A DNA stretch of 64,000 nt. It comes from Candidatus Hydrogenedentota bacterium (GTDB lineage: Bacteria; Hydrogenedentota; Hydrogenedentia; Hydrogenedentales; JAJRTN01). The notes under the pieces were generated by a model. It made no database searches. It saw only the letters and a program-made list of their open reading frames with translations, and had not been told where the DNA came from. Where the stretch lies: NCBI GenBank assembly GCA_024278275.1, contig JAJRTN010000043.1, positions 1-64,000 on the forward strand, given 5' to 3'. This document shows positions 1 to 64,000 of this stretch, piece after piece (the stretch's first letter is position 1; each line of letters opens with the position of its first letter). The translations under genes were made by a program, and so were the position numbers.

Positions 1-912
1 CATGGCACACTGGATCGGGTTGGCGTCGGGCGCGTTCTGCACTTCGATGACCGCGCCGAACCAGGGCAGGGTGCTGCCGGCGATGTTCACACCGACCTGG
101 GTGTACGGGTCGGCGCCGGTGGGCTTCACCACCAGCCAGCCAACGGTGTTGTCCACGCTGACGGCGTGGGTGGGACCGAAACCTTCGGTGTCACAGTCGA
201 AGCGGAAAACGACTTCATTGCCCGTGGCGCCGCTTCCCGTGGAAGTGACAGTGACCGTAACGCCGTCAAAGTTCGTCACTCCCGAAAGGCCCCAGGTGCC
301 ATCACCGTTGTCCGTCAGTGTGCCGTCCGACACGGTGACATCGGTCACATCGTAGCCCGCTTCCTCCTGCAGAAGCGCCGTGTATCCGGTGACCTCATGG
401 TAGACAACGGAAGGTCCCGTCAGGCCGCCATCACCCGCATAGGTGACAGGAATCTCCCGGGGCTTATACGTCACATTCACCACCACGTCATCCGTTGGGT
501 CATGCAACTGGTACCAGTCGGCATGCTGCGGGGCGCCATCCACCGGCCAACTCTCGTTGCCCTTATGAAGCTCCGCGCCGGTAACGGTTACCCGGGGCGT
601 GCATCGGCTGTCGCCACCATCGGCATAGTTCGGACCCGGGCTGTCCAAATTGTACAGGATGGAGGTGCTTTCAAACGCGATATAGGGAAGGTCATTCGGA
701 TGGGCGTTGGAAGAACGCACCCAAAAACTCTTCGCCTCGCCCGCCGCTATGCTCGTTTCATTACCGTCCATCACCACGTCGGGCACGGTTAGGCCTGGAG
801 GGTCGGAACCCACCTCAATCGTGATACTGAATGCGGATGCCGTTCCGGCAACCATGACACACGCCACGAAACATCCGAGTACCACTCGGAGACCCGTACA
901 CCTCAGTCTCAT
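1..912 (-). CDS. Secreted protein of unknown function, 3' part outside window
   Basis: The reverse strand is open from an ATG at 912 to the window edge, about 304 codons without a stop. A strong Shine-Dalgarno (AAGGAGGT) lies 7 bases upstream and selects this ATG over another out-of-frame ATG at 919. The N-terminus has two arginines, then a hydrophobic stretch ending in TASA, a typical signal peptide cut at about residue 28. The rest is Thr/Val/Gly/Asp-rich with beta-strand character and few lysines, as in exported Ig-like or surface proteins. I recognise no catalytic motif. The C-terminus, which might carry an anchor or sorting domain, is not visible. Confidence 0.75.
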   Translation of the reverse strand, partial: MRLRCTGLRVVLGCFVACVMVAGTASAFSITIEVGSDPPGLTVPDVVMDGNETSIAAGEAKSFWVRSSNAHPNDLPYIAFESTSILYNLDSPGPNYADGGDSRCTPRVTVTGAELHKGNESWPVDGAPQHADWYQLHDPTDDVVVNVTYKPREIPVTYAGDGGLTGPSVVYHEVTGYTALLQEEAGYDVTDVTVSDGTLTDNGDGTWGLSGVTNFDGVTVTVTSTGSGATGNEVVFRFDCDTEGFGPTHAVSVDNTVGWLVVKPTGADPYTQVGVNIAGSTLPWFGAVIEVQNAPDANPIQCAM

Positions 913-1164
913 ACTCCATACCTCCTTACTTCTGATTACGCAGTTCCATCTGTATTGTGGAATTGGCCGGGTTCCCACGACAGTGGATTCACGACCACAC
1001 ACTTCCCACAACTCCACATCACCTCCCGCAGCCACGAGGATACAGTGATGATGGCGGAACCATACCATCGGGTGCCCCGAAAGTCAAGGAAGCGAAGGCA
1101 GCGCCCTATGGGGGCATGGTCAAGCACGTAAGCGGCCCTTTGAAGCCGGCGACGCCGGGACCGC

Positions 1165-1830
1165 CTACGGAATTGCGAGCCACGCGACCACGGCGACGAT
1201 GAGGCTGATGACCACGCCGATAACGCAGAACCAACGCTTGCGCCCCATGCCGATGCCCTTTTTCAGCAGAAGACCATAGGCGCCCCAGATCACCGTGCCG
1301 ATGGACACGAACATGGTCAGGTAGCAGAGATAGGGAATCTGCGGCTGAATGTAGGCGTGGTGGTAAACAACCCGGAGGGCGAAGAGCAGCCCGAGCGAAC
1401 CCCCGGTGCCCCAAAGCGTGGTAACCCAGATGGGTGTGCGTGAAGGGTGACTTTCCGCCAACACCCTCGGCCCCAAATCCTTCTCCCGGCGACCGCCCCG
1501 TTTCTGGAGCCGCCGCGCCCGTTCCCGGGCCAGGGCGCTGCTTTCGTCGTCCATTTCCTCATTGAGCGACTCGAAGGAAAGCATCTCGATATCACGCACG
1601 GCCTCGGCTTCTTCGGCCTGATCACGCGCGCGCCGTTCCGCCCGCTCCGAGCTGCGCTTGGCAAGACAGGAAATGCAGACACTGTCCCCCTTCTTGGTCT
1701 TCATGCGGTGATCGCGGCAGACCAGCTTGCCACACAATTTGCACTTCACCGAGCACAACTCGCAGACCATGGTTTTACATTCGTTGCAGAAACCGATGGC
1801 CGCCCTGAAGTCGCACACGCCACACTGCAT
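1165..1830 (-). CDS. Zinc-ribbon/B-box-like membrane protein
   Basis: The 221-residue product starts with a cysteine-rich module of about 50 residues: CGVC, CNEC, CELCSVKCKLCG, then CRDH and CISC. The spacing resembles a double zinc ribbon or B-box. A charged, probably coiled segment (residues about 60-125, Glu/Arg-rich) follows, then three or four hydrophobic segments in the last 90 residues. A cytoplasmic zinc module tethered to the inner membrane is the simplest reading. The ATG at 1830 has AAGGGGTGA just upstream and is preferred to an in-frame TTG seven codons earlier. The specific function is unknown; it is transcribed alone. Confidence 0.7.
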   Translation of the reverse strand: MQCGVCDFRAAIGFCNECKTMVCELCSVKCKLCGKLVCRDHRMKTKKGDSVCISCLAKRSSERAERRARDQAEEAEAVRDIEMLSFESLNEEMDDESSALARERARRLQKRGGRREKDLGPRVLAESHPSRTPIWVTTLWGTGGSLGLLFALRVVYHHAYIQPQIPYLCYLTMFVSIGTVIWGAYGLLLKKGIGMGRKRWFCVIGVVISLIVAVVAWLAIP

Positions 1831-2088
1831 CACGTCACCCCTTGTTGCCAACCGGGTTCATGCTAGCACAGCCTTGCACCTTGGGCAAGCCCTTGCTTCG
1901 CCCTTGCTTCGGTTTCCGCCCATGGGGGAAAGAGGCACAAACCAACCTGTTTCGATATCGCTTCGGGAGGGCTCCTATGGAGATTTCTCACCAACCCATG
2001 GCCCTGCGCTTCGTGCCCTTGTTATTGCCATCCTGGGTACTGGATGCATCCGTCGCAGCATCATCGTGAATCCCCCGTCAGTCAATGC

Positions 2089-3651
2089 CTACTGCCGGCA
2101 ATCCACTCCCTTTCCAGCAGGGACAAAACAGGTTGGGGAGACCGCCGTCACCAGGAGGTACACCACCAGTCCGAGAAGTGTGTATGAAATGGTGAAGGAT
2201 AGTGAGAGACGGGTCGCCCCCGCGCCGTAGAAGGAAGAGAGCACATACCATACCACGCAAAGGCCAAACATCAAGGCGGTGCCCATGGCATGCCGGAACG
2301 AGTGAAGCTTGGGCACGAAGAGGAGAAAGGGCACGATGAGCATCACGTGGTAATAAAAGGTCGGCGCGGTCATGAAGTAAGCGAGCACGTAGCCCAACGG
2401 CAGTGTCTCGTAGTCTTCGACGCGCCAGGAGACGAAAAACACCACCACCAGAACCATCGCCAGGATAGACCGCCAGGGCCAGGCGCGCTGCGCGAATTCG
2501 GCACGCTTCACCTCCTCAAAAGTATTCCAATCATCCAGGTCATTTCCGTAGGTGTTGAGAAACACATACTTGAACCCCACTCTTGACGGCGACAGGTCGT
2601 CGTTGTGCATGGTGATCTTATCCCAGAAATCGGCCCAATGCGCCACGCCACCGTCATGCACGATGGACGCGACGAACAACGAAAGCACGACCATACCGAA
2701 AACCGTGAAGAAGCGAAGATAGCGGCCGTCGTAATGCGCCCGGCCTCGCCATACCTGCCCGACATGTTGCAGCAGTTTCGCCCCCATTCCAAAGACGAAA
2801 ACGGCCGGGAAAATGCGTGCCGTGGCGGCATATCCCGTAAGTCCACCGGCCAGTCCATAACGCTTGAGTTTGATGCAGCATGTTGCCATCACCAACATGG
2901 TGACCCAGTCGAGACGAAGGAAGGCGCCACGAATATGGGGGTAGCTCATCATGTAGTGCGCGGCGAAGTAAACGACGTAGAACGTCCCCGCGTGAAAGCC
3001 AAAGGCTCGATAGACCAAGGCTGCCGCCGCCACGGCGAGCATGATGTCGAGCATCATCAGGAAAGGCAGGCCAAAGGGACGATCCGCGGGTGCGAATTCG
3101 TTGGCCAGGAAAGAGGCCACCATGTTCCAAACGGGGGTTGCGTTGTAGCCCTTATCCTTAACCACGCCCAGCCAACGGTCCGGCTTTGCTATGGATTCGA
3201 TGATGGCCACGTCACGCTTGAACGCTTCCCAGCGTTTTGGATCGAATTTATCCCGATACAACCGGGCATTCTTCATAACCGCGCGGGGGGACTCCTTGCG
3301 ATAGGTATCCAGGCTCCGCATGGTTTTGTACCGCAGTTCTCCATGGTTTTCTGTATCCGCCACCACCACGCAACGATAGAGATCCCGATAGCCGACTGCG
3401 CGCCAGTACTTCGCTCCAAGGTAATAGTGGAAAAAGTCGTGCGGGTTCAGAAAGGAACCGTGCTTCGGGTATTGACCAAAATCAAAATAGGACACCACCG
3501 AGACAGATGCCAGCAGGATAAGCAGAACGGTTACGAAACGCTGGTTTGCCCCCGGCACGCCTCCCCTCGCTCGCCTGACGAAAAAGACCAACGCAACGGC
3601 GGAATGATTGATCAGCGCCTTTACGGTGAGAATCAAAGCCAGGATTTTCAC
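2089..3651 (-). CDS. Polytopic membrane protein, GT-C glycosyltransferase-like
   Basis: The 520-residue protein has about ten hydrophobic helices. An N-terminal helix is followed by a soluble loop of about 130 residues (residues about 60-185), then tightly packed TM helices to the C-terminus. This is the topology of GT-C enzymes that use polyprenyl-phosphate sugars (GT87/DUF2029-like proteins), but I cannot identify a family-specific catalytic motif with confidence. The start is probably GTG at 3651; there is no strong Shine-Dalgarno. It stands alone between two non-coding gaps. The role in cell-envelope glycan synthesis is inferred from topology only. Confidence 0.6.
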   Translation of the reverse strand: MKILALILTVKALINHSAVALVFFVRRARGGVPGANQRFVTVLLILLASVSVVSYFDFGQYPKHGSFLNPHDFFHYYLGAKYWRAVGYRDLYRCVVVADTENHGELRYKTMRSLDTYRKESPRAVMKNARLYRDKFDPKRWEAFKRDVAIIESIAKPDRWLGVVKDKGYNATPVWNMVASFLANEFAPADRPFGLPFLMMLDIMLAVAAAALVYRAFGFHAGTFYVVYFAAHYMMSYPHIRGAFLRLDWVTMLVMATCCIKLKRYGLAGGLTGYAATARIFPAVFVFGMGAKLLQHVGQVWRGRAHYDGRYLRFFTVFGMVVLSLFVASIVHDGGVAHWADFWDKITMHNDDLSPSRVGFKYVFLNTYGNDLDDWNTFEEVKRAEFAQRAWPWRSILAMVLVVVFFVSWRVEDYETLPLGYVLAYFMTAPTFYYHVMLIVPFLLFVPKLHSFRHAMGTALMFGLCVVWYVLSSFYGAGATRLSLSFTISYTLLGLVVYLLVTAVSPTCFVPAGKGVDCRQ

Positions 3652-3811
3652 TTGACCGCACTCTCAATACACATAAACCCCCCTGTCTTCTCGCGGGTCT
3701 GCGTGTTCTGACAAACAAGCTGCAATGATGGTCAATGCCGATGAGTGTAGATCATCTGGTGCATTCACTTCGACCGACCGTTACGTCAGGTACAGTATCT
3801 GAAACGACCGA

Positions 3812-3840
3812 TTGACTGACACGCCGGCGTCCGGTATCAT
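3812..3840 (+). promoter_or_regulatory. Sigma70-like promoter for the GH4 gene
   Basis: TTGACT at 3812-3817 and TATCAT at 3835-3840 are separated by 17 bases, each matching five of six consensus positions. Transcription would begin near 3847, about 70 bases before the GH4 start codon, which has its own GGAGGAG ribosome site at about 3899. Confidence 0.55.
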
Positions 3841-3914
3841 CGCGCCTTCATACCTGTATTCCATGTCCGGGCTGCAATCTTATCCATTATCGCTTACGGA
3901 GGAGTTTCCACCCA

Positions 3915-5216
3915 ATGGCCAAAATCTCGTTTCTTGGCGCGGGAAGTGCCGTTTTCGCGAAGAATGTCCTTGGCGACTGCATGCACGTGGAAGCGCTGAA
4001 GGATGCTCATATTACCCTGGTCGATATCGACCCGGAACGCCTTCAGGACTGCGAAACGCTGGTCAAGAACATGGCCAAGGCCCTCGGAACCCGGGTCACG
4101 GTGGAAAGCTTCTTGGGGCCGGATGCGGACAAGGCCTTCGAGGGGGCGGACTACATCATTAACGCCATCCAGGTGGGTGGTTACGAGCCGTGTACGGTGA
4201 CCGATTTCGAGATCCCCAAGAAATACGGTCTGCGTCAGACCATCGCCGACACCCTCGGCATTGGCGGCATCTTCCGGGCGCTGCGCACCATTCCCGTCAT
4301 GCTCGACTACTGCCGCATCATGGAGCAGGTGGCGCCCGATGTACTCCTGATCAACTACGCCAACCCCATGGCCATGCTGACCGGGGCCATCCAGAAAAGC
4401 ACGGAGGTGCGCACCGTGGGGCTGTGTCACAGCGTGCAGGCCTGTGCCACCCACCTCTGCGCCATGCTGGGTCTGCCCAGCGACGATTTGGTCTGGGAAG
4501 TGGCCGGTATCAACCACCAGGGCTGGCTGTTGCGTATCTCCCGCCACGGCGAGGATCTCTACCCCGAGATCAAACGCCGGGCCGAGTTGCCCGAGAATCG
4601 GCCCAAGGACACGGTACGTTTCGAGTTGATGAAGCGCTTCGGCTATTACGTCACCGAATCCAGCGAACACTCCGCCGAGTATACCCCCTGGTTCATCAAG
4701 TCTCGCGCTCCCGAACTGATTGAGCAGTTCAACATTCCCCTCGACGAGTATCCCCGCCGTTGTGTCCAACAGATCGCCGACTGGAAGAAAATGCGGGAAG
4801 CGTTGATGTCCGACGCCTCGATCAACCACGAGCGGGGCCACGAATACGCCTCCTACATCCTGGAAGCCATCGAAACCGACCGTCCCTTCACCTTCGGCGG
4901 CAATGTGCTCAACCGGGGTTTCATTACCAACCTGCCCCCGAATTGCTGCGTCGAGATCATGTGCGTCGCCGACGGCAAGGGCGTCACGCCCACCCACGTG
5001 GGCGACCTGCCGCCCCAGTGTGCTGCCCTGAACCGCACCAACATCAACGTCCAGGAATTGACCATCGAGGCCGCCCTTACCGGCAAGAAGGAACATATCT
5101 ACCAGGCGGCCCTGCTGGACCCGCATACTTCGGCCGAATTGACCATCGACGAAACCGTGTCCCTGTGCGATGAACTCCTGGAGGCCCATCGCGACTGGTT
5201 GCCCGAGTATCATTAA
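3915..5216 (+). CDS. NAD-dependent GH4 alpha-glucosidase/alpha-galactosidase family protein
   Basis: The 433-residue protein has the length and all landmarks of glycoside hydrolase family 4, whose members cleave glycosides by an NAD+- and Mn2+-dependent oxidation-elimination mechanism. It has a Rossmann motif LGAGSA (residues 7-12), NAI at 83-85, the GIGG loop at 115-118, NPMA at 150-153, and the metal-binding pair Cys171-His172 and His201 (in AGINHQGW). The MelA/AglA-type CHS motif suggests an alpha-glycosidase rather than the 6-phospho-glycosidase branch, but the substrate cannot be fixed by eye. No signal peptide, so cytoplasmic. No sugar transporter adjoins it. GGAGGAG precedes the ATG. 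Confidence 0.9.
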   Translation: MAKISFLGAGSAVFAKNVLGDCMHVEALKDAHITLVDIDPERLQDCETLVKNMAKALGTRVTVESFLGPDADKAFEGADYIINAIQVGGYEPCTVTDFEIPKKYGLRQTIADTLGIGGIFRALRTIPVMLDYCRIMEQVAPDVLLINYANPMAMLTGAIQKSTEVRTVGLCHSVQACATHLCAMLGLPSDDLVWEVAGINHQGWLLRISRHGEDLYPEIKRRAELPENRPKDTVRFELMKRFGYYVTESSEHSAEYTPWFIKSRAPELIEQFNIPLDEYPRRCVQQIADWKKMREALMSDASINHERGHEYASYILEAIETDRPFTFGGNVLNRGFITNLPPNCCVEIMCVADGKGVTPTHVGDLPPQCAALNRTNINVQELTIEAALTGKKEHIYQAALLDPHTSAELTIDETVSLCDELLEAHRDWLPEYH

Positions 5217-5247
5217 CCTGTAACCGCTCACGAGATGCAGGCCCCAT

Positions 5248-5295
5248 GTAGAAGCGGCTTCCAGACGCTTTGAAAAGGCTGGAAGCCTCTTCTAC
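5248..5295. repeat. Palindromic intergenic repeat
   Basis: Arms of about 17 bases (5248-5264 and 5279-5295, beginning GTAGAAG and ending CTTCTAC) can form a near-perfect stem around a 14-base loop. It lies 32 bases after the GH4 stop and could end transcription, though no T-run follows. It resembles REP-type dispersed hairpins. Confidence 0.6.
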
Positions 5296-5347
5296 GTTGT
5301 CGGACCATGTCGTGACAAGATGCCCGCTATGGACGCATACATAAACA

Positions 5348-5429
5348 GTCATCCCCGCGAAAGCGGGAATCCATACGCGAAGGCAAGACATTGCCCTTTC
5401 CTGTGGATTCCCGCCTTCGCGGGAATGAC
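5348..5429. repeat. REP-like inverted repeat (HPRESGNP/WIPAFAGMT type)
   Basis: Two 26-base arms, 5348-5373 and 5404-5429, are inverted copies of GTCATCCCCGCGAAAGCGGG plus ATTCCA with few mismatches. This palindrome is widely dispersed in many bacterial genomes, where it is often mis-translated. A half copy starts at 14552 in this window. Confidence 0.75.
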
Positions 5430-5473
5430 GATCTGGGGGGACGTGAACGGTTACATTAACCTGGAGCGGTGCA

Positions 5474-7174
5474 GTGGCGTACATCCTTGGCATAAACTGT
5501 AGCGGTTTCCATTCTTCGGCGTGCCTGGTCGAGGAGGGGGTGGTGCGTTTCGCCATCTGCGAGGAGCGCATCACGCGGGTGAAGCAGGACAAGTCCTTTC
5601 CCGTCCATGCCATTCGCTATTGTTGCGATGCCGCCGGAATCGCTTTCCGTGACGTGGCGGCCGCCTTCATCGGCTGGCACCCGCGCCATTACCTGCGCCA
5701 GTCGGACCGGTCGCTCCTGGATGCCTTGCGCTCGCGGGGCAAGCTGAGTTACCTGGCCCTGAATGAACTGGCCACGTTGAGCGAAGCGCCCCTGACCGAC
5801 GTGTCCCAGCGTCTCACCTCGGGCGACGACGCCCTCGACATCCACTTCGTGGACCACCACGAGGCCCACCTGGCGAACGCCTTCTACTCGTCGGGCTTTG
5901 AGTCCTCCGATTTTCTCATACTCGACGGCTTCGGCGAGGTCACCACCGGGCGTTGCGGCAGCATTTAGCGGCGGGGCACGGAAATCCTGGCCGAATACCC
6001 CACGCCCCATTCGCTGGGTTCCTTCTACTCCGCCTTTACCGACTTCCTGGGGTTTCGGCCCGACCGGGATGAGTGGAAGGTGATGGCCCTCTCCTCGCTG
6101 GGGGATCCCGGGGCCTTTTATGAGCGCGTCCGGCCCCTGGTCCGCGTGAACGGCCTGCGCATCGAGTTGGACCTGGGTTTCTTCGAGCATTTCATCTTCT
6201 TCAAACCCGGCTACTATTCGCAAAAGATGGTTGAACTCTTGGGACCACCCCTCGCGCCCGGCGCGGAACCGGGCCGGCGCGAATGGGATATCGTGGCGGC
6301 CGTCCAGCGGGTCGCGGAAGAAACGGTTTTCGAGGTGCTCCGCGCCCTGCACGCACGAACCGGGGGAGAACGCCTCGTGGTGGGGGGCGGGTTCTTCATG
6401 AACTCCGTCTGCAACGGGAAACTGCACCGGGAGACCCCCTACCGGCAGGTTTTCATCGGCGGCAGTCCCGACGACTCCGGCATCTCCCTCGGCAGCGCCC
6501 TCCACGGCGCCCACCGCGTGCTGTCCCAACCCGCGCCGGTGGCCACGGCCCGACACAACTACTTTGGCCGCGTTTATGATCAAGCGTCCGTCGAGGCCGA
6601 GTTGCTGCGCCGGAAACTCCGCTACACGGTGGTCGAGGACCCCGCGGAGACGGCGGCCGAATTACTCGTCCGGGGCAAGATTCTCGGCTGGTTCCAGGGG
6701 GCGAGCGAGTTTGGCCAGCGCGCCCTGGGCAACCGGAGCATCCTGGCCGACCCCCGCCGCCCTGAAATGAAAGACTTGGTGAACGCCTCCGTCAAGTACC
6801 GCGAAGGCTTCCGTCCCTTCGCGCCCTCCATTCTCGCAGAACGTCAACAGGAAGTGCTGGACGTATCCACGGACATCACCGCGCACTTCATGGAGCGCGT
6901 CTTCCCCATCCGTCCCGCATGGCGGGAAAAAGTGCCCGCCGTGGTGCATTTTGACGGATCCGCCCGACCCCAGACCGTGGAAGCCGCCACCAACCCCTTG
7001 TACCATGCCCTGATTCATGCTTTCGACGAACGGACCGGCGTGCCCCTCGTCCTCAACACGTCCTTCAACGTGAACGGTATGCCCCTGGTCGAAACCCCCG
7101 CCGACGCCCTCGATTGTTTTTACGCCTGCGGACTGGATGCCCTGGTGCTCGGCAACTGCCTCCTCAAAAAGTGA
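5474..7174 (+). pseudogene. NodU/CmcH-type O-carbamoyltransferase interrupted by in-frame TAG
   Basis: Reading one frame from GTG 5474 to the stop at 7174 gives 566 codons, the normal length of this family, which transfers a carbamoyl group from carbamoyl phosphate to a sugar or antibiotic hydroxyl. The only break is TAG at 5966-5968 (codon 165). Both sides match the family without a shift: ILGINCSG at the N-terminus, DHHEAHLANAF before the break, HSLGSFYSAFTDFLGF just after, then FGQRALGNRSI and LNTSFNVNGMPLV in the C-terminal half. The intact paralogue at 46773-48470 has the same number of residues across the break and a Glu at the matching column. Annotators may split this into a 164-residue and a 364-residue product. 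The gene is most likely inactive unless the stop is a sequence error or a strain variant. Confidence 0.8.
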
Positions 7175-7273
7175 TGGACGTGAGACCGTTGGGTGCGCTT
7201 CCACACATGTCTTCCTCTCTTGTCCCCATGATCCGCATGTTCCCCCTTCTCTTCTTCCCCCCTTTCCTTCGCC

Positions 7274-8224
7274 TCAATCCGTGATATTGCGGACTTCCTC
7301 CACGATATAGAGGGGTCGTTGCTTCACTTCCAGGACGATACACTTGAGGTATTCGCCGATAAACCCGAGCATGACCAGGATAAGTCCCGCGAATCCCCAT
7401 ACCAGCGCCGCCAGCACCCACAGCGCCGGGGTGCCGAGAGCGCCCATCCACCAACGCGCCAGCCCGACCCCTGCCAACAGGGGCCAGGCGCACAGGATCA
7501 GAAGTCCCAGGTAAAGCCCAAGGCGCAGGGGCAGCACACTGTTGGAAACCACCGCGTCTCGGGCCAGGCGGACCATGCTGCGCAGACCATATTTGGAGCG
7601 CCCCCCCTGCCGGGACTCGCGGACATAGGTTACCCGGGTCTGACGAAAGCCCAGGGTGGCGAACAGCCCCCGAAGAAAGCGCACCCGTTCGCGGTATTGC
7701 CGGAGCGCTTCCAGCGCACGCCGACTGAAGCCCTTGTAGAGTCCCGCGTTGCGCGGCAATTCAGGCAGCACCCAGCGCTGGAGAAATCCATACATGAGCC
7801 GTGCCGAGAATCGCTTGAACGGCGTGTCCACCCGGCGGTCGCGGCGAACGGTATGCACCACATCGTAGCCTTCACCGAGGCGCGAGAGAATTTCCGGGAT
7901 CAACTCGGGGGGGTCCTGCAAATCCGCGTCGAGGATGATACCCTGGTCCCCCGTGCAGAAATCGAGGCCCGCCACCAGCGCCCGCTGGTGACCGAAGTTG
8001 CGCGAGAGCCGCACCAACAGGAAGGCGGAACGGTCCTCGGCCGCACGACAGAGCTTGGCCCACGTGTCGTCCGTGCTGCCGTCATCGATAAAGACGAACT
8101 CGAAGGCGTAACCGGGCAGGCCATCGACAACCGCGCCGACCCGCTCAATAAACTGCTCAAGCACGCGTGCCTCGTTACAGCAAGGCACGATGAGGGACAC
8201 GCGGATGGGAGAAGACTCGTTCAT
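7274..8224 (-). CDS. GT2 glycosyltransferase, polyprenyl-phosphate sugar transferase type
   Basis: The 316-residue protein begins with a GT-A fold: VSLIVPCCNE, FVFIDDGSTDDT and the catalytic-metal region ILDADLQDPPE. Two C-terminal hydrophobic helices (residues about 230-290) follow. This is the architecture of ArnC/GtrB/DPM1-like enzymes that load undecaprenyl phosphate with a sugar at the inner membrane. The sugar is not predictable. It points away from the permease at 8454 and converges on the broken carbamoyltransferase, so any pathway link is only by proximity. Confidence 0.88.
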   Translation of the reverse strand: MNESSPIRVSLIVPCCNEARVLEQFIERVGAVVDGLPGYAFEFVFIDDGSTDDTWAKLCRAAEDRSAFLLVRLSRNFGHQRALVAGLDFCTGDQGIILDADLQDPPELIPEILSRLGEGYDVVHTVRRDRRVDTPFKRFSARLMYGFLQRWVLPELPRNAGLYKGFSRRALEALRQYRERVRFLRGLFATLGFRQTRVTYVRESRQGGRSKYGLRSMVRLARDAVVSNSVLPLRLGLYLGLLILCAWPLLAGVGLARWWMGALGTPALWVLAALVWGFAGLILVMLGFIGEYLKCIVLEVKQRPLYIVEEVRNITD

Positions 8225-8381
8225 GCCCGGATTCTAGTGCCACCGGCGACGGGGGTCAACCCCATGGGCTGAAGAGGCTACCTCATTGCGCAAAGCGGGC
8301 CTTGGTCCACCATCGCCTGTGTTCTTGGCGCTCGTGTTTCGCCGCGAAAGTCCGGCTTTCCGTGCGCCCCCGCTGAGGCGC

Positions 8382-8411
8382 TGTACACTATCCGCATCTC
8401 CCCGCTATAAT
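8382..8411 (+). promoter_or_regulatory. Probable promoter of the SLC13-type permease
   Basis: A perfect TATAAT at 8406-8411 lies 18 bases after TGTACA (8382-8387, four of six matches to TTGACA). It is 42 bases upstream of the chosen GTG start at 8454. Confidence 0.5.
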
Positions 8412-8453
8412 TCGCGCCGTGCAAAACGGGATTCAACGCCAAGGGAGACGGCC

Positions 8454-10307
8454 GTGACTTGGGAAGGGTGGTTGACGCTGGCCGTGGTGGCAGGCGTGTT
8501 CATCGTTTTGGTACGGAGTATCGCCTCTCCGGACATGGTGATGCTTTCCGCCGTCGTTTTCCTGGGGGTGGTGGGCGTGCTGTCGCCGGAAGAGGTGTTC
8601 GGTGGCTTGGTGAACCCGGGCGTCATCGCCATTGGGGCGCTCTTCGTGGTGGCCGCCGGCATGAGTGAAACCGGGGCGCTGGACGTGGTGGGAGGAAAGC
8701 TGCTCGGTAAGGTCAAGTCCGAACGGGGCGTCCTGCTCAGACTGGCGGCTTCCGTACTCCCCACCTCGGCCTTTCTCAACAACACCCCCGTGGTGGCCAT
8801 GATGATTCCGGTGGTCGGCAGTTGGTGCCGGAAAAACGAGGTATCCCCCTCGCGTCTGCTCATACCACTCTCCTACCTGGCCATCCTGGGCGGCACCTGC
8901 ACCCTTATCGGCACCAGCACCATCATCGTCGTCAATGGCCTGGTCGAGGATGCCGGTCGGCGTTATGCGGCACTGGCCACCGGGGGGGGGCCGCTGGCCA
9001 CGGTCTACCAGGGCGCCGCCGACAGCCTTCACGCCATCGGCATGTTCGAGGTGACCTGGCTCGGCATTCCTTTCAGCGTGGTGGGCGTACTCTATCTCCT
9101 AACCCTCGGTCGGCGATTTCTTCCCGACCGGCGCGACTTGCTGGAGCAACATGGGGAATCCGCCCGCTCCTACCTTATCAACATGGAAATACAACCCGGC
9201 TGCCGCCTTTCCGGGCAGTCCATACAGGCGGCCGGCTTGCGCCGTTTGCCCGGACTCTTCCTGGTCGAGGTCGTGCGTGATGGCATGGCCATCACCCCGG
9301 TTCGACCCGACGAAGTGCTTCGGGAAGGCGACATCCTCACCTTCACGGGGGTGGTTTCGACCATCGTTGATCTGGAGCGCATCCCGGGCCTCGTGCCCGT
9401 GGCGGACGAGAACTACGCCACCCAAGCCGCCGAACGACGGGAGAAGGGACTTTGCGAGGCCGTGATCAGCGCCACGTCGCCGCTCATCGGGAAGAACGTG
9501 CGGGACGCGGACTTCCGCGCGCGATACAACGCGGCCATTGTCGCCATCCATCGCGGCGGCCACCGGCTCTCCGGGCGTGTGGGCGATATCGTCCTGCAAA
9601 ATGGCGACACCCTCCTGCTCCAGACCAGCCCGCACTTTGTACGCGCCCATCGAAACAGTCCCGATTTCTACCTCGTCGGCGGCGTAAAGGAATCGCGGGC
9701 CACCCGGAACGACCGCGCGCCCCTGGCCGCGGGCCTCTTGCTGCTGCTGGTGCTCATGTTGAGCACCACGGGCCTCACCGGCGTGGCCATCCCCATCAGT
9801 GCCGCCATGGTCGCCCTCATGATGATCGGTACCCGCTGCATCAACGCCGCCCAGGCCATGAAATCCGTCGACTGGCGCACCTTGCTCACCATCGGCGCGG
9901 CCATCGGGCTGGGCAAGGCCCTGGAGAAGACCGGGACCGCCGCGGAGATGGCGGGATACCTGACCACGGCAACCCACGGATTCAACCCCGTGGTCACCCT
10001 CGCCGCGGTGTACGTGATCACCGGCATCCTCACCGAGTGCATCACCACCCAGGGCTCCGCCGTGCTCATGTTCCCCATCGCCATTCAGACGGCCCTGCAA
10101 CTCGGCGTCAACCCGCGCCCCTTCGCCATGGCCGTCCTTTTTGCCGCCGCGGCCAGTGTGGTGACGCCCCTAGGCTATCAGACCAACCTCATGGTATACG
10201 GCCCCGGCGGCTATAAGTTCAAGGATTTCATTCGTGTCGGCCTGCCCCTCGCCGCGCTCCTTGTCACCACCGCCGTGCTCCTCATTCCCCGGATCTGGCC
10301 TTTCTGA
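8454..10307 (+). CDS. SLC13/DASS-type permease with two TrkA-C (RCK-C) domains
   Basis: The 617-residue inner-membrane protein has TM helices at both ends and a soluble centre (residues about 205-400) with two tandem RCK-C-like segments; one begins EISATSPLIGKN-like after AERREKGL. This layout is common in bacterial sodium-coupled anion transporters annotated SLC13 family permease. The loop STSTIIVNG/TLIGTST (residues about 150-160) and the C-terminal TECITTQGSAVLMFP segment match the conserved re-entrant SNT-type motifs of the family. Substrates in the family include dicarboxylates and sulfate; this one is unknown. The GTG at 8454, 8 bases after GGGAGA, is preferred; the longer reading from 8286 adds 56 residues of low-quality sequence. 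Confidence 0.85.
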   Translation: MTWEGWLTLAVVAGVFIVLVRSIASPDMVMLSAVVFLGVVGVLSPEEVFGGLVNPGVIAIGALFVVAAGMSETGALDVVGGKLLGKVKSERGVLLRLAASVLPTSAFLNNTPVVAMMIPVVGSWCRKNEVSPSRLLIPLSYLAILGGTCTLIGTSTIIVVNGLVEDAGRRYAALATGGGPLATVYQGAADSLHAIGMFEVTWLGIPFSVVGVLYLLTLGRRFLPDRRDLLEQHGESARSYLINMEIQPGCRLSGQSIQAAGLRRLPGLFLVEVVRDGMAITPVRPDEVLREGDILTFTGVVSTIVDLERIPGLVPVADENYATQAAERREKGLCEAVISATSPLIGKNVRDADFRARYNAAIVAIHRGGHRLSGRVGDIVLQNGDTLLLQTSPHFVRAHRNSPDFYLVGGVKESRATRNDRAPLAAGLLLLLVLMLSTTGLTGVAIPISAAMVALMMIGTRCINAAQAMKSVDWRTLLTIGAAIGLGKALEKTGTAAEMAGYLTTATHGFNPVVTLAAVYVITGILTECITTQGSAVLMFPIAIQTALQLGVNPRPFAMAVLFAAAASVVTPLGYQTNLMVYGPGGYKFKDFIRVGLPLAALLVTTAVLLIPRIWPF

Positions 10308-10420
10308 CCTTGCAGGGAACGTCAATCTGCCCATGAGCCATGGAGATCCCGGACTTTCCCGGGAGGGCCTGCTTCCCTCGCCGTTCCCCGAACAGTCCCA
10401 AGGGGCATGAAGGCGTGGTA

Positions 10421-11518
10421 TCACACCCCCGCTGCTTCGAGCAGACCAATGGCTTCCAGGATTTCTTCTTCCTTCGGCTCGACCGTAACGGGTTCCTCGG
10501 CGGATTTGATGGCGCTGTCGGGGTCTTTCAGTCCGTGGCCGGTGAGTATGCACACTACCCGAAGCCGGTCGCCCGTCCGCGGTTTGTGCTCCTCGAAATA
10601 CCCGTTTTGGGCGAGCTTGACAAGGCCCGCGATACTGGACGCGCTGGCCGGTTCGCAGAAGATGCCTTCCGTGGCGGCAAGCATCTCATAGGCCCGGCGA
10701 ATTTCGTGATCCGTCACCATGCCGATGACGCCCCCGGACTCATCCCGCGCCGCTTCGGCGGAGGCCCAACTGGCGGGGTTGCCGATGCGAATGGCGGTGG
10801 CGAAGGTCTGGGGCTTCTCCACGGGATGGCCCAGCACGATGGGCGCGGACCCGGCGGCCTGAAACCCCAGCATGCGCGGGAGGCTGTTTACCTTGCCCAC
10901 TTCCCTGTATTCCTTGTAGCCCTTCCAATAGGCGGTGATATTGCCCGCGTTACCCACGGGCATGGCCTGGAAATCCGGGGCGATGCCGTCGAAGTCATCG
11001 ATGATCTCGAAGGCCCCTGTTTTTTGCCCCTGGATGCGGAAGGGGTTGATGGAGTTCACCAGCGCGATGGGCTGGGTTTCGGTGATCCGGCGCACCAGGG
11101 TCAGCGCTTCGTCGAAATTGCCCTTGACCTGGATCACCTTTGCCCCGTGGATCATGGCCTGGGAAAGCTTACCGAAGGCGATCTTGCCGTCGGGAATCAG
11201 CACCACGCACTTGATCCCGGCGCGGGCCGCATAGGCCGCCGCCGAGGCCGACGTGTTGCCCGTGGAGGCGCACATGACCGCCTGGAAACCTTCTTCCACG
11301 GCCTTCGTGATGGCCATGGTCATACCCCGATCCTTGAACGATCCCGTGGGGTTCAAGCCTTCGTACTTCAGCCAGATCTCCAGCTTGGGATGGATGGCCC
11401 CGCCCAGGTTGTGGGCGAGAACCATGGGCGTAGAACCTTCGCAGAGGCTGATGATGCGCGTGTTCCGGCCGACGGGCAGGTATTCGCGATAGCGTTCAAT
11501 GAGACCGGCGTAGGGCAT
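10421..11518 (-). CDS. thrC: Threonine synthase
   Basis: Converts O-phosphohomoserine to threonine with pyridoxal phosphate. The 365-residue protein belongs to the short class of the PLP fold-type II family. Lys62 in [10 protein letters not shown] is the Schiff-base lysine, [17 protein letters not shown] is the phosphate-binding region, and [12 protein letters not shown] is the PLP phosphate loop. It follows hom by 63 bases on the same strand and is probably co-transcribed. Homoserine kinase (thrB) is not in the window. The last 30 residues are an acidic extension. Confidence 0.95.
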
Positions 11519-11581
11519 GTTCTCTCTCCCGGGAATGATAAAGTTTCGTCGGGCGGACCTTGGCCCGCCACAAGGCGTTTC

Positions 11582-12856
11582 TCAAAGCACGCGAATCAGG
11601 TGCGTGGCTTCGGCGGTGTTTTCCAGCGCGTCAATCTCGGCCAGGGCGGCCTTCACGTCGGCCTCCGTGGTCTCGTGGGTCATGAGCACCACGTTCACCG
11701 GCGACGCTCCATGCTCGTCCTTTTGGGTACACGAGGCGATGCTCACGCCATGGTGGCCGAGGATGGCGCACACGGTTCCAAGCACCCCCGGCTTGTCTTC
11801 CGTGACGACACGCAGGTAATACTGGCCGCGAAGCAGGCCCATCTCCCGAACGGGCAGGTCGTGTACATAGCGGAAAGGTTCGGGGGCGGGCGCACCGTCA
11901 CGCCGCGCAATGTCCACGATGTCGGCCACCACGGCGCTGGCGGTAGGCAACTTGCCCGCGCCGCGGCCGTAGTAGAGCGTGGCGTCGGCAATGTCACTCT
12001 CCACGTAGATGGCGTTGAACTCGCGCTTCACCGCGGCCAGCAGATGTTCATCCGGCACCAGCGTGGGATGGACGCGGGCCTCGATGGCGCCGTTCACCTG
12101 GCGGATAATCGCGAGCAGCTTCACCTGGTAGCCCATTTCCCGGGTGTAGGCCACGTCCTGCCCCGTAATCCCGGTAATGCCTTCCACGTACAAATCGTCC
12201 AGTCTTACCGGGGTGCTGTAGGCCAGCGAAGCGAGGATGGCGCACTTGTGCGCCGTGTCATGCCCTTCGATATCGAGATCGGGCGGCGTTTCGGCGAAGC
12301 CCTGGTCCATGGCCTGTTGAAGCACGTCCTCGAAGGCCAATCCTTCCTCCGACATGCGGGTGAGGATGTAGTTGCAGGTGCCGTTCATAATGCCATGGAT
12401 GGCCCGGATATGGTTTGCGGAAAGGCCTTCGCGCAACGCCTTGATGATGGGGATGGTTCCCGCCACGGCGGCTTCGTAGCGCAACTCCACCCTGTTTCGG
12501 ACAGCCGCCTCGTTCAATTCGGGCGCGTGCAGGGCGAGGAGCATCTTGTTGGCGGTCACCACATGCTTCCCGGCGTTCAACGCTTCCAGGATGAACGTCT
12601 TCGCGGGCTCCACCCCGCCAATGAGTTCACACACCACCGAGACCCGGGGATCGCTGATGAGCGCTTTCGCCTCGGTGGATACCGTGACCCCCGTGAGATC
12701 GAATTCCTTCAGCGGATCAAGGTTGAGATCCGCCACGTGACGAAGCCGCACCGTCTGTCCCGATTTATCATGAATTGCGTCACCGTTGTTCAACAGCGTG
12801 TGAATCACACCACCGCCCACGGTGCCCGCGCCAATAACACCGACGCCACAAGTCAT
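11582..12856 (-). CDS. hom: Homoserine dehydrogenase
   Basis: Reduces aspartate semialdehyde to homoserine in the threonine/methionine branch. The 424-residue protein has the Rossmann loop GVIGAGTVGGGV at residues 6-17, the catalytic core with GTCNYILTRM and DLDIEGHDTAHK-type motifs, and a C-terminal ACT domain (about residues 340-424, LRVVTEDKPGVLG) that usually mediates threonine feedback. The ATG at 12856 has AAGGGG 6-7 bases upstream. An ATG eight codons earlier (12880) has no ribosome site. It is upstream of thrC in a two-gene unit. Confidence 0.95.
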   Translation of the reverse strand: MTCGVGVIGAGTVGGGVIHTLLNNGDAIHDKSGQTVRLRHVADLNLDPLKEFDLTGVTVSTEAKALISDPRVSVVCELIGGVEPAKTFILEALNAGKHVVTANKMLLALHAPELNEAAVRNRVELRYEAAVAGTIPIIKALREGLSANHIRAIHGIMNGTCNYILTRMSEEGLAFEDVLQQAMDQGFAETPPDLDIEGHDTAHKCAILASLAYSTPVRLDDLYVEGITGITGQDVAYTREMGYQVKLLAIIRQVNGAIEARVHPTLVPDEHLLAAVKREFNAIYVESDIADATLYYGRGAGKLPTASAVVADIVDIARRDGAPAPEPFRYVHDLPVREMGLLRGQYYLRVVTEDKPGVLGTVCAILGHHGVSIASCTQKDEHGASPVNVVLMTHETTEADVKAALAEIDALENTAEATHLIRVL

Positions 12857-13035
12857 TACATTCCCCTTGGGTAGGTTCATCCAGAAAGGCGGACTGGAAG
12901 CCCGCCGCCAATCAGGTCAGGCGTTCCGCACAAGAAGGTATTCCAGAGAGCGATACCTTTCGTGCCGGGGTATTCATAACCCTGCTCTATTATCCATGTC
13001 CATTCGTACTGTCAGCAGCTGGATACCATTTTTCC

Positions 13036-13116
13036 AACCACGAAATACACAAAATACACGAAAAAGGGGGAAAGAAGGACAACCGCTCCCTGTTTGGTTT
13101 CGTGTATTTCGTGGTT
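13036..13116. repeat. Inverted repeat of the CGAAATACAC type
   Basis: A perfect 15-base pair of arms, AACCACGAAATACAC at 13036-13050 and its complement at 13102-13116, encloses 51 bases that include a second AAAATACACGAAA. Elements with these arms are dispersed in many genomes and translate to NTKNTKK-like shadow peptides. It sits between hom and the lipoyl gene, where it may end transcription. Confidence 0.7.
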
Positions 13117-13130
13117 CATCTCATCTTGGG

Positions 13131-13400
13131 TTATGGCCGCGCTCCTCGTTGGTCGCCCGTTTCCAGGACGGCCACCACCTGGCCGACCTCGATCTCATCC
13201 CCCTCGGCCACGCACTGTTCCGCGAGCCGGCCATCGGCGGGACAAGGCACCACAAAGGCCGCCTTGTCCGTCGTCAGTTCCAGCAGGTCGTCGCCCGCGC
13301 CCAGATCATCGCCCACCTTCGCCAGCCAAAAGGCCACCTTGCCGCCGGTCACGGCGTCATCATCATCACCCAGGCTCGGCAGCGGAACCTCCACGCGCAT
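13131..13400 (-). CDS. Free-standing lipoyl-domain protein
   Basis: Only 89 residues long, this is a complete biotinyl/lipoyl carrier fold and nothing more. VPLPSLG at the start and ELTTDKAAF with the modifiable Lys46 match the lipoyl domains of 2-oxoacid dehydrogenase E2 subunits. It begins 4 bases after the lipA stop, with AAGGAG upstream, so it is translated from the same message as lipoyl synthase. No E1, E2 catalytic or E3 gene is nearby. It may be a lipoate acceptor for a complex encoded elsewhere or a dedicated substrate or store for LipA; the second idea is inference. Confidence 0.85.
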   Translation of the reverse strand: MRVEVPLPSLGDDDDAVTGGKVAFWLAKVGDDLGAGDDLLELTTDKAAFVVPCPADGRLAEQCVAEGDEIEVGQVVAVLETGDQRGARP

Positions 13401-13404
13401 CCGT

Positions 13405-14328
13405 CTATGCTCCTTTCACCGGGGCAAGCCTCGCGCGGAGGGCGGGTGCCTGGAGCACCTCCTCGGAACGGTAGGAACTCCGCACGAAGGGCCCCGCCAC
13501 GGCAAAGGCGAAACCGAGGGCATAGGCTTCGGCCTGGTAAACCTCGAATTGTTCGGGGCGCACATAGTCCACCACCGGGTGATGCCTGGCCGTGGGTTGC
13601 AGATACTGCCCGATGGCCACGGCGTCGCATCCGGCCGCCAGCAGGTCCTCCAGGGTGCGGCGCACGTCGTCCGCCGTTTCGCCACAGCCGACCATGAAAG
13701 AGGACTTGATAAAGCCCGCCCGGGTCATCTCTTTCGCCATGCCCAGCACTTCTAGGGACTGGGCGTAGGTGAAACGTCGGTCGCGCAGCTTGGGGAAAAG
13801 GGATTCCACGGTCTCAATATTATGGCTGAAGACCTCCGCCCGCGCGTCGATCACGCGCTGAATCGAATCCGCCTCGGCGTTGAAATCCGGCACCAGCGCT
13901 TCAACCGTCGTCCCGGGGCTGACCGCCTTGATGGCCTCGATGGTCCGCGCAATGTGGTCCGCCCCGCCATCGGTCAGATCGTCCCGCGTAACAGACGTGA
14001 GCACCGCGTGTTTCAGCCCCAGCCGACGCGCCGATTCCGCAACCTTCGCGGGTTCTTCCGGGTCGGGCGCTTCCGGGTGGCCGCTGTTTACCGCGCAATA
14101 CCGGCAGTGGCGCGTGCAGACGTTGCCCAACACCATGAAGGTGGCCGTGCGCCGTTCCCAGCACTCCGCCTGGTTCGGACAATGAGCGCTCTGGCAGACC
14201 GTGTGCAGCTTGAGATCACCCATGAGGGCTTTCACTTCCTGAAAGGACTTGCCCGAAGGCCATGGACGCCGGATCCACGCGGGAAACGCGGTGGAAAGGG
14301 GCTTGTCGGATGCCTTGTCAGCATGCAT
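13405..14328 (-). CDS. lipA: Lipoyl synthase
   Basis: Radical SAM enzyme that inserts two sulfurs into protein-bound octanoate. The 307-residue protein shows both iron-sulfur clusters: the auxiliary set Cys45, Cys50, Cys56 (CX4CX5C) and the radical SAM set Cys71, Cys75, Cys78 (CX3CX2C). The conserved C-terminal RSSY is present near residue 285. It is directly upstream of a free-standing lipoyl-domain gene. lipB/lplA is not in the window. Confidence 0.96.
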   Translation of the reverse strand: MHADKASDKPLSTAFPAWIRRPWPSGKSFQEVKALMGDLKLHTVCQSAHCPNQAECWERRTATFMVLGNVCTRHCRYCAVNSGHPEAPDPEEPAKVAESARRLGLKHAVLTSVTRDDLTDGGADHIARTIEAIKAVSPGTTVEALVPDFNAEADSIQRVIDARAEVFSHNIETVESLFPKLRDRRFTYAQSLEVLGMAKEMTRAGFIKSSFMVGCGETADDVRRTLEDLLAAGCDAVAIGQYLQPTARHHPVVDYVRPEQFEVYQAEAYALGFAFAVAGPFVRSSYRSEEVLQAPALRARLAPVKGA

Positions 14329-14993
14329 GGGTGCGTGTATCTCGTTACATGGAAGATGGTTTACGAAACTCGACTCTCACAACGAATTCGATTATAACAC
14401 GGGCCAGGAAGCCGGTTGTAGAAAGCGGTGATCGCGCCACACCAGGCGGGAGATTTTCCGCAACCTCCGCACCGCGTCGCGGCACCCGGGGACGGGCACC
14501 CTTCCAACACAAGCGTGAATGGTCACGAATACGCGTTTACCCCTGCCCACCGTCATCCCCGCGAAAGCGGGGCTCCATGATAATATATCCGCAGATGGCG
14601 CAGATGAACGCAGATTCTTTCGTTCCCACGCAGGGCGTGGCGGGTAGTACGCAGGGTGGGCCTTGGCCCACCAAGACTGAAACCTTGACGACGAAACCGT
14701 CTCCCTTGGAAGAACGGTCATGGTGGGCCAAGGCCCACTACTTCACCATGGAGCGCCCTGTTGGCGCGGGACACGTGCCGCCAACGGGCATGGACGGCTG
14801 TAGTGATTCCTGGTTCCGGCCTGGCCGGCTTGGGAAAGAACCGTTGCACTTAGAATTATGAATCCAGGCTATGACAAAGAGGGTGGGCGGATATGCTAAG
14901 CTGGTAACACCGGTGCGCGGGCGAATCCGACACCGCCATGATTGAAAGAAAGCCACTGGGTAGTTTTCCGGCGCGGCAGGCAGAGAGGATTGC
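14329..14993. other. Non-coding stretch with repeats
   Basis: These 665 bases separate the divergent lipA and YncE/phosphoesterase genes. They contain a half REP (GTCATCCCCGCGAAAGCGGG at 14552-14571) and an inverted repeat at 14656-14741. I see no convincing coding frame and no clear sigma70 promoter. Confidence 0.6.
14656..14741. repeat. Inverted repeat with GTGGGCCTTGGCCCACCA arms
   Basis: The left arm 14656-14673 is found inverted at 14721-14738, and each arm is itself almost a palindrome (TGGGCC-TT-GGCCCA). The arms flank about 47 bases. This is a dispersed hairpin type rather than a gene. Confidence 0.65.
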
Positions 14994-17465
14994 GTGAAGG
15001 ATATGAAACATGGGACCGCACTTGTCGTATCGATCTTCATCTTCATCTTCACCACCGCCGCGGCACAGGACCGCCTGCCGGGACCGGCGGGGGAAGGCTA
15101 CCTGCTACCCAACGGGTGGACCATTACGCCCATCGGCGATGCCGTCAGAACGAGCGATCTCGTCGCCAACATGACTACCACCCCGGATGGCGGCTACGTG
15201 GTGGCGTCAACGGGCGGATACAACGCGCATGAACTGATCCTTTTGAACGTCGAGACGGGCGAAGCAGTCCAGCGCGTTCCACTGCCCACGCTGTGGTTCG
15301 GTTTGGCCTTCGACCCTTCCGGTAAGACACTGTATGTCTCGGGGGGCAACCGACACAAAAAACTGGGCGGGCAGGCCCCCATCTATGTGTTCGACTACGC
15401 CCCCGGGAAGTTGAGCGACGCGCCGGTGCGTGCGCTGAAGGAGGATGAAAAGGTCACGCCGGAGAAGATCCTTTGGTCGGGCCTTGCACACCATCCGAGC
15501 AAACCGCTTCTCTTCGCCGCGAACCGCACCGCCGGCTACATTGCCGTGTTTGACACGCGGTCTGGTGCGGTGACGCAACGCATCGACACGGAAGTGAATC
15601 CCTACGACCTGGTGATCTCCGGCGACGGCGCCACGCTGTACGTGTCGAACTGGGCGAGCGACAGCGTCCAAATCGTGGACGTGGCGACCGGGACGGTCAC
15701 CGGGCGCATACCGGTGGGCGACAACCCGAACGATCTCGAGTTGCACCCCGATGGCAGGCTGTTCGTGGCCTGCGCCAACGACAACACGGTGGTGGTTATC
15801 GACACGGAGAAACGGCGCGCCGTGGAAACCATCTGCACCTCCCTGTACAGCCAGGCGCCGGAAGGCTCAACCCCCAACGGGCTCAGCATTGATCCCGAGG
15901 GCGACGTATTGTACATCGCCAACGCAGACAACAACGACGTCTGCGTGGTTGACGTGGAAGAGGCCGGGGAATCGACCGTACTGGGCTTTCTTCCCGCGGG
16001 CTGGTATCCCTCGGCGATCCGGGTCAGCGCCAACGGGGAAAACCTCCTTGTCGGCAACGGGAAGGGCATGGCTTCTTCCAGCAATATCCATGGCCCCCAC
16101 AGCCCCCTGGGCAAAAACGCGAAGGGCCTGCTCGAAACAACCAAATCGACCATGGCCGGGACCATCAACCTGATCACCCTTGCGGACTACCGCGACAAGC
16201 TCCGGGAATTGACCACGCAGGTGTACAAAAACTGCCCCTACAACGACGCCTTGCTCACGGCCGCGGTGAAATCCACGACGGAACCTTCGGTGGTGCCCAC
16301 CCGCGTGGGCGAAGGCAGCCGCATCAAGCATGTCATCTATATTATCAAGGAAAACCGGACCTATGACCAGGTGCTCGGGGATTTGCCCCAGGGAAACGGG
16401 GACCCACGCCTGTGCCTGTTTCCACGGGAAGTGACGCCCAACCTGCACAAGCTCGCGGAAGAGTTCATCCTTTTCGACAATCTGTACTGCGATGCCGAGG
16501 TGAGCGTCGACGGACACAGTTGGTCCAACGCGGCTTACGCGACAGACTTCAACGAGAAAACATGGCCCGCCTCCTATGCGGGGAGGATGTCGGCCCCCAC
16601 GACGGAAGCGGCCGTGCCGGCCTCCGGTTTCCTTTGGGATCAATGCGCTAGGGCGGGCCTGACCTACCGCAGCTACGGCGAGTTCGCCGCCCGTGTCAGT
16701 ACCGGCGAATCAATGGAAGGCCGGGTGGCGGGGCTGAAAAACCACGTGGCCCCCAACTACCTGAACTGGGGCGCGCGGGACACGGAAAACGCCGCCGAAT
16801 TCCTAAAGGAATTCAACGAGTACGTGGCGAATTACGAGAGCCACGACCCCGAAAAGCGGCTGCCGAATTACATTGTCATGGGGTTGCCCGAGGACCACAC
16901 CAAGGGCACGACGCCCGGCGCGCCAACACCCCGGGCCGCCGTCGCCAGCAACGATTACGCCCTGGGCATGATCGTCGATGCCGTGACCCACAGCCCCTAT
17001 TGGCCGGAAACGGCCATCTTCGTAATTGAAGACGACGCGCAGGACGGCTCGGATCACGTCGATGCACGACGGACCACCGGCTTCGTTATCAGCCCCTACA
17101 GCAAACGCGGGTTCGTGGACAGCACCTTCTACACCACCAGTTCCATGTTGCGCACCATGGAGCTGCTGCTGGGCCTGGCCCCCATGAGCCAATACGACGC
17201 CGCGGCGACCCCCATGTACAATGCCCTGTCGAATGACATGAACCCGGCCCCCTACACCCACGTCAAACCCCGTATCGACATCAACGAAGTAAACCTGAAA
17301 ACCGCGTGGGGCGCGGAAGAATCCGGGGCGATGGACTGGACCGACTTTGACCGAACCCCCATGTTCGCCCTGAACGAGATCCTCTGGAAATCCATCAAGG
17401 GGGCCGATTCCGAGATGCCCCTCCCCGTTCATCGTTTTGTTTTCGCCAGCCTGCGCGACAAGTAA
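14994..17465 (+). CDS. Exported YncE-like beta-propeller fused to a phosphoesterase domain
   Basis: The 823-residue protein has a signal peptide (hydrophobic residues about 8-23, cut near AAAQ). Residues about 50-360 carry YVTN-type propeller blades (for example TLYVSNWASDSVQIVD and VLYIANADNNDVCVVD). A phosphoesterase domain of the acid phosphatase/phospholipase C superfamily starts near residue 445 with KHVIYIIKENRTYDQVLGD and contains FVIEDDAQDGSDHVDARR near residue 676. Fused proteins of this kind are known as bifunctional YncE family protein/phosphatidylinositol-specific-like phosphoesterase; the substrate is unknown. The GTG at 14994 has GAGAGGA 6 bases upstream; an ATG three codons later is possible. 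Confidence 0.88.
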   Translation: MKDMKHGTALVVSIFIFIFTTAAAQDRLPGPAGEGYLLPNGWTITPIGDAVRTSDLVANMTTTPDGGYVVASTGGYNAHELILLNVETGEAVQRVPLPTLWFGLAFDPSGKTLYVSGGNRHKKLGGQAPIYVFDYAPGKLSDAPVRALKEDEKVTPEKILWSGLAHHPSKPLLFAANRTAGYIAVFDTRSGAVTQRIDTEVNPYDLVISGDGATLYVSNWASDSVQIVDVATGTVTGRIPVGDNPNDLELHPDGRLFVACANDNTVVVIDTEKRRAVETICTSLYSQAPEGSTPNGLSIDPEGDVLYIANADNNDVCVVDVEEAGESTVLGFLPAGWYPSAIRVSANGENLLVGNGKGMASSSNIHGPHSPLGKNAKGLLETTKSTMAGTINLITLADYRDKLRELTTQVYKNCPYNDALLTAAVKSTTEPSVVPTRVGEGSRIKHVIYIIKENRTYDQVLGDLPQGNGDPRLCLFPREVTPNLHKLAEEFILFDNLYCDAEVSVDGHSWSNAAYATDFNEKTWPASYAGRMSAPTTEAAVPASGFLWDQCARAGLTYRSYGEFAARVSTGESMEGRVAGLKNHVAPNYLNWGARDTENAAEFLKEFNEYVANYESHDPEKRLPNYIVMGLPEDHTKGTTPGAPTPRAAVASNDYALGMIVDAVTHSPYWPETAIFVIEDDAQDGSDHVDARRTTGFVISPYSKRGFVDSTFYTTSSMLRTMELLLGLAPMSQYDAAATPMYNALSNDMNPAPYTHVKPRIDINEVNLKTAWGAEESGAMDWTDFDRTPMFALNEILWKSIKGADSEMPLPVHRFVFASLRDK

Positions 17466-17505
17466 CAGGCCCGACATCCCCATCAAAGCCCCCTTTGCTG
17501 AATGC

Positions 17506-17563
17506 CCTTTGCGAAAAGACGGCCCACGGATGGCACGCAAACAGGTCCTCCATTTCGCAAATT
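17506..17563. repeat. Short copy (D) of the ATTTGCGAAA repeat family
   Basis: The 58-base sequence keeps both ends of the longer family members (TTTGCGAAAAGACGG on the left, GGATGGCACG and CTCCATTTCGCAAAT on the right) but lacks about 80 central bases. It lies 40 bases after the phosphoesterase gene and 67 bases before the next start codon. See the full copy at 29058-29195. Confidence 0.75.
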
Positions 17564-17630
17564 CCCATGGCCGCGCGCGGTGGAACTGGGGTATACTTCG
17601 GCTTTTCCGAGCCCGAAAGAGGTGCTGCAG

Positions 17631-18962
17631 ATGGCGAATTCACTCACCGGCGCGCCGCCGGCCTTTCACGTAATGACCAAGCCCATTGGTCCGGTGTGCA
17701 ATCTCGATTGCACCTATTGCTTCTACCTGGAGAAGGAAAAACTCTACCCGGACCACGCGAACTGGCGTATGCCGGACGACGTGCTCGAACAGTACATCCG
17801 TCAGTACATCGCCTCGCAGAAGGTACCCGAAGTGACTTTCGCCTGGCAGGGCGGCGAGCCCACGCTCATGGGCGTGGACTTCTTCAAACGTATCGTCGCG
17901 CTCCAGCGGCAATACGCCGACGGCAAGGTCATCCACAACGCGCTCCAGACCAACGCCACCCTGTTGCGCGGAGAATGGGGGCCTTTCCTGGCGGAACACG
18001 GCTTTCTGGTCGGGGTCTCCATCGACGGTCCCGAGGAAATCCACAACCGGTACCGCGTGGACAAGGGCGGGCACGACACCTGGAAACGGGTCATGCGTGG
18101 TATCGAGCATCTGAAGGAAAACGGGGTTGACTTCAACACCCTGACCGTCGTGCAGCGCCATAATTCCCGGCATCCCCTGAAGGTATACCGCTTCCTGAAG
18201 GAGGTGGGCAGCGGTTTCATGCAGTTTATCCCCATTGTCGAACGCATGGACGAGGAAGCGGGTGAGAACGATCTTCAACTGGTGGCACCCGGGGCGGGCG
18301 AAATGGCCAAGGTTTCCGAGTGGTCCGTGCGGCCCCTCGATTACGGCAGGTTTCTCAGCGGTGTTTTCGATGAATGGGTGCGGAAGGACGTGGGCCGTTA
18401 TTTCGTGCAGATCTTCGACATCGCCCTCGAAGCCTGGCTGGGGTACAACCCGAGCCTGTGCGTCTTCCGCGAGACCTGCGGCGACGGCATGGCGCTGGAA
18501 CACAACGGCGACCTCTATTCCTGCGACCACTATGTCTACCCCGAGAACCGTCTCGGCAACATCATGGAAGAATCCATCGAGAAGCTGGCGGGTACCGAAC
18601 AGCAGCGCACCTTCGGCACGGACAAGCGCGATGCCCTGCCCAGGTACTGCCGGGACTGCGATGTGCGATTCGTCTGTCACGGCGAATGTCCCAAGCACCG
18701 CTTCCTGCGCACCCCCGAAGGCGAACCCGGCCTGAATTACCTCTGCGAAGGATACCGGAACTTCTTCCACCACATCGATCCCTACATGCGATTCATGGCG
18801 AATGAACTGCGTGCCCAACGCCCCCCGGCGAATGTAATGGAGTACATCCGCATGCGCGAGACCCCGGCCAACGCCCGGGGCAAGGGCCGCCCGGGGCCCA
18901 ACGCCCCCTGTCCCTGCGGCAGCGGGCGCAAGTACAAGAAGTGCTGCGGGCGCACGGCGTAG
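17631..18962 (+). CDS. Anaerobic sulfatase-maturase-type radical SAM/SPASM protein with SEC-C tail
   Basis: The 443-residue protein has the radical SAM triad Cys23, Cys27, Cys30 in PVCNLDCTYCFYLEK, characteristic of anSME enzymes that convert an active-site Cys or Ser of sulfatases to formylglycine. A SPASM-type cysteine-rich region (CVFRETCGDG, YSCDHYVYPEN, CRDCDVRFVCHGECP) binds auxiliary clusters. The C-terminus ends in a SEC-C zinc motif (PCPCGSGRKYKKCC). ATG 17631 has AGAGGTG upstream; longer readings start inside a repeat. No sulfatase with a C/S-x-P-x-R motif is in the window, so its client must lie elsewhere. Confidence 0.9.
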   Translation: MANSLTGAPPAFHVMTKPIGPVCNLDCTYCFYLEKEKLYPDHANWRMPDDVLEQYIRQYIASQKVPEVTFAWQGGEPTLMGVDFFKRIVALQRQYADGKVIHNALQTNATLLRGEWGPFLAEHGFLVGVSIDGPEEIHNRYRVDKGGHDTWKRVMRGIEHLKENGVDFNTLTVVQRHNSRHPLKVYRFLKEVGSGFMQFIPIVERMDEEAGENDLQLVAPGAGEMAKVSEWSVRPLDYGRFLSGVFDEWVRKDVGRYFVQIFDIALEAWLGYNPSLCVFRETCGDGMALEHNGDLYSCDHYVYPENRLGNIMEESIEKLAGTEQQRTFGTDKRDALPRYCRDCDVRFVCHGECPKHRFLRTPEGEPGLNYLCEGYRNFFHHIDPYMRFMANELRAQRPPANVMEYIRMRETPANARGKGRPGPNAPCPCGSGRKYKKCCGRTA

Positions 18963-19056
18963 TAGGAAGATGGCCCCGCAGTGGACACCGTAGAGCACCA
19001 TCCAGTCCACTGGGTCCACTATGGACATGCTCGTTGGAGCGAAGCGATCCTCCCCC

Positions 19057-20919
19057 CTACAGCGCCACGCCATCCTCTTCGGGGAAGAACATGGCCTGCA
19101 CGTAGACCTCCTGGAAATCGAGGTCCAGCGACAGATCGACATGCGCCGTGGCGCGCGCCTGGGCCGCCGCGTTTTCCCGGGCCTGGAGCGAACGGGCCGC
19201 CTGGCGTGCCCCGGCGAGGGACGTGTTCCCCACGAAGGCGAAACGGCGGGGCTCCAGCTTCTCCGGCAGCAGGCCGATGCGTTGCGCGTTGTGACAACGC
19301 ACGTAGTTGCCGAAACCGCCCGCCACGAGCAAACGATCCAAATCATCAATCTCGACGCCGGCCCGGCGCAGCATAATCACAATCCCGGCGCGAATGGCCG
19401 CGGTGGCCAGTTGCATTTCCCGAATGTCTTTCTGGTAGAGCACAACGGGATCACCCGAAGCGGTTTCCGCACCGTGAGCAATGATAAAACCGGGACCATC
19501 ATCGTCCCTGATCAATCGCTCCCGCAACGCCGGGGGGACTTCCGGCGGCGCGCTTTCGGCATCGAGCAACATGCCCTGGCCCAGGAGCAGTCCATGACGC
19601 AGCAACTCGGCCACCACGTCGATAAGCGCCGAGCCGCAGAGGCCGACCGGTGGCGCATCGCCGATGGTCTGGTAGACCACATCGTCGGTGAACGTTACCT
19701 GCTCGATGGCCCCGGTGGCGGCACGCATACCATGAGTAATGAGGGCCCCCTCGAAAGCCGGCCCCGCCGCGCAGGACGTGGCGATCATCTTCCCATGGGC
19801 AAAGATGACGATCTCGCCGTTGGTGCCGATGTCCACCAGCATGGTGGGACCGTGGGACGCGTCGAGCCGGGTGGAAAGCACCCCCGCCACGGTGTCACCC
19901 CCGACAAAGCCGCCGATAACGGGAAAAACATAGGCACGGCCATGGGGATGGATCCGAATGTCCAGGCCGGTTGCCTCGACGCGCAAGGCCTCGCCGCAGG
20001 CAGGCGTGAAAGGTGTCTGCCCCAGTGCCGCGGGGTCTAACTTCACGAGCAGGTGCTGCATCGTCGTGTTGCCCGCGAAGGCCACCTCGTATATCCGCTC
20101 GACCGGAATGCCCGCGTCGGCCGCGAGTTCGGCCAGCATGTCGTTCACGGCCTCCGCCACGTCCGCGTGGATCTCGGCCAGGTTTTCCTCCCCCGTGGTG
20201 GCGAAGAGGATGCGCGACAACACGTCGTCGCCGTGGGCCGTTTGGGGGTTCATGCGGGCCGTGGCGGCCACGTGTTTTCCCCGGTTCAGGTCGTAAAGCC
20301 GCCCCGCCAGGGTGGTGGTGCCGATATCGAAGGCCGCCACATGACACGTCGCCTCCGTGTCGCCTTCCTCGAAATCCAGCAGTTGCCCGTCGGCCATGAC
20401 CGCCGTACCCTTGAAGCTCTGTCCGCGCAAACGGGCCGGGAGACGGCGGAGTAAATCGAGGGGCACATGGACCGGACCCACGGCGCGGGCCAGGCGGTCG
20501 AGATCGGGGACGTCGTCTTCCAGCGTGGGCGCCGGCAACTCAACGTATTGCTTCCTTACGGGCGGATCCACCGGCGTGGACGCCGCCGATTCCATTTCGT
20601 TGAGGATCTGAAAGGCGCCACTGATCAACGAGGATGAAGGCACTTCAATCACGTCACTTTGGCGCGCCACCGTCCTGCACGCCAGGCGGGTGCCCGCCGC
20701 AATCTCCTCCGACGTAAGCAGCTTGCCCTCGGCTTCGGTCGGCGGGCCGGCATGGTGGACGAGGGTTACCTTGCACTTGCCACACGTGCCCTGACCGCCA
20801 CAGGGATAGTCCAGATCGACGCCTGCCGCGCGCGCCGCGTGGGAGACGGGCGTGCCCGTTTCAACCTCCACGGATCGGCCCATGGGCTGGAAGGTCAGGG
20901 TAATCATAGGGCTGCTCAT
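19057..20919 (-). CDS. RACo-like ASKHA protein with N-terminal 2Fe-2S domain
   Basis: The 620-residue protein begins with a plant-type ferredoxin domain, cluster ligands Cys40, Cys46, Cys49 and Cys81. A linker follows, then a large ASKHA ATPase domain of the DUF4445 kind (AAFDIGTTTLAGRLYDL near residue 190, VDIGTNGEIVIF near residue 365, GSALIDVVAELLRHG near 435). This architecture is that of reductive activators of corrinoid proteins (RACo), which use ATP to return Co(II) to Co(I). No corrinoid protein or methyltransferase is adjacent. It follows an aminotransferase gene by 34 bases. GAGGAA precedes the ATG. Confidence 0.87.
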   Translation of the reverse strand: MSSPMITLTFQPMGRSVEVETGTPVSHAARAAGVDLDYPCGGQGTCGKCKVTLVHHAGPPTEAEGKLLTSEEIAAGTRLACRTVARQSDVIEVPSSSLISGAFQILNEMESAASTPVDPPVRKQYVELPAPTLEDDVPDLDRLARAVGPVHVPLDLLRRLPARLRGQSFKGTAVMADGQLLDFEEGDTEATCHVAAFDIGTTTLAGRLYDLNRGKHVAATARMNPQTAHGDDVLSRILFATTGEENLAEIHADVAEAVNDMLAELAADAGIPVERIYEVAFAGNTTMQHLLVKLDPAALGQTPFTPACGEALRVEATGLDIRIHPHGRAYVFPVIGGFVGGDTVAGVLSTRLDASHGPTMLVDIGTNGEIVIFAHGKMIATSCAAGPAFEGALITHGMRAATGAIEQVTFTDDVVYQTIGDAPPVGLCGSALIDVVAELLRHGLLLGQGMLLDAESAPPEVPPALRERLIRDDDGPGFIIAHGAETASGDPVVLYQKDIREMQLATAAIRAGIVIMLRRAGVEIDDLDRLLVAGGFGNYVRCHNAQRIGLLPEKLEPRRFAFVGNTSLAGARQAARSLQARENAAAQARATAHVDLSLDLDFQEVYVQAMFFPEEDGVAL

Positions 20920-20953
20920 GGGGTTCCTCGGTCCGCCGCCGTGTCCGAAAGCG

Positions 20954-22060
20954 CTATCGGTTCGTGGCCAGCCGCTTCAACACCTCGATCCCCCGGCGCA
21001 GGGTTTCATCGGGCGCGGCGAAGGAAATTCGGAAATGGCTCTGCCGGTCGCTGAAAACACTGCCGGGGATAATCAACACGTTGTTCTCAATGGCCGTGCG
21101 CACGAAGGCGTCGCCATCGCCGCCCGGCGCCTTGGGAAAAATGTAGAACGCGCCGCCAGGCCTGGTCACCTCGAAGGCGTCCTTGAGCCCGTCATACACC
21201 AGGTCCCGCTTCGCGCGGTAGGCCTCCACCTTCGCGGTCATGTCCGCCCGGAGCGCCGTGACGGCCGCCTTCTGCGCGAAAGAGGGCGCACACACAAAGG
21301 TATACTGCTGCAAGGTGTTCATGGCCTGGATCACGTCGTCCGGTCCCGCGGCAAACCCCACGCGCCAACCCGTCATGGCCGCGTTCTTCGAGAAGCCGTT
21401 GAGCAGGATCACCTGGTCGTACATACCCACCAGGGTCGCCGGGGCTTCATCATACTGGAGCGATTCGTAGATCTCGTCGGTCAGCACCAGCAGACCATGC
21501 TTCCGGGCCACGGCCGCCAGGCCCGCCAACTCATCTTTGCCCAGGGTGACGCCGGTAGGATTGGACGGAGCGTTGATGATGAGCAGTTTGCTTCGGTCCG
21601 TCACCGCCGCTTCCACCGCCTCGGGGGTGAGCTTGAAGTCCGGGTAGGTGTTGATCGCCACCGGTCTGCCGCCAAGCAGCGACACCAGGTGCTTGTACAT
21701 CACGAAATAGGGATCGGCGAAAAGCACTTCATCACCGGGATTCACCGTGGCCAGGAGCGCCAGGAAAAGCCCGCCCGAAACCCCCGAGGTTATCATGACA
21801 TTTGGGGGCGTTACGCCGAACTTGTCGGAATAGTATTGCGCGGAAGCCTCGCGAAGTTCTTCAATTCCCCACGTCTGGGTGTAGGAATTAAAACCATCGC
21901 GAATCGCGCCGACGGCGGTCTCCTTAACCAGGTCTTCCACATCATAATCGGGCTGGCCGATGCTGAGGTTGATGGGGTCGGTCATCTTCGCGGCGAGGGC
22001 AAAGACCTTTCGGATACCACTGGCGTCGATATGGCGCATGCGTTCGGCCAGAAAACTCAT
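20954..22060 (-). CDS. Class I/II pyridoxal-phosphate aminotransferase
   Basis: The 368-residue protein is an aspartate-aminotransferase-fold enzyme. NAPSNPTG (residues 163-170), DEIYESL (195-201), the Schiff-base Lys225 in NGFSKNAAMTGWRVG, and the C-terminal FRISFA with substrate-binding Arg are all present. It is closest in feel to group I aspartate/alanine-type aminotransferases, but the amino acid cannot be named. It precedes the RACo-like gene on the same strand. Confidence 0.9.
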   Translation of the reverse strand: MSFLAERMRHIDASGIRKVFALAAKMTDPINLSIGQPDYDVEDLVKETAVGAIRDGFNSYTQTWGIEELREASAQYYSDKFGVTPPNVMITSGVSGGLFLALLATVNPGDEVLFADPYFVMYKHLVSLLGGRPVAINTYPDFKLTPEAVEAAVTDRSKLLIINAPSNPTGVTLGKDELAGLAAVARKHGLLVLTDEIYESLQYDEAPATLVGMYDQVILLNGFSKNAAMTGWRVGFAAGPDDVIQAMNTLQQYTFVCAPSFAQKAAVTALRADMTAKVEAYRAKRDLVYDGLKDAFEVTRPGGAFYIFPKAPGGDGDAFVRTAIENNVLIIPGSVFSDRQSHFRISFAAPDETLRRGIEVLKRLATNR

Positions 22061-22144
22061 GGATCCTCCCGGGCGTCAAGGGAGAGAGCGTCCCGGAACC
22101 AGTCCGTCCGGACACGCTCTCCCCCAAGTCCAAACCTTCTTGTC

Positions 22145-22945
22145 TTACCGTCCGCCGCACGCTTTCATACAGGCGTTCAGGTAGCCCCGGCTCTCCGCGG
22201 CGATGACGGCCACGCGGGGAAGCTCCAGTCCGGCGGCACCGATGACCTCGAGGTTCACGGGGCCGTCGTAACCGGCTTCCACGAGGACCTTGCAGTAGGC
22301 GGCTAGATCAATATCGCCACGGCCACAGGCCTGCAGGGGCGCCTCGCCCGGAGAGGGGCCGGGACCGACGCAGTCACGAATGTGTACATGTTTCATTCGC
22401 GAGACCACCTGTCTCAAGGCCTCCGCCGGGTTCTCCCCGGCCCGATGAATGTGACTGGGATCCATGTCGATGCCGAAGGCGGGTGAATCGATCTCCGCCA
22501 TGGCACGCAGGGTGGTGGGGGTATTGTAGATGGCACTGTTCACATGGGCCTTTACGCAGAGGCTTACGCCGAAGGGCTCCGCTTTTTCAGCCATCTTCGC
22601 CAGCATGGCGATGCTCGCCTGGATATCTTCCTCCACATCCGACTTTCCGCCGGGACCAACGTTGACCACGGGGATCCCGATCTCCGCGCCCGCCTCAAAG
22701 GCCCGCATCAGGCGCTCCTCGTCAAGGGCGCCCTCTTCCATGGCCGTGAGCGGCAGTTGGAGATCCTCCACAAGGGCCTTGATATCCCCTTTCTGGGACT
22801 GCCAGTTGTCCAGGTCCAAATGCTCGCACATGCCCTTGAGGGCCGAGATTTCCGCCGCGTCGTAGCCCGACGCCTTAATAAGCTCCATGGCCGTCCGCAA
22901 ATCGTGACCGGCAAAGAGTACCGTGTTTACGCCGAGTTTAATCAT
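22145..22945 (-). CDS. Sugar phosphate isomerase/epimerase family TIM barrel
   Basis: The 266-residue protein matches the xylose-isomerase-like TIM-barrel family: KLGVNTVLF start, GYDAAEIS, VNVGPGG, a metal-binding region GIDMDPSHIHRAGENP, HVHIRDC and the closing NLEVIGA. Such enzymes isomerise or epimerise free or oxidised sugars using a divalent metal. It begins 25 bases after the Gfo/Idh oxidoreductase and is almost certainly co-transcribed with it. Together they suggest sugar or inositol-type catabolism, although the substrate is not visible. An inverted repeat of GAGAGCGT at about 22084-22119 follows the gene. Confidence 0.88.
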   Translation of the reverse strand: MIKLGVNTVLFAGHDLRTAMELIKASGYDAAEISALKGMCEHLDLDNWQSQKGDIKALVEDLQLPLTAMEEGALDEERLMRAFEAGAEIGIPVVNVGPGGKSDVEEDIQASIAMLAKMAEKAEPFGVSLCVKAHVNSAIYNTPTTLRAMAEIDSPAFGIDMDPSHIHRAGENPAEALRQVVSRMKHVHIRDCVGPGPSPGEAPLQACGRGDIDLAAYCKVLVEAGYDGPVNLEVIGAAGLELPRVAVIAAESRGYLNACMKACGGR

Positions 22946-22970
22946 GGATATTCCTTCCTCGCACCGCCGT

Positions 22971-23978
22971 CTAGCGAACGGTCACGATAGCGTTCGTTTC
23001 AAAAGAGGTAATGCACGCCTCGATAATCTTCTGCGCCTTCAACGCTTCCTCGCCGGAGCCGTCCACTTCCGACGGCTTGACCTTCTTTTTATTCTGTTCG
23101 AGCCAGGCGTGAATGCGGGAAGCAAAGGTCTCGCCGAAACCCGTCATGCCACCCAAGTGGTGGTAGTGCTCGGTTTGCGAGTCCGCACGGTTGTAGAAGG
23201 TCAGTTCCTCGCAGGCCTCGTCAATCACGACCCGGCCCTTACTGCCCACCACCTCGCACCGTTCGAGACCGTAGCTGCCGCCCGCGTCGTAGCTTCCCGT
23301 CAGGTGCCCCAGAATGCCGTTCTTGAACAGCACGTTGGCCTGCATGTTCGACCAGCACCTGCGCTTCTTGCCCTCCATGGTCTCGCCACGGCGGAACCAG
23401 GCCTGCACGGCCTTCACATCACCGCCGAAATAGCGCATCACATCGAAAGAGTGCGGGTGAAGCGCGCGAACGTGGAAATGGGGGGAGGACTCGTTGGGGT
23501 TGGGAATCCACATACGCATGTTGATGATGTTAAGCGAACCCAAACGGCCCTCGTTGATCCATTCCTTGGCACGCACGGCGGCGGGCGTGAAACGGTGGTT
23601 GAGGTCGATGGCGTAACGCACGTTCTTCCTCTTGGCCAGGGCGACCATCTTCTTCGCCTCGTCAAGATTGTTTGAAATGGGCTTTTCGCCCAGGGTGGGG
23701 ATGCCCGCGTTGAGGAGTTCCATGGTGGGCGTAAAATGATCCCCCCCGTTTTCCTTTCCCGCCGTACACATGCTCGCGCAATCGATCTTGATGCCCGATG
23801 CCAACAGATCCTTCACCGAATAGAAGGCGGGCACCCCGTAAGCCTCCGCCGCGGCGTCGGCGCGTTCCTTGATAATGTCGCATACCGCGACAATTTCCGA
23901 CAGATCGTCGTTTACGTAGGCACGGGCATGGGTGTTCCCAATACCGCCCATTCCCACAATAGCAACCTTCAGAGCCAT
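22971..23978 (-). CDS. Gfo/Idh/MocA family oxidoreductase
   Basis: The 335-residue protein has an N-terminal Rossmann domain (VAIVGMGGIGNTHARAY) and the family signature GEKPISNNLDEAKKMV with the catalytic EKP lysine. The C-terminal alpha/beta domain contains DLNHRFTPAA and HPHSFDVMRYF. It should oxidise or reduce a sugar or cyclitol with NAD(P)H. The ATG at 23978 has GGAGAA five bases upstream; a longer reading adds 19 unlikely residues. It heads the unit continuing with the isomerase. Confidence 0.92.
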   Translation of the reverse strand: MALKVAIVGMGGIGNTHARAYVNDDLSEIVAVCDIIKERADAAAEAYGVPAFYSVKDLLASGIKIDCASMCTAGKENGGDHFTPTMELLNAGIPTLGEKPISNNLDEAKKMVALAKRKNVRYAIDLNHRFTPAAVRAKEWINEGRLGSLNIINMRMWIPNPNESSPHFHVRALHPHSFDVMRYFGGDVKAVQAWFRRGETMEGKKRRCWSNMQANVLFKNGILGHLTGSYDAGGSYGLERCEVVGSKGRVVIDEACEELTFYNRADSQTEHYHHLGGMTGFGETFASRIHAWLEQNKKKVKPSEVDGSGEEALKAQKIIEACITSFETNAIVTVR

Positions 23979-24075
23979 GATGTTCTCCCATCCGCATTGG
24001 TTTGGTGTTTCGGGCCAAACGGAGAATTCAACCACGTTTGCGTGGTAATTGCAAATCTTTACCGGATTTTCCAGG

Positions 24076-24125
24076 TGTCAAGACTCTTTAGAAATGTCAC
24101 ATGTCTTGACTCATTAGAAATGTCA
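24076..24125. repeat. Two tandem 24-base repeats upstream of the Gfo/Idh gene
   Basis: TGTCAAGACTCTTTAGAAATGTCA at 24076-24099 recurs at 24102-24125 with three changes, offset 26 bases. They lie about 100 bases upstream of the leftward oxidoreductase start and about 200 bases before the rightward kinase, in a 340-base gap with no gene. The unit also contains TTGACA when read leftward. Operator sites or the residue of an insertion-sequence end are both possible. CGGATTTTCCAGG is repeated at about 24063 and 24200. Confidence 0.6.
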
Positions 24126-24318
24126 TATACCTCGGTCCATGGGAATGTGCTGAGGGAGTTTTCCAAGGCCTGTGGTCAGGTTGGTAAAAACGCGTTATTA
24201 GCGGATTTTCCAGGGTGCCACCCCGATCCGGGGTCTGCTATAGTTAACCTTATTCCCGGTGCGGGACCATCCGTGACGATGCGTGGAAGCCGTTGGCCGG
24301 GAAATACAAGGTGGGCAT

Positions 24319-25374
24319 ATGAAAAACGAAACGGTTCATCCCTATTTGGCATCCTGGTTTGCGCGCCATCCGGAACAAATGCCCCTTGGTCTCATGGCCG
24401 TTGACACAACGGGCCGAATCCTGGAGGCCACGCCCCGGGCCGCCGAAATGTGCGGAATGACGAAGGAGGATTTAACGGGCGCTTCATTGGACGACACCCC
24501 GATCCCCCTGGATGTGGAAGCGTTGCGGACACCGGGAAACACGATATGTTTCACCCTTCAACGCATGGACGGTGAGTTTGATCTGCGCTGTACCTGTACA
24601 GGCACGACTTCAAACGAAACGGGCAATACCGCGGCCATCGTCATTCTTGAGGAAACCCCCGGCGCCTCGGCGGCGGACAGCGTCCGAATACAACTGGAGA
24701 AGCTCGCATCCATCGATAACCTGGTGGCCGGCGTCGCCCATGAATTAAACAATCCCCTTACCGCCGTGCTTGGCTACGCCCAACTGCTCCTACACAAAAC
24801 CCAAGACGAAACAACGCGCAAACGCCTCGTGGCCATCGCGGAAGAATCGCAACGCTGTCATCGCATCGTGCAGAACCTGCTCACTTTCGCCGACCGCAAC
24901 AAAGGGGAGAAAGTGATGACGGACGTGAATCGTTTGCTGGCCGACACCATGGCCCTGTGCCGTTACCAGATGCAGGTTGATCATATTGAGGTCCGTCTTG
25001 ACCTCGCCGATGCGCCCGCCATGGTGCTGGCCGACCTGGATGAACTGCGACGGGTCTTCCTGAACCTTATGAGCAACGCGCACCACGCCCTGACGAAGAC
25101 GAAAAGCGATGATCGCAGGCTGGAGGTTTCCACGACGGTGAAAGGGGATAGCTTATACATCACCTTCCTGGACACGGGCGCAGGGGTTCCGCGGGAGATA
25201 CGACATCGCATTTTCGACCCCTTCTTTACGACACGCCCCCTGGGTGAGGGCATGGGACTGGGGCTCAGCGTGGCTTTTGGCATCATACAGGACCACGGCG
25301 GACGTATCTGGCTCGACCCGTCTGAAAACGCCGGGGGGGCCGCGTTCCAATTGGAGCTTCCCCTGGCAACCTGA
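24319..25374 (+). CDS. Orphan PAS-domain sensor histidine kinase
   Basis: The 351-residue soluble protein has a short PAS-like domain (residues about 20-112). A HisKA region follows with His141 in GVAHELNNPLTAVLGYAQLL, then a complete ATPase lid: N box LMSNAHHALTKTK, G1 DTGAGVP, F box FDPFFTTRP, G2 GMGLGLS. No TM segment or response regulator is nearby, so its partner is elsewhere. ATG 24319 has AAGGTGGG five bases upstream. Confidence 0.9.
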   Translation: MKNETVHPYLASWFARHPEQMPLGLMAVDTTGRILEATPRAAEMCGMTKEDLTGASLDDTPIPLDVEALRTPGNTICFTLQRMDGEFDLRCTCTGTTSNETGNTAAIVILEETPGASAADSVRIQLEKLASIDNLVAGVAHELNNPLTAVLGYAQLLLHKTQDETTRKRLVAIAEESQRCHRIVQNLLTFADRNKGEKVMTDVNRLLADTMALCRYQMQVDHIEVRLDLADAPAMVLADLDELRRVFLNLMSNAHHALTKTKSDDRRLEVSTTVKGDSLYITFLDTGAGVPREIRHRIFDPFFTTRPLGEGMGLGLSVAFGIIQDHGGRIWLDPSENAGGAAFQLELPLAT

Positions 25375-25459
25375 AAACACCCCGAGGAAAGCGCGGCGGC
25401 CGGGAACGGGAGGGGCATGCTCCCGCATGACCGTTGACCCCCTTGTCCCGCGCCTTCGC

Positions 25460-26578
25460 CTACCTGCGCCTGCCGGTTCCGCCCAAAAATCGACGAATCG
25501 ACCCCGCCACCGTCACGATGTGTGCCATGGGCATCTCGGGGTAGAGCGGCAGTGAGATAACCTCCTTACAGGCTCGTTCCGCCACGGGGAAATCCCCCGC
25601 TTTGTAACCCAGGTCGCGAAAGGCCGGCTGCAAATGCGCCGCCACGGGGTAGTGGATCAAGGCACCGATACCGTCATTCGCCAGGTGTTCCAGCAGCGCG
25701 TCGCGGCGGTCCGTGCGAACAACATAGAGATGATGGTTTACCGTGGCCCAGTCCGCCGTCTCGGGGAGACGGAGCGGCAGTCCCGCCAGGGCCTCGCCGT
25801 AGGCCGCCGCTCGTTCCGCGCGCGCCCCGTTCCATGTGTCCAGGTATTTCAGCTTCACCCGCAGGATGGCCGCCTGTAGTTCGTCCAGGCGGCTGTTGCA
25901 ACCCTTGATCACGTGGATGTAACGCTCGGACTGGCCGTAGTTTCGCAATTGGCCCAGCCGTTCCGCCAGGCCGGCCTCCCCCACCGTCACCGCGCCGCCA
26001 TCGCCGTAGGCGCCGAGGTTCTTGCTGGGGTAAAAGCTGAACGCGCCCGCGTCGCCCAAAGTGCCGCAGGCGCGTCCGCGATAGGCCGAGCCATGGGCCT
26101 GGGCGCAGTCCTCGATCACTGAAATCCGGTGCGCCCCGGCGATCTCGCGAATGGGATCCATGTCGCAGGGATGCCCATAAAGATGCACCGGAAGAATCGC
26201 TTTCGTTCGTTCCGTGACGGCTTCCGCCAGGGCGGCGGGGTCCAGCGTCAGGGTGGCCTCGTCCACGTCGGCGAAACGGGGCACGGCCCCCGTCGCCGTA
26301 ATGGCGCAGACCGTGGGCACGCAGGTGTTGGCCGCGGTGACTACCTCGTCGCCCGGCCTCACGCCCACCGCCAGGAGGGCCAGGTGCAAGGCTTCCGTGC
26401 CCGACCCCACGCCCACGCAATGGGCCGCGCCGAGATAGGCGGCAAAGGCTTTTTCGAAGGCACGGTCCTCTTCCCCCAGCACGTACCAGCCCCGGGCGAA
26501 GACACGGTCCATGGCTTCGCGGACCTCGCCTTCGATGGCGGCGAATTGGGTTGAAAGCTCACCAAAGGGTATCCGCAT
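25460..26578 (-). CDS. DegT/DnrJ/EryC1/StrS family sugar aminotransferase
   Basis: The 372-residue PLP enzyme transfers an amino group to a nucleotide-linked keto sugar. [11 protein letters not shown] (59-69), [10 protein letters not shown] (155-164), Lys186 in [14 protein letters not shown] and YGQSERY are family hallmarks. It is the last gene of a leftward three-gene set after a membrane GT-C and a GT2 enzyme, which suggests synthesis of an amino-sugar-bearing glycan. Confidence 0.93.
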
Positions 26579-26588
26579 GACGCTCCCT

Positions 26589-27299
26589 TCAGTCCGTCCG
26601 CCGGAGCAGCACCAGGCGGAACCACAGGCCGGTGAGCTGGCGCGCCACGCGGAAAATGCGCGGAAAATTGAAGAACTCGCTCTTACCGTGGTGGCGCTCG
26701 TAGTGATGCACGGGCACTTCGACCACGCGAAACCCGGCCCGCTGGATCTTCGTCATCATCTCCGCGCAAATCACCCCGCTGTCACTGGAAAGGTGTACCG
26801 TGTCAAACACGGCGCGGCGGATGAGGCGGAAGTCACAGTCCACGTCGCGAAGTTTCAACCCGAAGGCCAGCTTCACGATCCAATGATAGATCCGGCCAAT
26901 AACCTTCCGGTGAAGGGGGTCGCCACGGGCAATTTTGTAGCCCTGCACCACGTCCACCCCCGGGCCCGCCTGCTCCAGCAGCACGGCCAGCTCGCGCACA
27001 TCGTACTGCGCGTCACCGTCGGTGTAAAAGATCCATTCCCGCGTGGCCGCGGCGAAGCCGCTTCTCAACGCACCGCCGTAGCCCCGGTTGGTCTCATGGC
27101 GCAGCACGCGGACTTGCGGACAGTTCTTCTCGATGATGTCCAGCAGCGCATGGGTGTGGTCTCCGCTGCCATCATCCACCAGGGTCACGTCATAATCCAG
27201 CCCCAAACGCTCCGCCGTCTCAATGGTGAACATCACCATGCTGCCCATGGTGCCCCAGTCGTTGTAGCAGGGATAAAAAATGGAGACGGAAGTACTCAT
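26589..27299 (-). CDS. GT2 glycosyltransferase, DPM1-like
   Basis: The 236-residue GT-A enzyme has [21 protein letters not shown] and the metal-binding [13 protein letters not shown] (D-x-D region). It has no C-terminal membrane helices, unlike the longer enzyme at 7274. It probably makes a polyprenyl-phosphate sugar for the neighbouring GT-C protein. Its ATG overlaps the TGA of that gene (ATGA, 27296-27299), showing translational coupling. DegT starts 10 bases downstream. Confidence 0.92.
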
Positions 27300-28993
27300 T
27301 CCAGTTCCGTTGTTTTCGCCGCCTCGCGCACCGCGTAGGGGCCGAATCGCGCCACGTCCGCCGGGCCGTCCCCGTCGCGACGCTCAATAACGATGGAACA
27401 GTCCGTGTCCGTTCCATGGATCACGGTGACTTTCCGGTCTACCAGGAAACGGAGCGTGCCGCGGAGAGGATAATACGTGGTCCCCACCGTCCAATCCAGC
27501 GGCAAGGCGGCGACATAGGCGGCCAGTTCATGGTCCGCTTCCATTTCGCGGTTGCACAGCACTTCGCGGGCTTGTCCGACGGCCCAATGCGCGTAGGGAA
27601 ACAGCACCAGGCAAGCCACCAGCGCCGTCGCGACACGAAGAAAGCGCTTACGTCCCTTGAACGCCGCCCACGCCATGTAGGCGAAAATCATGCCGCTCAT
27701 CATGCCCAGGGGAACATAACCGGGCCATTGGTAGCGCGGTATCTGGCCAGGCGTGAAGAAGGTCCACCAGAAGAAAAAGAAAACGGAAACCAGCAGCAAC
27801 GCGGGTACGACGAGGGCGCCGCCCCGTGAAAACGCGACGGCCGCGAAGACGAACAACGTGTAGATCGCCACGAGGTTCATGGCGGGCCAGACCGCGAAGG
27901 AGGCCAGGTTCTTGGCTACGGGCTCGATGCCGAAAAGGAGATAGTGCTGGTCAAGCCCCATGGTGGCATCGGCCCCTTCCCTCACATCATGGCGCAGGGC
28001 CGTCTGAACCCACCACCAGGCGCTCACCGTTAACACCACGCCCACGGGAGGAAAGATGAGCGCCGAAGGCCGGCACCGACCCGAAAGGAGTCCGCGGGAG
28101 AGGGCCGCGCCCAGCAGCGGGAACGCCGTGAGGAGGAAGATGGTTTTGCAGAGTACCGCCATGCCGAAGGCCAGGCCGGCGCCCAGCGCCCACCACCGCG
28201 CGCGGTCCGGGTGCCATGCACGGCGCCAGAGCAGCAGCCCGAGGAGGAACCAGGCCATGGCGGGCACCTCGCCATAGACCGTGCGTCCCAGGTAGATGGT
28301 GGAGAAGGACATGAACGCGAAAAGGCTCGCGCAGGCGGCGGCCCACAGGGAGTCTTCGTGGGCGAAGGCGATGAAGACCAGCACGAGGAAAGCCACCAGG
28401 TAAAGCCCCGGCACGACCCGCGCCGCTGTAAGGGAAACCCCAGTAAGCCGAAACAATCCCGCAATGGGCACGATGACGGGCGGCCCGACCGAGTCGAAGG
28501 GATCAAAATCAACGAAGCCCTCGTCGACGCTGCCGGAAGCATAGCGGCCTTCTTCGGCCAGGTTCTTGGCGACGATCAGGTGATGTACTTCATCGGGCGC
28601 CGCCCACGGATAGCGGTCCAGGTGACTGAAGGTGATCAAGGCCGGTGGCATCACCGCCAGCGCCAGGGCCATCCAGAATCGGCGGCGGGTGATCAGGCGG
28701 GGCAGCGGCTCGTGGGCGGGCGCTGGGTCGGTCGAACCTTTGCGCCGTGCGCGGGCCGCCATGCGCACCATCGCATAACAGGCCCCCGCGCTCACCATGG
28801 CGAAAAAGATCAGGCGCAGCCACAGACCGGACTTCAGGGAGGCCACGTCCAGGTCGGGCCGGAGATGGCCCGCAACGAGCAACGCCGCGGAGGCCGCCGC
28901 GGTGAAAAGGGCGCAAACAAACACCCCCGTGGCGGCGGCCATGGCGAATCCGACAGCCTTGCCCGTACTCCTCGTCGGCGCCTCGACCTTCAA
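27296..28993 (-). CDS. GT-C family membrane glycosyltransferase (PMT_2/ArnT-like)
   Basis: The 565-residue protein has about twelve hydrophobic helices and, in the first large periplasmic loop, WAAPDEVHH, like the Asp-Glu catalytic loop of GT39/ArnT-type enzymes that take sugars from polyprenyl phosphate. A soluble tail of about 80 residues ends the protein. It is coupled to the GT2 gene by a 4-base overlap, so donor synthesis and transfer are encoded together. The start is uncertain: TTG at 28993 or ATG at 28942, neither with a good ribosome site. Confidence 0.8.
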   Translation of the reverse strand: MKVEAPTRSTGKAVGFAMAAATGVFVCALFTAAASAALLVAGHLRPDLDVASLKSGLWLRLIFFAMVSAGACYAMVRMAARARRKGSTDPAPAHEPLPRLITRRRFWMALALAVMPPALITFSHLDRYPWAAPDEVHHLIVAKNLAEEGRYASGSVDEGFVDFDPFDSVGPPVIVPIAGLFRLTGVSLTAARVVPGLYLVAFLVLVFIAFAHEDSLWAAACASLFAFMSFSTIYLGRTVYGEVPAMAWFLLGLLLWRRAWHPDRARWWALGAGLAFGMAVLCKTIFLLTAFPLLGAALSRGLLSGRCRPSALIFPPVGVVLTVSAWWWVQTALRHDVREGADATMGLDQHYLLFGIEPVAKNLASFAVWPAMNLVAIYTLFVFAAVAFSRGGALVVPALLLVSVFFFFWWTFFTPGQIPRYQWPGYVPLGMMSGMIFAYMAWAAFKGRKRFLRVATALVACLVLFPYAHWAVGQAREVLCNREMEADHELAAYVAALPLDWTVGTTYYPLRGTLRFLVDRKVTVIHGTDTDCSIVIERRDGDGPADVARFGPYAVREAAKTTELE

Positions 28994-29057
28994 CCCGTGT
29001 ATCCCCGTATTCTATACTGACACGTCACGACTGGAACGAAGGCGAGTATAGCAGTGC

Positions 29058-29195
29058 CATTTGCGAAAAGACGATTTTCAACAGACCGCCGCATACCCCC
29101 GCATGTTGCGGATCTCCCGGCCGCAAGATGCGAAACACTGGGGCCGAAGGCGATCCTGCGGATGGCACGTAAAAGGATCCTCAATTTCGCAAATG
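29058..29195. repeat. Full-length copy (A) of the ATTTGCGAAA repeat family
   Basis: This 138-base element has an 11-base perfect terminal inverted repeat, CATTTGCGAAA at 29058-29068 and TTTCGCAAATG at 29185-29195. An inner stem pairs GCATGTTGCGG (29101-29111) with CCGCAAGATGC (about 29121-29131). It sits between divergent genes, 55 bases before the HAD gene. Related copies are at 17506, 31405, 55151 and 56796. Confidence 0.8.
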
Positions 29196-29250
29196 CCTCC
29201 AGCAGTGCCCCGGAAACGCCGCGGGGGGCCGTGCAACGCAAGGACATATC

Positions 29251-30216
29251 ATGGTCGAGAAAAGCCTTTTCTTGCAGAACATCATCGCCATCATCTGGGA
29301 TTTCGACAAAACCCTCACGCCGAGGTACATGCAGGAGCCCCTGTTCAAACACTACGGTATCGACGGCAACGCTTTCTGGGAAGAAGTGCATGCCCTGCCC
29401 GCCTACTACGCCCGGGCGGGGATCCGTGTCCGGCCCGACACCTGCTATCTCGGCCACCTGCTCACCTACGTGCGGGAGGGGATCATGCCCGACCTCACCA
29501 ACGCCCTGCTCCGCAAGTTGGGCGCGGAAATCACCTTTTTCCCCGGTATCATCGAGATGTTTGAACGGCTTCGTTCGGTGCTCCGGGAAGAGGCTTTCCG
29601 CGACGGCGACCTGCGGCTGGAGCACTACGTGGTGAGCACGGGCCTTGCGGAAATGATTCGGGGCTCGGCCATTAACCCCCACCTTGACGGCGTGTGGGCC
29701 TCGGAGTTCATCGAGACCCCCGCCCGGCCCGGCGTTTTGCCGGACGGCGTACCCGCCTCCGGCCCCATCTCCCAGATTGCCGGTTTCCTCGACAACACCA
29801 CCAAGACCCGCGCCATCTTCGAGATCAACAAGGGCGTCAACAAGCACCCGGGGGTCAGCGTGAACGACATGTTTCCGGAAGAAGAGCGGCGCGTGCCGTT
29901 TCAAAACATGATCTACGTGGCCGACGGTCCCAGCGACATCCCCAGTTTCTCCGTCGTCCGAAAGCACGGCGGACTGGCCTACGCCGTGTTTGAACCCGGC
30001 TCGGAAGAACAATTCGCCCAGGTGGTCGATCTGCAGCGCGCGGGCCGCGTCGATGATCACGGTCCCGCGGACTACACGCGGGGCAGCACCACCGACATGT
30101 GGCTCCGTCTCAATGTCCGCCAGATCGCCCGGCGCATCATGGACGACCGCCGGGATTCCCTGAGCCGAAAAATCGCCCACGGTCCCGCCCATCTCCCCGA
30201 AAAACCGGCCCCTTAG
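29251..30216 (+). CDS. HAD-superfamily phosphatase
   Basis: The 321-residue soluble protein has the four HAD motifs: IWDFDKTLT with the nucleophile Asp (residues 15-23), VVSTG for motif II, a lysine in NTTKTRAIFEINKG for motif III, and YVADGPSDIPSF for motif IV. A helical cap lies between motifs I and II. The phosphorylated substrate is unknown. Its stop overlaps the converging stop of the radical SAM gene by 4 bases. Confidence 0.87.
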   Translation: MVEKSLFLQNIIAIIWDFDKTLTPRYMQEPLFKHYGIDGNAFWEEVHALPAYYARAGIRVRPDTCYLGHLLTYVREGIMPDLTNALLRKLGAEITFFPGIIEMFERLRSVLREEAFRDGDLRLEHYVVSTGLAEMIRGSAINPHLDGVWASEFIETPARPGVLPDGVPASGPISQIAGFLDNTTKTRAIFEINKGVNKHPGVSVNDMFPEEERRVPFQNMIYVADGPSDIPSFSVVRKHGGLAYAVFEPGSEEQFAQVVDLQRAGRVDDHGPADYTRGSTTDMWLRLNVRQIARRIMDDRRDSLSRKIAHGPAHLPEKPAP

Positions 30217-31298
30217 CCCGTCGCGCCGGTATCCGCCGTGGCCCAGACCCCCGGGATGATCGTCCCGCACTGGGGACAATGGCCGTCCTTCAGACGGTTT
30301 TCCAGCACGTGGAAGCCGTGGCGGCGAATGAGTTCCTCGCCGCAGGAGGGACAAAAGGTGTTTTCCCGACCACCCACGAACCCTGGAAGATTGCCCAGGT
30401 AGACATAGTGAAGCCCCGCCGCTTTTCCCGCTTCGTAGGCACGTTCCAGGTCGCCGGTTCCCGTACGTCCCCGGTCCGTCATCCGGTAGTCGGGATGGAA
30501 AGCAGTGATGTGCCAGGGGATATCCGGGGAAACACCCGCCAGGAACGCCGCCATGTCGTTCAACTCCTCCACGCTGTCATTCAGCCCCGGCACCAACAAC
30601 GTCACCACCTCCACCCAAAAGCCCTTTTCATGAAGTGTGGCGATGGTCTCCACTACGTTGGACAACTTGCAGCCCAGTTTACGGTAGGTCTTGTCGCGAA
30701 AACTCTTGAGGTCCACCTTGTAGAGTCGGACATGGGGGCGCAGGTACGCGATCACCTCGGGCGTAGCGTTGCCATTGCTCACGAAACCGCATACCAGGCC
30801 GTGCCGCCGGGCCTCTCGAAACACCTCGACCGCCCAGTCGGCCGTGATGAGGGGTTCGTTGTAGGTGCTCACCACCAGGGGCGCGCCATAATGCAACGCG
30901 AGAGCCACCAGTTGATCCGCGGCCTGGAATTGGGGGTGAGCCACCGCTTCCGGGTCGCGCAACGTTTGGCTGCTGACCCAGTTCTGGCAGTAGGCGCAGT
31001 GCAGATCGCACCCCAACATGCCGAAGGAAAGCGCCTCGCTGCCCGGGAAGACGTGATAGAAGGGCTTCTTCTCCACGGGGTCCACCTGGAGTCCCGCCAC
31101 ATATCCGTGGGGCCTTCGGATTGTCTCTCCCGAGTGAAAGCGGACCTTGCAAACCCCGGCGCGGTGGGGACGGATCAGGCAGCGGTGGCCACAGGCCAGG
31201 CATCGCAGGGCGCCATCTTTTTCCAGGCGCACCAGCGCCGGGTCCGCCGCCAGCGTGTGCCGTTCCAGGAGTTCTTTCAGGGCTGTTTGGCCGGGCAT
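30213..31298 (-). CDS. amrS: AmmeMemoRadiSam system radical SAM enzyme
   Basis: The 361-residue protein carries the radical SAM motif CX3CX2C at Cys97, Cys101, Cys104 in MLGCDLHCAYCQNW, the diagnostic form of the AmmeMemoRadiSam (PflA-like) branch. An N-terminal cysteine set (Cys33, Cys36, Cys40, Cys50) and a C-terminal zinc-ribbon (CPSCG, CPQCG) flank the barrel; the C-terminal ribbon is an extension. The system's reaction is not firmly known. The Memo partner is separate, at 42645-43460, and no AMMECR1 gene is seen. Confidence 0.92.
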   Translation of the reverse strand: MPGQTALKELLERHTLAADPALVRLEKDGALRCLACGHRCLIRPHRAGVCKVRFHSGETIRRPHGYVAGLQVDPVEKKPFYHVFPGSEALSFGMLGCDLHCAYCQNWVSSQTLRDPEAVAHPQFQAADQLVALALHYGAPLVVSTYNEPLITADWAVEVFREARRHGLVCGFVSNGNATPEVIAYLRPHVRLYKVDLKSFRDKTYRKLGCKLSNVVETIATLHEKGFWVEVVTLLVPGLNDSVEELNDMAAFLAGVSPDIPWHITAFHPDYRMTDRGRTGTGDLERAYEAGKAAGLHYVYLGNLPGFVGGRENTFCPSCGEELIRRHGFHVLENRLKDGHCPQCGTIIPGVWATADTGATG

Positions 31299-31404
31299 GC
31301 CGAAGTCCCCGCGGTCGGGCCGGAATCACATGAAAGCATGCCCGATCCGCCCATGTGCTATGATTGCTTCAGATCAGTATAACATGGTTGCCTCACCCGT
31401 GGAT

Positions 31405-31531
31405 GCCTTCGGAAAGGTATCTGCGAAATCCCTGGATCCTGCGGCAGCTTTCTTCGTCGCCACATGTGGAACACCGGGACCGAACACGGTTCTGCGGACG
31501 GCTCATGAAAAAGATCCCCGGTTTCGCAAAC
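31405..31531. repeat. Diverged copy (E) of the ATTTGCGAAA repeat family
   Basis: The right half (ACACCGGGACCGAACACGG, TGCGGACGGCTCATGAAAAAGATCC, GGTTTCGCAAA) clearly matches the family. The left end is poorly preserved, so 31405 is approximate. It lies in the 428-base gap between amrS and argG; the rest of that gap holds no recognisable gene. Confidence 0.6.
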
Positions 31532-31726
31532 GCCGCCACCGGCAGATGGGTTGCACGCAGGGTGCGCTAAGGCATACCATTTTCCAAATCACGGCCACCC
31601 ATCCCGCAATCATGATCTCTGTGGGAACATGTGGGCCGTGCGCTGAAACGCCCCCTACGAAAGAGTAATGGTTGCACGAGCATCCGACGTGCGAATCCGT
31701 GTGAAAAAGAGGGATACCCAACACTC

Positions 31727-32947
<1,221 letters not shown>

Positions 32948-33476
32948 CCCGGACATTTCACCCATTTCGTCGTGAGCATGGGCCGATTGGGCCAGGCCAG
33001 GGGCTTGGCGAAGCAAGGCGAACGACGGCGTGTATTCGCCGAACGGGACAAGTCCTTGAGATGACCCGAGATACGTGTGCGCAACAGGAGGCTGGTGGAA
33101 TTTCCGGGCGCGTTCCGCGGTATAGGCGGCACTGCACACATGCCGTGCGGAACGACCCCGGGCTATTATTGTTTTGCGCAGACCGCATATTCCGACCGTA
33201 TAATCAGGGCTTGTCCACAAGTTATCCACAGCCCGGCGCAACACCAGGCACGAACATCGGCCCTCTTGCCAGGCATCCATAACCTGTTCTTTGACAATAG
33301 GTTACAGAAATAAACACGAAGCATTCCGCTTTCCCGTATATCCGTACAGGCAACCAAAGATGAAAACTATTCACCACGGTTCACCACGGGGCGTAAACAC
33401 CGTGTTAAGTGATAACTGGCATCTGATGAACAAAACTGCTTAAGTCGGGAACGACGGAAACGGGGATGGTCCAACC
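32948..33476. other. Non-coding region with DnaA boxes and short repeats
   Basis: The 529 bases between argG and rsmD are richer in A+T than their surroundings in the second half. They contain two DnaA-box-like nonamers (33211-33230), a TATAAT at 33199-33204, TTGACA at 33291-33296, and TTCACCACGG repeated in tandem at 33370-33389. No coding frame looks real. A regulatory or replication role is possible. Confidence 0.5.
33211..33230 (+). promoter_or_regulatory. Two tandem DnaA boxes
   Basis: TTGTCCACA (33211-33219) and the perfect consensus TTATCCACA (33222-33230) lie in the same direction 11 bases apart. This pair is common at replication origins and at some DnaA-controlled promoters. A TATAAT is 7 bases upstream of the first box. 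Confidence 0.55.
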
Positions 33477-34013
33477 GTGAGAATTATCGCTGGAGCAGCA
33501 CGGGGCCGACGGCTTGCGGTCCCGCCGGGTCAGGACATTCGGCCCACTGCCGACCGTGTTCGTGAGGCTTTGTTCAGTATGTTATCGCCTCGGCTGCCGG
33601 GGGCGCGGTTCCTGGATCTCTTCGCGGGCTCCGGCGCCAATGGCCTTGAGGCCGTGAGCCGGGGGGCGGCACGGGCCGTGCTGGTGGACAACGACCGGAA
33701 ATCGCTCACGGCCATCCGCATGAACGTGGCTCGCACGGGGCTGTCAGGTGACATTCAGTGCATTCAGGCCACCCTTCCCGAAGAGATGGCCCGTGTGGGC
33801 CGTCCCTTCGATATTGTTTTCGCGGATCCCCCGTATGCCTTCGCACAATACGAAGCGTTGTTGCAGGTCCTGTCGGACCGGGCCATCCTGACCGGCGACG
33901 GCATGGTCTGCATCGAGCACGCCCGCAAGACCACCCTGCCCGAAACCGTGGGGGCCGTGCGACGCATTCGTGAGCGCTTGTATGGACACACGGCACTCAG
34001 TATCTATATTTAG
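33477..34013 (+). CDS. rsmD: 16S rRNA (guanine-966-N2)-methyltransferase
   Basis: The 178-residue SAM-dependent enzyme methylates G966 of 16S rRNA in the small subunit. Diagnostic features are RIIAGAARGRRL at the start, PTADRVREALFSML, the SAM motif FLDLFAGSGANGLEAVSRGA, and the catalytic DPPY in IVFADPPYAF. The start is GTG at 33477, with only a weak GGGGAT upstream. nrdR follows after a 223-base gap that contains its own control region. Confidence 0.95.
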   Translation: MRIIAGAARGRRLAVPPGQDIRPTADRVREALFSMLSPRLPGARFLDLFAGSGANGLEAVSRGAARAVLVDNDRKSLTAIRMNVARTGLSGDIQCIQATLPEEMARVGRPFDIVFADPPYAFAQYEALLQVLSDRAILTGDGMVCIEHARKTTLPETVGAVRRIRERLYGHTALSIYI

Positions 34014-34027
34014 ACATTTTCCGAATC

Positions 34028-34079
34028 TTGACACCGCATATAGTATCTGATACCCTATGCCTAACACTATATAGGGCAT
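34028..34079 (+). promoter_or_regulatory. nrdR promoter with two NrdR-box-like sites
   Basis: TTGACA (34028-34033) and TACCCT (34051-34056) are spaced by 17 bases. Two sites resembling the NrdR box ACAC(A/T)ATATAT(A/T)GTGT overlie this promoter: 34031-34046 (ACACCGCATATAGTAT) and 34064-34079 (ACACTATATAGGGCAT), each matching 12 of 16 positions. Their starts are 33 bases apart, about three helical turns, the arrangement usual for NrdR. One covers the -35 element and the other the start-site region, as expected for repression. Confidence 0.6.
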
Positions 34080-34236
34080 CGAATAAAGCGTTGTTGGGAT
34101 CGTCCGGATGTCGGGCCCTGTCCGGCGTGTACGCGACATGCCCCGATGGTGATGTGAACGGTTCCAGGTACGGAATACCAGGGCGGACGGCAGCGGCGTG
34201 TGTCTCTTCGCGTCAAGCCGGGAAAAGAAGGTTCTT

Positions 34237-34746
34237 ATGCGCTGTCCTTTCTGTAACGAAACCAACGGTCGGGTCGTGGATTCACGTTCCTCCAAGGAGG
34301 GTGATGCCATTCGCCGCCGCCGTGAGTGCCTGAAGTGCGGGCGTCGCTTCACCACCTATGAGCGCATCGAGGAAGTGGCGCAGATGGTCATTAAAAAAGA
34401 CGGGCGCCGGGAGAACTTCGACCGCTGGAAGCTCAAGAGTGGTATCCTGAAAGCCGTCGAGAAACGGTCGATCAGCCTGGAACAAGTGGAGGCCATCATC
34501 GACGAGGTGGAGCGTGAACTTTTCAACTCGACGGAACATGAGGTGACAACCCATGCCGTGGGCGAAGGCGTCATGTCCAAGCTCCGCAAACTGGACGAAG
34601 TGGCCTATGTCCGTTTTGCCTCGGTCTATCGCCAGTTCAAGGACCTGAACGAATTCATGAGTGAGCTGAAGGGCATGCTCACCGACGAGAACGTTCGGGC
34701 TCAAGTGGCCCATGCCCAGGCCGCCGCCACGCCGGCCAAGCGTTGA
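34237..34746 (+). CDS. nrdR: Transcriptional repressor NrdR
   Basis: The 169-residue regulator of ribonucleotide reductase genes senses ATP/dATP. It has the zinc finger Cys3, Cys6, Cys31, Cys34 and an ATP-cone ([20 protein letters not shown] from about residue 50). The family end [18 protein letters not shown] is present. The ATG at 34237 has AGAAGG five bases upstream. It is followed by an NrdD-like gene that also carries ATP-cones, a functionally coherent pair. Confidence 0.97.
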
Positions 34747-34851
34747 TAATGGCCTTGTAATGGGATTGGTTGCTTCGCTAGACTCTCCTTTTTCCCTCCG
34801 GGGCGGGAAAGGCCCCACACCGCCATAAATGCCACGGGAGCGCAGCGCGCC

Positions 34852-37149
34852 TTGCCGGAAGCCACTCCAGATCCCCCCCGCCAACCACCAAGACCCGAGC
34901 AAATGGCGCTTCCGGGCGCGGAAGAGGTACTTGAGGGAGCCTTTGATGCTCAACTCTCGCTGCCTTTGCCCAAAGTACCGGCGCCCCAGCCCGTCACGAG
35001 TATCATCAAGCGCGACGGGCGAATCGAGGCTTTTGATAAGCGCAAAATCACGGAAGCCATCCTGAACGCGGCCCGAACGCTGGGCGGCCAGGATCGTGAC
35101 CTGGCGGAGAGTCTCGCCTCGGCGGTCGCCATCTATCTCGGAAAGCGCTTGCAGGGCGCCACGCCGACGGTGGACCAGGTCCACGACGCGGTGGAACGGG
35201 TGCTCATCCACATGGCCCATGCCAAAACCGCCCTCGCCTATGCCCGGTACCGTGATCGGCGCGCGCGCATCCGTCATCTCCGGGAAGGCGACATGCGCGC
35301 CCTCTTGAGCGAAATCGAGGAAGCCAACCGCGCGGATGCCGGCGCGGCACGTCCGCGTTGGCTCCGGACAAGCAGCGACGCGGTAACCACGTGGGACCGG
35401 GACCGCATCGTAACCGCCCTGGTGTCGGAAACCGGTCTCGACCGGGCCATCGCCCTGGTCATCGCCATGGAGGTGGAGCAGCAGATCGAGAAAGTCAGCA
35501 TTCGCACCCTTACCACGGCCCTGGTCCGGGAACTGGTGGGCGCGAAGCTGGTGGAACACGGCCTGGACGACTACCAGGCGCGGCACCGTCGCCTGGGCTT
35601 GCCCTTCTACGACACGGAACGCATCATACGCGGCACGTCCGCGGAGACCGTGGGAGAGAGCCCGCGGGGAACGAACCAGGCCCTGGCCCGGGCCGCGAAA
35701 CGGGAGTATGCCCTGGCCCGGGTCTTCTCGGAACCCGTGGCGGAGGCCCACTTCGCCGGGGAAATACACCTCCATCACCTGGGCGCGGTGGATCGCCTGG
35801 ACAGCGCGGCGTTATCTCTGGGCGACATAGCCCGCCATGGCATTGGTCTGCCGGGCACGGAAAGCTTCGCCGAGCCGCCCCGAAGCGCCCGCGATCTGCT
35901 GGGCCAGTTTCTCCGTCTGAATGTTTTGCTGGAAGATTATTTCGCGGCCGGCGTGGGCTGGGACGCGGTGAACTTCTACTTCGCCCCCTGCCTGCGTGAC
36001 TTCAGCGAGAAGGCCCTTGAGGACTTTGCCCGCGTGCTGGTTTACGAGTTCTCTTTCCGCGCTCTTTCGGGCAGTGGAACCACGCCGCCCCCCTGTATCA
36101 CCCTGCGGTGGCAGGCGCCGCCGTGGCTGGCGGGCGCGGAGGCCCGCGGCGAGGGCGGCGCCCCCATGGAAGCCCCCTACGGCGCATATGCCCATACAGC
36201 CCAGCAATTTGCCTGGGCACTGGTGAAGGTGCTGCGCGGCGGCGCGGGCGATGACGCCCCCTATCCCTCCCCCACGCCCCGAATCGCGTTGGACCCGGCC
36301 TTCTTCCGCGCTCCGGGCCACGAGCGATTCCTGGCGCACGTGGCGGAGCTTGCCGCCACGGGCAAACCCGTCATCGTGCTCTTCGACCGCGAACCGGACG
36401 AGACGGGGGACGAGAATCGGGCGTGGCGGCCGGGCCCCGTGAACTTTCAGCAAGTAACCCTGAACCTGCCCCGCGCCGCCATGCGTGCGGGAAAGGAGGC
36501 CTCCCTGTTGAACGAACTGGACCGGCTGCTGGGTGTCGCGTGGCAGGCCCTGGAAGACAAACAAACCTTCCTTTCCGGCCTGCTGGAACGGGGTGCGGAC
36601 GGTCCACTCCATCTGCTGTCGGCCAACCGCGCGGGACGGCGCTTTATCGATCCCGCCGAAGCGCGGGGACTGGTGGCACTCGACGGGCTGAGCGACTGTA
36701 TCGGGCTCCTGCTCAACGCTCCCGTCCAATCGAATCCCGAGGCGACGGCCCTTGCCGAACGGATCGTCGGCTTCGTGGCGCGGCGCTGCCGGGTGCGGAG
36801 CGCACGAACAGGCCTGACGGTAGTGGTGGCGCAAAACCGGGATGCCGGGGTGAGTGCTCGCTTTGCCCGCCTCGATCTGGCCGCCCACCCGAAAACCACC
36901 GCCACGGTACTGAATGGTCATGGGGAAAGCGGCGAGCCCCGCTATACCACCGGCGTGCGTCTCCAGCGGCACGCGGGCCCGACGCCCGCGGAAGACGTAC
37001 GCGCCGAAAGCCGCCTGCACGGCTACCTGGAACACGGCGCGGTAAACACCGTGAATTTGCCGGAAAGCGTGAACGAGAGCGCCACCGTGGCCGACTTCAT
37101 CGGCAAGGTCTACCGCCAGACCGAGAGCAAGGGCATTCACTTCGCGTGA
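34852..37149 (+). CDS. NrdD-like protein with two ATP-cones but no glycyl-radical domain
   Basis: The 765-residue protein resembles anaerobic (class III) ribonucleotide reductase. Residues about 48-135 form one ATP-cone (SIIKRDGRIEAFDKRKI), about 168-245 a second. The core shows reductase landmarks: REYALARVFSEPVAEAHF, GEIHLHHL (IHxHDL in the family), VTLNLPRAAMRAGKE and SARFARLD. It stops at ESKGIHFA, just where the family continues into the zinc-binding cysteines and the C-terminal RxxGY glycyl-radical motif; both are absent. No activase (nrdG) follows. It is probably not an active reductase by itself. The start is uncertain: TTG 34852 or ATG 34903. Confidence 0.75.
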   Translation: MPEATPDPPRQPPRPEQMALPGAEEVLEGAFDAQLSLPLPKVPAPQPVTSIIKRDGRIEAFDKRKITEAILNAARTLGGQDRDLAESLASAVAIYLGKRLQGATPTVDQVHDAVERVLIHMAHAKTALAYARYRDRRARIRHLREGDMRALLSEIEEANRADAGAARPRWLRTSSDAVTTWDRDRIVTALVSETGLDRAIALVIAMEVEQQIEKVSIRTLTTALVRELVGAKLVEHGLDDYQARHRRLGLPFYDTERIIRGTSAETVGESPRGTNQALARAAKREYALARVFSEPVAEAHFAGEIHLHHLGAVDRLDSAALSLGDIARHGIGLPGTESFAEPPRSARDLLGQFLRLNVLLEDYFAAGVGWDAVNFYFAPCLRDFSEKALEDFARVLVYEFSFRALSGSGTTPPPCITLRWQAPPWLAGAEARGEGGAPMEAPYGAYAHTAQQFAWALVKVLRGGAGDDAPYPSPTPRIALDPAFFRAPGHERFLAHVAELAATGKPVIVLFDREPDETGDENRAWRPGPVNFQQVTLNLPRAAMRAGKEASLLNELDRLLGVAWQALEDKQTFLSGLLERGADGPLHLLSANRAGRRFIDPAEARGLVALDGLSDCIGLLLNAPVQSNPEATALAERIVGFVARRCRVRSARTGLTVVVAQNRDAGVSARFARLDLAAHPKTTATVLNGHGESGEPRYTTGVRLQRHAGPTPAEDVRAESRLHGYLEHGAVNTVNLPESVNESATVADFIGKVYRQTESKGIHFA

Positions 37150-37185
37150 GCGAAAAGGCGATACCCCCTCGCCCCGCGGCACTTC

Positions 37186-38547
37186 TTACCCTCCCGCGAG
37201 AAAAGCCCGGATTTCGCTTTCCGTGGCGACGAGGGGAACCACGTTGATGCGAAAGGAGGCCTCCATCTCGTTGATGGTGGCCAGGTCGAGGGGGTCGGCC
37301 ATGGCGAGGTAGACCGTGGCGCCCTCGCGCCGAAGCGGTACGCAGCAACGCTTAAGGGCACTGCGCCGGGGCAGCAACTGGACCGTTTCCCGGTCGATGG
37401 CAGGCGAAGTGAAGTCGGCCCGGGCCAGATGAAGCTGGCGGCACAGGGCACGGGCGATATCATCCTCGGTGGCGTTACCGCGCTTCAGCACCAGTGTGCC
37501 GAAACGCGCCCCGGTACGGCGCTGCTCCTCCAGAACGGCGTCCCGCTGATGGGACGAAATAACGCCTGCTTCCACGAGCAGGGCGCCAAGCCGCAAAGGA
37601 GCCAGCATGTCTTCAACCCGCGGAAGCGTTCGCGTTTCGGTGTTGGACGCGGTGTCCACAAGCGGTGTGCTCGGCGGGCTAAGCCGGGGAGCCTGCCCCC
37701 GCGCCGCGTCCCGGAGTGCCCGGACCAGGGCGTCACAGGAGTCAAAACGGTCCTCGGGCCGCTTGGCCAAACCTCGCAGGAGCACCTGGTTCACGGTATG
37801 GGAAACACCGGGAACAGGCGGGGCGGGTTTGAATTGGATCTGGGTGACGATGGAACCCTGGTGGAAGGGCGGGTGTCCGGAAAGAAGCTCATAGATACTT
37901 GCGGCAAAACTGTATTGATCACTTCGGGCGTCCAGCTCCTCCCCCATGAGCTGCTCAGGGCTGACATAGACCAGCGTACCGAAACTCAATTCCCCGGTAA
38001 GACGGTTGGTCACTTCCCGCGCGGTGCGGGCAATGCCGAAGTCGGCCAACCGGGGTTCCCCCGTTGCATCGAGCAACATGTTCGCCGGCTTCACATCGCG
38101 GTGAAGCACCTCCTGGCCATGGGCATAATCCAGGGCGGCGCTGATGTCATGCAACCATGGCAACAGGTCATCGAGCGCGAGGGTGCCGCCCCGGTCGATC
38201 AGCACATCGGCGAGATTGGCCCCTTCCACGTACTCCATGGTAATGAAACGGGTGTCATCGGTTTCCCAAAAGGTGTATACCGCCAAAATATGGGGGTGGC
38301 GCAGCCGCCGGGTCAACAGCACCTCGCGTTTGAGATCCGCCACGGCCCGGCGATCCTGCTGCAAGGTTTCCTTCAGCACCTTGCAGGCCACGGGATCGTT
38401 GTCGAGCTGGGCATCACGCGCAAGCCAGACCGAGCCGATGCCGCCCTGTCCCACGCAACGTTCCAAACGAAAGCGCTCCGCCAAAACGTCACCCGGCGAC
38501 AAGATAAATGGTCTGTTGCCGGCTGGGTTACCCCCGTTTGGGGTCAT
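37186..38547 (-). CDS. Hanks-type Ser/Thr protein kinase with C-terminal MshEN domain
   Basis: The 453-residue protein has a full kinase domain at residues about 26-285: glycine loop GQGGIG (33-38), Lys56, HRDVKPAN from 149, DFG at 169-171 and SPEQL at 196-200. After a Pro-rich linker, residues about 319-445 match the MshEN (GspE-N) fold, including RLGALLVEAGVIS and QRRTGARFGTLVLKRG. In type II secretion and pilus ATPases this fold can bind cyclic di-GMP. No TM helix, so cytoplasmic. ATG 38547 has AAGGATG upstream. Confidence 0.87.
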   Translation of the reverse strand: MTPNGGNPAGNRPFILSPGDVLAERFRLERCVGQGGIGSVWLARDAQLDNDPVACKVLKETLQQDRRAVADLKREVLLTRRLRHPHILAVYTFWETDDTRFITMEYVEGANLADVLIDRGGTLALDDLLPWLHDISAALDYAHGQEVLHRDVKPANMLLDATGEPRLADFGIARTAREVTNRLTGELSFGTLVYVSPEQLMGEELDARSDQYSFAASIYELLSGHPPFHQGSIVTQIQFKPAPPVPGVSHTVNQVLLRGLAKRPEDRFDSCDALVRALRDAARGQAPRLSPPSTPLVDTASNTETRTLPRVEDMLAPLRLGALLVEAGVISSHQRDAVLEEQRRTGARFGTLVLKRGNATEDDIARALCRQLHLARADFTSPAIDRETVQLLPRRSALKRCCVPLRREGATVYLAMADPLDLATINEMEASFRINVVPLVATESEIRAFLAGG

Positions 38548-39170
38548 GGGCACATCCTTATCCGGTTTGCGAGCCGTGTGTTCCACCAAGAGTCTAACAA
38601 GGGACCGGTGCCGGGTCAATGGTGGACGCAGTGGACATAAAGTAAGCGTCCACGGCGTAATCTATCAAATGTTCATTCTCTTGAATGTGGCACAGCCGCC
38701 CCCGGCTGTGAGGCCGATAGGTCTCACACCACCGGAGGTCAGGGGGACACAATCATTTCGGCATGATTCAGCGACTCTACTCAGCGACCGCTTTCAATTG
38801 GAGTCCCTGCGGACTCCACAGCCGGGGGCGGCTGTGCCACAAAAACAAAGCTCCTCCTCTTCCCAAGCCGGGGGCGACTGTGCCACAAAATAAAGCTCCT
38901 CCTCTTCCCTGTATTCGTTCCTGTCGCCCCCATTATCCCAGGGCGGGCAAGGGATGTCGTAAACGGTTACGACAAAGACCAGAGTCCATCGCCACGGACC
39001 GTCCACTTAGTCTACTTAGTCCACTCCGTCCACCGACCTGGAATGGGTGGAACCGGCCGGGGAATGAGGTGACGTGCGGAGAGCACCCCCGTGAATGGAT
39101 AATGCAGGAAATCGTCTGGTTGGGTGCGAACCGACAGGGTGATGGAAAGAAAGTGACCGGAGGACATGTC
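38548..39170. other. Non-coding stretch rich in dispersed repeats
   Basis: These 623 bases separate the divergent kinase and FecR-like genes. They contain the GGCACAGCCGCC palindrome family (38683-38910) and a degenerate GTCCACTTAGTC tandem (39001-39035; a similar tract is at about 48577-48613). I see no credible gene. A frame open through the region is low-complexity repeat translation. Confidence 0.6.
38683..38910. repeat. Cluster of GGCACAGCCGCC(C/T)(C/T)GGCTGTG repeats
   Basis: One direct copy begins at 38683 (GAATGTGGCACAGCCGCC), one inverted copy at about 38816-38841, and a further inverted partial copy at about 38866-38887. A unit of about 44 bases (GCCGGGGGCG... AAAGCTCCTCCTC... TTCCC) is tandemly duplicated at 38821 and 38867. 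A matching direct copy lies at 51593-51631. This is a known kind of dispersed palindrome that yields VAQPPSAV shadow peptides. Confidence 0.7.
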
Positions 39171-41624
39171 ATGAAGACCAACGGAATGCCCCTATGGGCG
39201 TTGGCGGCCCTGGTAGTGGCCGGAGCGGCCCTCAGCGCCCACGGTGAATACACCATGCACGGCCGCGTCAGCTACGATGGCGGCGCCACGCTGGTTCGTG
39301 GCGCGGAGGAGGCGGACTGGAGCTTTGCCACGGTAAACACGCTTGTTTTGCCGGGTGATGTGATCTGGGCGGACAAAGGCGGTATGCTCGAACTGGAACT
39401 GCCCCGGGGCGTTTTTCTCCGCATGGCCGACGCAACCAAGGTCGAACTGGTTGGCCTGGAGCCCGGGGCGGTGTTACGCGGCTGGCAGGGTTCCTACTAC
39501 GTTCAGCGGCTCAGCCGCTCCGCGGGAGACTTTCGTTTCGTGACCCCCGCGTGCACGGTGGAAATCCAACCGGACAGCGCCGTGCGTATTGACGTGGTCG
39601 GCGATGGCGCCACCACGGTAACGGTGCGTTGGGGTCGTGCGCTCGTGCGCACCGATCAGTCCGACGTCACGATCCTGGAGACCGGCCGGCGCGCGTGGGT
39701 GTACCCTGGCTTCATGCCGTCTTTTCCGGCGGCTTTCGACCGGGCGGGGGACGACGCCTTCGACCGATGGAACCGTGAGCGGGCGGAACGGTTGGCCACC
39801 GGTGGCCGGGTCACGCCCACGCCGCGACCGGTAGATGATGACGTTATCGGTCTGGCTGACCTCGACAACTACGGCGATTGGGTGATTGTGGACAGCCAGC
39901 CGGTTTGGCGGCCCACGGTGGTGGTGGACTACGTGCCCTATCGCTACGGTCGCTGGAGCTACACGGTGGGCATTGGTAACGTGTGGGTGGGGCATTACCC
40001 CTTCGCCTATACGACCAGCCACTACGGCCGTTGGAATTACACCAGCCATTATGGCTGGGTATGGGCCTATGACCCCGTTTGGAGTCCTGCCTGGGCGGCC
40101 ACGATCCGCTGTGGGGATTACTTCGTGTGGAGTCCCATCGGCTACGGCTACGAACCGGTCTACACTTCGGGATGGTCGTACTTCAGCTACGGCGGACTGC
40201 GCTTCGGGCACTATGCGACCTCTTATGTGCTGGCCTCCGACCTGTATGGAGACTACGGATATGTCCATTACGCGGATCCCCGGATCTTCACCGAAGGATT
40301 CTTCGCGATAAACCAGCCCTCAATTTGGCGGATCCACCAGGGCCCGCATCCCGGCCGCTACGGCTACATCCCCTATCGTGGCAATGGACTCCGCTATGCC
40401 AGCTATACGCCAAACCGGACCTTACGTGGCCTGACCACCCTGCGCGGGGCGGATCGGGAAGCCCGTGACCATGCCCGGCAACTTGAGGGCCGATCGGGCC
40501 GAAGTGATTTCCGCCGTGTCGCGGTCAACAGCAGACGCGGACAGCGCACGGCATCGGGCACGCGTGACCGAAGCGCGCGTGTCCGCACCTTGCGCATCGC
40601 TCGGGAGACACCCAGCTATGAACGCGCCACGCGCACGAAGCCGGAGAACGCCCTTCGCGCCCGGGACACCGTGCGCCGTACCCGGGAGCGCCCGGCTGGT
40701 GACCGTGGCAACGGCGAAACCCGGGTGGCCCGACGTGTCGGCGGCGATGACGGCCGCATGACGATTCGCCCGGTGCGCGAGAGCAGCTCCAACACACGGG
40801 TATACCGGCCGGTGAGAACTCCCATCGCGGAAACACGGGTGCGCCGTGAAGTGCGCCGAACCACGTCGGATTCCGGACGCGGCACTGTCCATTCCACGGA
40901 ATCCACCAGCCGACGAACCCCGGCTTCCTCACGTACGACGGCTCGTACCATGGTACGCCGTGAAACCCGGACAGGCGAAGCCGGCGTCGCGTCGCGGGCG
41001 GACTCGCGGATCACGCGCCGTGAAACCTCCGGCGACGGAGAGCGCACTTCGGCACCGACACGGATCACGACCCGCCGTCCGGTGGTGAACACCACGGGCG
41101 CGAACAATGGATCAAGTCGCGCCGCCCACGGGCCAACGCGGGATAACACGCGAACCAACCTGTCGCGCACCATGACGCGCCGCGAGGTCTCGCGAACCGA
41201 GCCCCGTTCGTCCGGAACGGCGCGGACACCCTCGCAGACACCGGTGCGCCGAAGCATACCCACCACAACTTCGCGGACGCGAACGCCATCGACGCATACC
41301 CGCGAGGCAACGTCCCCCCGGCGCACCATCACGCGGCGCGAGGTAACGCCGCGGCCAAGCGTGCGCTCCACCCCCGCGACGTCCCCGCGCTCAAGCCGCC
41401 CGTCGCCTCCGCCATCGGTAACGCGAAGCCGGCCGGCCCCGTCGTTCCCCGCCCGGTCGGGCAGGTCCGGCGCATCACGGTCAAGCCGGCCGGCCGAACC
41501 GCCGTCGATCTCCCGCGGCACCTCGTTCAGCCGCCCCTCGGCGGCGCGGTCCGGCACCCACGGCGGGTCCAGGTCTTTTTCAACCTCCGGCCGCTCCGGC
41601 GGTTCACGTGGCGGACGGCGATAA
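39171..41624 (+). CDS. Exported FecR/DUF6600-like protein with long Arg-rich tail
   Basis: The 817-residue protein starts with a signal peptide (cut near residue 25, SAHG). Residues about 30-180 look like a FecR domain. Residues about 220-380 are Tyr/Trp/Gly-rich with repeating RYGRW, HYGRWNY, YGWVWAYDP and DYFVWSPIGYGY, the DUF6600 pattern. From about residue 400 to the end it is extremely Arg/Thr/Ser-rich, with recurring TRREV/TRRET, no hydrophobic core and a very basic charge; it is likely disordered. GGAGGA precedes ATG 39171. The acidic lipoprotein gene begins 34 bases later, and the two are probably one operon. The function is unknown. Confidence 0.8.
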   Translation: MKTNGMPLWALAALVVAGAALSAHGEYTMHGRVSYDGGATLVRGAEEADWSFATVNTLVLPGDVIWADKGGMLELELPRGVFLRMADATKVELVGLEPGAVLRGWQGSYYVQRLSRSAGDFRFVTPACTVEIQPDSAVRIDVVGDGATTVTVRWGRALVRTDQSDVTILETGRRAWVYPGFMPSFPAAFDRAGDDAFDRWNRERAERLATGGRVTPTPRPVDDDVIGLADLDNYGDWVIVDSQPVWRPTVVVDYVPYRYGRWSYTVGIGNVWVGHYPFAYTTSHYGRWNYTSHYGWVWAYDPVWSPAWAATIRCGDYFVWSPIGYGYEPVYTSGWSYFSYGGLRFGHYATSYVLASDLYGDYGYVHYADPRIFTEGFFAINQPSIWRIHQGPHPGRYGYIPYRGNGLRYASYTPNRTLRGLTTLRGADREARDHARQLEGRSGRSDFRRVAVNSRRGQRTASGTRDRSARVRTLRIARETPSYERATRTKPENALRARDTVRRTRERPAGDRGNGETRVARRVGGDDGRMTIRPVRESSSNTRVYRPVRTPIAETRVRREVRRTTSDSGRGTVHSTESTSRRTPASSRTTARTMVRRETRTGEAGVASRADSRITRRETSGDGERTSAPTRITTRRPVVNTTGANNGSSRAAHGPTRDNTRTNLSRTMTRREVSRTEPRSSGTARTPSQTPVRRSIPTTTSRTRTPSTHTREATSPRRTITRREVTPRPSVRSTPATSPRSSRPSPPPSVTRSRPAPSFPARSGRSGASRSSRPAEPPSISRGTSFSRPSAARSGTHGGSRSFSTSGRSGGSRGGRR

Positions 41625-41658
41625 TGACGGAACCCTTTTGAACCAGGAGGACAACGGA

Positions 41659-42546
41659 ATGAGCAAGCATCGGTCATGGAAGACAAAGGGGGCCGTCGTG
41701 GGCATCCTCATGGGCGTCACCGCCCTCCTCGCGGGCTGTCCGACCTCGGTGGAATACGACCTGGGCCTGGCGGACGGCTTCGCCGAGGACGGGGACTATT
41801 GGAACGGTTACTGGGCCAGTTGGGACACGCTGGACGGCAGTCCCATCCTCTATGATGTCAGCGACATCCCGTTTATTGATGATTACAGCTATGACGCGGG
41901 GTATTGGGACGGCGTGTGGTATGCCTACAACGACGGCTACTTTACGGCCTACGATTATGCCTTCGCCATCGGTTTCAGCGAGGGCTACGACATCGCCTTC
42001 AACGCAGGCTGGGAAACCTTTCTGGCCAACGACCGCCACGTCGAATGGCTCGACGGGGGGTTCAGCGACGGCTACCACGACGGCTTCTCCGAAGGCCGTA
42101 TCTTTGGCGCCTGGGACTATGACAGCGGATGGGACTTCAACTGGCTGGACGCACTGCTGGATTACTGGTCGGGCACCGATCTTGAACTGCCCGGCCTGGG
42201 CATCGGCACCGGTGAATTCGGCCCGGTCATTCTCTACGAATATGGAACGGACCCGTACGACGTGATTGCCAAGGACGCGCCGCGCCCCTCGCGGGCAAAG
42301 CACTTCAGCCAAACCGCGGCACGAGCGAAACGCGGCGCGAAGCAGCTTCCCGATTCGACGGGCGCCATCTACCGTCCCCTGATTGGCGAAGCGGCGGACG
42401 AACTGAACGTGCTTCCGGCGTTCAGCCCGAGAAGCGACCTGCCCCTGCAACTCACCAGCACCTGGCTGGAACGCATCGAGGATTACACGTACGCCATGGG
42501 GGCCTCGGTCAAGGCCAAGCGGTCCCGTGCCGATAAGAAGCAGTAG
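41659..42546 (+). CDS. Acidic Tyr/Asp/Gly-rich lipoprotein
   Basis: The 295-residue protein has a lipoprotein signal (hydrophobic residues 11-26, lipobox LLAGC, lipidated Cys27). The mature part up to about residue 180 is dominated by short acidic aromatic repeats such as GYWDGVWYAYNDGY, GFSEGYD, GFSDGYHDGFSEG. This resembles calcium- or partner-binding low-complexity regions. A basic C-terminal tail follows. AGGAGG precedes the ATG. Its charge is opposite to the Arg-rich protein just upstream, suggesting an interaction; this is inference. No known family is recognised. Confidence 0.78.
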   Translation: MSKHRSWKTKGAVVGILMGVTALLAGCPTSVEYDLGLADGFAEDGDYWNGYWASWDTLDGSPILYDVSDIPFIDDYSYDAGYWDGVWYAYNDGYFTAYDYAFAIGFSEGYDIAFNAGWETFLANDRHVEWLDGGFSDGYHDGFSEGRIFGAWDYDSGWDFNWLDALLDYWSGTDLELPGLGIGTGEFGPVILYEYGTDPYDVIAKDAPRPSRAKHFSQTAARAKRGAKQLPDSTGAIYRPLIGEAADELNVLPAFSPRSDLPLQLTSTWLERIEDYTYAMGASVKAKRSRADKKQ

Positions 42547-42644
42547 TTGGAATCCATGCAGCATCCTCGGCGCCCCCGCCGGTCACCGTTGGCCGACGGG
42601 GGTTGTCCTTTCCATGCGGGGCGGCCACGGCGAAAGAAAAACTT

Positions 42645-43460
42645 TCAGCCGCCCCATTCCATGGAAAGGGCTCCATAGCCCACGACGCGCTGATAGTCAC
42701 CGGAAGCGCGGGCGCTGGTGCGGTAATCGAGGAGCCGCCAGTCCGTGGCGCCCCGCTCAAGGGCACAGGCCATGGCACATACAACGGCGGTGGCACCGCA
42801 CATGGAAGACAGCCCCTGTTCGCACTCCCGGATCACCTCACGGCAATCCCGGCGCAGCACGCACGCCAGCGTGGCCTGGTCCATGGCGTTGGCCCGTTCT
42901 TCCGGCAGGTAATGGGAAAGGTCCGTCGAGGCAATGACCAAGTCCCCCGGATCCAGCATCGATGCGAGGTACTTGCCCAGTTGCACGTGTTCTTCACCGG
43001 GGTCCGACCCGAACAGAATCGGCACGATGGGTATCTCTCCCAGCACCACCTGCACAAAGGGCAGCAGCACTTCCAGGCAATGTTCGTCCCGGTGCGCGGA
43101 AGCAATGTCGGCCCGTCCATCCTCCCCCAGTTTCCGCAGGAACGCCTGGTCCACCGGCAGGCCGCCCAGGGGCGTTTCGAAGCAATCTTCCGTCGGCAGG
43201 GCCGTCCCCTCGAAGGGAAGGCGATGGGAGCGTCCCAACAGCAACACGCGCCCCGGTTGCTTTCCCCGGACCCGGGCAAAAGCGTGCCCGGCGGTGGCGC
43301 CCGAGTAGAGATAGCCGGCATGGGGCGCGATGATCGCGGCAACCCGGTCGGGGTCCGGTTCGAGGTCCGCTTCTTCCAGGTATCTCATAACGGATTCCCG
43401 GAGCGCTTGCGGGCCGGCCTCATAGAACATGCCCGCGACCACAGGATGGCGTATCAACAT
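42645..43460 (-). CDS. amrB: AmmeMemoRadiSam system protein B (Memo family)
   Basis: The 271-residue protein matches the Memo family of metal-dependent dioxygenase-like proteins: HPVVAGMFYE at the start, IIAPHAGYLYSG, GRSHRLPFEGTALP, DEHCLEVLLPF, ASTDLSHYLP and the closing MCGATAVVCAM. ATG 43460 has GGGAGGGG six bases upstream and gives the standard N-terminus; a longer frame is unlikely. It belongs with the radical SAM enzyme at 30213-31298, 11 kb away, instead of next to it. Confidence 0.93.
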   Translation of the reverse strand: MLIRHPVVAGMFYEAGPQALRESVMRYLEEADLEPDPDRVAAIIAPHAGYLYSGATAGHAFARVRGKQPGRVLLLGRSHRLPFEGTALPTEDCFETPLGGLPVDQAFLRKLGEDGRADIASAHRDEHCLEVLLPFVQVVLGEIPIVPILFGSDPGEEHVQLGKYLASMLDPGDLVIASTDLSHYLPEERANAMDQATLACVLRRDCREVIRECEQGLSSMCGATAVVCAMACALERGATDWRLLDYRTSARASGDYQRVVGYGALSMEWGG

Positions 43461-43770
43461 TTTAATCCCCTCCCGTGCCTGACGATCATACCGCCTTCCC
43501 CCCAGCGTACCACCACGCTCCGCGCCCGTCAAAGGGAAAAGGTATGCGTTTACGGGTTTGTCTCCAGGAAGCAGAACACAGGCCTGTATGGTCGCCCGCA
43601 CCCTTTTCGGTCATTCCGAACGTACACCCGGTTTACATCCCCATCGGTAACGTGGCCGGGAACACCCATTGCCTCCGAAAGGGTAGATTTTGGTCGTGCA
43701 GCGCAGACATTCGGAGGAAATCCTATGGTTTTGGAGGATATGGGGAGCGGGTCGGCCCCGCTCGTGTCTG
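43461..43770. other. Non-coding gap of 310 bases
   Basis: This lies between the Memo start and the converging 3' end of the PIG-L deacetylase gene's operon. I see no repeat or convincing promoter. A 23-codon frame at 43725 with a good ribosome site overlaps the deacetylase end and is not called. Confidence 0.5.
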
Positions 43771-44505
43771 TTACAGTAAATGGCGAAACAGCATGAACCC
43801 CTCTGCCGCGGCGACGGAGACTTCGCTGCCGCGCAGGCGCGCCATGTGCTCCACGTTTTCGATGCTGGAGTGGTGGACCGCGTCGCGCATCTGGGATCGG
43901 TGCATGAAAAGGGCGGCCAGTTTCCGCTCCAGGTAGTCCGAAATATCGACGTAGAAATTCGGGTGGAATTTCTCCCGCTCCAAACTCCAGAAGAGGGAGG
44001 TGTTGTTGTATCCCAGCACCAGGGGCTGCACGGGCTTGATGTCGGGCACCCCCGGCCGCGCTGCCGTGAAGGCCGCCCGGAAAACCGCCTCGTGGTCCTG
44101 GTTGTAGGACGACACGGGGATGGCGAGCATGGTCGGCCGCAGGCGGTTCAGGGAGAGGCGGGCGGTTTCCTCGAATTGGGCGATGAGATCGCGCCGGGGC
44201 AGGGCGTCCAGGCGGAGGTGGCTTTCCGCGTCGCGGTAGAGGATTTCGTGGTCGTCCACCTTCAGGTATTCCATGGCCGCCAGGAACTCTTTTTCCCGCG
44301 TGCTCCCTTCGACCTGGTGGCCGGTGCCGTCGAAATGCTTCAGCGTGCCAACGGACACGCAGATCACGTAGACCTCGCCCCCGAGATCCTTGATACGCGC
44401 CATGGTGCCCGCGCAGCCGAAGCTCTCATCGTCGGCATGGGGAGAGATAACCAGCAAACGCTGTTTCGACAGGTATTCATCGGCGGGGGTCGAGATGCTT
44501 TTCAC
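43771..44505 (-). CDS. PIG-L/LmbE family deacetylase
   Basis: The 244-residue zinc enzyme removes N-acetyl groups from amino-sugar conjugates. The motif PHADDESFGCAG (residues 22-33) supplies the Zn-binding His-x-Asp-Asp, and SSYNQDHEAVFRAA supplies the distal His. It overlaps the broken GT4 gene upstream by 29 bases and is the last gene of the leftward glycoconjugate operon. Confidence 0.92.
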   Translation of the reverse strand: MKSISTPADEYLSKQRLLVISPHADDESFGCAGTMARIKDLGGEVYVICVSVGTLKHFDGTGHQVEGSTREKEFLAAMEYLKVDDHEILYRDAESHLRLDALPRRDLIAQFEETARLSLNRLRPTMLAIPVSSYNQDHEAVFRAAFTAARPGVPDIKPVQPLVLGYNNTSLFWSLEREKFHPNFYVDISDYLERKLAALFMHRSQMRDAVHHSSIENVEHMARLRGSEVSVAAAEGFMLFRHLL

Positions 44506-45649
44506 GAATCAACTCCTCGTACAGGTTCTCGATACGGCGAACCATTTCTTCCAGGCTGAAATAGGGCACCACCTTGGCGTGGGCCGTGGCGCCCATGAAG
44601 CGCAAACGTTCCGGCGCGCGCAGCAATTCCACCACCCCGCCGGCCAGGGCGTCGGCGTCCCGCGGGGGGACGAGCAGGCCCGTCTCCCCGTCGTCCACCA
44701 CGTCCGGGATGCCGCCCACCCGGCTCGCCACGACGGGGGTCTCCGCCGCGCCCGCCTCCAGCAGTACGCGGCCCATGCCTTCATTGACCGACGGTACCAC
44801 CAGCACGTCCAATGCGGCCATGAGTGCGGGCACGTCATGGCGTTGGCCCAGAAAGCGAAAACGGTCGCCCAGGGGCGCGGCCTGTTTCCGCAGCCGGTCT
44901 CCCTCGCCGCCCCGTCCCGCCAGCACGAAACGGGCATTCGGCATCTCCCGCGCGATGCGTTCGGCGGCCTCGACAAAATACGCAAAGCCCTTCACCGGTT
45001 CAAGCCGCCCCACCCCGCCCACCAGGGGCGTGTCCCCCACGATGCCCAGTGCCCGCCGCGTTTCCTCGCGCCCGGCGATGGCCTTGGCATAGGGCGACGT
45101 GTCGATGCCGCTGAAGATCACCCGGTACTGGTCCCGCCGGCCGATGTCCTCGGCCAGGTGCTCCTCAACGCCCCCCGGCGTCAGTTCAATGATCCGGTCG
45201 GTGCGCCGCGCGGCGTGGCGTTCCATCCACACATAGGCTCGCGTCATTACCTTGCTGAAGTACCCGTGAAAGATGTTGCCGTGGGGCGTGTGTACCACGA
45301 TGGGAACCCCCGCCCGCTCCGCCGCGAGCCGACCCAGGAAACCGGCCTTCGAGGTGTGGGTATGGACAATGTCGTAGCGCCCTTCCCGGAAACGCCGGAC
45401 CAGCCGCCGAAAGGTGATGAAGTCCCGCAGCGGCGCGGGATTGCGCAGCAACAGGGGCTCGTGGAGGATGGGGATCCCCGCCGCCGTGACCGTGTCTTCC
45501 AAACTGCCTTCGTCTTTTCGGGGGCAACCCGCGATAAGGTCCACCTCAAAGCGCCTGTGATTTGCCAGGCGCACCGTGTGAAAGGTGTTTTACTGCGCGC
45601 CGCCCCGACACAGGCGGGTGATGACATGGGCCACATGATAGCGCTTCAC
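44477..45649 (-). pseudogene. GT4 glycosyltransferase with in-frame TAA at codon 20
   Basis: The full frame runs from GTG 45649 (overlapping the TGA of the upstream GT4 gene as GTGA, with GGGGTGA upstream) to 44477, 390 codons. TAA at 45590-45592 interrupts it after VAHVITRLCRGGAQ, the typical GT4 beginning; NTFHTVRLAN continues in frame. The remainder is a complete GT4/GT-B enzyme: HTHTSKAGFLGRLAA, FSGIDTSPYAK, GGVGRLEPVKG, and the donor-site segment PSVNEGMGRVLLEAGA. A shorter product from GTG 45574 would lack the first beta-strand of the acceptor domain. A single base change (for example GAA to TAA) explains it. Confidence 0.8.
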
Positions 45650-46776
45650 GGAATCACCCCCACTGCTTCCAGCAGCTTCTCCGTGAAAACACGCCAGTTC
45701 AGTTCCTCTTCCACCCGCTTTTGCCCCGCCGCGCCCATGCGCCGCACTTTCTCCGGATGGGTCAGCAGGTCAACCACTGCCCGCGCCACCGCCTCCGGCC
45801 GGTCCCCCGGCACCAACAAGCCCGTCTCGCCGTGAATCACCGCGTCGCTCACGCCGCCCGAACGTCCGGCGACGACGGCCTTGCCGTGGGCGTGGGCCTC
45901 GGCGAAGACCAGCCCGAAGCCCTCCACCTGCCCGTCCGCGCCCGAACCCGTGGGCAGGGCAAAAAGGGCGCAGTCCTCGTAGAGCGCCGCCACCGCCTCA
46001 TCCTCCAGGTGGCCCGTGAAATGCACCCACCCGTCAATGCCCAGGCCCCGCGCCTTTTCCCGGCAGGCCTCCAGGCACGGTCCGCGGCCCACCAGCACGA
46101 GGTGCGTATTGGGGCAGGACTCGAGAATCTCCGGCATGGCCCGAACCAGGTGAATCTGCCCCTTGCGCGGGATGAAGCGGCCCACGGCGAGGATATAGCG
46201 GTCCTTGTCCAAGCCCAGCCGTCGCCGCACCAAGGCCACGGCCTTCTCATCCAGGGGCTTTGGCGCGGGCGCGCCGGGGAAGATGGTGGTGATCAGGGGG
46301 GCGGGGATGCCGAAGTCCTCCAGCGCCCGCGCCGTGTAGCGGCTGATGGCGATGTTCGCCGCAGCGTTGAAGTAGACGCTGCGCAGGACGGCCCGCGCGA
46401 CGCCGTGACGCCGGAACTTGAGGAACTCGTAGGCATAGGCGAAGGTGACATAGCGCTTGCCGCGCAGGGCCTTCGCCAACCGGCCGATCACGCCGCCATA
46501 GGATACGTTGATCCCCAGGATCAGATCCGACTCGCGGACCAACGGCCAGGATTTCCGCAACAGGGGCAGCAACCGCGCCCAGCCCAAGCCGTAGCCCTGG
46601 AACCGCGCCACGCGCACCGGTTCCCCCGCGTCGAAGGCCTCCATGTCCGGGAAGAACGGCGCCGCCACGGTGACCTCGTGGCCCAGCGCGGCGAGTTCAC
46701 GCGACACGTTCAGCGCGACCGTGCTGATCCCCCCCTCGATGGGCGGGTAGTCCACGGTGGGAATAAGGATCCTCAT
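45646..46776 (-). CDS. GT4 glycosyltransferase
   Basis: The 376-residue GT-B retaining glycosyltransferase begins ILIPTVDYPPIEGGIST and has AVGRFIPRKGQIHLVRA and, in the donor-binding half, PTGSGADGQVEGFGLVFAEA with the E-x7-E pattern. It overlaps the carbamoyltransferase gene upstream by 4 bases and the next GT4 gene downstream by 4 bases, so all are translationally coupled. The acceptor is unknown. Confidence 0.93.
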   Translation of the reverse strand: MRILIPTVDYPPIEGGISTVALNVSRELAALGHEVTVAAPFFPDMEAFDAGEPVRVARFQGYGLGWARLLPLLRKSWPLVRESDLILGINVSYGGVIGRLAKALRGKRYVTFAYAYEFLKFRRHGVARAVLRSVYFNAAANIAISRYTARALEDFGIPAPLITTIFPGAPAPKPLDEKAVALVRRRLGLDKDRYILAVGRFIPRKGQIHLVRAMPEILESCPNTHLVLVGRGPCLEACREKARGLGIDGWVHFTGHLEDEAVAALYEDCALFALPTGSGADGQVEGFGLVFAEAHAHGKAVVAGRSGGVSDAVIHGETGLLVPGDRPEAVARAVVDLLTHPEKVRRMGAAGQKRVEEELNWRVFTEKLLEAVGVIP

Positions 46777-48470
46777 CCCGACGGCGCCTTCCGCAATACG
46801 TAATCCCCCATCACCAGGGCGTCCAGGCCGGTGCTGTAGAAACAGCGCACGGCGTCTTCCGGCGTGTTGACGATGGGCTCGCCCATGACGTTAAAGCTCG
46901 TGTTGAGCACCATGGGCACACCGCGCCGCCGGGAGAAAGCCGCGATCAGCTTGTGGTAGCGCGGGTTCGACGCCTTCGAGACGGTCTGCACCCGCGCGGT
47001 GCCGTCAACATGCGTGATGGCGGGCACCCGGTCCCGCTGGCCCGGCTCGACGGGATGGACAAAGAGCATGAAAGGGGACCGGGTGCAGCCGGTGAAGTAT
47101 TCGGACGCATGTTCCTCCAGCACGCTCGGCGCGAAGGGCCGGAAGTCCTCCCGGTGCTTCACGTACTTGTTCAGCAGCTCCTTCATATCCGGCCGGGTCG
47201 GGTCGGCCAGGATGCTCCGCGAACCCAAGGCCCGCGGTCCGAACTCCATGCGCCCCTGGTACCACCCGACGATCTTACCCTCGGCCAGCAGGTCCGCCGT
47301 ATATTCTTCCACGTTTGTCACCTGTTCATAGGGCAGTTTGGCCATGTCCAGGAAACGGCGGATGGCTTCGTTGTCATATGCCGGCCCCAGGTAGACGTGG
47401 TCCAACCCATCGCCCCGGGGTTGCCCCGTCAGGCGGTGATGCAGTTGAAGCGCCGCCCCGACGGCGATACCGTCGTCCCCCGCCGCCGGTTGGACGAAGA
47501 TTTCCTCGAAAAGCGACTCCCGCAGCAGGCGTCCATTCATCGAGCAATTCAGCGCCACCCCCCCCGCCATGGCGAGCTTCGCCAGGCCCGTACGCCCGTG
47601 GAGCCACCGCGCCAGGTTCAACACCGTCTCTTCCAGCACCTTCTGGGCCGATGCCGCCAGGTTCCGGTGGCGGGCTTCTATGGGCTCCCCCTGCCTGCGC
47701 GGCGGCCCAAACCGGTCGATGAACTTTTTCGAAAAATAGCCGCACCGCGACCCCGGAAGGTAGTGCCACGCCGTCCACGACCGGTCGATGTCGTACCAGC
47801 CGTCGCCCCGGTCGCGGACGATCTCCCGGAACGCGTCGAAGTATTCCGCTTCGCCATAGGAGGCGAGGCCCATGACCTTGTACTCGTCGGACGCGCGGAG
47901 GAAGCCCAGGTAGTCGGTGATGGCCGAGTAGAAAACGCCCAGCGAATTGGGGTAATTCTCCTGGTGGAGGCAACGCAATCGCGTGCCCTCGCCCACGCCC
48001 GCCCAGGTCGCCGCAAATTCGCCGATGTAGTCGATGCTGAGCAGGGCGGCCTCGTCGAAGGGGCCGGCCAGGAAAGCGCTGGCGGCGTGGGCCGGATGAT
48101 GCTCCAGGAAGTGGAGCTTCGTCTTCTTCCCGCACAGCCCGCGAAGGCCCTGGACATATTGGGCGTTGTGTACCACCTCGTAGGCCATGAAGGCCGCCGA
48201 GTAGAAAGGGCTGCGCACGGCCTGACCCAGGCGGTAGGGCAGGCGTTTCCCCAAACGCACGAGGGGCCGCATGTAGCCGCCCACATGGTCCACGTCATCC
48301 GCCGTCAGCCCCGCGGATTCCAGGCAATAGGCCACCGCCCGGTGGGGAATGCCGCCCTGGTGCTTGACCCGCGACAGCCGTTCCTCGGCCACCGCCGCCA
48401 CCACTTTCCCGTCCACCACGAGGGCCGCGGCCGAATCGTGGGAAAAACCGCCAATACCCAGAATAACCAA
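46773..48470 (-). CDS. NodU/CmcH-type O-carbamoyltransferase
   Basis: The 565-residue enzyme is intact and paralogous to the interrupted gene at 5474-7174. It has ILGIGGFSHDSAAAL at the N-terminus, LEHHPAHAASAFL, NSLGVFYSAITDYLGF, AGGVALNCSMNG, FGPRALGSRSILADP and LNTSFNVMGEPIV. It uses carbamoyl phosphate and ATP to carbamoylate a hydroxyl, here probably on a sugar built by the two GT4 enzymes that follow. AAGGAGG at 48478-48484 is spaced best for the TTG at 48470; ATGs at 48476 and 48488 are possible. Confidence 0.93.
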   Translation of the reverse strand: MVILGIGGFSHDSAAALVVDGKVVAAVAEERLSRVKHQGGIPHRAVAYCLESAGLTADDVDHVGGYMRPLVRLGKRLPYRLGQAVRSPFYSAAFMAYEVVHNAQYVQGLRGLCGKKTKLHFLEHHPAHAASAFLAGPFDEAALLSIDYIGEFAATWAGVGEGTRLRCLHQENYPNSLGVFYSAITDYLGFLRASDEYKVMGLASYGEAEYFDAFREIVRDRGDGWYDIDRSWTAWHYLPGSRCGYFSKKFIDRFGPPRRQGEPIEARHRNLAASAQKVLEETVLNLARWLHGRTGLAKLAMAGGVALNCSMNGRLLRESLFEEIFVQPAAGDDGIAVGAALQLHHRLTGQPRGDGLDHVYLGPAYDNEAIRRFLDMAKLPYEQVTNVEEYTADLLAEGKIVGWYQGRMEFGPRALGSRSILADPTRPDMKELLNKYVKHREDFRPFAPSVLEEHASEYFTGCTRSPFMLFVHPVEPGQRDRVPAITHVDGTARVQTVSKASNPRYHKLIAAFSRRRGVPMVLNTSFNVMGEPIVNTPEDAVRCFYSTGLDALVMGDYVLRKAPSG

Positions 48471-49019
48471 GCACATGCCTCCTTGCATCGGACGGCACGA
48501 ACCGCCGCCAGGCAGGCATTATAAGGGGTGGGGGCGGGGGAAAACGAAATGGACCGGGCGTAGACCCGCCGCCCTGTCCACTTCGTCCATCCGGTCTACT
48601 TCGTCCACTCCTTCAACGGGGTCCGCTCGTTCCAACGGTCCTCCGTGGGGACGCCTCTTCCGACCGTCCCCGGTCGAGCCTTCCCATGACCAGGCTTGGT
48701 CACCCCGAGTTCTGTCGCCCCTTGCGGAGCCGGTAACATGGCGCGCCGCCGGACCGTGGGAACGAGCGGCGGGAGGGCGCCGTGCCTCCTTTTACGTAAT
48801 TCACGGAAAAGCGTCGCATGTCGCTTGTACGTGTACTGTGCCCGGCATACCCCCGTTTTCAGGGGCTGTTGTTGGGCGTAGTTATCTGTTTGACGTGAAG
48901 ACAGGATACATTACTTTGCTTCCTTTCGTGAAAAACAGAGAAACACTTGACTCTCATCATCACGGTTGAATATGATCCTGTTTCATAAAACAGCTTGGAA
49001 AAGCGGGCAGGAGGGAAGC
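48471..49019. other. Non-coding region between divergent genes
   Basis: About 550 bases separate the carbamoyltransferase and ribbon-helix-helix starts. A degenerate GTCCACTTCGTCCAT-type tract at about 48577-48613 is similar to one at 39001-39035. A good promoter is at 48947-48976. Otherwise I see nothing recognisable. Confidence 0.55.
48947..48976 (+). promoter_or_regulatory. Strong sigma70-like promoter for the RHH gene
   Basis: TTGACT (48947-48952) and TATGAT (48971-48976) each match five of six consensus bases with an 18-base spacer. The start site would fall near 48983, 37 bases before ATG 49020. Confidence 0.6.
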
Positions 49020-49256
49020 ATGTCAAAGCAAACCGAGAAAAGCCGGGGCCGCAAAGCGGACCCCCAACTTGGGGAAACCAATCCGAGCGACATGGTGAAA
49101 ATGACGGTCACCCTGCCTCGGTCCGTTGCGGCGTTCCTGCGCTGGAAGGCCGAGGTGGAAGGCATCAAGCGCGACGAATTGCTGCGCCGCATCGTGACCT
49201 ACTACGCCAAAAAACTGCGTGAACGGGAATTGAACACCCCGCCCGTGGTGGACTAA
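49020..49256 (+). CDS. Small ribbon-helix-helix-like protein
   Basis: The 78-residue protein has a basic N-terminal tail, then MVKMTVTLPRSVAAFLRWKAEVEGIKRDELLRR split over residues about 22-54, the beta-strand plus two-helix pattern of CopG/Arc-type DNA-binding proteins. GGAGG lies six bases before the ATG. There is no toxin-like partner downstream (the next gene converges), so it is more likely a lone regulator than an antitoxin. The target is unknown. Confidence 0.7.
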   Translation: MSKQTEKSRGRKADPQLGETNPSDMVKMTVTLPRSVAAFLRWKAEVEGIKRDELLRRIVTYYAKKLRERELNTPPVVD

Positions 49257-49455
49257 TCCGTCATAGTCGGAGCCGGGTGCCCTTTCCACGGGCTCCCTGG
49301 AACAGACGCGCCCCCCTGCAAATCGCCACTGGGGCGTTTCCGCTCCGGCCCCTCCCCAGCATTCCTGGAAACCGGGGCGAACGCCGCCGATATTCGGGAT
49401 GCCAAGAAAGACCGGTGAGGGCTGTATCTTAAGACGGCAGCTCGGTAAACCACGC

Positions 49456-51360
49456 TCAACCTCGCGGGTTCTTGAGGAAATAGAAAAATCCGTCCTCGGC
49501 GCCGATGAGCAGGTCCGGAATCCCATTCCGGTCCCAATCCACCACGGTGGGGCAGGTGGTATGACCGGCCAGGTCCCGATCCCCCAGGCGTTCCGGGGCA
49601 TCGAAGCGGAAGGGGACCGAAGAATCCCCCACGTTGCGCAGCAGGTCGATGCACTTGCCGTTTACCAGGATATCGACCCGTCCGTCCCCGTCCCAATCCG
49701 CGAGGACCAACTTGCGGCGGCCGCTCTTGCCCGCTTCCCGGTCATTCAAACGGAGCGGCTTTCCCGCGGCATCCAGGAACACCCGTTTCCCCGGCAACAA
49801 TTCAAGGGAACCGTCATTGCGCCGCCGCTCGAAGAAGGCCAGGTAGCCTTCGTGGTCCAGCATGACCAGGTCGGGAAGCCCGTCTTCGTTCAGGTCAAAC
49901 ACCACGGGACTGGTGCGCCACTGTGTCACCAGCGCGTTGCCCTTCGGCTCCCACCACACCCACGCGGGTTTGGGCGCGGGGCCGGGCCAGGCCACTTCGA
50001 CAGGTTCCGGCGCGGCAAGCCGGGGTGATTCACGCGTGCCCACATTCCGGCACCACATCACCGCGCCCCAGATACTGTTGAACATGAGGTCGGGCAATCC
50101 ATCCAAATCCCAGTCGGCGGCGCTCACCACGGTATAGCCCCACTTGGCCTCGGCGGGCCCCTGGATCGACCCGTTTGGCCCCGCCTGGATCCGCAGCACC
50201 TCCCCGCCCGCCTTCAGGTACACGGGCTTCGCCCACCGTGGCGGGTTGCCCCCGTCCAGATTCTCCACGAAACTCACGTAGCCCGCCGTGTCTCCCACGA
50301 TGAGATCCGCATCGCCATCGCCGTCCCAATCCATGCTGTACGGCGTGCAGAGGGCGCCCACCTTCACCCGGTCCGCCTCCTGCTGAAAAAAACGGGGGGG
50401 CAGGAATTCGGGCGCCTGATTCGGGGTCATGGCCACGCACTCAATGAGGGCGACCCGGCCATCCTCCTGTCCCACCACGAGATCCGTATCGCCGTCCCCG
50501 TCCCAGTCCAACGCAACCACCTGCAGCATCTGAAGGTCCATGGTGATGGGTCGGCCCGCGTGCCGGATAGGCTCGCCCGCCCCATAGCGGGGCACTTGGC
50601 GGGTGCCCACGTTCTCGAAATAGGTGATGGCATCCAGAAAGCTGCCACAGATCAGGTCGAGATCACCGTCCCCATCCCAGTCGGCGAAGTTGGGCGAAGG
50701 GCAGCCGTAGACATCCAACACCTTGCCCGCCGCTTTCACCTGCGTGGCGACCCCATAAACCGGCGCCGCGTCGGTGCCTTCGTTACGCGCCACGTACACG
50801 TACCCGTGCAGCGGTCCCCGGGTCCATCGGCCTTCGCGGTCGAAGGCGTTGTCCCACCCGTAGTCGCGCCAATCGCTCACGCCGATAACAAGGTCACGGA
50901 CCCCGTCCCCGTCATAGTCGCAGCGTTTCCACTGCTTGGCGCGGCCCTGCTGGAAAGATGGATTGAAGCCGATGGACCGGGGCTTTGAGATGCCCGTGCG
51001 CCTGAAATCGGGAAAGAACTCGCCCGGCCCCTGTACCAGGGCCGCTCCGTCGGCCCCGTAGGAAACGGTCAGATTGTGCTTGGCCGGTCCCAAACGCACC
51101 CCCGGCCGGAAAAGGGGAAACGTTGTCTTGCCCGATTGGTTCTCGAAAAAGTAGATCCCCTTGGAGGGCACATTCGCCGTCGCCACCAGCAGGTCGAGAT
51201 CACCGTCGCCGTCATAGTCCATGGGAAGCGGCTGTGCCCACAAACCCACGCCCAAATCGACCACGAGGCCGGGATGGTTATACATCAGCGGTTCCAGGGA
51301 CGGCGCGCCCGAAGCCAGGTTCATCCAGGCCACGGTCAAAATGAGTACCAAGTATTGCAT
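49456..51360 (-). CDS. Exported FG-GAP/VCBS repeat protein
   Basis: The 634-residue protein has a signal peptide (residues 1-18, cut near SGA) and at least nine calcium-loop repeats of the form DxDGDGxxDLxxG: DYDGDGDLDLLV at residue 48, then DYDGDGVRDLVIG, DWDGDGDLDLICG, DWDGDGDTDLVVG, DWDGDGDADLIVG, DWDLDGLPDLMF, DLNEDGLPDLVM, DWDGDGRVDILV, DWDRNGIPDLLIG. Such repeats build an integrin-alpha-like propeller in the periplasm or outside. No enzymatic domain is visible. ATG 51360 has GGGGAGAA eight bases upstream. Confidence 0.88.
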   Translation of the reverse strand: MQYLVLILTVAWMNLASGAPSLEPLMYNHPGLVVDLGVGLWAQPLPMDYDGDGDLDLLVATANVPSKGIYFFENQSGKTTFPLFRPGVRLGPAKHNLTVSYGADGAALVQGPGEFFPDFRRTGISKPRSIGFNPSFQQGRAKQWKRCDYDGDGVRDLVIGVSDWRDYGWDNAFDREGRWTRGPLHGYVYVARNEGTDAAPVYGVATQVKAAGKVLDVYGCPSPNFADWDGDGDLDLICGSFLDAITYFENVGTRQVPRYGAGEPIRHAGRPITMDLQMLQVVALDWDGDGDTDLVVGQEDGRVALIECVAMTPNQAPEFLPPRFFQQEADRVKVGALCTPYSMDWDGDGDADLIVGDTAGYVSFVENLDGGNPPRWAKPVYLKAGGEVLRIQAGPNGSIQGPAEAKWGYTVVSAADWDLDGLPDLMFNSIWGAVMWCRNVGTRESPRLAAPEPVEVAWPGPAPKPAWVWWEPKGNALVTQWRTSPVVFDLNEDGLPDLVMLDHEGYLAFFERRRNDGSLELLPGKRVFLDAAGKPLRLNDREAGKSGRRKLVLADWDGDGRVDILVNGKCIDLLRNVGDSSVPFRFDAPERLGDRDLAGHTTCPTVVDWDRNGIPDLLIGAEDGFFYFLKNPRG

Positions 51361-51592
51361 GCGGATTGTTCTCCCCATCAGACCCTGCGACGCGGACGGG
51401 CGGCATGCCAATCCACATTCCATGGCGTGAACCCAAGGTGCCATCCGCGGGAAGAGCATTTCCAACGAAACCTCGCGGAGGCATTCGCAAAATCGGAGAC
51501 CTTCTCACGGTAACCGTTCACGGCATTCAAAGATCGTCATGGCGAGGGAGCCCGGGCGACCGTGATAATCTTTGGTGCGGGCGATCTTTCAG

Positions 51593-51631
51593 AAATGTGG
51601 CACAGCCGCCCTCGGCTGTGGGGCCGACAGG
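51593..51631. repeat. Single copy of the GGCACAGCCGCC(C/T)(C/T)GGCTGTG repeat
   Basis: About 39 bases, beginning GAAATGTGGCACAGCCGCC, nearly identical to 38683-38721. It lies in the 367-base gap between the VCBS gene start and the end of the cytochrome operon. The gap otherwise shows only fragments like ATTTCGCAAATGGCACCG (51673-51690), perhaps a remnant of the ATTTGCGAAA family. Confidence 0.65.
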
Positions 51632-51727
51632 CCCCAATTGGACTTAAACGCTTACGTGAGCTTAAAGTTAGAATTTCGCAAATGGCACCGACAGGGATCA
51701 CATACCGAATCCCGGGAATCCGCTCGG

Positions 51728-53428
51728 CTACATCCCCCCCCCGTAGCGCTTGGGACTGTGCCTTTTTCCGTGACATTCCAGGTAGCATGCACCGCGGCGG
51801 CTGCCGAGGTCAACAAACTCGAGGCGGCCCGAGCGGGGATCGGGTGAAACGATGCTGGTGTCGAAATTGATGAGATGTGAATTGCTTGTCGCGTCTCCCT
51901 GGGTCACACTGATACCGTGGGGGTCGTGGCAGACCGAACAGGGGGTATCTTCTCCCTCAATATGCTTCTTGTGATCGTCAAAGGTAACATCGTTCAGTAT
52001 GCTGGTCCGACTGTGACATTTGTAGCACATCTCGTAAGCCTGGTAACTCTCTTTCGTGTTGTCGGCTGTTCGGTACTCCCGTTCAAGGAGGTAGGGCCAA
52101 TTCGACCCGTGCGGCCCGGCGGGGCCGTTTCCGCCGGCTCCCGGGCCGGAATCACTCGCATGACAATCCGTGCAATACATGACCGAGTTTTCCGTCCACG
52201 GGTTGATAAGGCTGGGAACATCGTTGTTGCGGCCCGGCGCCATCACGGGGTGCATGGACGGGTTGGATGACTGGAACTTCAAGCGGATATTCGGCTGAAA
52301 AACAAGACGCTGGATATTGGGCGCCGGCACGTTGGGGCCGTCCCCGTGGCACTTGAGGCACACTTCATATTCGTACATGACGCTGGAAACGGGGGCTCCC
52401 GCGTCGGACACGCCGGATACCTCGGCAAGGGCCCCGCTCGCATAGGGGGCGGCGGCGTTGCTCGTGTTGGCCGCGTGGGGGTCGTGGCAATCCTGGCATT
52501 CCACGTGGCGACTCATGGTCAGGGCGTCTTCCGTGGGATCGTGGATGCCTTCAAAAAGGCCGACATCGTGGCGGTAAGGTTTCGATAAGTCCTGTTCAAT
52601 GTTTTTTGTCGCCACGTTGCCGTTGTGGCACACCAGGCAGTTGTCCTCTTCACGGGCGTAGTTCAGCAGCCTCTGGCCGCTCCCAGCGGCGTGCGGGGTA
52701 TGGCAGCTTTCACAGGCATTACCGGCCACGCTGGTCCACGTGGTGTTGGGCCAGGGATCGAGGCCGCTGCCATTCCAGGAGGCCCCGGAGGTGGCGTGAG
52801 CGGAGGCGCCCCACCCGCGTTTCGCATGGCAGGTGGTACACAGTGCCGAAAACTGGTTGTCCCGCACCAGGAAATCCGGGTAGGGGGAATAGTGGGGATC
52901 GTGACAGGTCGTACACTGGAGTTGACCATAGGCATCCAAGTGGACGGGGCCGCCCGAGAGAACCGAAGGACTGTTCAATTCCTGGTTCTGTGCGGCCAGG
53001 TTGCCGTCGTATACAAAGGAAATGGGGTGGTCGTCGGAAAGATTCTGGCTCAGGTTGGCCGATCCGGTCATCACACTGCCCATGGTGGGCGGCGTATCCG
53101 CCTGCAAGACCTTTCCCAGGGCGATGGTTCCGTCGTGACAGCTCAGACAGAGCCTTGAGGCATGGGTCGGCTGTCCCGGGCTGGAACCCAGGGTGGAACT
53201 GGAATAGGGGGTGTAGCGAAGCTCGGGCAGGGAGCGATTCCAGAGAGGGGTGGCGGGATTGGCGTTGTGGGGCGTATGGCAGAAAACGCAAACCCGTGAA
53301 AGGGGATCGCCCGGGCCACTCACCGACAGATTGTGCTTGGTTTGCGCCACACCCTGGGCACGGGCGCCGGATACCGTCGCCACGGCGCAGACAAGCAGGG
53401 CAATCACCGTTTTTTTGAAAAGCTTCAT
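51728..53428 (-). CDS. Exported multihaem c-type cytochrome, 11 CxxCH plus one CxxxCH
   Basis: The 566-residue protein has a signal peptide (KKTVIALLVCAVATVSG, cut near ARA-Q) and haem sites CVFCH, CLSCH, CTTCH twice, CESCH, CLVCH, CQDCH, CLKCH, CTDCH, CYKCH, CSVCH, plus CYLECH near the end. Several are of the doubled CxxCH-DPH kind. Residues about 40-240 are paralogous to the tetrahaem protein at 60951-61592 (LWNR, YTPYSSSTL, CLSCHDGT, DHPISF). Its ATG overlaps the TGA of the NHL gene (ATGA), and AAGGATG precedes it. It is the last gene of the electron-transfer set. Periplasmic or extracellular. Confidence 0.92.
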   Translation of the reverse strand: MKLFKKTVIALLVCAVATVSGARAQGVAQTKHNLSVSGPGDPLSRVCVFCHTPHNANPATPLWNRSLPELRYTPYSSSTLGSSPGQPTHASRLCLSCHDGTIALGKVLQADTPPTMGSVMTGSANLSQNLSDDHPISFVYDGNLAAQNQELNSPSVLSGGPVHLDAYGQLQCTTCHDPHYSPYPDFLVRDNQFSALCTTCHAKRGWGASAHATSGASWNGSGLDPWPNTTWTSVAGNACESCHTPHAAGSGQRLLNYAREEDNCLVCHNGNVATKNIEQDLSKPYRHDVGLFEGIHDPTEDALTMSRHVECQDCHDPHAANTSNAAAPYASGALAEVSGVSDAGAPVSSVMYEYEVCLKCHGDGPNVPAPNIQRLVFQPNIRLKFQSSNPSMHPVMAPGRNNDVPSLINPWTENSVMYCTDCHASDSGPGAGGNGPAGPHGSNWPYLLEREYRTADNTKESYQAYEMCYKCHSRTSILNDVTFDDHKKHIEGEDTPCSVCHDPHGISVTQGDATSNSHLINFDTSIVSPDPRSGRLEFVDLGSRRGACYLECHGKRHSPKRYGGGM

Positions 53429-54483
53429 GGCTGAGCATCCTTGATCAATTGAAACACCTGGATGCGCCGGTTGAATGAATCGGCGATCCAAATCCTGTCA
53501 TTTGCGTCCATGAACAACCCCGCGGGAAGCGAGAACTGCCCCGGGCCCGTACCCTGCCCCCCAAACGCCAGGAGAAGTTCCCCCTCCGGGGAGAAAATCT
53601 GTACATTTTCAAACGCCGCGTCGACCACGTAAATCCGGCCTTCCGTGTCCACCCCAATCCCCTTGGGCCGGGCAAAGTCACCGGCGCCATTTCCCGCCCG
53701 GCCAAAACATTGTTTTGCTTCGCCCGAAGGGGAAAAAACCTGCACGCGGAAATTAAGCGAATCCGACACGCAGAGGTCGCCATTGGGCGCCACCGCGATA
53801 TCCGTGGGATAATTGAACTCGCCCGGCGCGCCGCCCCGCTTTCCGAAACGGAGGACCATGTTGCCTTCCCGGTCGAAACCGAAAACTTCACTCCCTATGG
53901 TGTCCACCACGTAGAGCGTTTCTTCCGAAGGACTAAGCGCCAATCCCGTGGGCCGGGACAGCTTTCCCTCACCCATTTCACCTGTCATTTTCCGGCTTCC
54001 GTCAAAGACAAAAACACGTCCGAGGGCGGAGTCCGCCACGAAAACCGTGCCTTCTTTGTCCACGGCCACCCCGACAGGCATGCGCAATTTCGCGGCAAGT
54101 TTGGGTTTCAGGGTCCAGTCCCGCTCTTCCACGAGGTCGAAAAAATGAACGGTGGGAACACCCGGGTCGCATACAGCCATCAGACCGGCTTCATTCTTCG
54201 CAACGGCCATGGGCTTACGCATCCGCACGCGGCGTTTTCCCGTCACCCACCGCGCAACCCGGTTGCCAACCCCCTCTTTACCGCCCGCGTGCGAGGCACG
54301 CACCGCGCCGACGTAACGAATCCGGGCCGCTTCGGGCGGTTGAGGCCACACGAGCGCCGCCGAAGCCTTCAGCCACATACTCCGGGGGCCGGCGCCCGTC
54401 TGGCAGGAAACAAGAAGCAGCGTTGCCAGAACGGTGGTCGCGGACAACAGGGCGGCCAAGAGCCATTTGCGAAACTTCGGCAT
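53425..54483 (-). CDS. NHL-repeat lipoprotein
   Basis: The 352-residue protein carries a lipoprotein signal (ATLLLVSC, lipidated Cys about 27) and six or so NHL blades (for example FNYPTDIAVAPNGDLCVSD, RPKGIGVDTEGRIYVVDAAF), giving a propeller. It shares the blade (D/E)AAFENVQIF with the second NHL protein at 59585. ATG 54483 with GGGAG is chosen; the ATG at 54507 has no ribosome site. It is coupled to the 12-site cytochrome by ATGA. Such propellers often sit beside multihaem cytochromes, probably as scaffolds. Confidence 0.88.
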   Translation of the reverse strand: MPKFRKWLLAALLSATTVLATLLLVSCQTGAGPRSMWLKASAALVWPQPPEAARIRYVGAVRASHAGGKEGVGNRVARWVTGKRRVRMRKPMAVAKNEAGLMAVCDPGVPTVHFFDLVEERDWTLKPKLAAKLRMPVGVAVDKEGTVFVADSALGRVFVFDGSRKMTGEMGEGKLSRPTGLALSPSEETLYVVDTIGSEVFGFDREGNMVLRFGKRGGAPGEFNYPTDIAVAPNGDLCVSDSLNFRVQVFSPSGEAKQCFGRAGNGAGDFARPKGIGVDTEGRIYVVDAAFENVQIFSPEGELLLAFGGQGTGPGQFSLPAGLFMDANDRIWIADSFNRRIQVFQLIKDAQP

Positions 54484-54503
54484 GTCATCACTCCCGTGAA
54501 AGA

Positions 54504-55103
54504 TCATGTTTCAAACGCTTCGATACCCTCGTCGATCAGCTTTAGAACGGCATCCAGGTCGGCGGCGAGCATGGAACTATCCATCGGCTCCGTGGCACCG
54601 GCGGGTTTGCGCAATTGGTCCGCCCGATAGATCAGTTTTTCGGCCGCTTCCTCGAAAGGCTGCAATCGCCGCTTTACATCTTCCGATGCCTTGGTCGCCA
54701 CGCCGTTCCACAACGGTTTGGACGCCCCCGAGTAGGCCGCGGAATTATAGGTGTCAATGTTCCTGATTTCTTTTTCGATGGCCAACAGGGCCCGCGCGGA
54801 CCACGCAATGAGAACCAGTACGGCAAGGATGGCAAGCAAGAAGAAAATGCCCGAAAGCGCCACATTACTCCAAAGCAGCGGGGTACGAATCATGTGCCAG
54901 ATTTCCCCGGTGGGCAGATGGGATCGGTACATGGCTTCGGACAGGGCCGATTTTACAACAAAATACACGGTGGTGGCCGTCACGGCGCCCACGACAAGGG
55001 CCAGGCCCGACATGGAGAGAATGAATCGGGTCTGGTAGCTTTTGTTCACAAAGTACTGACGACGAAGAGGATGGGGTTTGCCGGAAACTGGCTTTTCAAA
55101 CAT
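54504..55103 (-). CDS. Two-TM membrane protein with helical tail, no output domain
   Basis: The 199-residue protein has a basic N-terminus (RRQYFVNKSYQTRFI), TM1 at about 27-50, a periplasmic loop of about 30 residues, TM2 at about 82-103, then about 95 residues of amphipathic helix. The plan is that of a chemoreceptor or kinase sensor cut before any signalling domain. It stops 20 bases before the NHL lipoprotein start. The role is unknown; a similar gene is at 56127. Confidence 0.75.
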   Translation of the reverse strand: MFEKPVSGKPHPLRRQYFVNKSYQTRFILSMSGLALVVGAVTATTVYFVVKSALSEAMYRSHLPTGEIWHMIRTPLLWSNVALSGIFFLLAILAVLVLIAWSARALLAIEKEIRNIDTYNSAAYSGASKPLWNGVATKASEDVKRRLQPFEEAAEKLIYRADQLRKPAGATEPMDSSMLAADLDAVLKLIDEGIEAFET

Positions 55104-55150
55104 TTTCTCATCTCCCTGGATGACTCGAATGCCGCATCCTTACCATGTGC

Positions 55151-55279
55151 CGCTTGCAAAAGGCGATTCTCAGCGATACTTCCGTGTGCTGCGGCTTTAT
55201 TTTCCGCAACATACGGGAACCGGGACCGGATTCGTGGCGCCACGGATGACACGTAATGGGATCCTGGATTCTGCAAATA
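55151..55279. repeat. Copy (B) of the ATTTGCGAAA repeat family
   Basis: The ends are CGCTTGCAAAAGGCGATTCTC and TGGGATCCTGGATTCTGCAAATA. The inner stem pairs GTGTGCTGCGG with CCGCAACATAC. The middle GGGAACCGGGACCGGATTCG matches the family. It sits between two genes of the cytochrome operon and overlaps the heptahaem gene stop-side by a few bases at most. Confidence 0.72.
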
Positions 55280-55282
55280 CCT

Positions 55283-56134
55283 CTACATGTCGTGACACTC
55301 GAAACAGAGCGCGCTTCCTTCATTGCTCATGACCAGTCCATGCTTCTCATTGGAATAGGCCTCGTGACAACTGCAACAGCCCATTTTCCCGTTGAAAAGT
55401 TGGATCCGGGGATCTATCTGGGCAACGGGACGATAGCGTGACTTCCCTTTGCCCCGGGGCGGATAATCCACGCCGATGGGATGGCTGAGGCCTATCTGAC
55501 TATGCTGCCAGGCCCCGCCGCCGCCGCCACCGACCCGGCTCATTTGCGTTTTGGCCACCGTGCCATCGTGGCATCCCAGGCACTGGAGAGACGTTTCATC
55601 GATAAAGGAACGACTCACCACCCCCAGGCCGTTGCCACCCAGATGCGACCGGCTCATTACGCCGCTATGTTTTCCCCCCAGGGCACTTCGCAGGTTGTCG
55701 TGGCATTGTTCGCAAAGAGGGCGCGCGATTTTTTCCGTGCGAAGCATGTATCCCGTCACATCGGGATGATTTTCCCGGTGGGGATAATGGCAGGAGGTAC
55801 AAATCAGACGGCCCGCCCAGTCCAGGGGAAAGGCTTCGGGTAGGGGCCGGTCGACCATGACCCCCGACGGATGGGAGAGACCGGGCTTCATATCGTGACA
55901 GCGCCGGCACAATCGATCCACGTCGGATACGAACAGCAGTTTCTCGCCCTTCCCATGGGCCGACTCGGGATCATTCAGATGACAACTCTTGCAATCCCCC
56001 CCCCTTTCGTGTGGAGAAGCACCCTGCCGGGAAAAGACCACCCCGCCAAGGGTCGTCAGGGCAAACAGGACCGCCAAGACCGCCACCAGCGGCCTCATGA
56101 ACTTCTTTACGCCATGGGTGATCCGTCTATCCAT
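55283..56134 (-). CDS. Heptahaem c-type cytochrome
   Basis: The 283-residue protein has an N-terminal hydrophobic segment (residues about 13-35, LVAVLAVLFALTTLGGVVF) that is either a signal peptide or an anchor. Seven haem sites follow: CKSCH, CRRCH, CTSCH, CEQCH, CLGCH, CCSCH, CFECH. The additional Cys in CCSCH is unusual. His-rich segments SHPSGV, SHLGGN and LSHPIGVDYPPRGKG may supply distal ligands. The ATG overlaps the end of the HAMP-like gene by 8 bases; an alternative start is ATG 56098. Confidence 0.9.
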   Translation of the reverse strand: MDRRITHGVKKFMRPLVAVLAVLFALTTLGGVVFSRQGASPHERGGDCKSCHLNDPESAHGKGEKLLFVSDVDRLCRRCHDMKPGLSHPSGVMVDRPLPEAFPLDWAGRLICTSCHYPHRENHPDVTGYMLRTEKIARPLCEQCHDNLRSALGGKHSGVMSRSHLGGNGLGVVSRSFIDETSLQCLGCHDGTVAKTQMSRVGGGGGGAWQHSQIGLSHPIGVDYPPRGKGKSRYRPVAQIDPRIQLFNGKMGCCSCHEAYSNEKHGLVMSNEGSALCFECHDM

Positions 56135-56774
56135 GGTCGTGCCGTCTCACTTCGGAACCCTGCTGGAACGGACAAGAAGGATGAAGCTTCTCCACGCACG
56201 AAAGAAGCAAGGTCGCCAAACGCACCCTCTCCTCTTCCATAAGCGGCCTGGACCCGCCTTCCTTCGTCAACTCCCGCCTGAAATCGGCAATGGCCCGGCG
56301 TGCTTCACCGGCCTGCTCGATACGGCCCCGTAACCGGGCGACCAGTTCCCGGTACACCAGGGGGAGATGCTGGTCCTGATCCCCCCGTCGAAAAGAAATT
56401 GTCTGCCGCAAATTGCCTCGCCCCAGGGAACGAACCGATTGCTCAAAGCGCACCAGGGGGCCCACGATTTTGTGGGATGCCAATAGCGCCAGAACACCCA
56501 CCACGCACCCCACGAGGACCACCTGCAACAGGCCGGACAGGACGGTTACACCGACCAGCATCATCTGCATTCGGTTGATGCTCGTCAGGGTTTCCACGTA
56601 GGAATCATTGACAAAGCTGGACGCGATCGCCCAGAGCACCGCGAGGGGAAGCAACACCCCGCCCGCCATGAGCAGGCCGGCCTTCACCATGAGTGCGATC
56701 TCAAAACCGGGCATGATGGGTTTGGGAGGAGGGGACGACGCGGCGTCGGATTTTTCGGACATAATGGGTTCCAT
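56127..56774 (-). CDS. Two-TM HAMP-domain protein, no output domain
   Basis: The 215-residue protein has a Pro/Ser-rich cytoplasmic start, TM1 at about 30-50, TM2 at about 70-95, then a HAMP-like segment (SHKIVGPLVRFEQSVRSLGRGNL, in pieces, followed by RRGDQDQ) and a short coiled helix. No kinase, receptor or cyclase domain follows. ATG 56774 has GGAGA nine bases upstream. It overlaps the heptahaem cytochrome start. It may be a membrane adaptor that responds to periplasmic redox state; that is inference. Confidence 0.77.
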   Translation of the reverse strand: MEPIMSEKSDAASSPPPKPIMPGFEIALMVKAGLLMAGGVLLPLAVLWAIASSFVNDSYVETLTSINRMQMMLVGVTVLSGLLQVVLVGCVVGVLALLASHKIVGPLVRFEQSVRSLGRGNLRQTISFRRGDQDQHLPLVYRELVARLRGRIEQAGEARRAIADFRRELTKEGGSRPLMEEERVRLATLLLSCVEKLHPSCPFQQGSEVRRHDHG

Positions 56775-56795
56775 TTGGCCAATCTCCACGGGTGC

Positions 56796-56935
56796 CGTTG
56801 CGAAAAGATGATTCTCGGCGAGTCCACCACATGTTCTTCGGCTATGTTGTGACGCTCCAAACCACAACATACGAAAGACCGGGGCCGAACGCGGTCACGG
56901 GGTGGCGCGTCATAAGATCCTTCATTTCGCAAAGG
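56796..56935. repeat. Copy (C) of the ATTTGCGAAA repeat family
   Basis: The ends are CGTTGCGAAAAGATGATTCTC and AAGATCCTTCATTTCGCAAAGG. The inner stem pairs TATGTTGTG with CACAACATA, a sequence different from copy A but still complementary. GACCGGGGCCGAACGCGGTCACGG is the conserved middle, read as two halves. It lies between the beta-barrel and HAMP-like genes. Confidence 0.75.
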
Positions 56936-56983
56936 CCTCCTCTGTTTGCCGCCTTGATGCAGTTATCCAAACACGGCGCGAGT

Positions 56984-58951
56984 TCAGAACTCCCGCCGCA
57001 AACTTACCCTCACATAATCCTTGGTTTCCTTCTGACCAAGCTGTTCTATGTTGGAATAGCGCGCTCGAATGTCCAGGATCAGTAACTGGTAACGCATTAC
57101 GTAACCCAGGGTCACGCCCAGCGCATCCAGGTTATTCGCGGTGTCGAAGTTCTCCCACCGCTGTTGGCGGTAATCCGCCTCCACTTCCAACATGCCGCGC
57201 CGCGTGATCTGCCCGGACAACAAGACATGGGCATCAATGGCCTTTAGCTTGCGTCCCGTGTCTGAAAACTTCGAGTCCCGGTGCGAGGCCGATAGCCGCA
57301 CATGCCATCCGCGCAGGGGGTCAAAGGAAACGGCCCCCCATTCGGATAGTGTTGTGACGGGAGAAAAGGTGGATTCCACATCTTCATAATCCGCCCCGAC
57401 TTCAAACCATCGCCACTGAAACCGCCCGCCAAAGGCCCTGCGCTCCCGTGATTCCAGGCGGCTTGTCAACTCGCCCTCGACTTGTTCCTGCTTGTTCTGA
57501 TCATAAGCCCCGTAAACCGAAAACCACTGCCGGAACTGGTAGCGCAAATCCACGGAACCACCCCGGGTCTGCACCACCCCCTTGCCCGGAAGGGCATACC
57601 GGTAATCCACCAGGATGGTGGAGTCCAGGGGGATGTCCCCCCCCGCCAATACGATGAGTTCCGTGAAGCCGTTACGGGTTGAAATTAGATAGTCCTGCCG
57701 TAGCCGGTAAACACGCAGATTGTTTTCCGCCGTAACCCATATGGAGCCCACGCGAATATCCGGCTGGCCCAGTTGAATGGGGATGCCAAAACTCACCTGA
57801 TGCGACTCATCACGCACCCATCCTTCGTCCACGGTGGGGGTTCGCTCCAGGATCTCATTGGAGCCGCGTACATGGGCTGAAAACCGGCCCCATCGCCCCA
57901 GGCGCTTGGTATAGGATACCGAAGCGATTTGACCAATGGTGCTCACCGCGCCCGTCGTGGCGTCCTGGAAACGGCCATAAACCTCGGCCTCGGTCTGAAG
58001 GCTGTCATAAAGGGAATAAGAAACCGAGGCACTCCCGTCCCATAAGTCGATACGGTCTCCTTCCACCTCGTTCAGCGAATAACCAATGTTGTAACGGCTT
58101 CTCAGGTTGTCCGTGTGCCGCCAATCAAGGCTTTCCCGGAAGGTATAGTTGTCCGAATTGGTGGTGCCCGATTGCTGTTGAAGCCGTGCGTGGCCAAAAA
58201 AACGCAGATTCTCGTCCGCGCCCAGGGTGGTCAGGTTGCTCAAGGCAAATTGATGGGTCGAGATCATTTTATTAATGGATTCTTGCGTCGCCTTCGTCCA
58301 GTGATACTCGATGTCGCCCCGGGAGCGTTGCGTGATTTCGTACTCTCCCCGAATCAACAGGTCATCCTGGGTCTCATTGATGTCACGGCCCGCGTCGGAT
58401 CCGACCACGGTGTTCTGGGAGTACGTCATGTCAACGGGGACCGGCCCTTTCTTAATGGCCAGGCTCGCCCCCAGCGTGGTGCTGGTGATGGTGTAACTGC
58501 TGGCGAAAGGCTGACTGACATCCAGTTCCTCGCGGTTGCCCTGCAACGTGAGGGTGTAGGGATGCTCCTCGAGGAAAATCAACCTGAAATCGCCTCCCAA
58601 CAACAACCGGTTATTCTGACTCGTCTGAACGGCACTGCCCTCGTTGGTCTCTTGAAGCAACTCGGTCTGGCTTCCCAATTGGAAGCGGAGCAACCGGGGG
58701 TGGTAAATATAGCCATCAAAATCCAGCCGTAGGCTTTCACGGTACTCCAGTTCGCTCGAATCCCATGATATGCCGGTTCCCGAACGCTCACGCGACTGGT
58801 TGTCGTCGGTCACCCGGTACTCCAGGTAACCGTCCAGGCCCGTGAGCTTCAGCATGCGTATCTCGTCTTCTTGCGCGGCCGCGGTATGAAAGCCAACACC
58901 CGCCAAAGTCAAGACCACGATCCATGCTCCTCTGATGTAAGTTCGGATCAT
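56984..58951 (-). CDS. Outer-membrane beta-barrel protein, putative porin of a cytochrome conduit
   Basis: The 655-residue protein has a signal peptide (IVVLTLAGVGFHTAAA, cut before QED) and throughout shows alternating strands with aromatic girdles, for example YRFQDATTG-like and RARYSNIEQ-like strands. It ends in ...VSLRREF, a terminal Phe as expected for BAM-inserted barrels. About 24-28 strands are plausible by length. Its place between cytochrome genes suggests the MtrB/PioB/ExtD role of a sheath for haem proteins. I cannot show homology to those by eye. ATG 58951 is preferred to GTG 58975. Confidence 0.82.
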   Translation of the reverse strand: MIRTYIRGAWIVVLTLAGVGFHTAAAQEDEIRMLKLTGLDGYLEYRVTDDNQSRERSGTGISWDSSELEYRESLRLDFDGYIYHPRLLRFQLGSQTELLQETNEGSAVQTSQNNRLLLGGDFRLIFLEEHPYTLTLQGNREELDVSQPFASSYTITSTTLGASLAIKKGPVPVDMTYSQNTVVGSDAGRDINETQDDLLIRGEYEITQRSRGDIEYHWTKATQESINKMISTHQFALSNLTTLGADENLRFFGHARLQQQSGTTNSDNYTFRESLDWRHTDNLRSRYNIGYSLNEVEGDRIDLWDGSASVSYSLYDSLQTEAEVYGRFQDATTGAVSTIGQIASVSYTKRLGRWGRFSAHVRGSNEILERTPTVDEGWVRDESHQVSFGIPIQLGQPDIRVGSIWVTAENNLRVYRLRQDYLISTRNGFTELIVLAGGDIPLDSTILVDYRYALPGKGVVQTRGGSVDLRYQFRQWFSVYGAYDQNKQEQVEGELTSRLESRERRAFGGRFQWRWFEVGADYEDVESTFSPVTTLSEWGAVSFDPLRGWHVRLSASHRDSKFSDTGRKLKAIDAHVLLSGQITRRGMLEVEADYRQQRWENFDTANNLDALGVTLGYVMRYQLLILDIRARYSNIEQLGQKETKDYVRVSLRREF

Positions 58952-59003
58952 TCGCCCTGGTCCACCCACCGGCACGCTCCGTGAACGAAGCCGCTGTCGG
59001 CAC

Positions 59004-59579
59004 TCACCTCAACAACCCATCTTTGTCGGAAGAATGAGGCGAATGACACGCCAGACATTCATCTCCCTGCTCCGCACGGTGCTTGTCCAGCCCAGGGTAG
59101 GTCTCCAAGGTATGGCACTGACCGCAAATGGCCGATCCCGAATCCAGCAATAAATGCTCATATCGCGATTTATGCGGATCATGACATCCATAACATTGCC
59201 CCGAAACCGCCGGTCCATGCTTCACCGAACCCTCGAATTCCTCCCCGGAATGACAAAGCCCACACAGTTTGGTCTTGACGGTCCGCAACCGGTTGGAGAA
59301 ACCTCCTTCGTGACACAGGTCGCACCGTCGCTCGGCGTAAGGCTGATGCACATAGAAGGTCGGCTCCTCGGGCCGAGTCTCTACGACCGAATTGGTTGTC
59401 TCTACCACCACCTCCTGTCCCGGTTCGGGGACACCGTCGAAAAAGAAACTGAGTGTTTTGTAACGTGATTCAGGTGTTGCACAGCCGGTACACTGCGATA
59501 CCATGAGGGCCGACAGCACCCAGGGCGCCACGGCCTTCCAGGGCAGATCCCGGAAATGTGGTATTCTTTGCCCATCCAC
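59004..59579 (-). CDS. Pentahaem c-type cytochrome lipoprotein
   Basis: The 191-residue protein has five haem sites (CDLCH, CGLCH, CYGCH, CGQCH, CLACH). The N-terminal signal WVLSALMVSQCTGC makes it a probable lipoprotein. CxxCHDPHKS and CxxCHSPHSS are doubled-CxxCH forms. The GTG start at 59579 is 6 bases after GGACGAG and directly follows the NHL gene stop at 59585; the longer frame to 59645 would overlap that gene by 61 bases. With the beta-barrel just downstream, it could be the periplasmic or outer-leaflet cytochrome of a porin-cytochrome complex. Confidence 0.88.
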   Translation of the reverse strand: MDGQRIPHFRDLPWKAVAPWVLSALMVSQCTGCATPESRYKTLSFFFDGVPEPGQEVVVETTNSVVETRPEEPTFYVHQPYAERRCDLCHEGGFSNRLRTVKTKLCGLCHSGEEFEGSVKHGPAVSGQCYGCHDPHKSRYEHLLLDSGSAICGQCHTLETYPGLDKHRAEQGDECLACHSPHSSDKDGLLR

Positions 59580-59584
59580 ACGTA

Positions 59585-60772
59585 TTACTCGTCCGTTTTC
59601 AGAAAGCCATACACATTGATCTTGTTCAGGCCGAACTGACTGCAAACCAGCACCAGGTATTCGATTTCATGACCCGGGGCAACAAGATCCTTGAAGTAAT
59701 CCACATTGTCGTAATCAATAACAACCGAAGCCGGCAGGTTAAGACCGCCCGTATGGTTGCCGGGCGTTCCGAAAAACAGCAGCAGTTTGCCTTCATCGTC
59801 AAAGATCTGGACATTCTCAAAGGCGGCATCAGCCACATAAAGCCGACCTTCCCGGTCCACGGCGATTCCCTTGGGACGCACGAAGTTTCCCATCTCCCGG
59901 CCCAAGGCGCCAATCTGCATCACGAAATTATCGCGCCGGTCAAAGCGCATGACGCGTGTGTTGCCCGTGTCCGACACAAACACGTTGCCGTCCAAATCAA
60001 TGGCGATGTTGGTGGGAAAAAAAAGCTGCCCCTCTCCACTGCCCTTGCTTCCAAAGCGGCGGATTTCATCACCCGTTTCCTTGTCGAGGATAACCACCTG
60101 AGCATTGTCAATATCGCATACATAAAGCTGGTCTTCAAGTAACTCCACATCGGTGGGCCCCATTTTTTCCGGGTCCCCCAGGGAACGAAGGTACTTGCCG
60201 TCCGAATCATAGACCATGATGCGCTTGTGGCCCGTGTCGGCCACGTAGCAGGTGCCGTCGGTATCCACGGCGATATTAATGGGTTTGCTCAGTGCCCCGG
60301 AATATCCCCGGCCAAAGGAGTCAAAACGCTTATTCTTCAAATCAAATATGGCCACGTAATTCGATGTCGTATCACACGCGTAGATTTTTCCGTCATGGAT
60401 GGCGACGCCATAGGGCTTGCCCACAGATTCATCGTTCTCTTCCTCCCCCACGACGAACTTGCGAAAGCCGCCCTTCTTGACCTGGATATCGCTTTTCTTG
60501 CTGAAGGTCCGCAGAAACTGCAAACGCGGCTGGGCCGGCGGGGAAGGGTATAAAACGAGGGGACGCTCCTCGTCTTTCTTTTTCTTCTTGCTTTTGGCGA
60601 AGGCGGTGGAAAACTCGGGAGATAAGAGCGTCATACAGAGCAGTATAATACCGATGGCACGAATCAGGGAAACACGTCGGTGTCCCCCCGTGGTATCCGC
60701 CCGCCGGTGCGGCGAAGGACGGACTTCCGCCTGATGGACCTGGTCTCTTTGGGCTGATGTTTGTTTTGTCAT
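59585..60772 (-). CDS. NHL-repeat protein with signal sequence
   Basis: The 395-residue protein has a basic start, a hydrophobic helix (IGIILLCMTLLSPEFSTAFA), a lysine cluster KKKKKDEERP, then a six-blade NHL propeller (ADTGHKRIMVYDSDGKYLRS, VSDTGNTRVMRFDRRDNF, RPKGIAVDREGRLYVADAAF). The propeller is paralogous to the NHL lipoprotein at 53425. No catalytic residues are evident. The start is uncertain: ATG 60772 or 60784. Exported; likely a scaffold in the same assembly as the pentahaem lipoprotein, whose gene begins 5 bases downstream. Confidence 0.87.
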   Translation of the reverse strand: MTKQTSAQRDQVHQAEVRPSPHRRADTTGGHRRVSLIRAIGIILLCMTLLSPEFSTAFAKSKKKKKDEERPLVLYPSPPAQPRLQFLRTFSKKSDIQVKKGGFRKFVVGEEENDESVGKPYGVAIHDGKIYACDTTSNYVAIFDLKNKRFDSFGRGYSGALSKPINIAVDTDGTCYVADTGHKRIMVYDSDGKYLRSLGDPEKMGPTDVELLEDQLYVCDIDNAQVVILDKETGDEIRRFGSKGSGEGQLFFPTNIAIDLDGNVFVSDTGNTRVMRFDRRDNFVMQIGALGREMGNFVRPKGIAVDREGRLYVADAAFENVQIFDDEGKLLLFFGTPGNHTGGLNLPASVVIDYDNVDYFKDLVAPGHEIEYLVLVCSQFGLNKINVYGFLKTDE

Positions 60773-60950
60773 GCTGTGTCCCATGGTTTCCGGTATGAAC
60801 CGCTTCGTTACACGATGTTCAAGCACCTCGGGAACATTATAATAAGAAAGACGGCAGACGCGCATCACTGCTGCTCGCGCGTCTGCCGCCCTATACCTGG
60901 TCATTTGATTTTAGGTTACTGTCCGCCTCGGTATGGGGTCGCCGCAGGCA

Positions 60951-61592
60951 CTACTTGTTGTGGCAGGTCAGGCAAAGCGCGCTGGAGGCATTGGACTTGA
61001 CCAAGAGCTTGCTATTACCGGCACTGTCATGCACATCGTGACAGGAAGCGCATTCCATGTTGCCATTGAAGAGCATGTCCTCGTCAATCGTTCCGCCCAA
61101 GCCGGAGTTCTGGGAGGAAGGATCATTCAGACCACCGTCCGAGGTCGCGAGCGCGGTATCATAGGCGAACGAAATGGGGTGGTCGTTCGAGAGGTCCGTT
61201 CCGATCAAATCAGAACCGTTGATGAAGTTCGTGCCCGTGGCCCCACCGAAGCTGTCAATGGCCACCGTGCCGTCGTGGCAGGAAAGACAAAGCTTGGACG
61301 TGCCGGTCGGCTGGCCCACTGTGGCCGTCAACGTGCTACTGGAGTAGGGCGTAAACGTGGCCGTGGTCACTTCATGGTTCCAGAGCGGCGCACCCGTGAC
61401 GGAGGTGTCGGCGGCGTGAGGCGTGTGACAGACGACACAAATCTCGCCACCGGACCAGCCACTGCCCGAGAAGTCATGGTCACTGCCCGAGATCCCGGCG
61501 TAGGCCACTTGCCCGCCAAAGGCGAAGGCAACCACGCCGATGACCGCCACGGCCAGGCCAAAGTACATTCCACGCTGTTTTTTCGTACTCAT
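60951..61592 (-). CDS. Exported tetrahaem c-type cytochrome
   Basis: The 213-residue protein has a signal peptide (VAVIGVVAFAFGGQVAYA) and four haem sites: CVVCH near residue 52, then CLSCH, CASCH and CLTCH at the C-terminus. The spacing and the segments APLWNHE, TPYSSSTL, CLSCHDGTVA, DHPISFAYD match the N-terminal third of the 12-site cytochrome at 51728. AAGGAGA is 6-7 bases before ATG 61592. The upstream gap of 204 bases probably holds a separate promoter, so this small protein may be made at higher level than its neighbours. Confidence 0.92.
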   Translation of the reverse strand: MSTKKQRGMYFGLAVAVIGVVAFAFGGQVAYAGISGSDHDFSGSGWSGGEICVVCHTPHAADTSVTGAPLWNHEVTTATFTPYSSSTLTATVGQPTGTSKLCLSCHDGTVAIDSFGGATGTNFINGSDLIGTDLSNDHPISFAYDTALATSDGGLNDPSSQNSGLGGTIDEDMLFNGNMECASCHDVHDSAGNSKLLVKSNASSALCLTCHNK

Positions 61593-61733
61593 TTCGTTCT
61601 CCTTTTGCATTGTTGCATGTTTAACCCGCACCATTTTCCGTTCTCGGAGCTTCCTCCACTCCTTTACATTAGAAGTTTATCATTGAATCCGGACACTATA
61701 CATCAGATTAAAACACGGAAATCTCTCTAATTA

Positions 61734-61754
61734 TCTACGGGTAAAACCCGTAGA
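61734..61754. promoter_or_regulatory. Perfect 9-bp hairpin with AAA loop
   Basis: TCTACGGGT (61734-61742) and ACCCGTAGA (61746-61754) form a perfect stem. It lies 43 bases past the stop of the TPR gene and about 140 bases upstream of the tetrahaem start codon, with no T-run on either side. It may stabilise or partly end the upstream message, or control the tetrahaem gene. Confidence 0.5.
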
Positions 61755-61796
61755 CGCTTTCCTTCAATTTTCCATAACCCACTGTCGTACAATGAA

Positions 61797-62774
61797 TTAC
61801 CTGTTTGACAGGACCGCCTCCAGTCCTTCCTTGTAATAACGACCAGCCTCTTTGGGATTCCCTTCCTTCTCCGCCTGAAGCCCCAGCGCGTAATACAGCA
61901 AAGGATCGTGCTCGCCTTGGGCAAGAGCTTCCTCAATCAGTGGTTGTCCTTCCTTGGCCCGACCTAAACGCAACAGGGCCAGCCCTTTACCCCCCTGCCA
62001 TCGGGAATTGGCGGAGGCTTTCGCTTCCGCGGCGGTAAAGATGGTCAGGGCTTCTTTATTCTTCCCCTCGCGCAGCAGCAACCAGGCCAAGGCAATGCCG
62101 CTGTCCGTGTCTTCCGGGTTGGCCTCCCAGGCCTTGGACAGCAAGGCGCGGGCGCCTTCCAGGTCGCCCCGCTCAATCAGCCGCCGGGCCAAGCCGTAAC
62201 GGGACGCCCCCCGGTCGTTTTTCTTCACGGGCTGTGCCGGCGCCAAGCGGGCCTCGTGTTCCGAGGCGGAAATCTTTCCGGCCAGCAAATCCAGATGGGC
62301 ACGGGCCAGTTTTTGGAAATCGCGACGGTACCCGGCGTAATAGAATTGCAGTCGCCCCGCCCCATCCACGAAACCCACGGCCGGAGCCACAATCACGCCG
62401 AAGGCCCCGTAGGCGGAACGGTCGGGGTCCAGGTACACGGGAAAGCGCAAGTCCATGGATTTCGCCGCCTCGGCCACGTCCCCCGGTTCCACCTCGCCCG
62501 AGCAGATGGCAATGAATTTCGCCTCTTTTTCCGAGTAATCTGCGGATAGTTCGGATAATTCGGTCAAGAGACGCTTTGAATAGGGCTGCCCGAGCCGCCA
62601 GAACACGATCACGGCGGGCGTTCCATGCAACAGATCCGCCCCTTTCAGAGGGGCGCCCTCCAAGGATTGCACTTGCACCGGGGGGATGGCTTCGCCCGTG
62701 GTGACCGCCTCAAAAGCGGTGGCCGAGGAAAGCAGCAGGGAAAGAAGCAAAACCGTACCGGACACGACACCCAT
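61797..62774 (-). CDS. Exported thioredoxin-fold/TPR protein lacking CxxC
   Basis: The 325-residue protein has a signal peptide (TVLLLSLLLSSATA). A redoxin/TlpA-like domain covers residues about 25-165: IPPVQVQSLEGAPLKG, PAVIVFWRLGQPYSKRLL, GVIVAPAVGFVDGAG. The usual WCxxC is replaced by WRLGQPYS, so no redox-active pair remains. The C-terminal half has about four TPR-like repeats (ARALLSKAWEANPEDTDS, ALTIFTAAEAKASANSR). It may be a chaperone or assembly scaffold for the cytochromes. ATG 62774 with GAGAGG is chosen. Confidence 0.82.
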   Translation of the reverse strand: MGVVSGTVLLLSLLLSSATAFEAVTTGEAIPPVQVQSLEGAPLKGADLLHGTPAVIVFWRLGQPYSKRLLTELSELSADYSEKEAKFIAICSGEVEPGDVAEAAKSMDLRFPVYLDPDRSAYGAFGVIVAPAVGFVDGAGRLQFYYAGYRRDFQKLARAHLDLLAGKISASEHEARLAPAQPVKKNDRGASRYGLARRLIERGDLEGARALLSKAWEANPEDTDSGIALAWLLLREGKNKEALTIFTAAEAKASANSRWQGGKGLALLRLGRAKEGQPLIEEALAQGEHDPLLYYALGLQAEKEGNPKEAGRYYKEGLEAVLSNR

Positions 62775-62817
62775 CCTCCCTCTCAGGTTATCCCGTGGCC
62801 ACGCGATCCGCACGGGC

Positions 62818-64000
62818 TCAGGAACCGGTCTTGTTGCGATCATAGGTAACTTCGGCATGGCATCCGGGTTGGCATGAACCGCCGTTCTCCGTCTTGTTGA
62901 AGCCGATGGGAAGCGCCCAGTTGCCGTAGGGCACACTTTCGCGCAGATGCCGGGGAAGGGGACTGGCGTGAACCTCGTGGCAGGCACGGCAGGTTCTTCC
63001 GCGTTCCGCCTTGTTCACGTGGAGAAAGTGAAGGTTCTGATCCCCGTCCCGGAATCCCGTGAGCCGCTTGGTATATTGCTCCTTGGCCATGGTGGGTTCG
63101 TGGCACGTGAAACACAGAGCATAATTTTTGGGCTCGTAAGGGCTGTAGAATTTTGCCGGGTAGGCCTCTTTCAAGAGCCGGAAATGGGCGCCCCCATGGG
63201 GGGAGTGACACCCGGAACATCCCCCCTCGCGTAACGGGCCGTGCCAACCTTCGTTCTCCTCAAGCAACTTCTTCATGTTTTGAAGGTCGGCGCCGTCCGT
63301 GGCCTTAATGGGTTTGTCATGACACCCCAGGCACAACGCCGACTCTTCCGCCTTCAGCAGGGGCGCCACGCTTGAGCCGTGGGGAAGATGGCATTTCACG
63401 CACCCATCGGGATCCTCCACCGGGCCATGCCCCACCGCGGCTTCCGTGGCGCGTTGAACCACATCTTGGTGGCATTTCGCGCACAATTCCCGAACCGTGC
63501 CGGGTAACATCTTGGGCCTTGGACCACTGTGTGGGTTGTGACAATTCGCGCAGTTTTCCTTCACCGGCTTATGCACGAAGCTGCCCGAGGTCATGTCCGC
63601 GATAAAATCGGTATGGCAAATGGCGCACAGGTCGTTCCCCGCGGCAAGGAGGAGTTTCTCCTGGGCGGAAGCGTGTGGATTATGGCAAATCGTGCAGGCC
63701 CCGACCGCGGCGGGCCCGTGCTGGTACTTGCCTTCCATGATTCCCTGGTCGTGACACGTAAAGCACAGTTCACCCTGGTTGTCCGTGATGAGCATGCCCT
63801 TGGTGTTGGAGCCATGGGGGTCATGGCAGTTCAGGCAATCGTCCTGAACAGGCATGTGAAGGTTTGCTTCCTGGTCATAGGTATCGTGGCAACTGCCGCA
63901 CAGTTCAACCCCCGGCGCCATTTCCTTGAACTCATGCTTTTTGCCTTTCGGATCGTGACATACCTGGCATTCCCCCATGGCGACGGGACCATGAACGTAC
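62818..64000 (-). CDS. Large multihaem c-type cytochrome, N-terminus outside window
   Basis: The frame is open past the right edge: upstream of the first internal Met the codons continue YVHGPVA, the same spacer found between other haem repeats, so this is an internal part. The visible 394 residues hold thirteen CxxCH motifs (CQVCH, CGSCH, CLNCH, CFTCH, CTICH, CAICH, CANCH, CAKCH, CVKCH, CLGCH, CSGCH, CFTCH, CRACH) plus CQPGCH near the C-terminus. Repeats HGPV...CxxCHxPH of about 35-40 residues mark doubled-CxxCH architecture. It is the first visible gene of the leftward electron-transfer set. Confidence 0.92.
   Translation of the reverse strand, partial: YVHGPVAMGECQVCHDPKGKKHEFKEMAPGVELCGSCHDTYDQEANLHMPVQDDCLNCHDPHGSNTKGMLITDNQGELCFTCHDQGIMEGKYQHGPAAVGACTICHNPHASAQEKLLLAAGNDLCAICHTDFIADMTSGSFVHKPVKENCANCHNPHSGPRPKMLPGTVRELCAKCHQDVVQRATEAAVGHGPVEDPDGCVKCHLPHGSSVAPLLKAEESALCLGCHDKPIKATDGADLQNMKKLLEENEGWHGPLREGGCSGCHSPHGGAHFRLLKEAYPAKFYSPYEPKNYALCFTCHEPTMAKEQYTKRLTGFRDGDQNLHFLHVNKAERGRTCRACHEVHASPLPRHLRESVPYGNWALPIGFNKTENGGSCQPGCHAEVTYDRNKTGS

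Follow-up and report, generated by a model that had tools for sequence, protein, structure and literature searches.

The closest described counterparts of the locus reported here are the double DnaA boxes of Escherichia coli. According to one report, E. coli DnaA has a preference for double boxes with a 2-3 bp spacer; ChIP-seq places it upstream of nrdD and suggests regulation of nrdD and nrdG, and nrdA is a target established earlier (PMC11317965). The double-box sites described there (nrdA, nrdD, purH, polA, mioC) resemble the site in this study in consisting of a pair of 9-mers with a 2-3 bp spacer, and the presence of nucleotide-synthesis and replication genes among those downstream of them adds to the likeness (PMC11317965). 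Unlike these sites, the present locus precedes an rsmD-nrdR unit and has in addition a 25-bp palindrome and a weak third box at a preferred spacing.

The sites DARS1, DARS2 and datA of E. coli are, like this locus, clusters of DnaA boxes outside oriC and near genes; their boxes stand in a characteristic arrangement with IHF and Fis sites, and they act on the ATP/ADP state of DnaA. The origin unwinding module BUS (boxes, spacer and DnaA-trios) has tandem boxes of the same type (PMC8287927). On inspection by eye, no run of DnaA-trios was seen after the pair in the window. Among the matches listed in PMC, whose coverage largely excludes subscription journals, there was no origin or DnaA study of Hydrogenedentota, no description of a comparable module (rsmD with DnaA, or NrdR with a DnaA box), and no Hydrogenedentota palindrome with a transcription factor.

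The window, the whole 64,000-nucleotide stretch that was analysed, belongs to contig C197 of G000, a 200-contig, 5.35-Mb draft Hydrogenedentota assembly whose DnaA has as its nearest named records two Candidatus Hydrogenedentota MAGs (69-70% identity). Genes were called with a crude ORF scorer. The features of the locus are the following.

31727-32947, + strand: argG (argininosuccinate synthase); Pfam PF20979, 280 bits, and PF00764, 215 bits; start MANARKV chosen by eye
33211-33219, + strand: DnaA box 1, TTGTCCACA, read from the sequence
33222-33230, + strand: DnaA box 2, TTATCCACA, following box 1 after a 2-bp spacer 'ag' (11-bp period) and forming with it a double DnaA box
33280-33304, no strand assigned: 25-bp palindrome (element B), TAACCTGTTCTTTGACAATAGGTTA, the top matrix match on the 101-kb contig
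33365-33374, + strand: element C, AACTATTCAC, a degenerate DnaA-box-like site at +154 from the pair start
33370-33389, + strand: 10-base tandem repeat, two copies of TTCACCACGG, overlapping element C
33477-34013, + strand: rsmD (16S rRNA methyltransferase family); Pfam PF03602 Cons_hypoth95, 186.7 bits over the whole protein
34031-34046 and 34064-34079, + strand: two NrdR-box-like 16-mers before nrdR, starts 33 bp apart, each matching 12 of 16 positions of the NrdR-box consensus
34237-34746, + strand: nrdR (repressor of ribonucleotide reductase genes); Pfam Zn_ribbon_NrdR, 74 bits, and ATP-cone, 82 bits
34852-37149, + strand: NrdD-like paralogue; ATP-cone, followed in the Pfam results by a weak NRDD match (128.8 bits) reaching position 498 of the 562 in the profile

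We take PF03602 (Cons_hypoth95) to be the RsmD family. An earlier note on this DNA had described tandem DnaA boxes followed by an A+T-richer stretch with TTGACA and 10-base tandem repeats, in a 529-base gap without genes, and each part of this description holds. The pair at 33211-33230, TTGTCCACA-ag-TTATCCACA with both boxes on the + strand, has the form of a double box (two 9-mers close to TTATCCACA, 2 or 3 bp apart), and it is the single case in the whole genome of exact TTRTCCACA matches within 25 bp of each other (reversed-pattern control, 0); two such matches anywhere within 64 kb are not rare, occurring in 17 of 100 shuffles. The gap between argG and rsmD (32948-33476, 529 bases, 54.6% GC) is reached by a sole listed ORF of at least 90 amino acids, 32648-33280 on the - strand, which is antisense, overlaps argG and was not accepted as a gene. 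Its least stable 80-bp window starts at 33290, with 0.39% of contig windows less stable. TTGACA is present at 33291-33296; it falls within the palindrome, most relatives of which have no TTGACA there, and for this reason we set it aside as a -35 element. The tandem repeat was seen in 1 of 60 rsmD upstream regions read, that of G000 alone. The search for further boxes that the note had suggested gave six on the whole 101-kb contig, and dnaA lies elsewhere, on contig C150; its product has N-terminal, ATPase and helix-turn-helix domains (Bac_DnaA_C, 104 bits). Since Rfam at gathering thresholds gave no match in the window, an RNA element was rejected; a sub-threshold P10 match (25.1 of 37 bits) inside rsmD, on the opposite strand, was taken as chance.

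The note had tied its readings to conservation of the boxes in relatives, and conservation was found. Exact pairs occur at 15 places in 13 of 60 genomes of the same order (G000 included), with a 2-bp spacer in all 15 where 0-10 bp were allowed; the reversed-pattern control matched in one of the 60, G002. When one mismatch was allowed, a 2-bp-spaced pair was found at 84 places, spread over 50 of the 68 genomes of the phylum; the reversed control matched in 0 of 68. These counts are uncorrected for relatedness. Of the 84 places, rsmD accounts for 17, all on its own strand and 202-436 bp before the gene; dnaA accounts for 24, found in 20 genomes on the strand opposite to the gene and 112-383 bp before it; the remaining 43 are elsewhere. 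Fifteen of the latter loci share a protein identified on one representative as DnaN, with the pair 545-600 bp upstream of the match in 10 and on its 3' side in 5. The dnaA upstream region of G000 (C150; L001:2428-2717) has the 2-bp-spaced, one-mismatch pair CTGTCCACA-at-TTGTCCACA, and pairs are likewise present there in 19 other genomes; a pair in this place probably serves autoregulation of dnaA.

Homologues of rsmD were found in 61 of the 68 genomes, and 60 of the 61 upstream regions were read (G028, at a contig end, was left out). Within 600 bp upstream of rsmD these contain 65 DnaA boxes, 1.84 per kb against 0.06 in shuffled sequence, or about 30-fold; 62 of the 65 are on the rsmD strand, and 23 of the 60 regions have two or more. 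The gene before rsmD belongs to many unrelated groups, on either strand, and the linkage of the boxes to rsmD stays: in 36 of the 60 at least one box remains upstream of this one gene while the other neighbour varies. As argG is present in the fetched flank of 8 of the 60 rsmD loci, control of argG by DnaA was set aside. Over the same distance, dnaA has 49 boxes in 36 upstream regions (2.31 per kb against 0.04 shuffled), from a set that is biased in that three of the 36 (L010-L012) were chosen because a pair was present; 39 regions had been taken from 61 places, and L242, L245 and L247 were left out. For dnaN the count is 87 boxes in the best 30 of 51 listed places (4.89 per kb against 0.09 shuffled; 27 of 30 with at least one), a density about 2.7 times that upstream of rsmD. 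That the pairs are chance or inherited sequence with no function is extremely unlikely: 22 of 59 rsmD upstream regions have no recognisable pair, and neither the shuffles nor the reversed patterns are corrected for relatedness, but a count of 50 genomes against none in the control, and the preferred spacing of three elements described next, are hard to attribute to chance.

These elements emerged from an EM motif search of 31 rsmD upstream regions in which strong boxes were masked and five loci named as close relatives were left out. Its log-likelihood was 54 against 27-34 in shuffles at width 10, and 105 against 54-59 at width 18. The narrower motif is element C, a degenerate box (AGTAATtCAC); counted from the pair start, 15 of 31 regions have its best match between +152 and +166. 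C-like matches between +148 and +168 were found in 21 of 35, while control offsets gave 8 of 206. The wider motif is the left part of element B, and 13 of 31 regions have its best match between +66 and +72. Element B as a whole is an imperfect 25-bp palindrome of the form TAAnnnnTTnnnnnnnAAnnnnTTA. In the window it begins 69 bp from the pair start and scores 20.7, the next match on the contig scoring 16.2; this second copy is at 61775-61799. A resemblance of the palindrome to a BirA-like pattern (TAACC-N15-GGTTA) was considered and dropped, most relatives keeping only TAA...TTA.

The palindrome goes with the pair. For 59 rsmD upstream regions (L149 was too short), with a pair threshold of 13 chosen post hoc, the best element B match lies at +66 to +72 in 25 of the 37 that bear a pair, 22 of these scoring above 12, and elsewhere in 12; none of the 22 pair-less regions has a palindrome score above 12. 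In the 25 regions with element B in place the distance from pair to rsmD varies from 214 to 547 bp, so the elements are phased to each other and not to the gene. Such phasing would be expected if the DNA-protein complex itself were the function, as in a DnaA-recharging or titration site, comparable to DARS or datA, that sets the activity or free amount of DnaA and has rsmD as a mere neighbour. E. coli DARS1 and DARS2 are also upstream of genes (uvrB and mutH, in passages of PMC11317965), and the palindrome is common to the dnaN upstream region. We nevertheless consider such a site rather unlikely here: one strong pair and one weak box are few for titration, and the orientation of the boxes follows rsmD, whose linkage to them persists when the other neighbour changes.

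With reasonable confidence, and on comparative grounds, we favour a conserved DnaA-binding regulatory module at 33211-33230 and its palindrome, one that modulates rsmD-nrdR and is not a chromosome origin. DnaA would occupy the double box with its 2-bp spacer, probably in cooperative dimeric form. The palindrome, some 50 bp beyond, would be bound by a second, putative dimeric protein, and element C may be a further contact of DnaA. Together the bound factors would modulate transcription of the downstream rsmD-nrdR unit. In E. coli, DnaA occupancy changes with the replication cycle. If it does so here, the supply of dNTPs, and possibly ribosome maturation, would be tied to initiation. The module looks more like a switch tying gene control to replication than like a replication start. 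The sites, their conservation and spacing, the linkage to rsmD and the sharing of the palindrome with the dnaN upstream region are observed; from them we infer DnaA binding, a palindrome-binding protein, and regulation together with its sign.

Several lines of evidence count for the regulatory module: pairs in most genomes and in none of the reversed controls, the enrichment of boxes and their orientation upstream of rsmD, the phasing of the palindrome and its lack of high scores in pair-less regions, the boxes before true nrdD described below, and the usual helix-turn-helix domain of the G000 DnaA. The pair-less upstream regions and the palindromes out of place count against it, as do a -35-like TTGACA near rsmD, far downstream of the pair, in several relatives, and the separate gap before nrdR with its NrdR-box-like sites. 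Of the two readings offered by the earlier note, DnaA control of an rsmD-nrdR-NrdD-like unit is supported for rsmD-nrdR on comparative evidence (the roughly 30-fold excess of boxes, their strand, and the varying gene before rsmD). What favours control of rsmD-nrdR is the varying upstream gene, the position of nrdR after rsmD, the boxes before nrdD and the E. coli parallel taken together. If true, it would extend DnaA double-box control of dNTP-related genes to Hydrogenedentota.

The gene order bears on how far the control might reach. Among the best-matched 30 rsmD loci, nrdR follows rsmD in 27; in 10 genomes no more than 4.5 kb separate the NrdD-like gene from rsmD. Of 30 true nrdD loci, chosen as the best PF13597 matches, 12 have DnaA boxes in the 600 bp before the gene (23 boxes, a raw density of 1.35 per kb); within this set G019 and G025, of family f7, have double boxes. 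These observations would also fit an element that controls nrdR and the supply of ribonucleotide reductase alone, rsmD lying merely between and the transcripts being read for their nrdR and NrdD-like parts. We regard this as quite unlikely, since nrdR has an intergenic gap of its own (median 138 bp in those 27 loci) with NrdR-box-like sites, and may for the same reason be controlled separately from rsmD. In the 27 gaps the best NrdR-box-like match averages 11.9 of 16 positions, against 9.2 in shuffles. The two 16-mers before nrdR in the window suggest that this gene is autoregulated. Weak NRDD matches similar to that of the NrdD-like paralogue are present in 59 of 68 genomes according to a hand-made list, the one in G058 being probably a fragment of a true NrdD.

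The other reading of the earlier note, a replication-origin candidate at the pair, is disfavoured by GC skew, which we compared in flanks of 10, 20 and 30 kb (shorter at the ends of a contig or stretch) on draft contigs only. At the G000 pair the 20-kb flanks have skews of -0.034 and -0.021 (z 0.8), with no change of sign. The corresponding z values in relatives are -0.2 in G037, 1.8 in G047 (2.1 at 10 kb), -0.5 in G008 and 3.1 in G012 (5.2 at 30 kb), so that a step at rsmD is absent at 20 kb in 4 of 5 contigs, three of the four relatives among them, and none of the five changes sign. G012 is the exception: its cumulative minimum is 4 kb from rsmD, the minimum near dnaN being about 20 kb away, which goes against a non-origin reading of the rsmD site in that genome.

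At dnaN, skew rises in 7 of 7 contigs at 20 kb (d +0.017 to +0.124), with z of at least 2 in six (G004 6.3, G014 3.6, G020 4.5, G047 4.7, G037 2.4 and G000 2.2, the last with a right flank of only about 2 kb; G012 0.8). The sign changes in three of the seven (G004, G037, G000), and the cumulative minimum of the stretch is within 4 kb of dnaN in three (G004, G037, G047). Two contigs with dnaA gave z values of 1.2 and -0.8. The gap upstream of G000 dnaN, on contig C30, contains four boxes within 59244-59921 (at 59244, 59546, 59828, 59913) and two palindromes (at 59673, 59740); the 80-bp segment that is least stable in the contig also falls here. The gene before this gap is gspE-like by eye, with Pfam T2SSE and MshEN matches on the representative L196. 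In the best 30 of 51 listed dnaN upstream regions, GTTCCACG and CGTGGAAC each occur in 14 (for example L262), against 0.2-0.5 in shuffles; both resemble half of a parS site.

The probable oriC upstream of dnaN resembles the rsmD site in having boxes, often a 2-bp-spaced pair, and the same palindrome, about 50 bp from the pair in several genomes. Unlike at the rsmD site, the pair there points away from the gene, palindromes often number two or three, boxes are more numerous, and GC skew rises. A chromosome origin at the window site itself would explain the double box, the unstable A+T-richer stretch from 33290 and the palindrome common to dnaN, and it draws on the steps in G012 and, at 10 kb only, G047, as well as on the limited number of sign changes and minima near dnaN. 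It is very improbable all the same: four of the five rsmD contigs lack a step and none changes sign, skew rises at every dnaN, boxes are denser there, and the window site, with two strong boxes and one weak against four at G000 dnaN, is not the box cluster of an oriC. The note had named a skew minimum elsewhere as part of its refutation, and the skew evidence, from draft contigs, does point elsewhere. From draft contigs, short of a whole-chromosome test, we conclude that oriC probably lies at dnaN, outside the window. If the favoured reading is true, the gap before dnaN would be the probable oriC of the phylum.

The palindrome is the unexpected part of the finding. A matrix made from the rsmD sites scores above 9 in 29 of 30 dnaN upstream regions (the best 30 of 51 listed) and in 9 of 36 dnaA upstream regions, the 99.99% quantile of the background being 7.6. 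The element B matrix took rsmD sites as its seed before it was re-estimated from the copies upstream of dnaN alone, and because of that seeding it is only partly independent as a test. A pattern search that tolerated up to two mismatches found element B in 65 of 68 genomes, at 0-35 copies per genome, sites exceeding reversed controls by 16 to 1 in G000, 21 to 0 in G037 and 13 to 0 in G014. Family f7 is an exception: controls equal or outnumber sites in G006, G013, G019 and G025, and G051 has no sites and three controls. In 60 stretches from eight genomes, picked from the listed matches and not at random, 54 of 62 sites are not inside an ORF of more than 100 amino acids, about 88% of the checked contigs being coding; intergenic A+T bias explains some part of this placement. 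One contig (G047:C88, L411) has two identical palindromes, TAAGTCATTGTTTTTCAATGACTTA, that match the pattern with no mismatch and start 1464 bp apart. Since a DnaA box lies within 400 bp of the palindrome at 3 of 20 sites checked outside dnaN and rsmD, the partnership of the two is not general.

Neighbours of the palindrome include genes for gyrase B, a chaperonin, flagellin, a flagellar rod protein, a T2SS-like ATPase, sigma-54 activators, a GreA-like protein, an HU-like protein (one representative of a three-genome cluster) and a DUF1559 pilin-like protein (one of a cluster of six). Other neighbours have no such link. The site neighbours in G000 and seven other genomes were of mixed families, from which no protein could be named as the palindrome binder. 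The cell-cycle regulator CtrA of Caulobacter has targets both at the origin and among flagellar and pilus genes. A speculative and unlikely extension is that Hydrogenedentota have an independent counterpart: a so far unrecognised master regulator with palindrome sites at the probable oriC (often two or three), at the rsmD-nrdR module, where DnaA would bind too, and before HU-like, gyrase B, flagellar and pilin-like genes. The palindrome would offer a tangible lead to a second factor, one that may connect the origin and a broader gene set.

A further protein of G000 (contig C193; L002:1258-3417, - strand), 719 amino acids long, combines an MshEN domain and an AAA+ ATPase domain of the DnaA type (181 bits), with no DnaA DNA-binding domain found by Pfam; by its domains it may be a DnaA-like regulator. 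MshEN is also joined in this genome with HDOD (L342), and in the window (37186-38619, - strand) it is fused to a Ser/Thr protein kinase.

Follow-up and report, generated by a model that had tools for sequence, protein, structure and literature searches.

A conserved gene block joins a homologue of the OmcE nanowire subunit to a predicted outer-membrane barrel and a candidate wire adapter

Reviews call the assembly and anchoring of cytochrome wires, and the points at which electrons enter them, unresolved (PMC12307469), and the physiological role of the OmcS and OmcE wires is itself disputed (PMC13194489). In the OmcE filament, haem is coordinated by a histidine from the neighbouring subunit (PMC9473688); the omcE gene of Geobacter sulfurreducens, judged by locus numbers, lies near ppcA and biogenesis genes (PMC2700814). 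For OmcS wires, products of the osc operon have proposed roles in folding (OscH), secretion (OscEFG) and wire shape (OscD) (PMC13194489).

Here we analysed a window of 64,000 nucleotides from a Candidatus Hydrogenedentota bacterium (contig JAJRTN010000043.1), in which 11 genes on the minus strand (Table 1) probably encode an extracellular cytochrome nanowire of the OmcE type and the parts that join it to the cell. A sequence-only reading of the same DNA had described a one-strand set with several overlapping starts and stops and five multihaem cytochromes bearing at least 12, 7, 5, 4 and 14 haem motifs. Both descriptions hold: neighbouring genes are separated by about −67 to 179 bases, some start codons being uncertain, and the motif counts were borne out, 14 being the part of A14 inside the window. 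Extending the contig to the right placed the start of A14, the first gene, 143 bases beyond the window and completed its 15 haem motifs (13 CxxCH, one CxxxCH and one Cx4CH). An Rrf2 regulator gene lies upstream of A14.

Table 1. Genes of the cassette, with window coordinates and the match or model behind each assignment
Gene	Product	Coordinates	Strand	Basis
A14	15-haem c-type cytochrome, 441 aa	62818..64000 (start outside window, contig 64143)	-	PF09699 E=1.6e-73
TrxTPR	Redoxin fold without CxxC, then TPR repeats	61797..62777	-	PF00578 E=9.3e-12, TPR_19 E=2.4e-12
E4	Four-haem homologue of OmcE-type nanowire subunit	60951..61634	-	phmmer to 7TFS, 9YUQ
NHL1	NHL-repeat beta-propeller	59585..60904	-	PF01436 E=8.3e-17
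P5	Five-haem cytochrome, lipoprotein-like, paired-CxxCH type	59004..59645	-	PF09699 E=8.9e-20
BB	Outer-membrane beta-barrel, about 28 strands plus beta-sandwich insert	56984..58975	-	AlphaFold pLDDT 91.2
HAMP2	Two-TM protein, weak HAMP similarity, no output domain	56127..56870	-	PF00672 E=0.0053, below cut-off
P7	Seven-haem cytochrome	55283..56134	-	PF09699 E=8.2e-19
HAMP1	Two-TM stub	54504..55103	-	No Pfam match; adjoins P7 in relatives
NHL2	NHL-repeat beta-propeller, lipobox-like LVSC	53425..54507	-	PF01436 E=7.9e-31
E12	12-haem cytochrome; OmcE-like four-haem domain at the N terminus, then eight haems	51728..53491	-	hmmsearch to 7TFS

E4 is a homologue of the OmcE nanowire subunit, and from this kinship in sequence we infer that it polymerises. 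In phmmer searches it aligned over nearly the whole chain with Geobacter OmcE (PDB 7TFS, E=3.5e-21) and with PDB 9YUQ (E=5.4e-23). The alignment with 7TFS covers the four haem motifs and the histidines of the HD, CHxPH, DHP and CHxxH motifs, and among 101 relatives the four CxxCH motifs and four distal histidines are kept in 94–100% (the histidines in 94–99%). As in OmcE, the protein ends two residues past the last haem motif. In the tree, the window's E4 does not have OmcE (7TFS) as its nearest neighbour; OmcE groups with other E4 proteins and with domains of E12.

E12, which carries 11 CxxCH motifs and one CxxxCH, matches 7TFS over profile positions 8–210 (hmmsearch, E=2.4e-47); its N-terminal unit reaches a median of 183.5 bits with the OmcE-type profile, and the OmcE-like domains of E12 proteins form one clade (support 100/98). 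Since such a domain could join a filament and is followed by eight more haems beyond the point at which OmcE and E4 stop, the likeliest place for E12 is an end of the wire, as a candidate end-piece or anchor. Foldseek searches with the E12 model gave no matches; this is unsurprising because the fold is held by haem, and few or no fold-search matches have been reported for OmcE and OmcS (PMC9473688).

The AlphaFold model of BB is a large barrel, in keeping with the sequence-only reading of a 655-residue barrel ending in Phe; the open reading frame gives 663 residues from a GTG, and a later start giving 655 is possible. A beta-sandwich inserted at residues 384–461 is conserved in relatives, and strand count in the model suggests that it is at the outer mouth. 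Comparison with the MtrB/PioB families and others matched no unrelated porin family, and no Pfam or NCBIfam family scored above cut-off; MtrB_PioB matches were absent from BB and from 50 relatives. PDB sequence searches with BB and with P5 returned no matches. By fold, the best TM-score in the list of 50 PDB matches was to MtrB (6r2q_B; 0.47/0.48). The phage tail-tube family NF052337 scored 24.7 bits with BB (cut-off 60) and was matched by 19 of 50 relatives (best 5.5e-10); the match coincides with the inserted sandwich, and we read it as a shared sandwich motif, not as a sign of a phage protein. In some Bacteroidota, a protein with nine haems stands in place of P5.

Both propellers named in the sequence-only reading are clear NHL proteins (Table 1). 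NHL1 carries a lipoprotein signal in most relatives and comes after E4 in 54 adjacent pairs; NHL2 precedes E12 in 50. Their pairing, which that reading thought unusual, belongs to the conserved core, and propellers have been described before in clusters of this kind (PMC5539420, PMC9769857). A match to ScyF fell far below cut-off, and an apparent NHL2–E12 gene fusion at one locus (L060) proved to be a long open frame with no NHL domain inside. TrxTPR, whose start codon is uncertain (the open frame reaches 62987), has the AhpC-TSA and TPR matches and the absence of CxxC that had been described; it adjoins A14 in several cassettes and is likely to be a periplasmic assembly factor.

The two two-TM proteins had been called HAMP-like proteins without output domains. 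The HAMP resemblance is weak in HAMP2 and found no match in HAMP1, and together with P7 the stubs form a separable module in a minority of cassettes (HAMP2 lies beside P7 in five adjacent pairs). The paired propellers are a fixed part of the system and the HAMP stubs are optional. A related HAMP-like protein adjoins 26- and 16-haem genes in Malonomonas. The C-terminal 100 or so residues of P7 weakly resemble the OmcE C terminus, where most P7 relatives score 27–53 bits with the OmcE-type profile; full-length P7 relatives within the class occur only in cassette genomes. Homologues of A14 with 15 haems are found in many cassettes.

We defined the core as E4, the two propellers, the barrel and E12. 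Complete cores occur in 43 loci besides the window's, across about eight phyla and including cultured Geomonas and Malonomonas. Because the same genes recur in the same order in dozens of genomes, the set is not a chance assembly. Two unbiased checks agree with this. A barrel search of the class picked out five genomes among 68, all of which also carry close E4 genes on the contig with the barrel; a separate barrel search, of the Geomonas paludis genome, revealed a second locus with NHL1, P5, NHL2, E12, A14 and E4. Divergence is correlated among the propellers, the barrel and the 12-haem gene (r=0.66–0.91), and E4 follows these machinery genes less closely (r=0.35–0.63) than they follow one another.

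In the working we propose, exported E4 would polymerise into a filament of stacked haems whose subunits are joined by histidine–haem bonds, as in OmcE. The OmcE-like domain of E12 would join this filament at one end, and E12 would hand electrons between the wire and an outer-membrane complex in which BB and the lipoprotein cytochrome P5 form the gate, with the beta-sandwich insert, probably at the cell surface, as the likely docking site. A14 would ferry electrons through the periplasm, fed from the inner membrane by P7 and the two HAMP-like stubs; the data themselves show homology, the fold class of the barrel, ligand conservation and synteny, and the placement of each part and the direction of flow are proposals. 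The two propellers and the redoxin/TPR protein may aid assembly, as proposed for OscD and OscH with OmcS wires; in work of Shen in 2025, OscD is reportedly propeller-like and OscH a prolyl isomerase. More tentatively, the cassette might be a mobile, self-contained system that brings its own outer-membrane anchor: an E4 filament would grow on an E12 adapter, whose extra haems would send electrons through a barrel of a new family with a docking domain at the surface. The wire subunit seems to move between phyla more readily than the genes that serve it. Such a system would be the first to explain, with a complete set of genes, how a wire of the OmcE type is plugged into the cell.

Other readings of the locus account for part of these data. 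We think it unlikely that it encodes only a porin–cytochrome conduit, with P5 or E12 inside the barrel and E4 a soluble, non-polymerising protein of the periplasm or surface. The MtrB fold score would fit, as would P5, which resembles the DmsE–MtrA-like type (TIGR03508, E=4.6e-11, below cut-off), and work on OmcS relatives cautions that membership of a nanowire family by sequence is not proof of polymerisation (PMC12977616). However, E4 retains every haem ligand of the filament former along with its OmcE-like end, and is a fixed member of the cassette, often in at least two copies; E12 contains the same OmcE-like domain. The trans-envelope conduit of the sequence-only reading survives in part: a barrel accompanied by cytochromes, closest in TM-score to MtrB among the matches listed and kept in synteny, but with E4, there an ordinary cytochrome, now recognized as an OmcE homologue. 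Because E4 has this ancestry and E12 an OmcE domain, we favour a nanowire cassette over an MtrCAB-like conduit alone.

The barrel could instead work like a pilus usher, as a secretion channel that exports E4 subunits and not as an electron-transfer sheath, an idea we consider improbable. FimD ushers do appear among the fold matches (E=3.8e-9) and likewise have a beta-sandwich inserted in a barrel, and OscEFG are the proposed secretion proteins for OmcS (PMC13194489), but TM-scores to FimD (0.27–0.32) are lower than those to MtrB, the insert seems by strand count to be at the outer mouth, and in 35 adjacent pairs the gene just ahead of the barrel encodes a cytochrome, P5. It is very doubtful that E12 itself is the wire, a stand-alone 12-haem conductor of three fused OmcE-like units with E4 as an accessory. 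E12 is the best conserved large core protein (39–61% identity among relatives), the ligand order H-CxxCHxxH-CxxCH-H-CxxCHxPH-CxxCH can be traced along it roughly three times, and NHL2 and E12 occur without E4 at one locus (L087); yet units 2 and 3 (median 22 and 10 bits) do not exceed control four-haem stretches of the 15-haem protein (medians 16–29 bits with the OmcE-type profile).

As a nanowire cassette, the locus would widen the range of OmcE-type wire genes to take in Hydrogenedentota, Calditrichota, Bacteroidota and other groups in which the passing of electrons to minerals or partner cells is seldom considered. In a single block conserved across about eight phyla, it links the putative wire subunit with a chimeric adapter bearing an OmcE domain and with a barrel of the outer membrane, and Geomonas paludis and Malonomonas rubra, both carriers, are cultured; the anchoring question therefore becomes testable by gene deletion and cryo-EM.

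Compared with described systems, E4 and the OmcE nanowire (7TFS; also 9YUQ) are homologous over their whole length and alike in haems, distal histidines and C-terminal end, but OmcE is not the branch nearest to E4 in the tree, and the genes named near omcE are ppcA and biogenesis genes rather than a barrel and propellers (PMC2700814); given those neighbours, a cassette beside the wire gene may not be needed for a wire. MtrCAB and PioAB share the large barrel (about 26 strands there, about 28 in BB, wide enough for a cytochrome), whereas their ten-haem MtrA-type partner is replaced beside BB by the five-haem P5, the cassette has no MtrC-type gene, and the MtrB and PioB sequence families do not match its barrel. 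Verrucomicrobial porin–multihaem clusters likewise pair a barrel gene with neighbouring multihaem genes in a phylum outside the Proteobacteria (PMC5615132); they are set apart by their description, which gives a porin of at least 20 strands with an eight-haem protein and mentions no propellers or OmcE homologue. Desulfovibrio ferrophilus DFE_0448-0465 combines multihaem genes with NHL proteins, as the cassette does; it has no apparent porin–cytochrome conduit, and cytochrome deletion did not stop Fe(III) oxide reduction in this species (PMC9769857).

The OetABI and 16/26-haem propeller operons of ANME-partner bacteria resemble the cassette in uniting a putative nanowire gene with a propeller-bearing conduit and several cytochromes, and in horizontal transfer (PMC10553843, PMC5539420). 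Their core is nevertheless a propeller with 16-haem, 26-haem and PPIase genes and OmcS/OmcX-type wires, whereas ours is E4, two propellers, barrel and E12; among the cassette's cytochromes (15, 4, 5, 7 and 12 haems) neither the 16-haem type nor the 26-haem type shared by osc and Oet is present, and no rotamase domain of the OscH type was found in the scanned products, which include a redoxin/TPR protein instead. BB showed no homology (hhalign probability 6.8%) to the barrel of a Malonomonas rubra locus (L105), whose osc/Oet-like label comes from the 26-haem, PPIase and propeller genes in it rather than from direct comparison with the Geobacter genes. The osc cluster, like the cassette, is a single block that holds a wire cytochrome, a morphology protein, channel or secretion proteins and large cytochromes of the periplasm (PMC12977616, PMC13194489). 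OscD, reportedly propeller-like, would have its counterpart, at the level of domains, in the two NHL propellers. The cassette is best read as analogous to, yet distinct from, the osc cluster of OmcS.

Compared by sequence with solved structures, the four-haem cytochrome E4 matched 7TFS (E=3.5e-21), the OmcE nanowire of Geobacter sulfurreducens (PMC12954529), and 9YUQ (E=5.4e-23), a 16-chain entry for a multihaem cytochrome. These alignments took in each of the four CxxCH motifs, the histidines in HD, CHTPH, DHP and CHxVH, and the chain end two residues past the last haem motif; those four histidines were 94-99% conserved among 101 relatives. One of the haems of OmcE takes a histidine ligand from the adjacent subunit (PMC9473688). 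The respiratory role of OmcS and OmcE wires is disputed (PMC13194489). The same genome holds a second E4-like gene on another contig, with a propeller and then a 13-haem gene alongside (see table); its five-haem form was seen again beside many cassettes, as we call loci with the gene set of the window's cluster.

The 12-haem cytochrome E12 is also OmcE-like over residues 1-224 (7TFS E=3.1e-27; profile E=2.4e-47), and past the point at which E4 ends it runs on with eight further haems. In a tree built from 150 domains, the OmcE-like domains of E12 proteins grouped as one clade (support 100/98), in keeping with a single origin. We considered whether E12 consists of three OmcE-like units, which the order of its haem ligands permits. 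Scored with a profile built from four-haem E4 proteins, units 2 and 3 did not exceed control windows taken from the 15-haem protein, and we therefore claim OmcE likeness for the N-terminal domain only. An OmcE domain extended at its chain end would suit an end-piece or anchor, making E12 a candidate for that role. Pairs of the propeller NHL2 and E12 occur without E4 or barrel in two Bacteroidetes bins, adjoining apparent haem biosynthesis genes; one of these loci (L088) stops directly after E12. Elsewhere, a propeller is naturally fused to a 13-haem cytochrome domain, with a five-haem E4 paralogue adjoining.

A scan with E4 as bait found 69 loci, in which the presence of E4 is itself no evidence. 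Counting with family profiles over these loci and class relatives, and leaving out the window and the duplicate L037, we found E4, both propellers (NHL1 and NHL2), the outer-membrane beta-barrel BB and E12 all together in 43 loci. The sequence-only reading had joined paired propellers and paired HAMP-like stubs to the barrel; the propellers belong to the recurring core, and the HAMP2-P7-HAMP1 stretch is absent from most cassettes. The commonest neighbour pairs were E4-NHL1 (54), NHL2-E12 (50), P5-BB (35), NHL1-P5 (34) and BB-NHL2 (28), P5 being a five-haem cytochrome. By record title, which may be wrong and mostly denotes metagenome bins, carriers belong to Hydrogenedentota, Calditrichota, Bacteroidota, Chlorobiota, Acidobacteriota, Desulfobacterota including Geobacteraceae, Pseudomonadota and one Thermodesulfovibrionia/Nitrospinota bin; named strains among them are Malonomonas rubra DSM 5091 and Geomonas paludis Red736. 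Some Bacteroidota have a nine-haem form in place of P5, and many gammaproteobacterial cassettes have an eight-haem gene after E12, with no P5 or A14 (15-haem cytochrome) seen. With the barrel as bait, 5 of 68 genomes of the host's class (its own included) had the barrel, and in all five close E4 genes lay on the contig that carries it; the Geomonas paludis genome yielded a second, more divergent locus with A14, NHL1, P5, NHL2, E12 and E4.

NHL1, BB, NHL2 and E12 co-varied in pairwise identity across the 44 complete cassettes compared (r=0.66-0.91), and E4 followed these four more loosely (r=0.35-0.63). A Calditrichota E4 shares about 70% identity with that of the window, whose barrel and propellers have their nearest relatives in their own class. 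E4 is either under strong constraint or more freely exchanged than the other parts.

The window's BB had no Pfam match, no NCBIfam match above cut-off and no PDB sequence match, also with a 50-member profile. Its AlphaFold model (pLDDT 91.2) has 17 strands, an inserted beta-sandwich (residues 384-461) and then 11 strands. Among the 50 fold matches listed, MtrB had the top TM-score (0.47/0.48), and TonB receptors, LptD and FimD reached at most 0.41. Counting from the C-terminus, taken as periplasmic by the usual convention, the model would place the insert on the outer face. The insert contains 9 of the 21 columns of at least 80% conservation in 78 of 624 residues, and no other part of the barrel is as conserved. 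This density makes it the likely docking site. The insert also shows sub-threshold similarity to a phage tail-tube model, NF052337, a match shared by 19 of 50 relatives.

HAMP2-P7-HAMP1, a seven-haem cytochrome between two-TM stubs, is a separable module: it lies upstream and inverted in L023, is present in L022, L025 and L092, and is partial in L060, L063 and L079. Full-length P7 relatives in the host's class occur only in cassette genomes, and the P7 C-terminus weakly resembles that of OmcE (27-53 bits). The stubs are not special to the cassette and occur in other multihaem operons, since in Malonomonas rubra 26- and 16-haem genes are followed by a P7-like gene with five haems and by a HAMP2-like stub, which also comes after a propeller. 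The window's own genome has one NapC/NirT-type gene and a ResB-type gene.

The window makes up the first 64 kb of the 101-kb contig C197, part of a 5.35-Mb genome. All genes named in the sequence-only reading were recovered on the minus strand, transcribed in the order A14, TrxTPR (redoxin-fold/TPR), E4, NHL1, P5, BB, HAMP2, P7, HAMP1, NHL2, E12. Extending the contig to the right, as that reading had proposed, located the cluster's start, with A14 beginning at 64143 and an Rrf2-type regulator upstream, which may tie cluster expression to iron-sulphur or redox state.

Coordinates of features at the cluster and at related loci
Feature	Location	Strand and position	Details
Rrf2-family regulator	contig 64862-65383 (= L009 4862-5383)	same strand as cluster, upstream	PF02082 E=3.6e-33
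FG-GAP-like repeat protein	window 49456-51465	same strand, downstream of cluster	about 620-670 aa
Protein with PEP-CTERM-like sorting tail	L009 9447-10334		VPEPATLALLGLGLVGLGIRRYR
BB insert	window 57593-57826
Second E4-like gene with the propeller and 13-haem gene after it, own genome	contig 62, L021 8169-12100		E4-like gene has five haems; its additional CxxCH falls between motifs 3 and 4
NHL2+E12 pair	L087 4166-6858
NHL2+E12 pair	L088 8973-11689
NHL propeller/13-haem fusion	L023 15999-19058		1019 aa
HAMP2-like stub, Malonomonas rubra	L106 10670-11368

In the open literature searched, which did not include the most relevant papers, we found no account of the cassette's gene set. Work by Shen from 2025 is said to have identified OscH as a prolyl isomerase and OscD as propeller-like. 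For the osc operon of OmcS wires, the proposed roles are folding for OscH, secretion for OscEFG and morphology for OscD (PMC13194489, PMC12977616). Malonomonas rubra carries a cassette and, in addition, an osc/Oet-like locus with 26-haem, PPIase, 698-aa barrel-like, 12-haem and propeller genes, and the 698-aa barrel of the latter has no detectable kinship to BB. Given the comparison with osc and this lack of barrel kinship, the cassette is predicted to work like a nanowire assembly cluster, yet it belongs to none of osc, Oet and MtrCAB.
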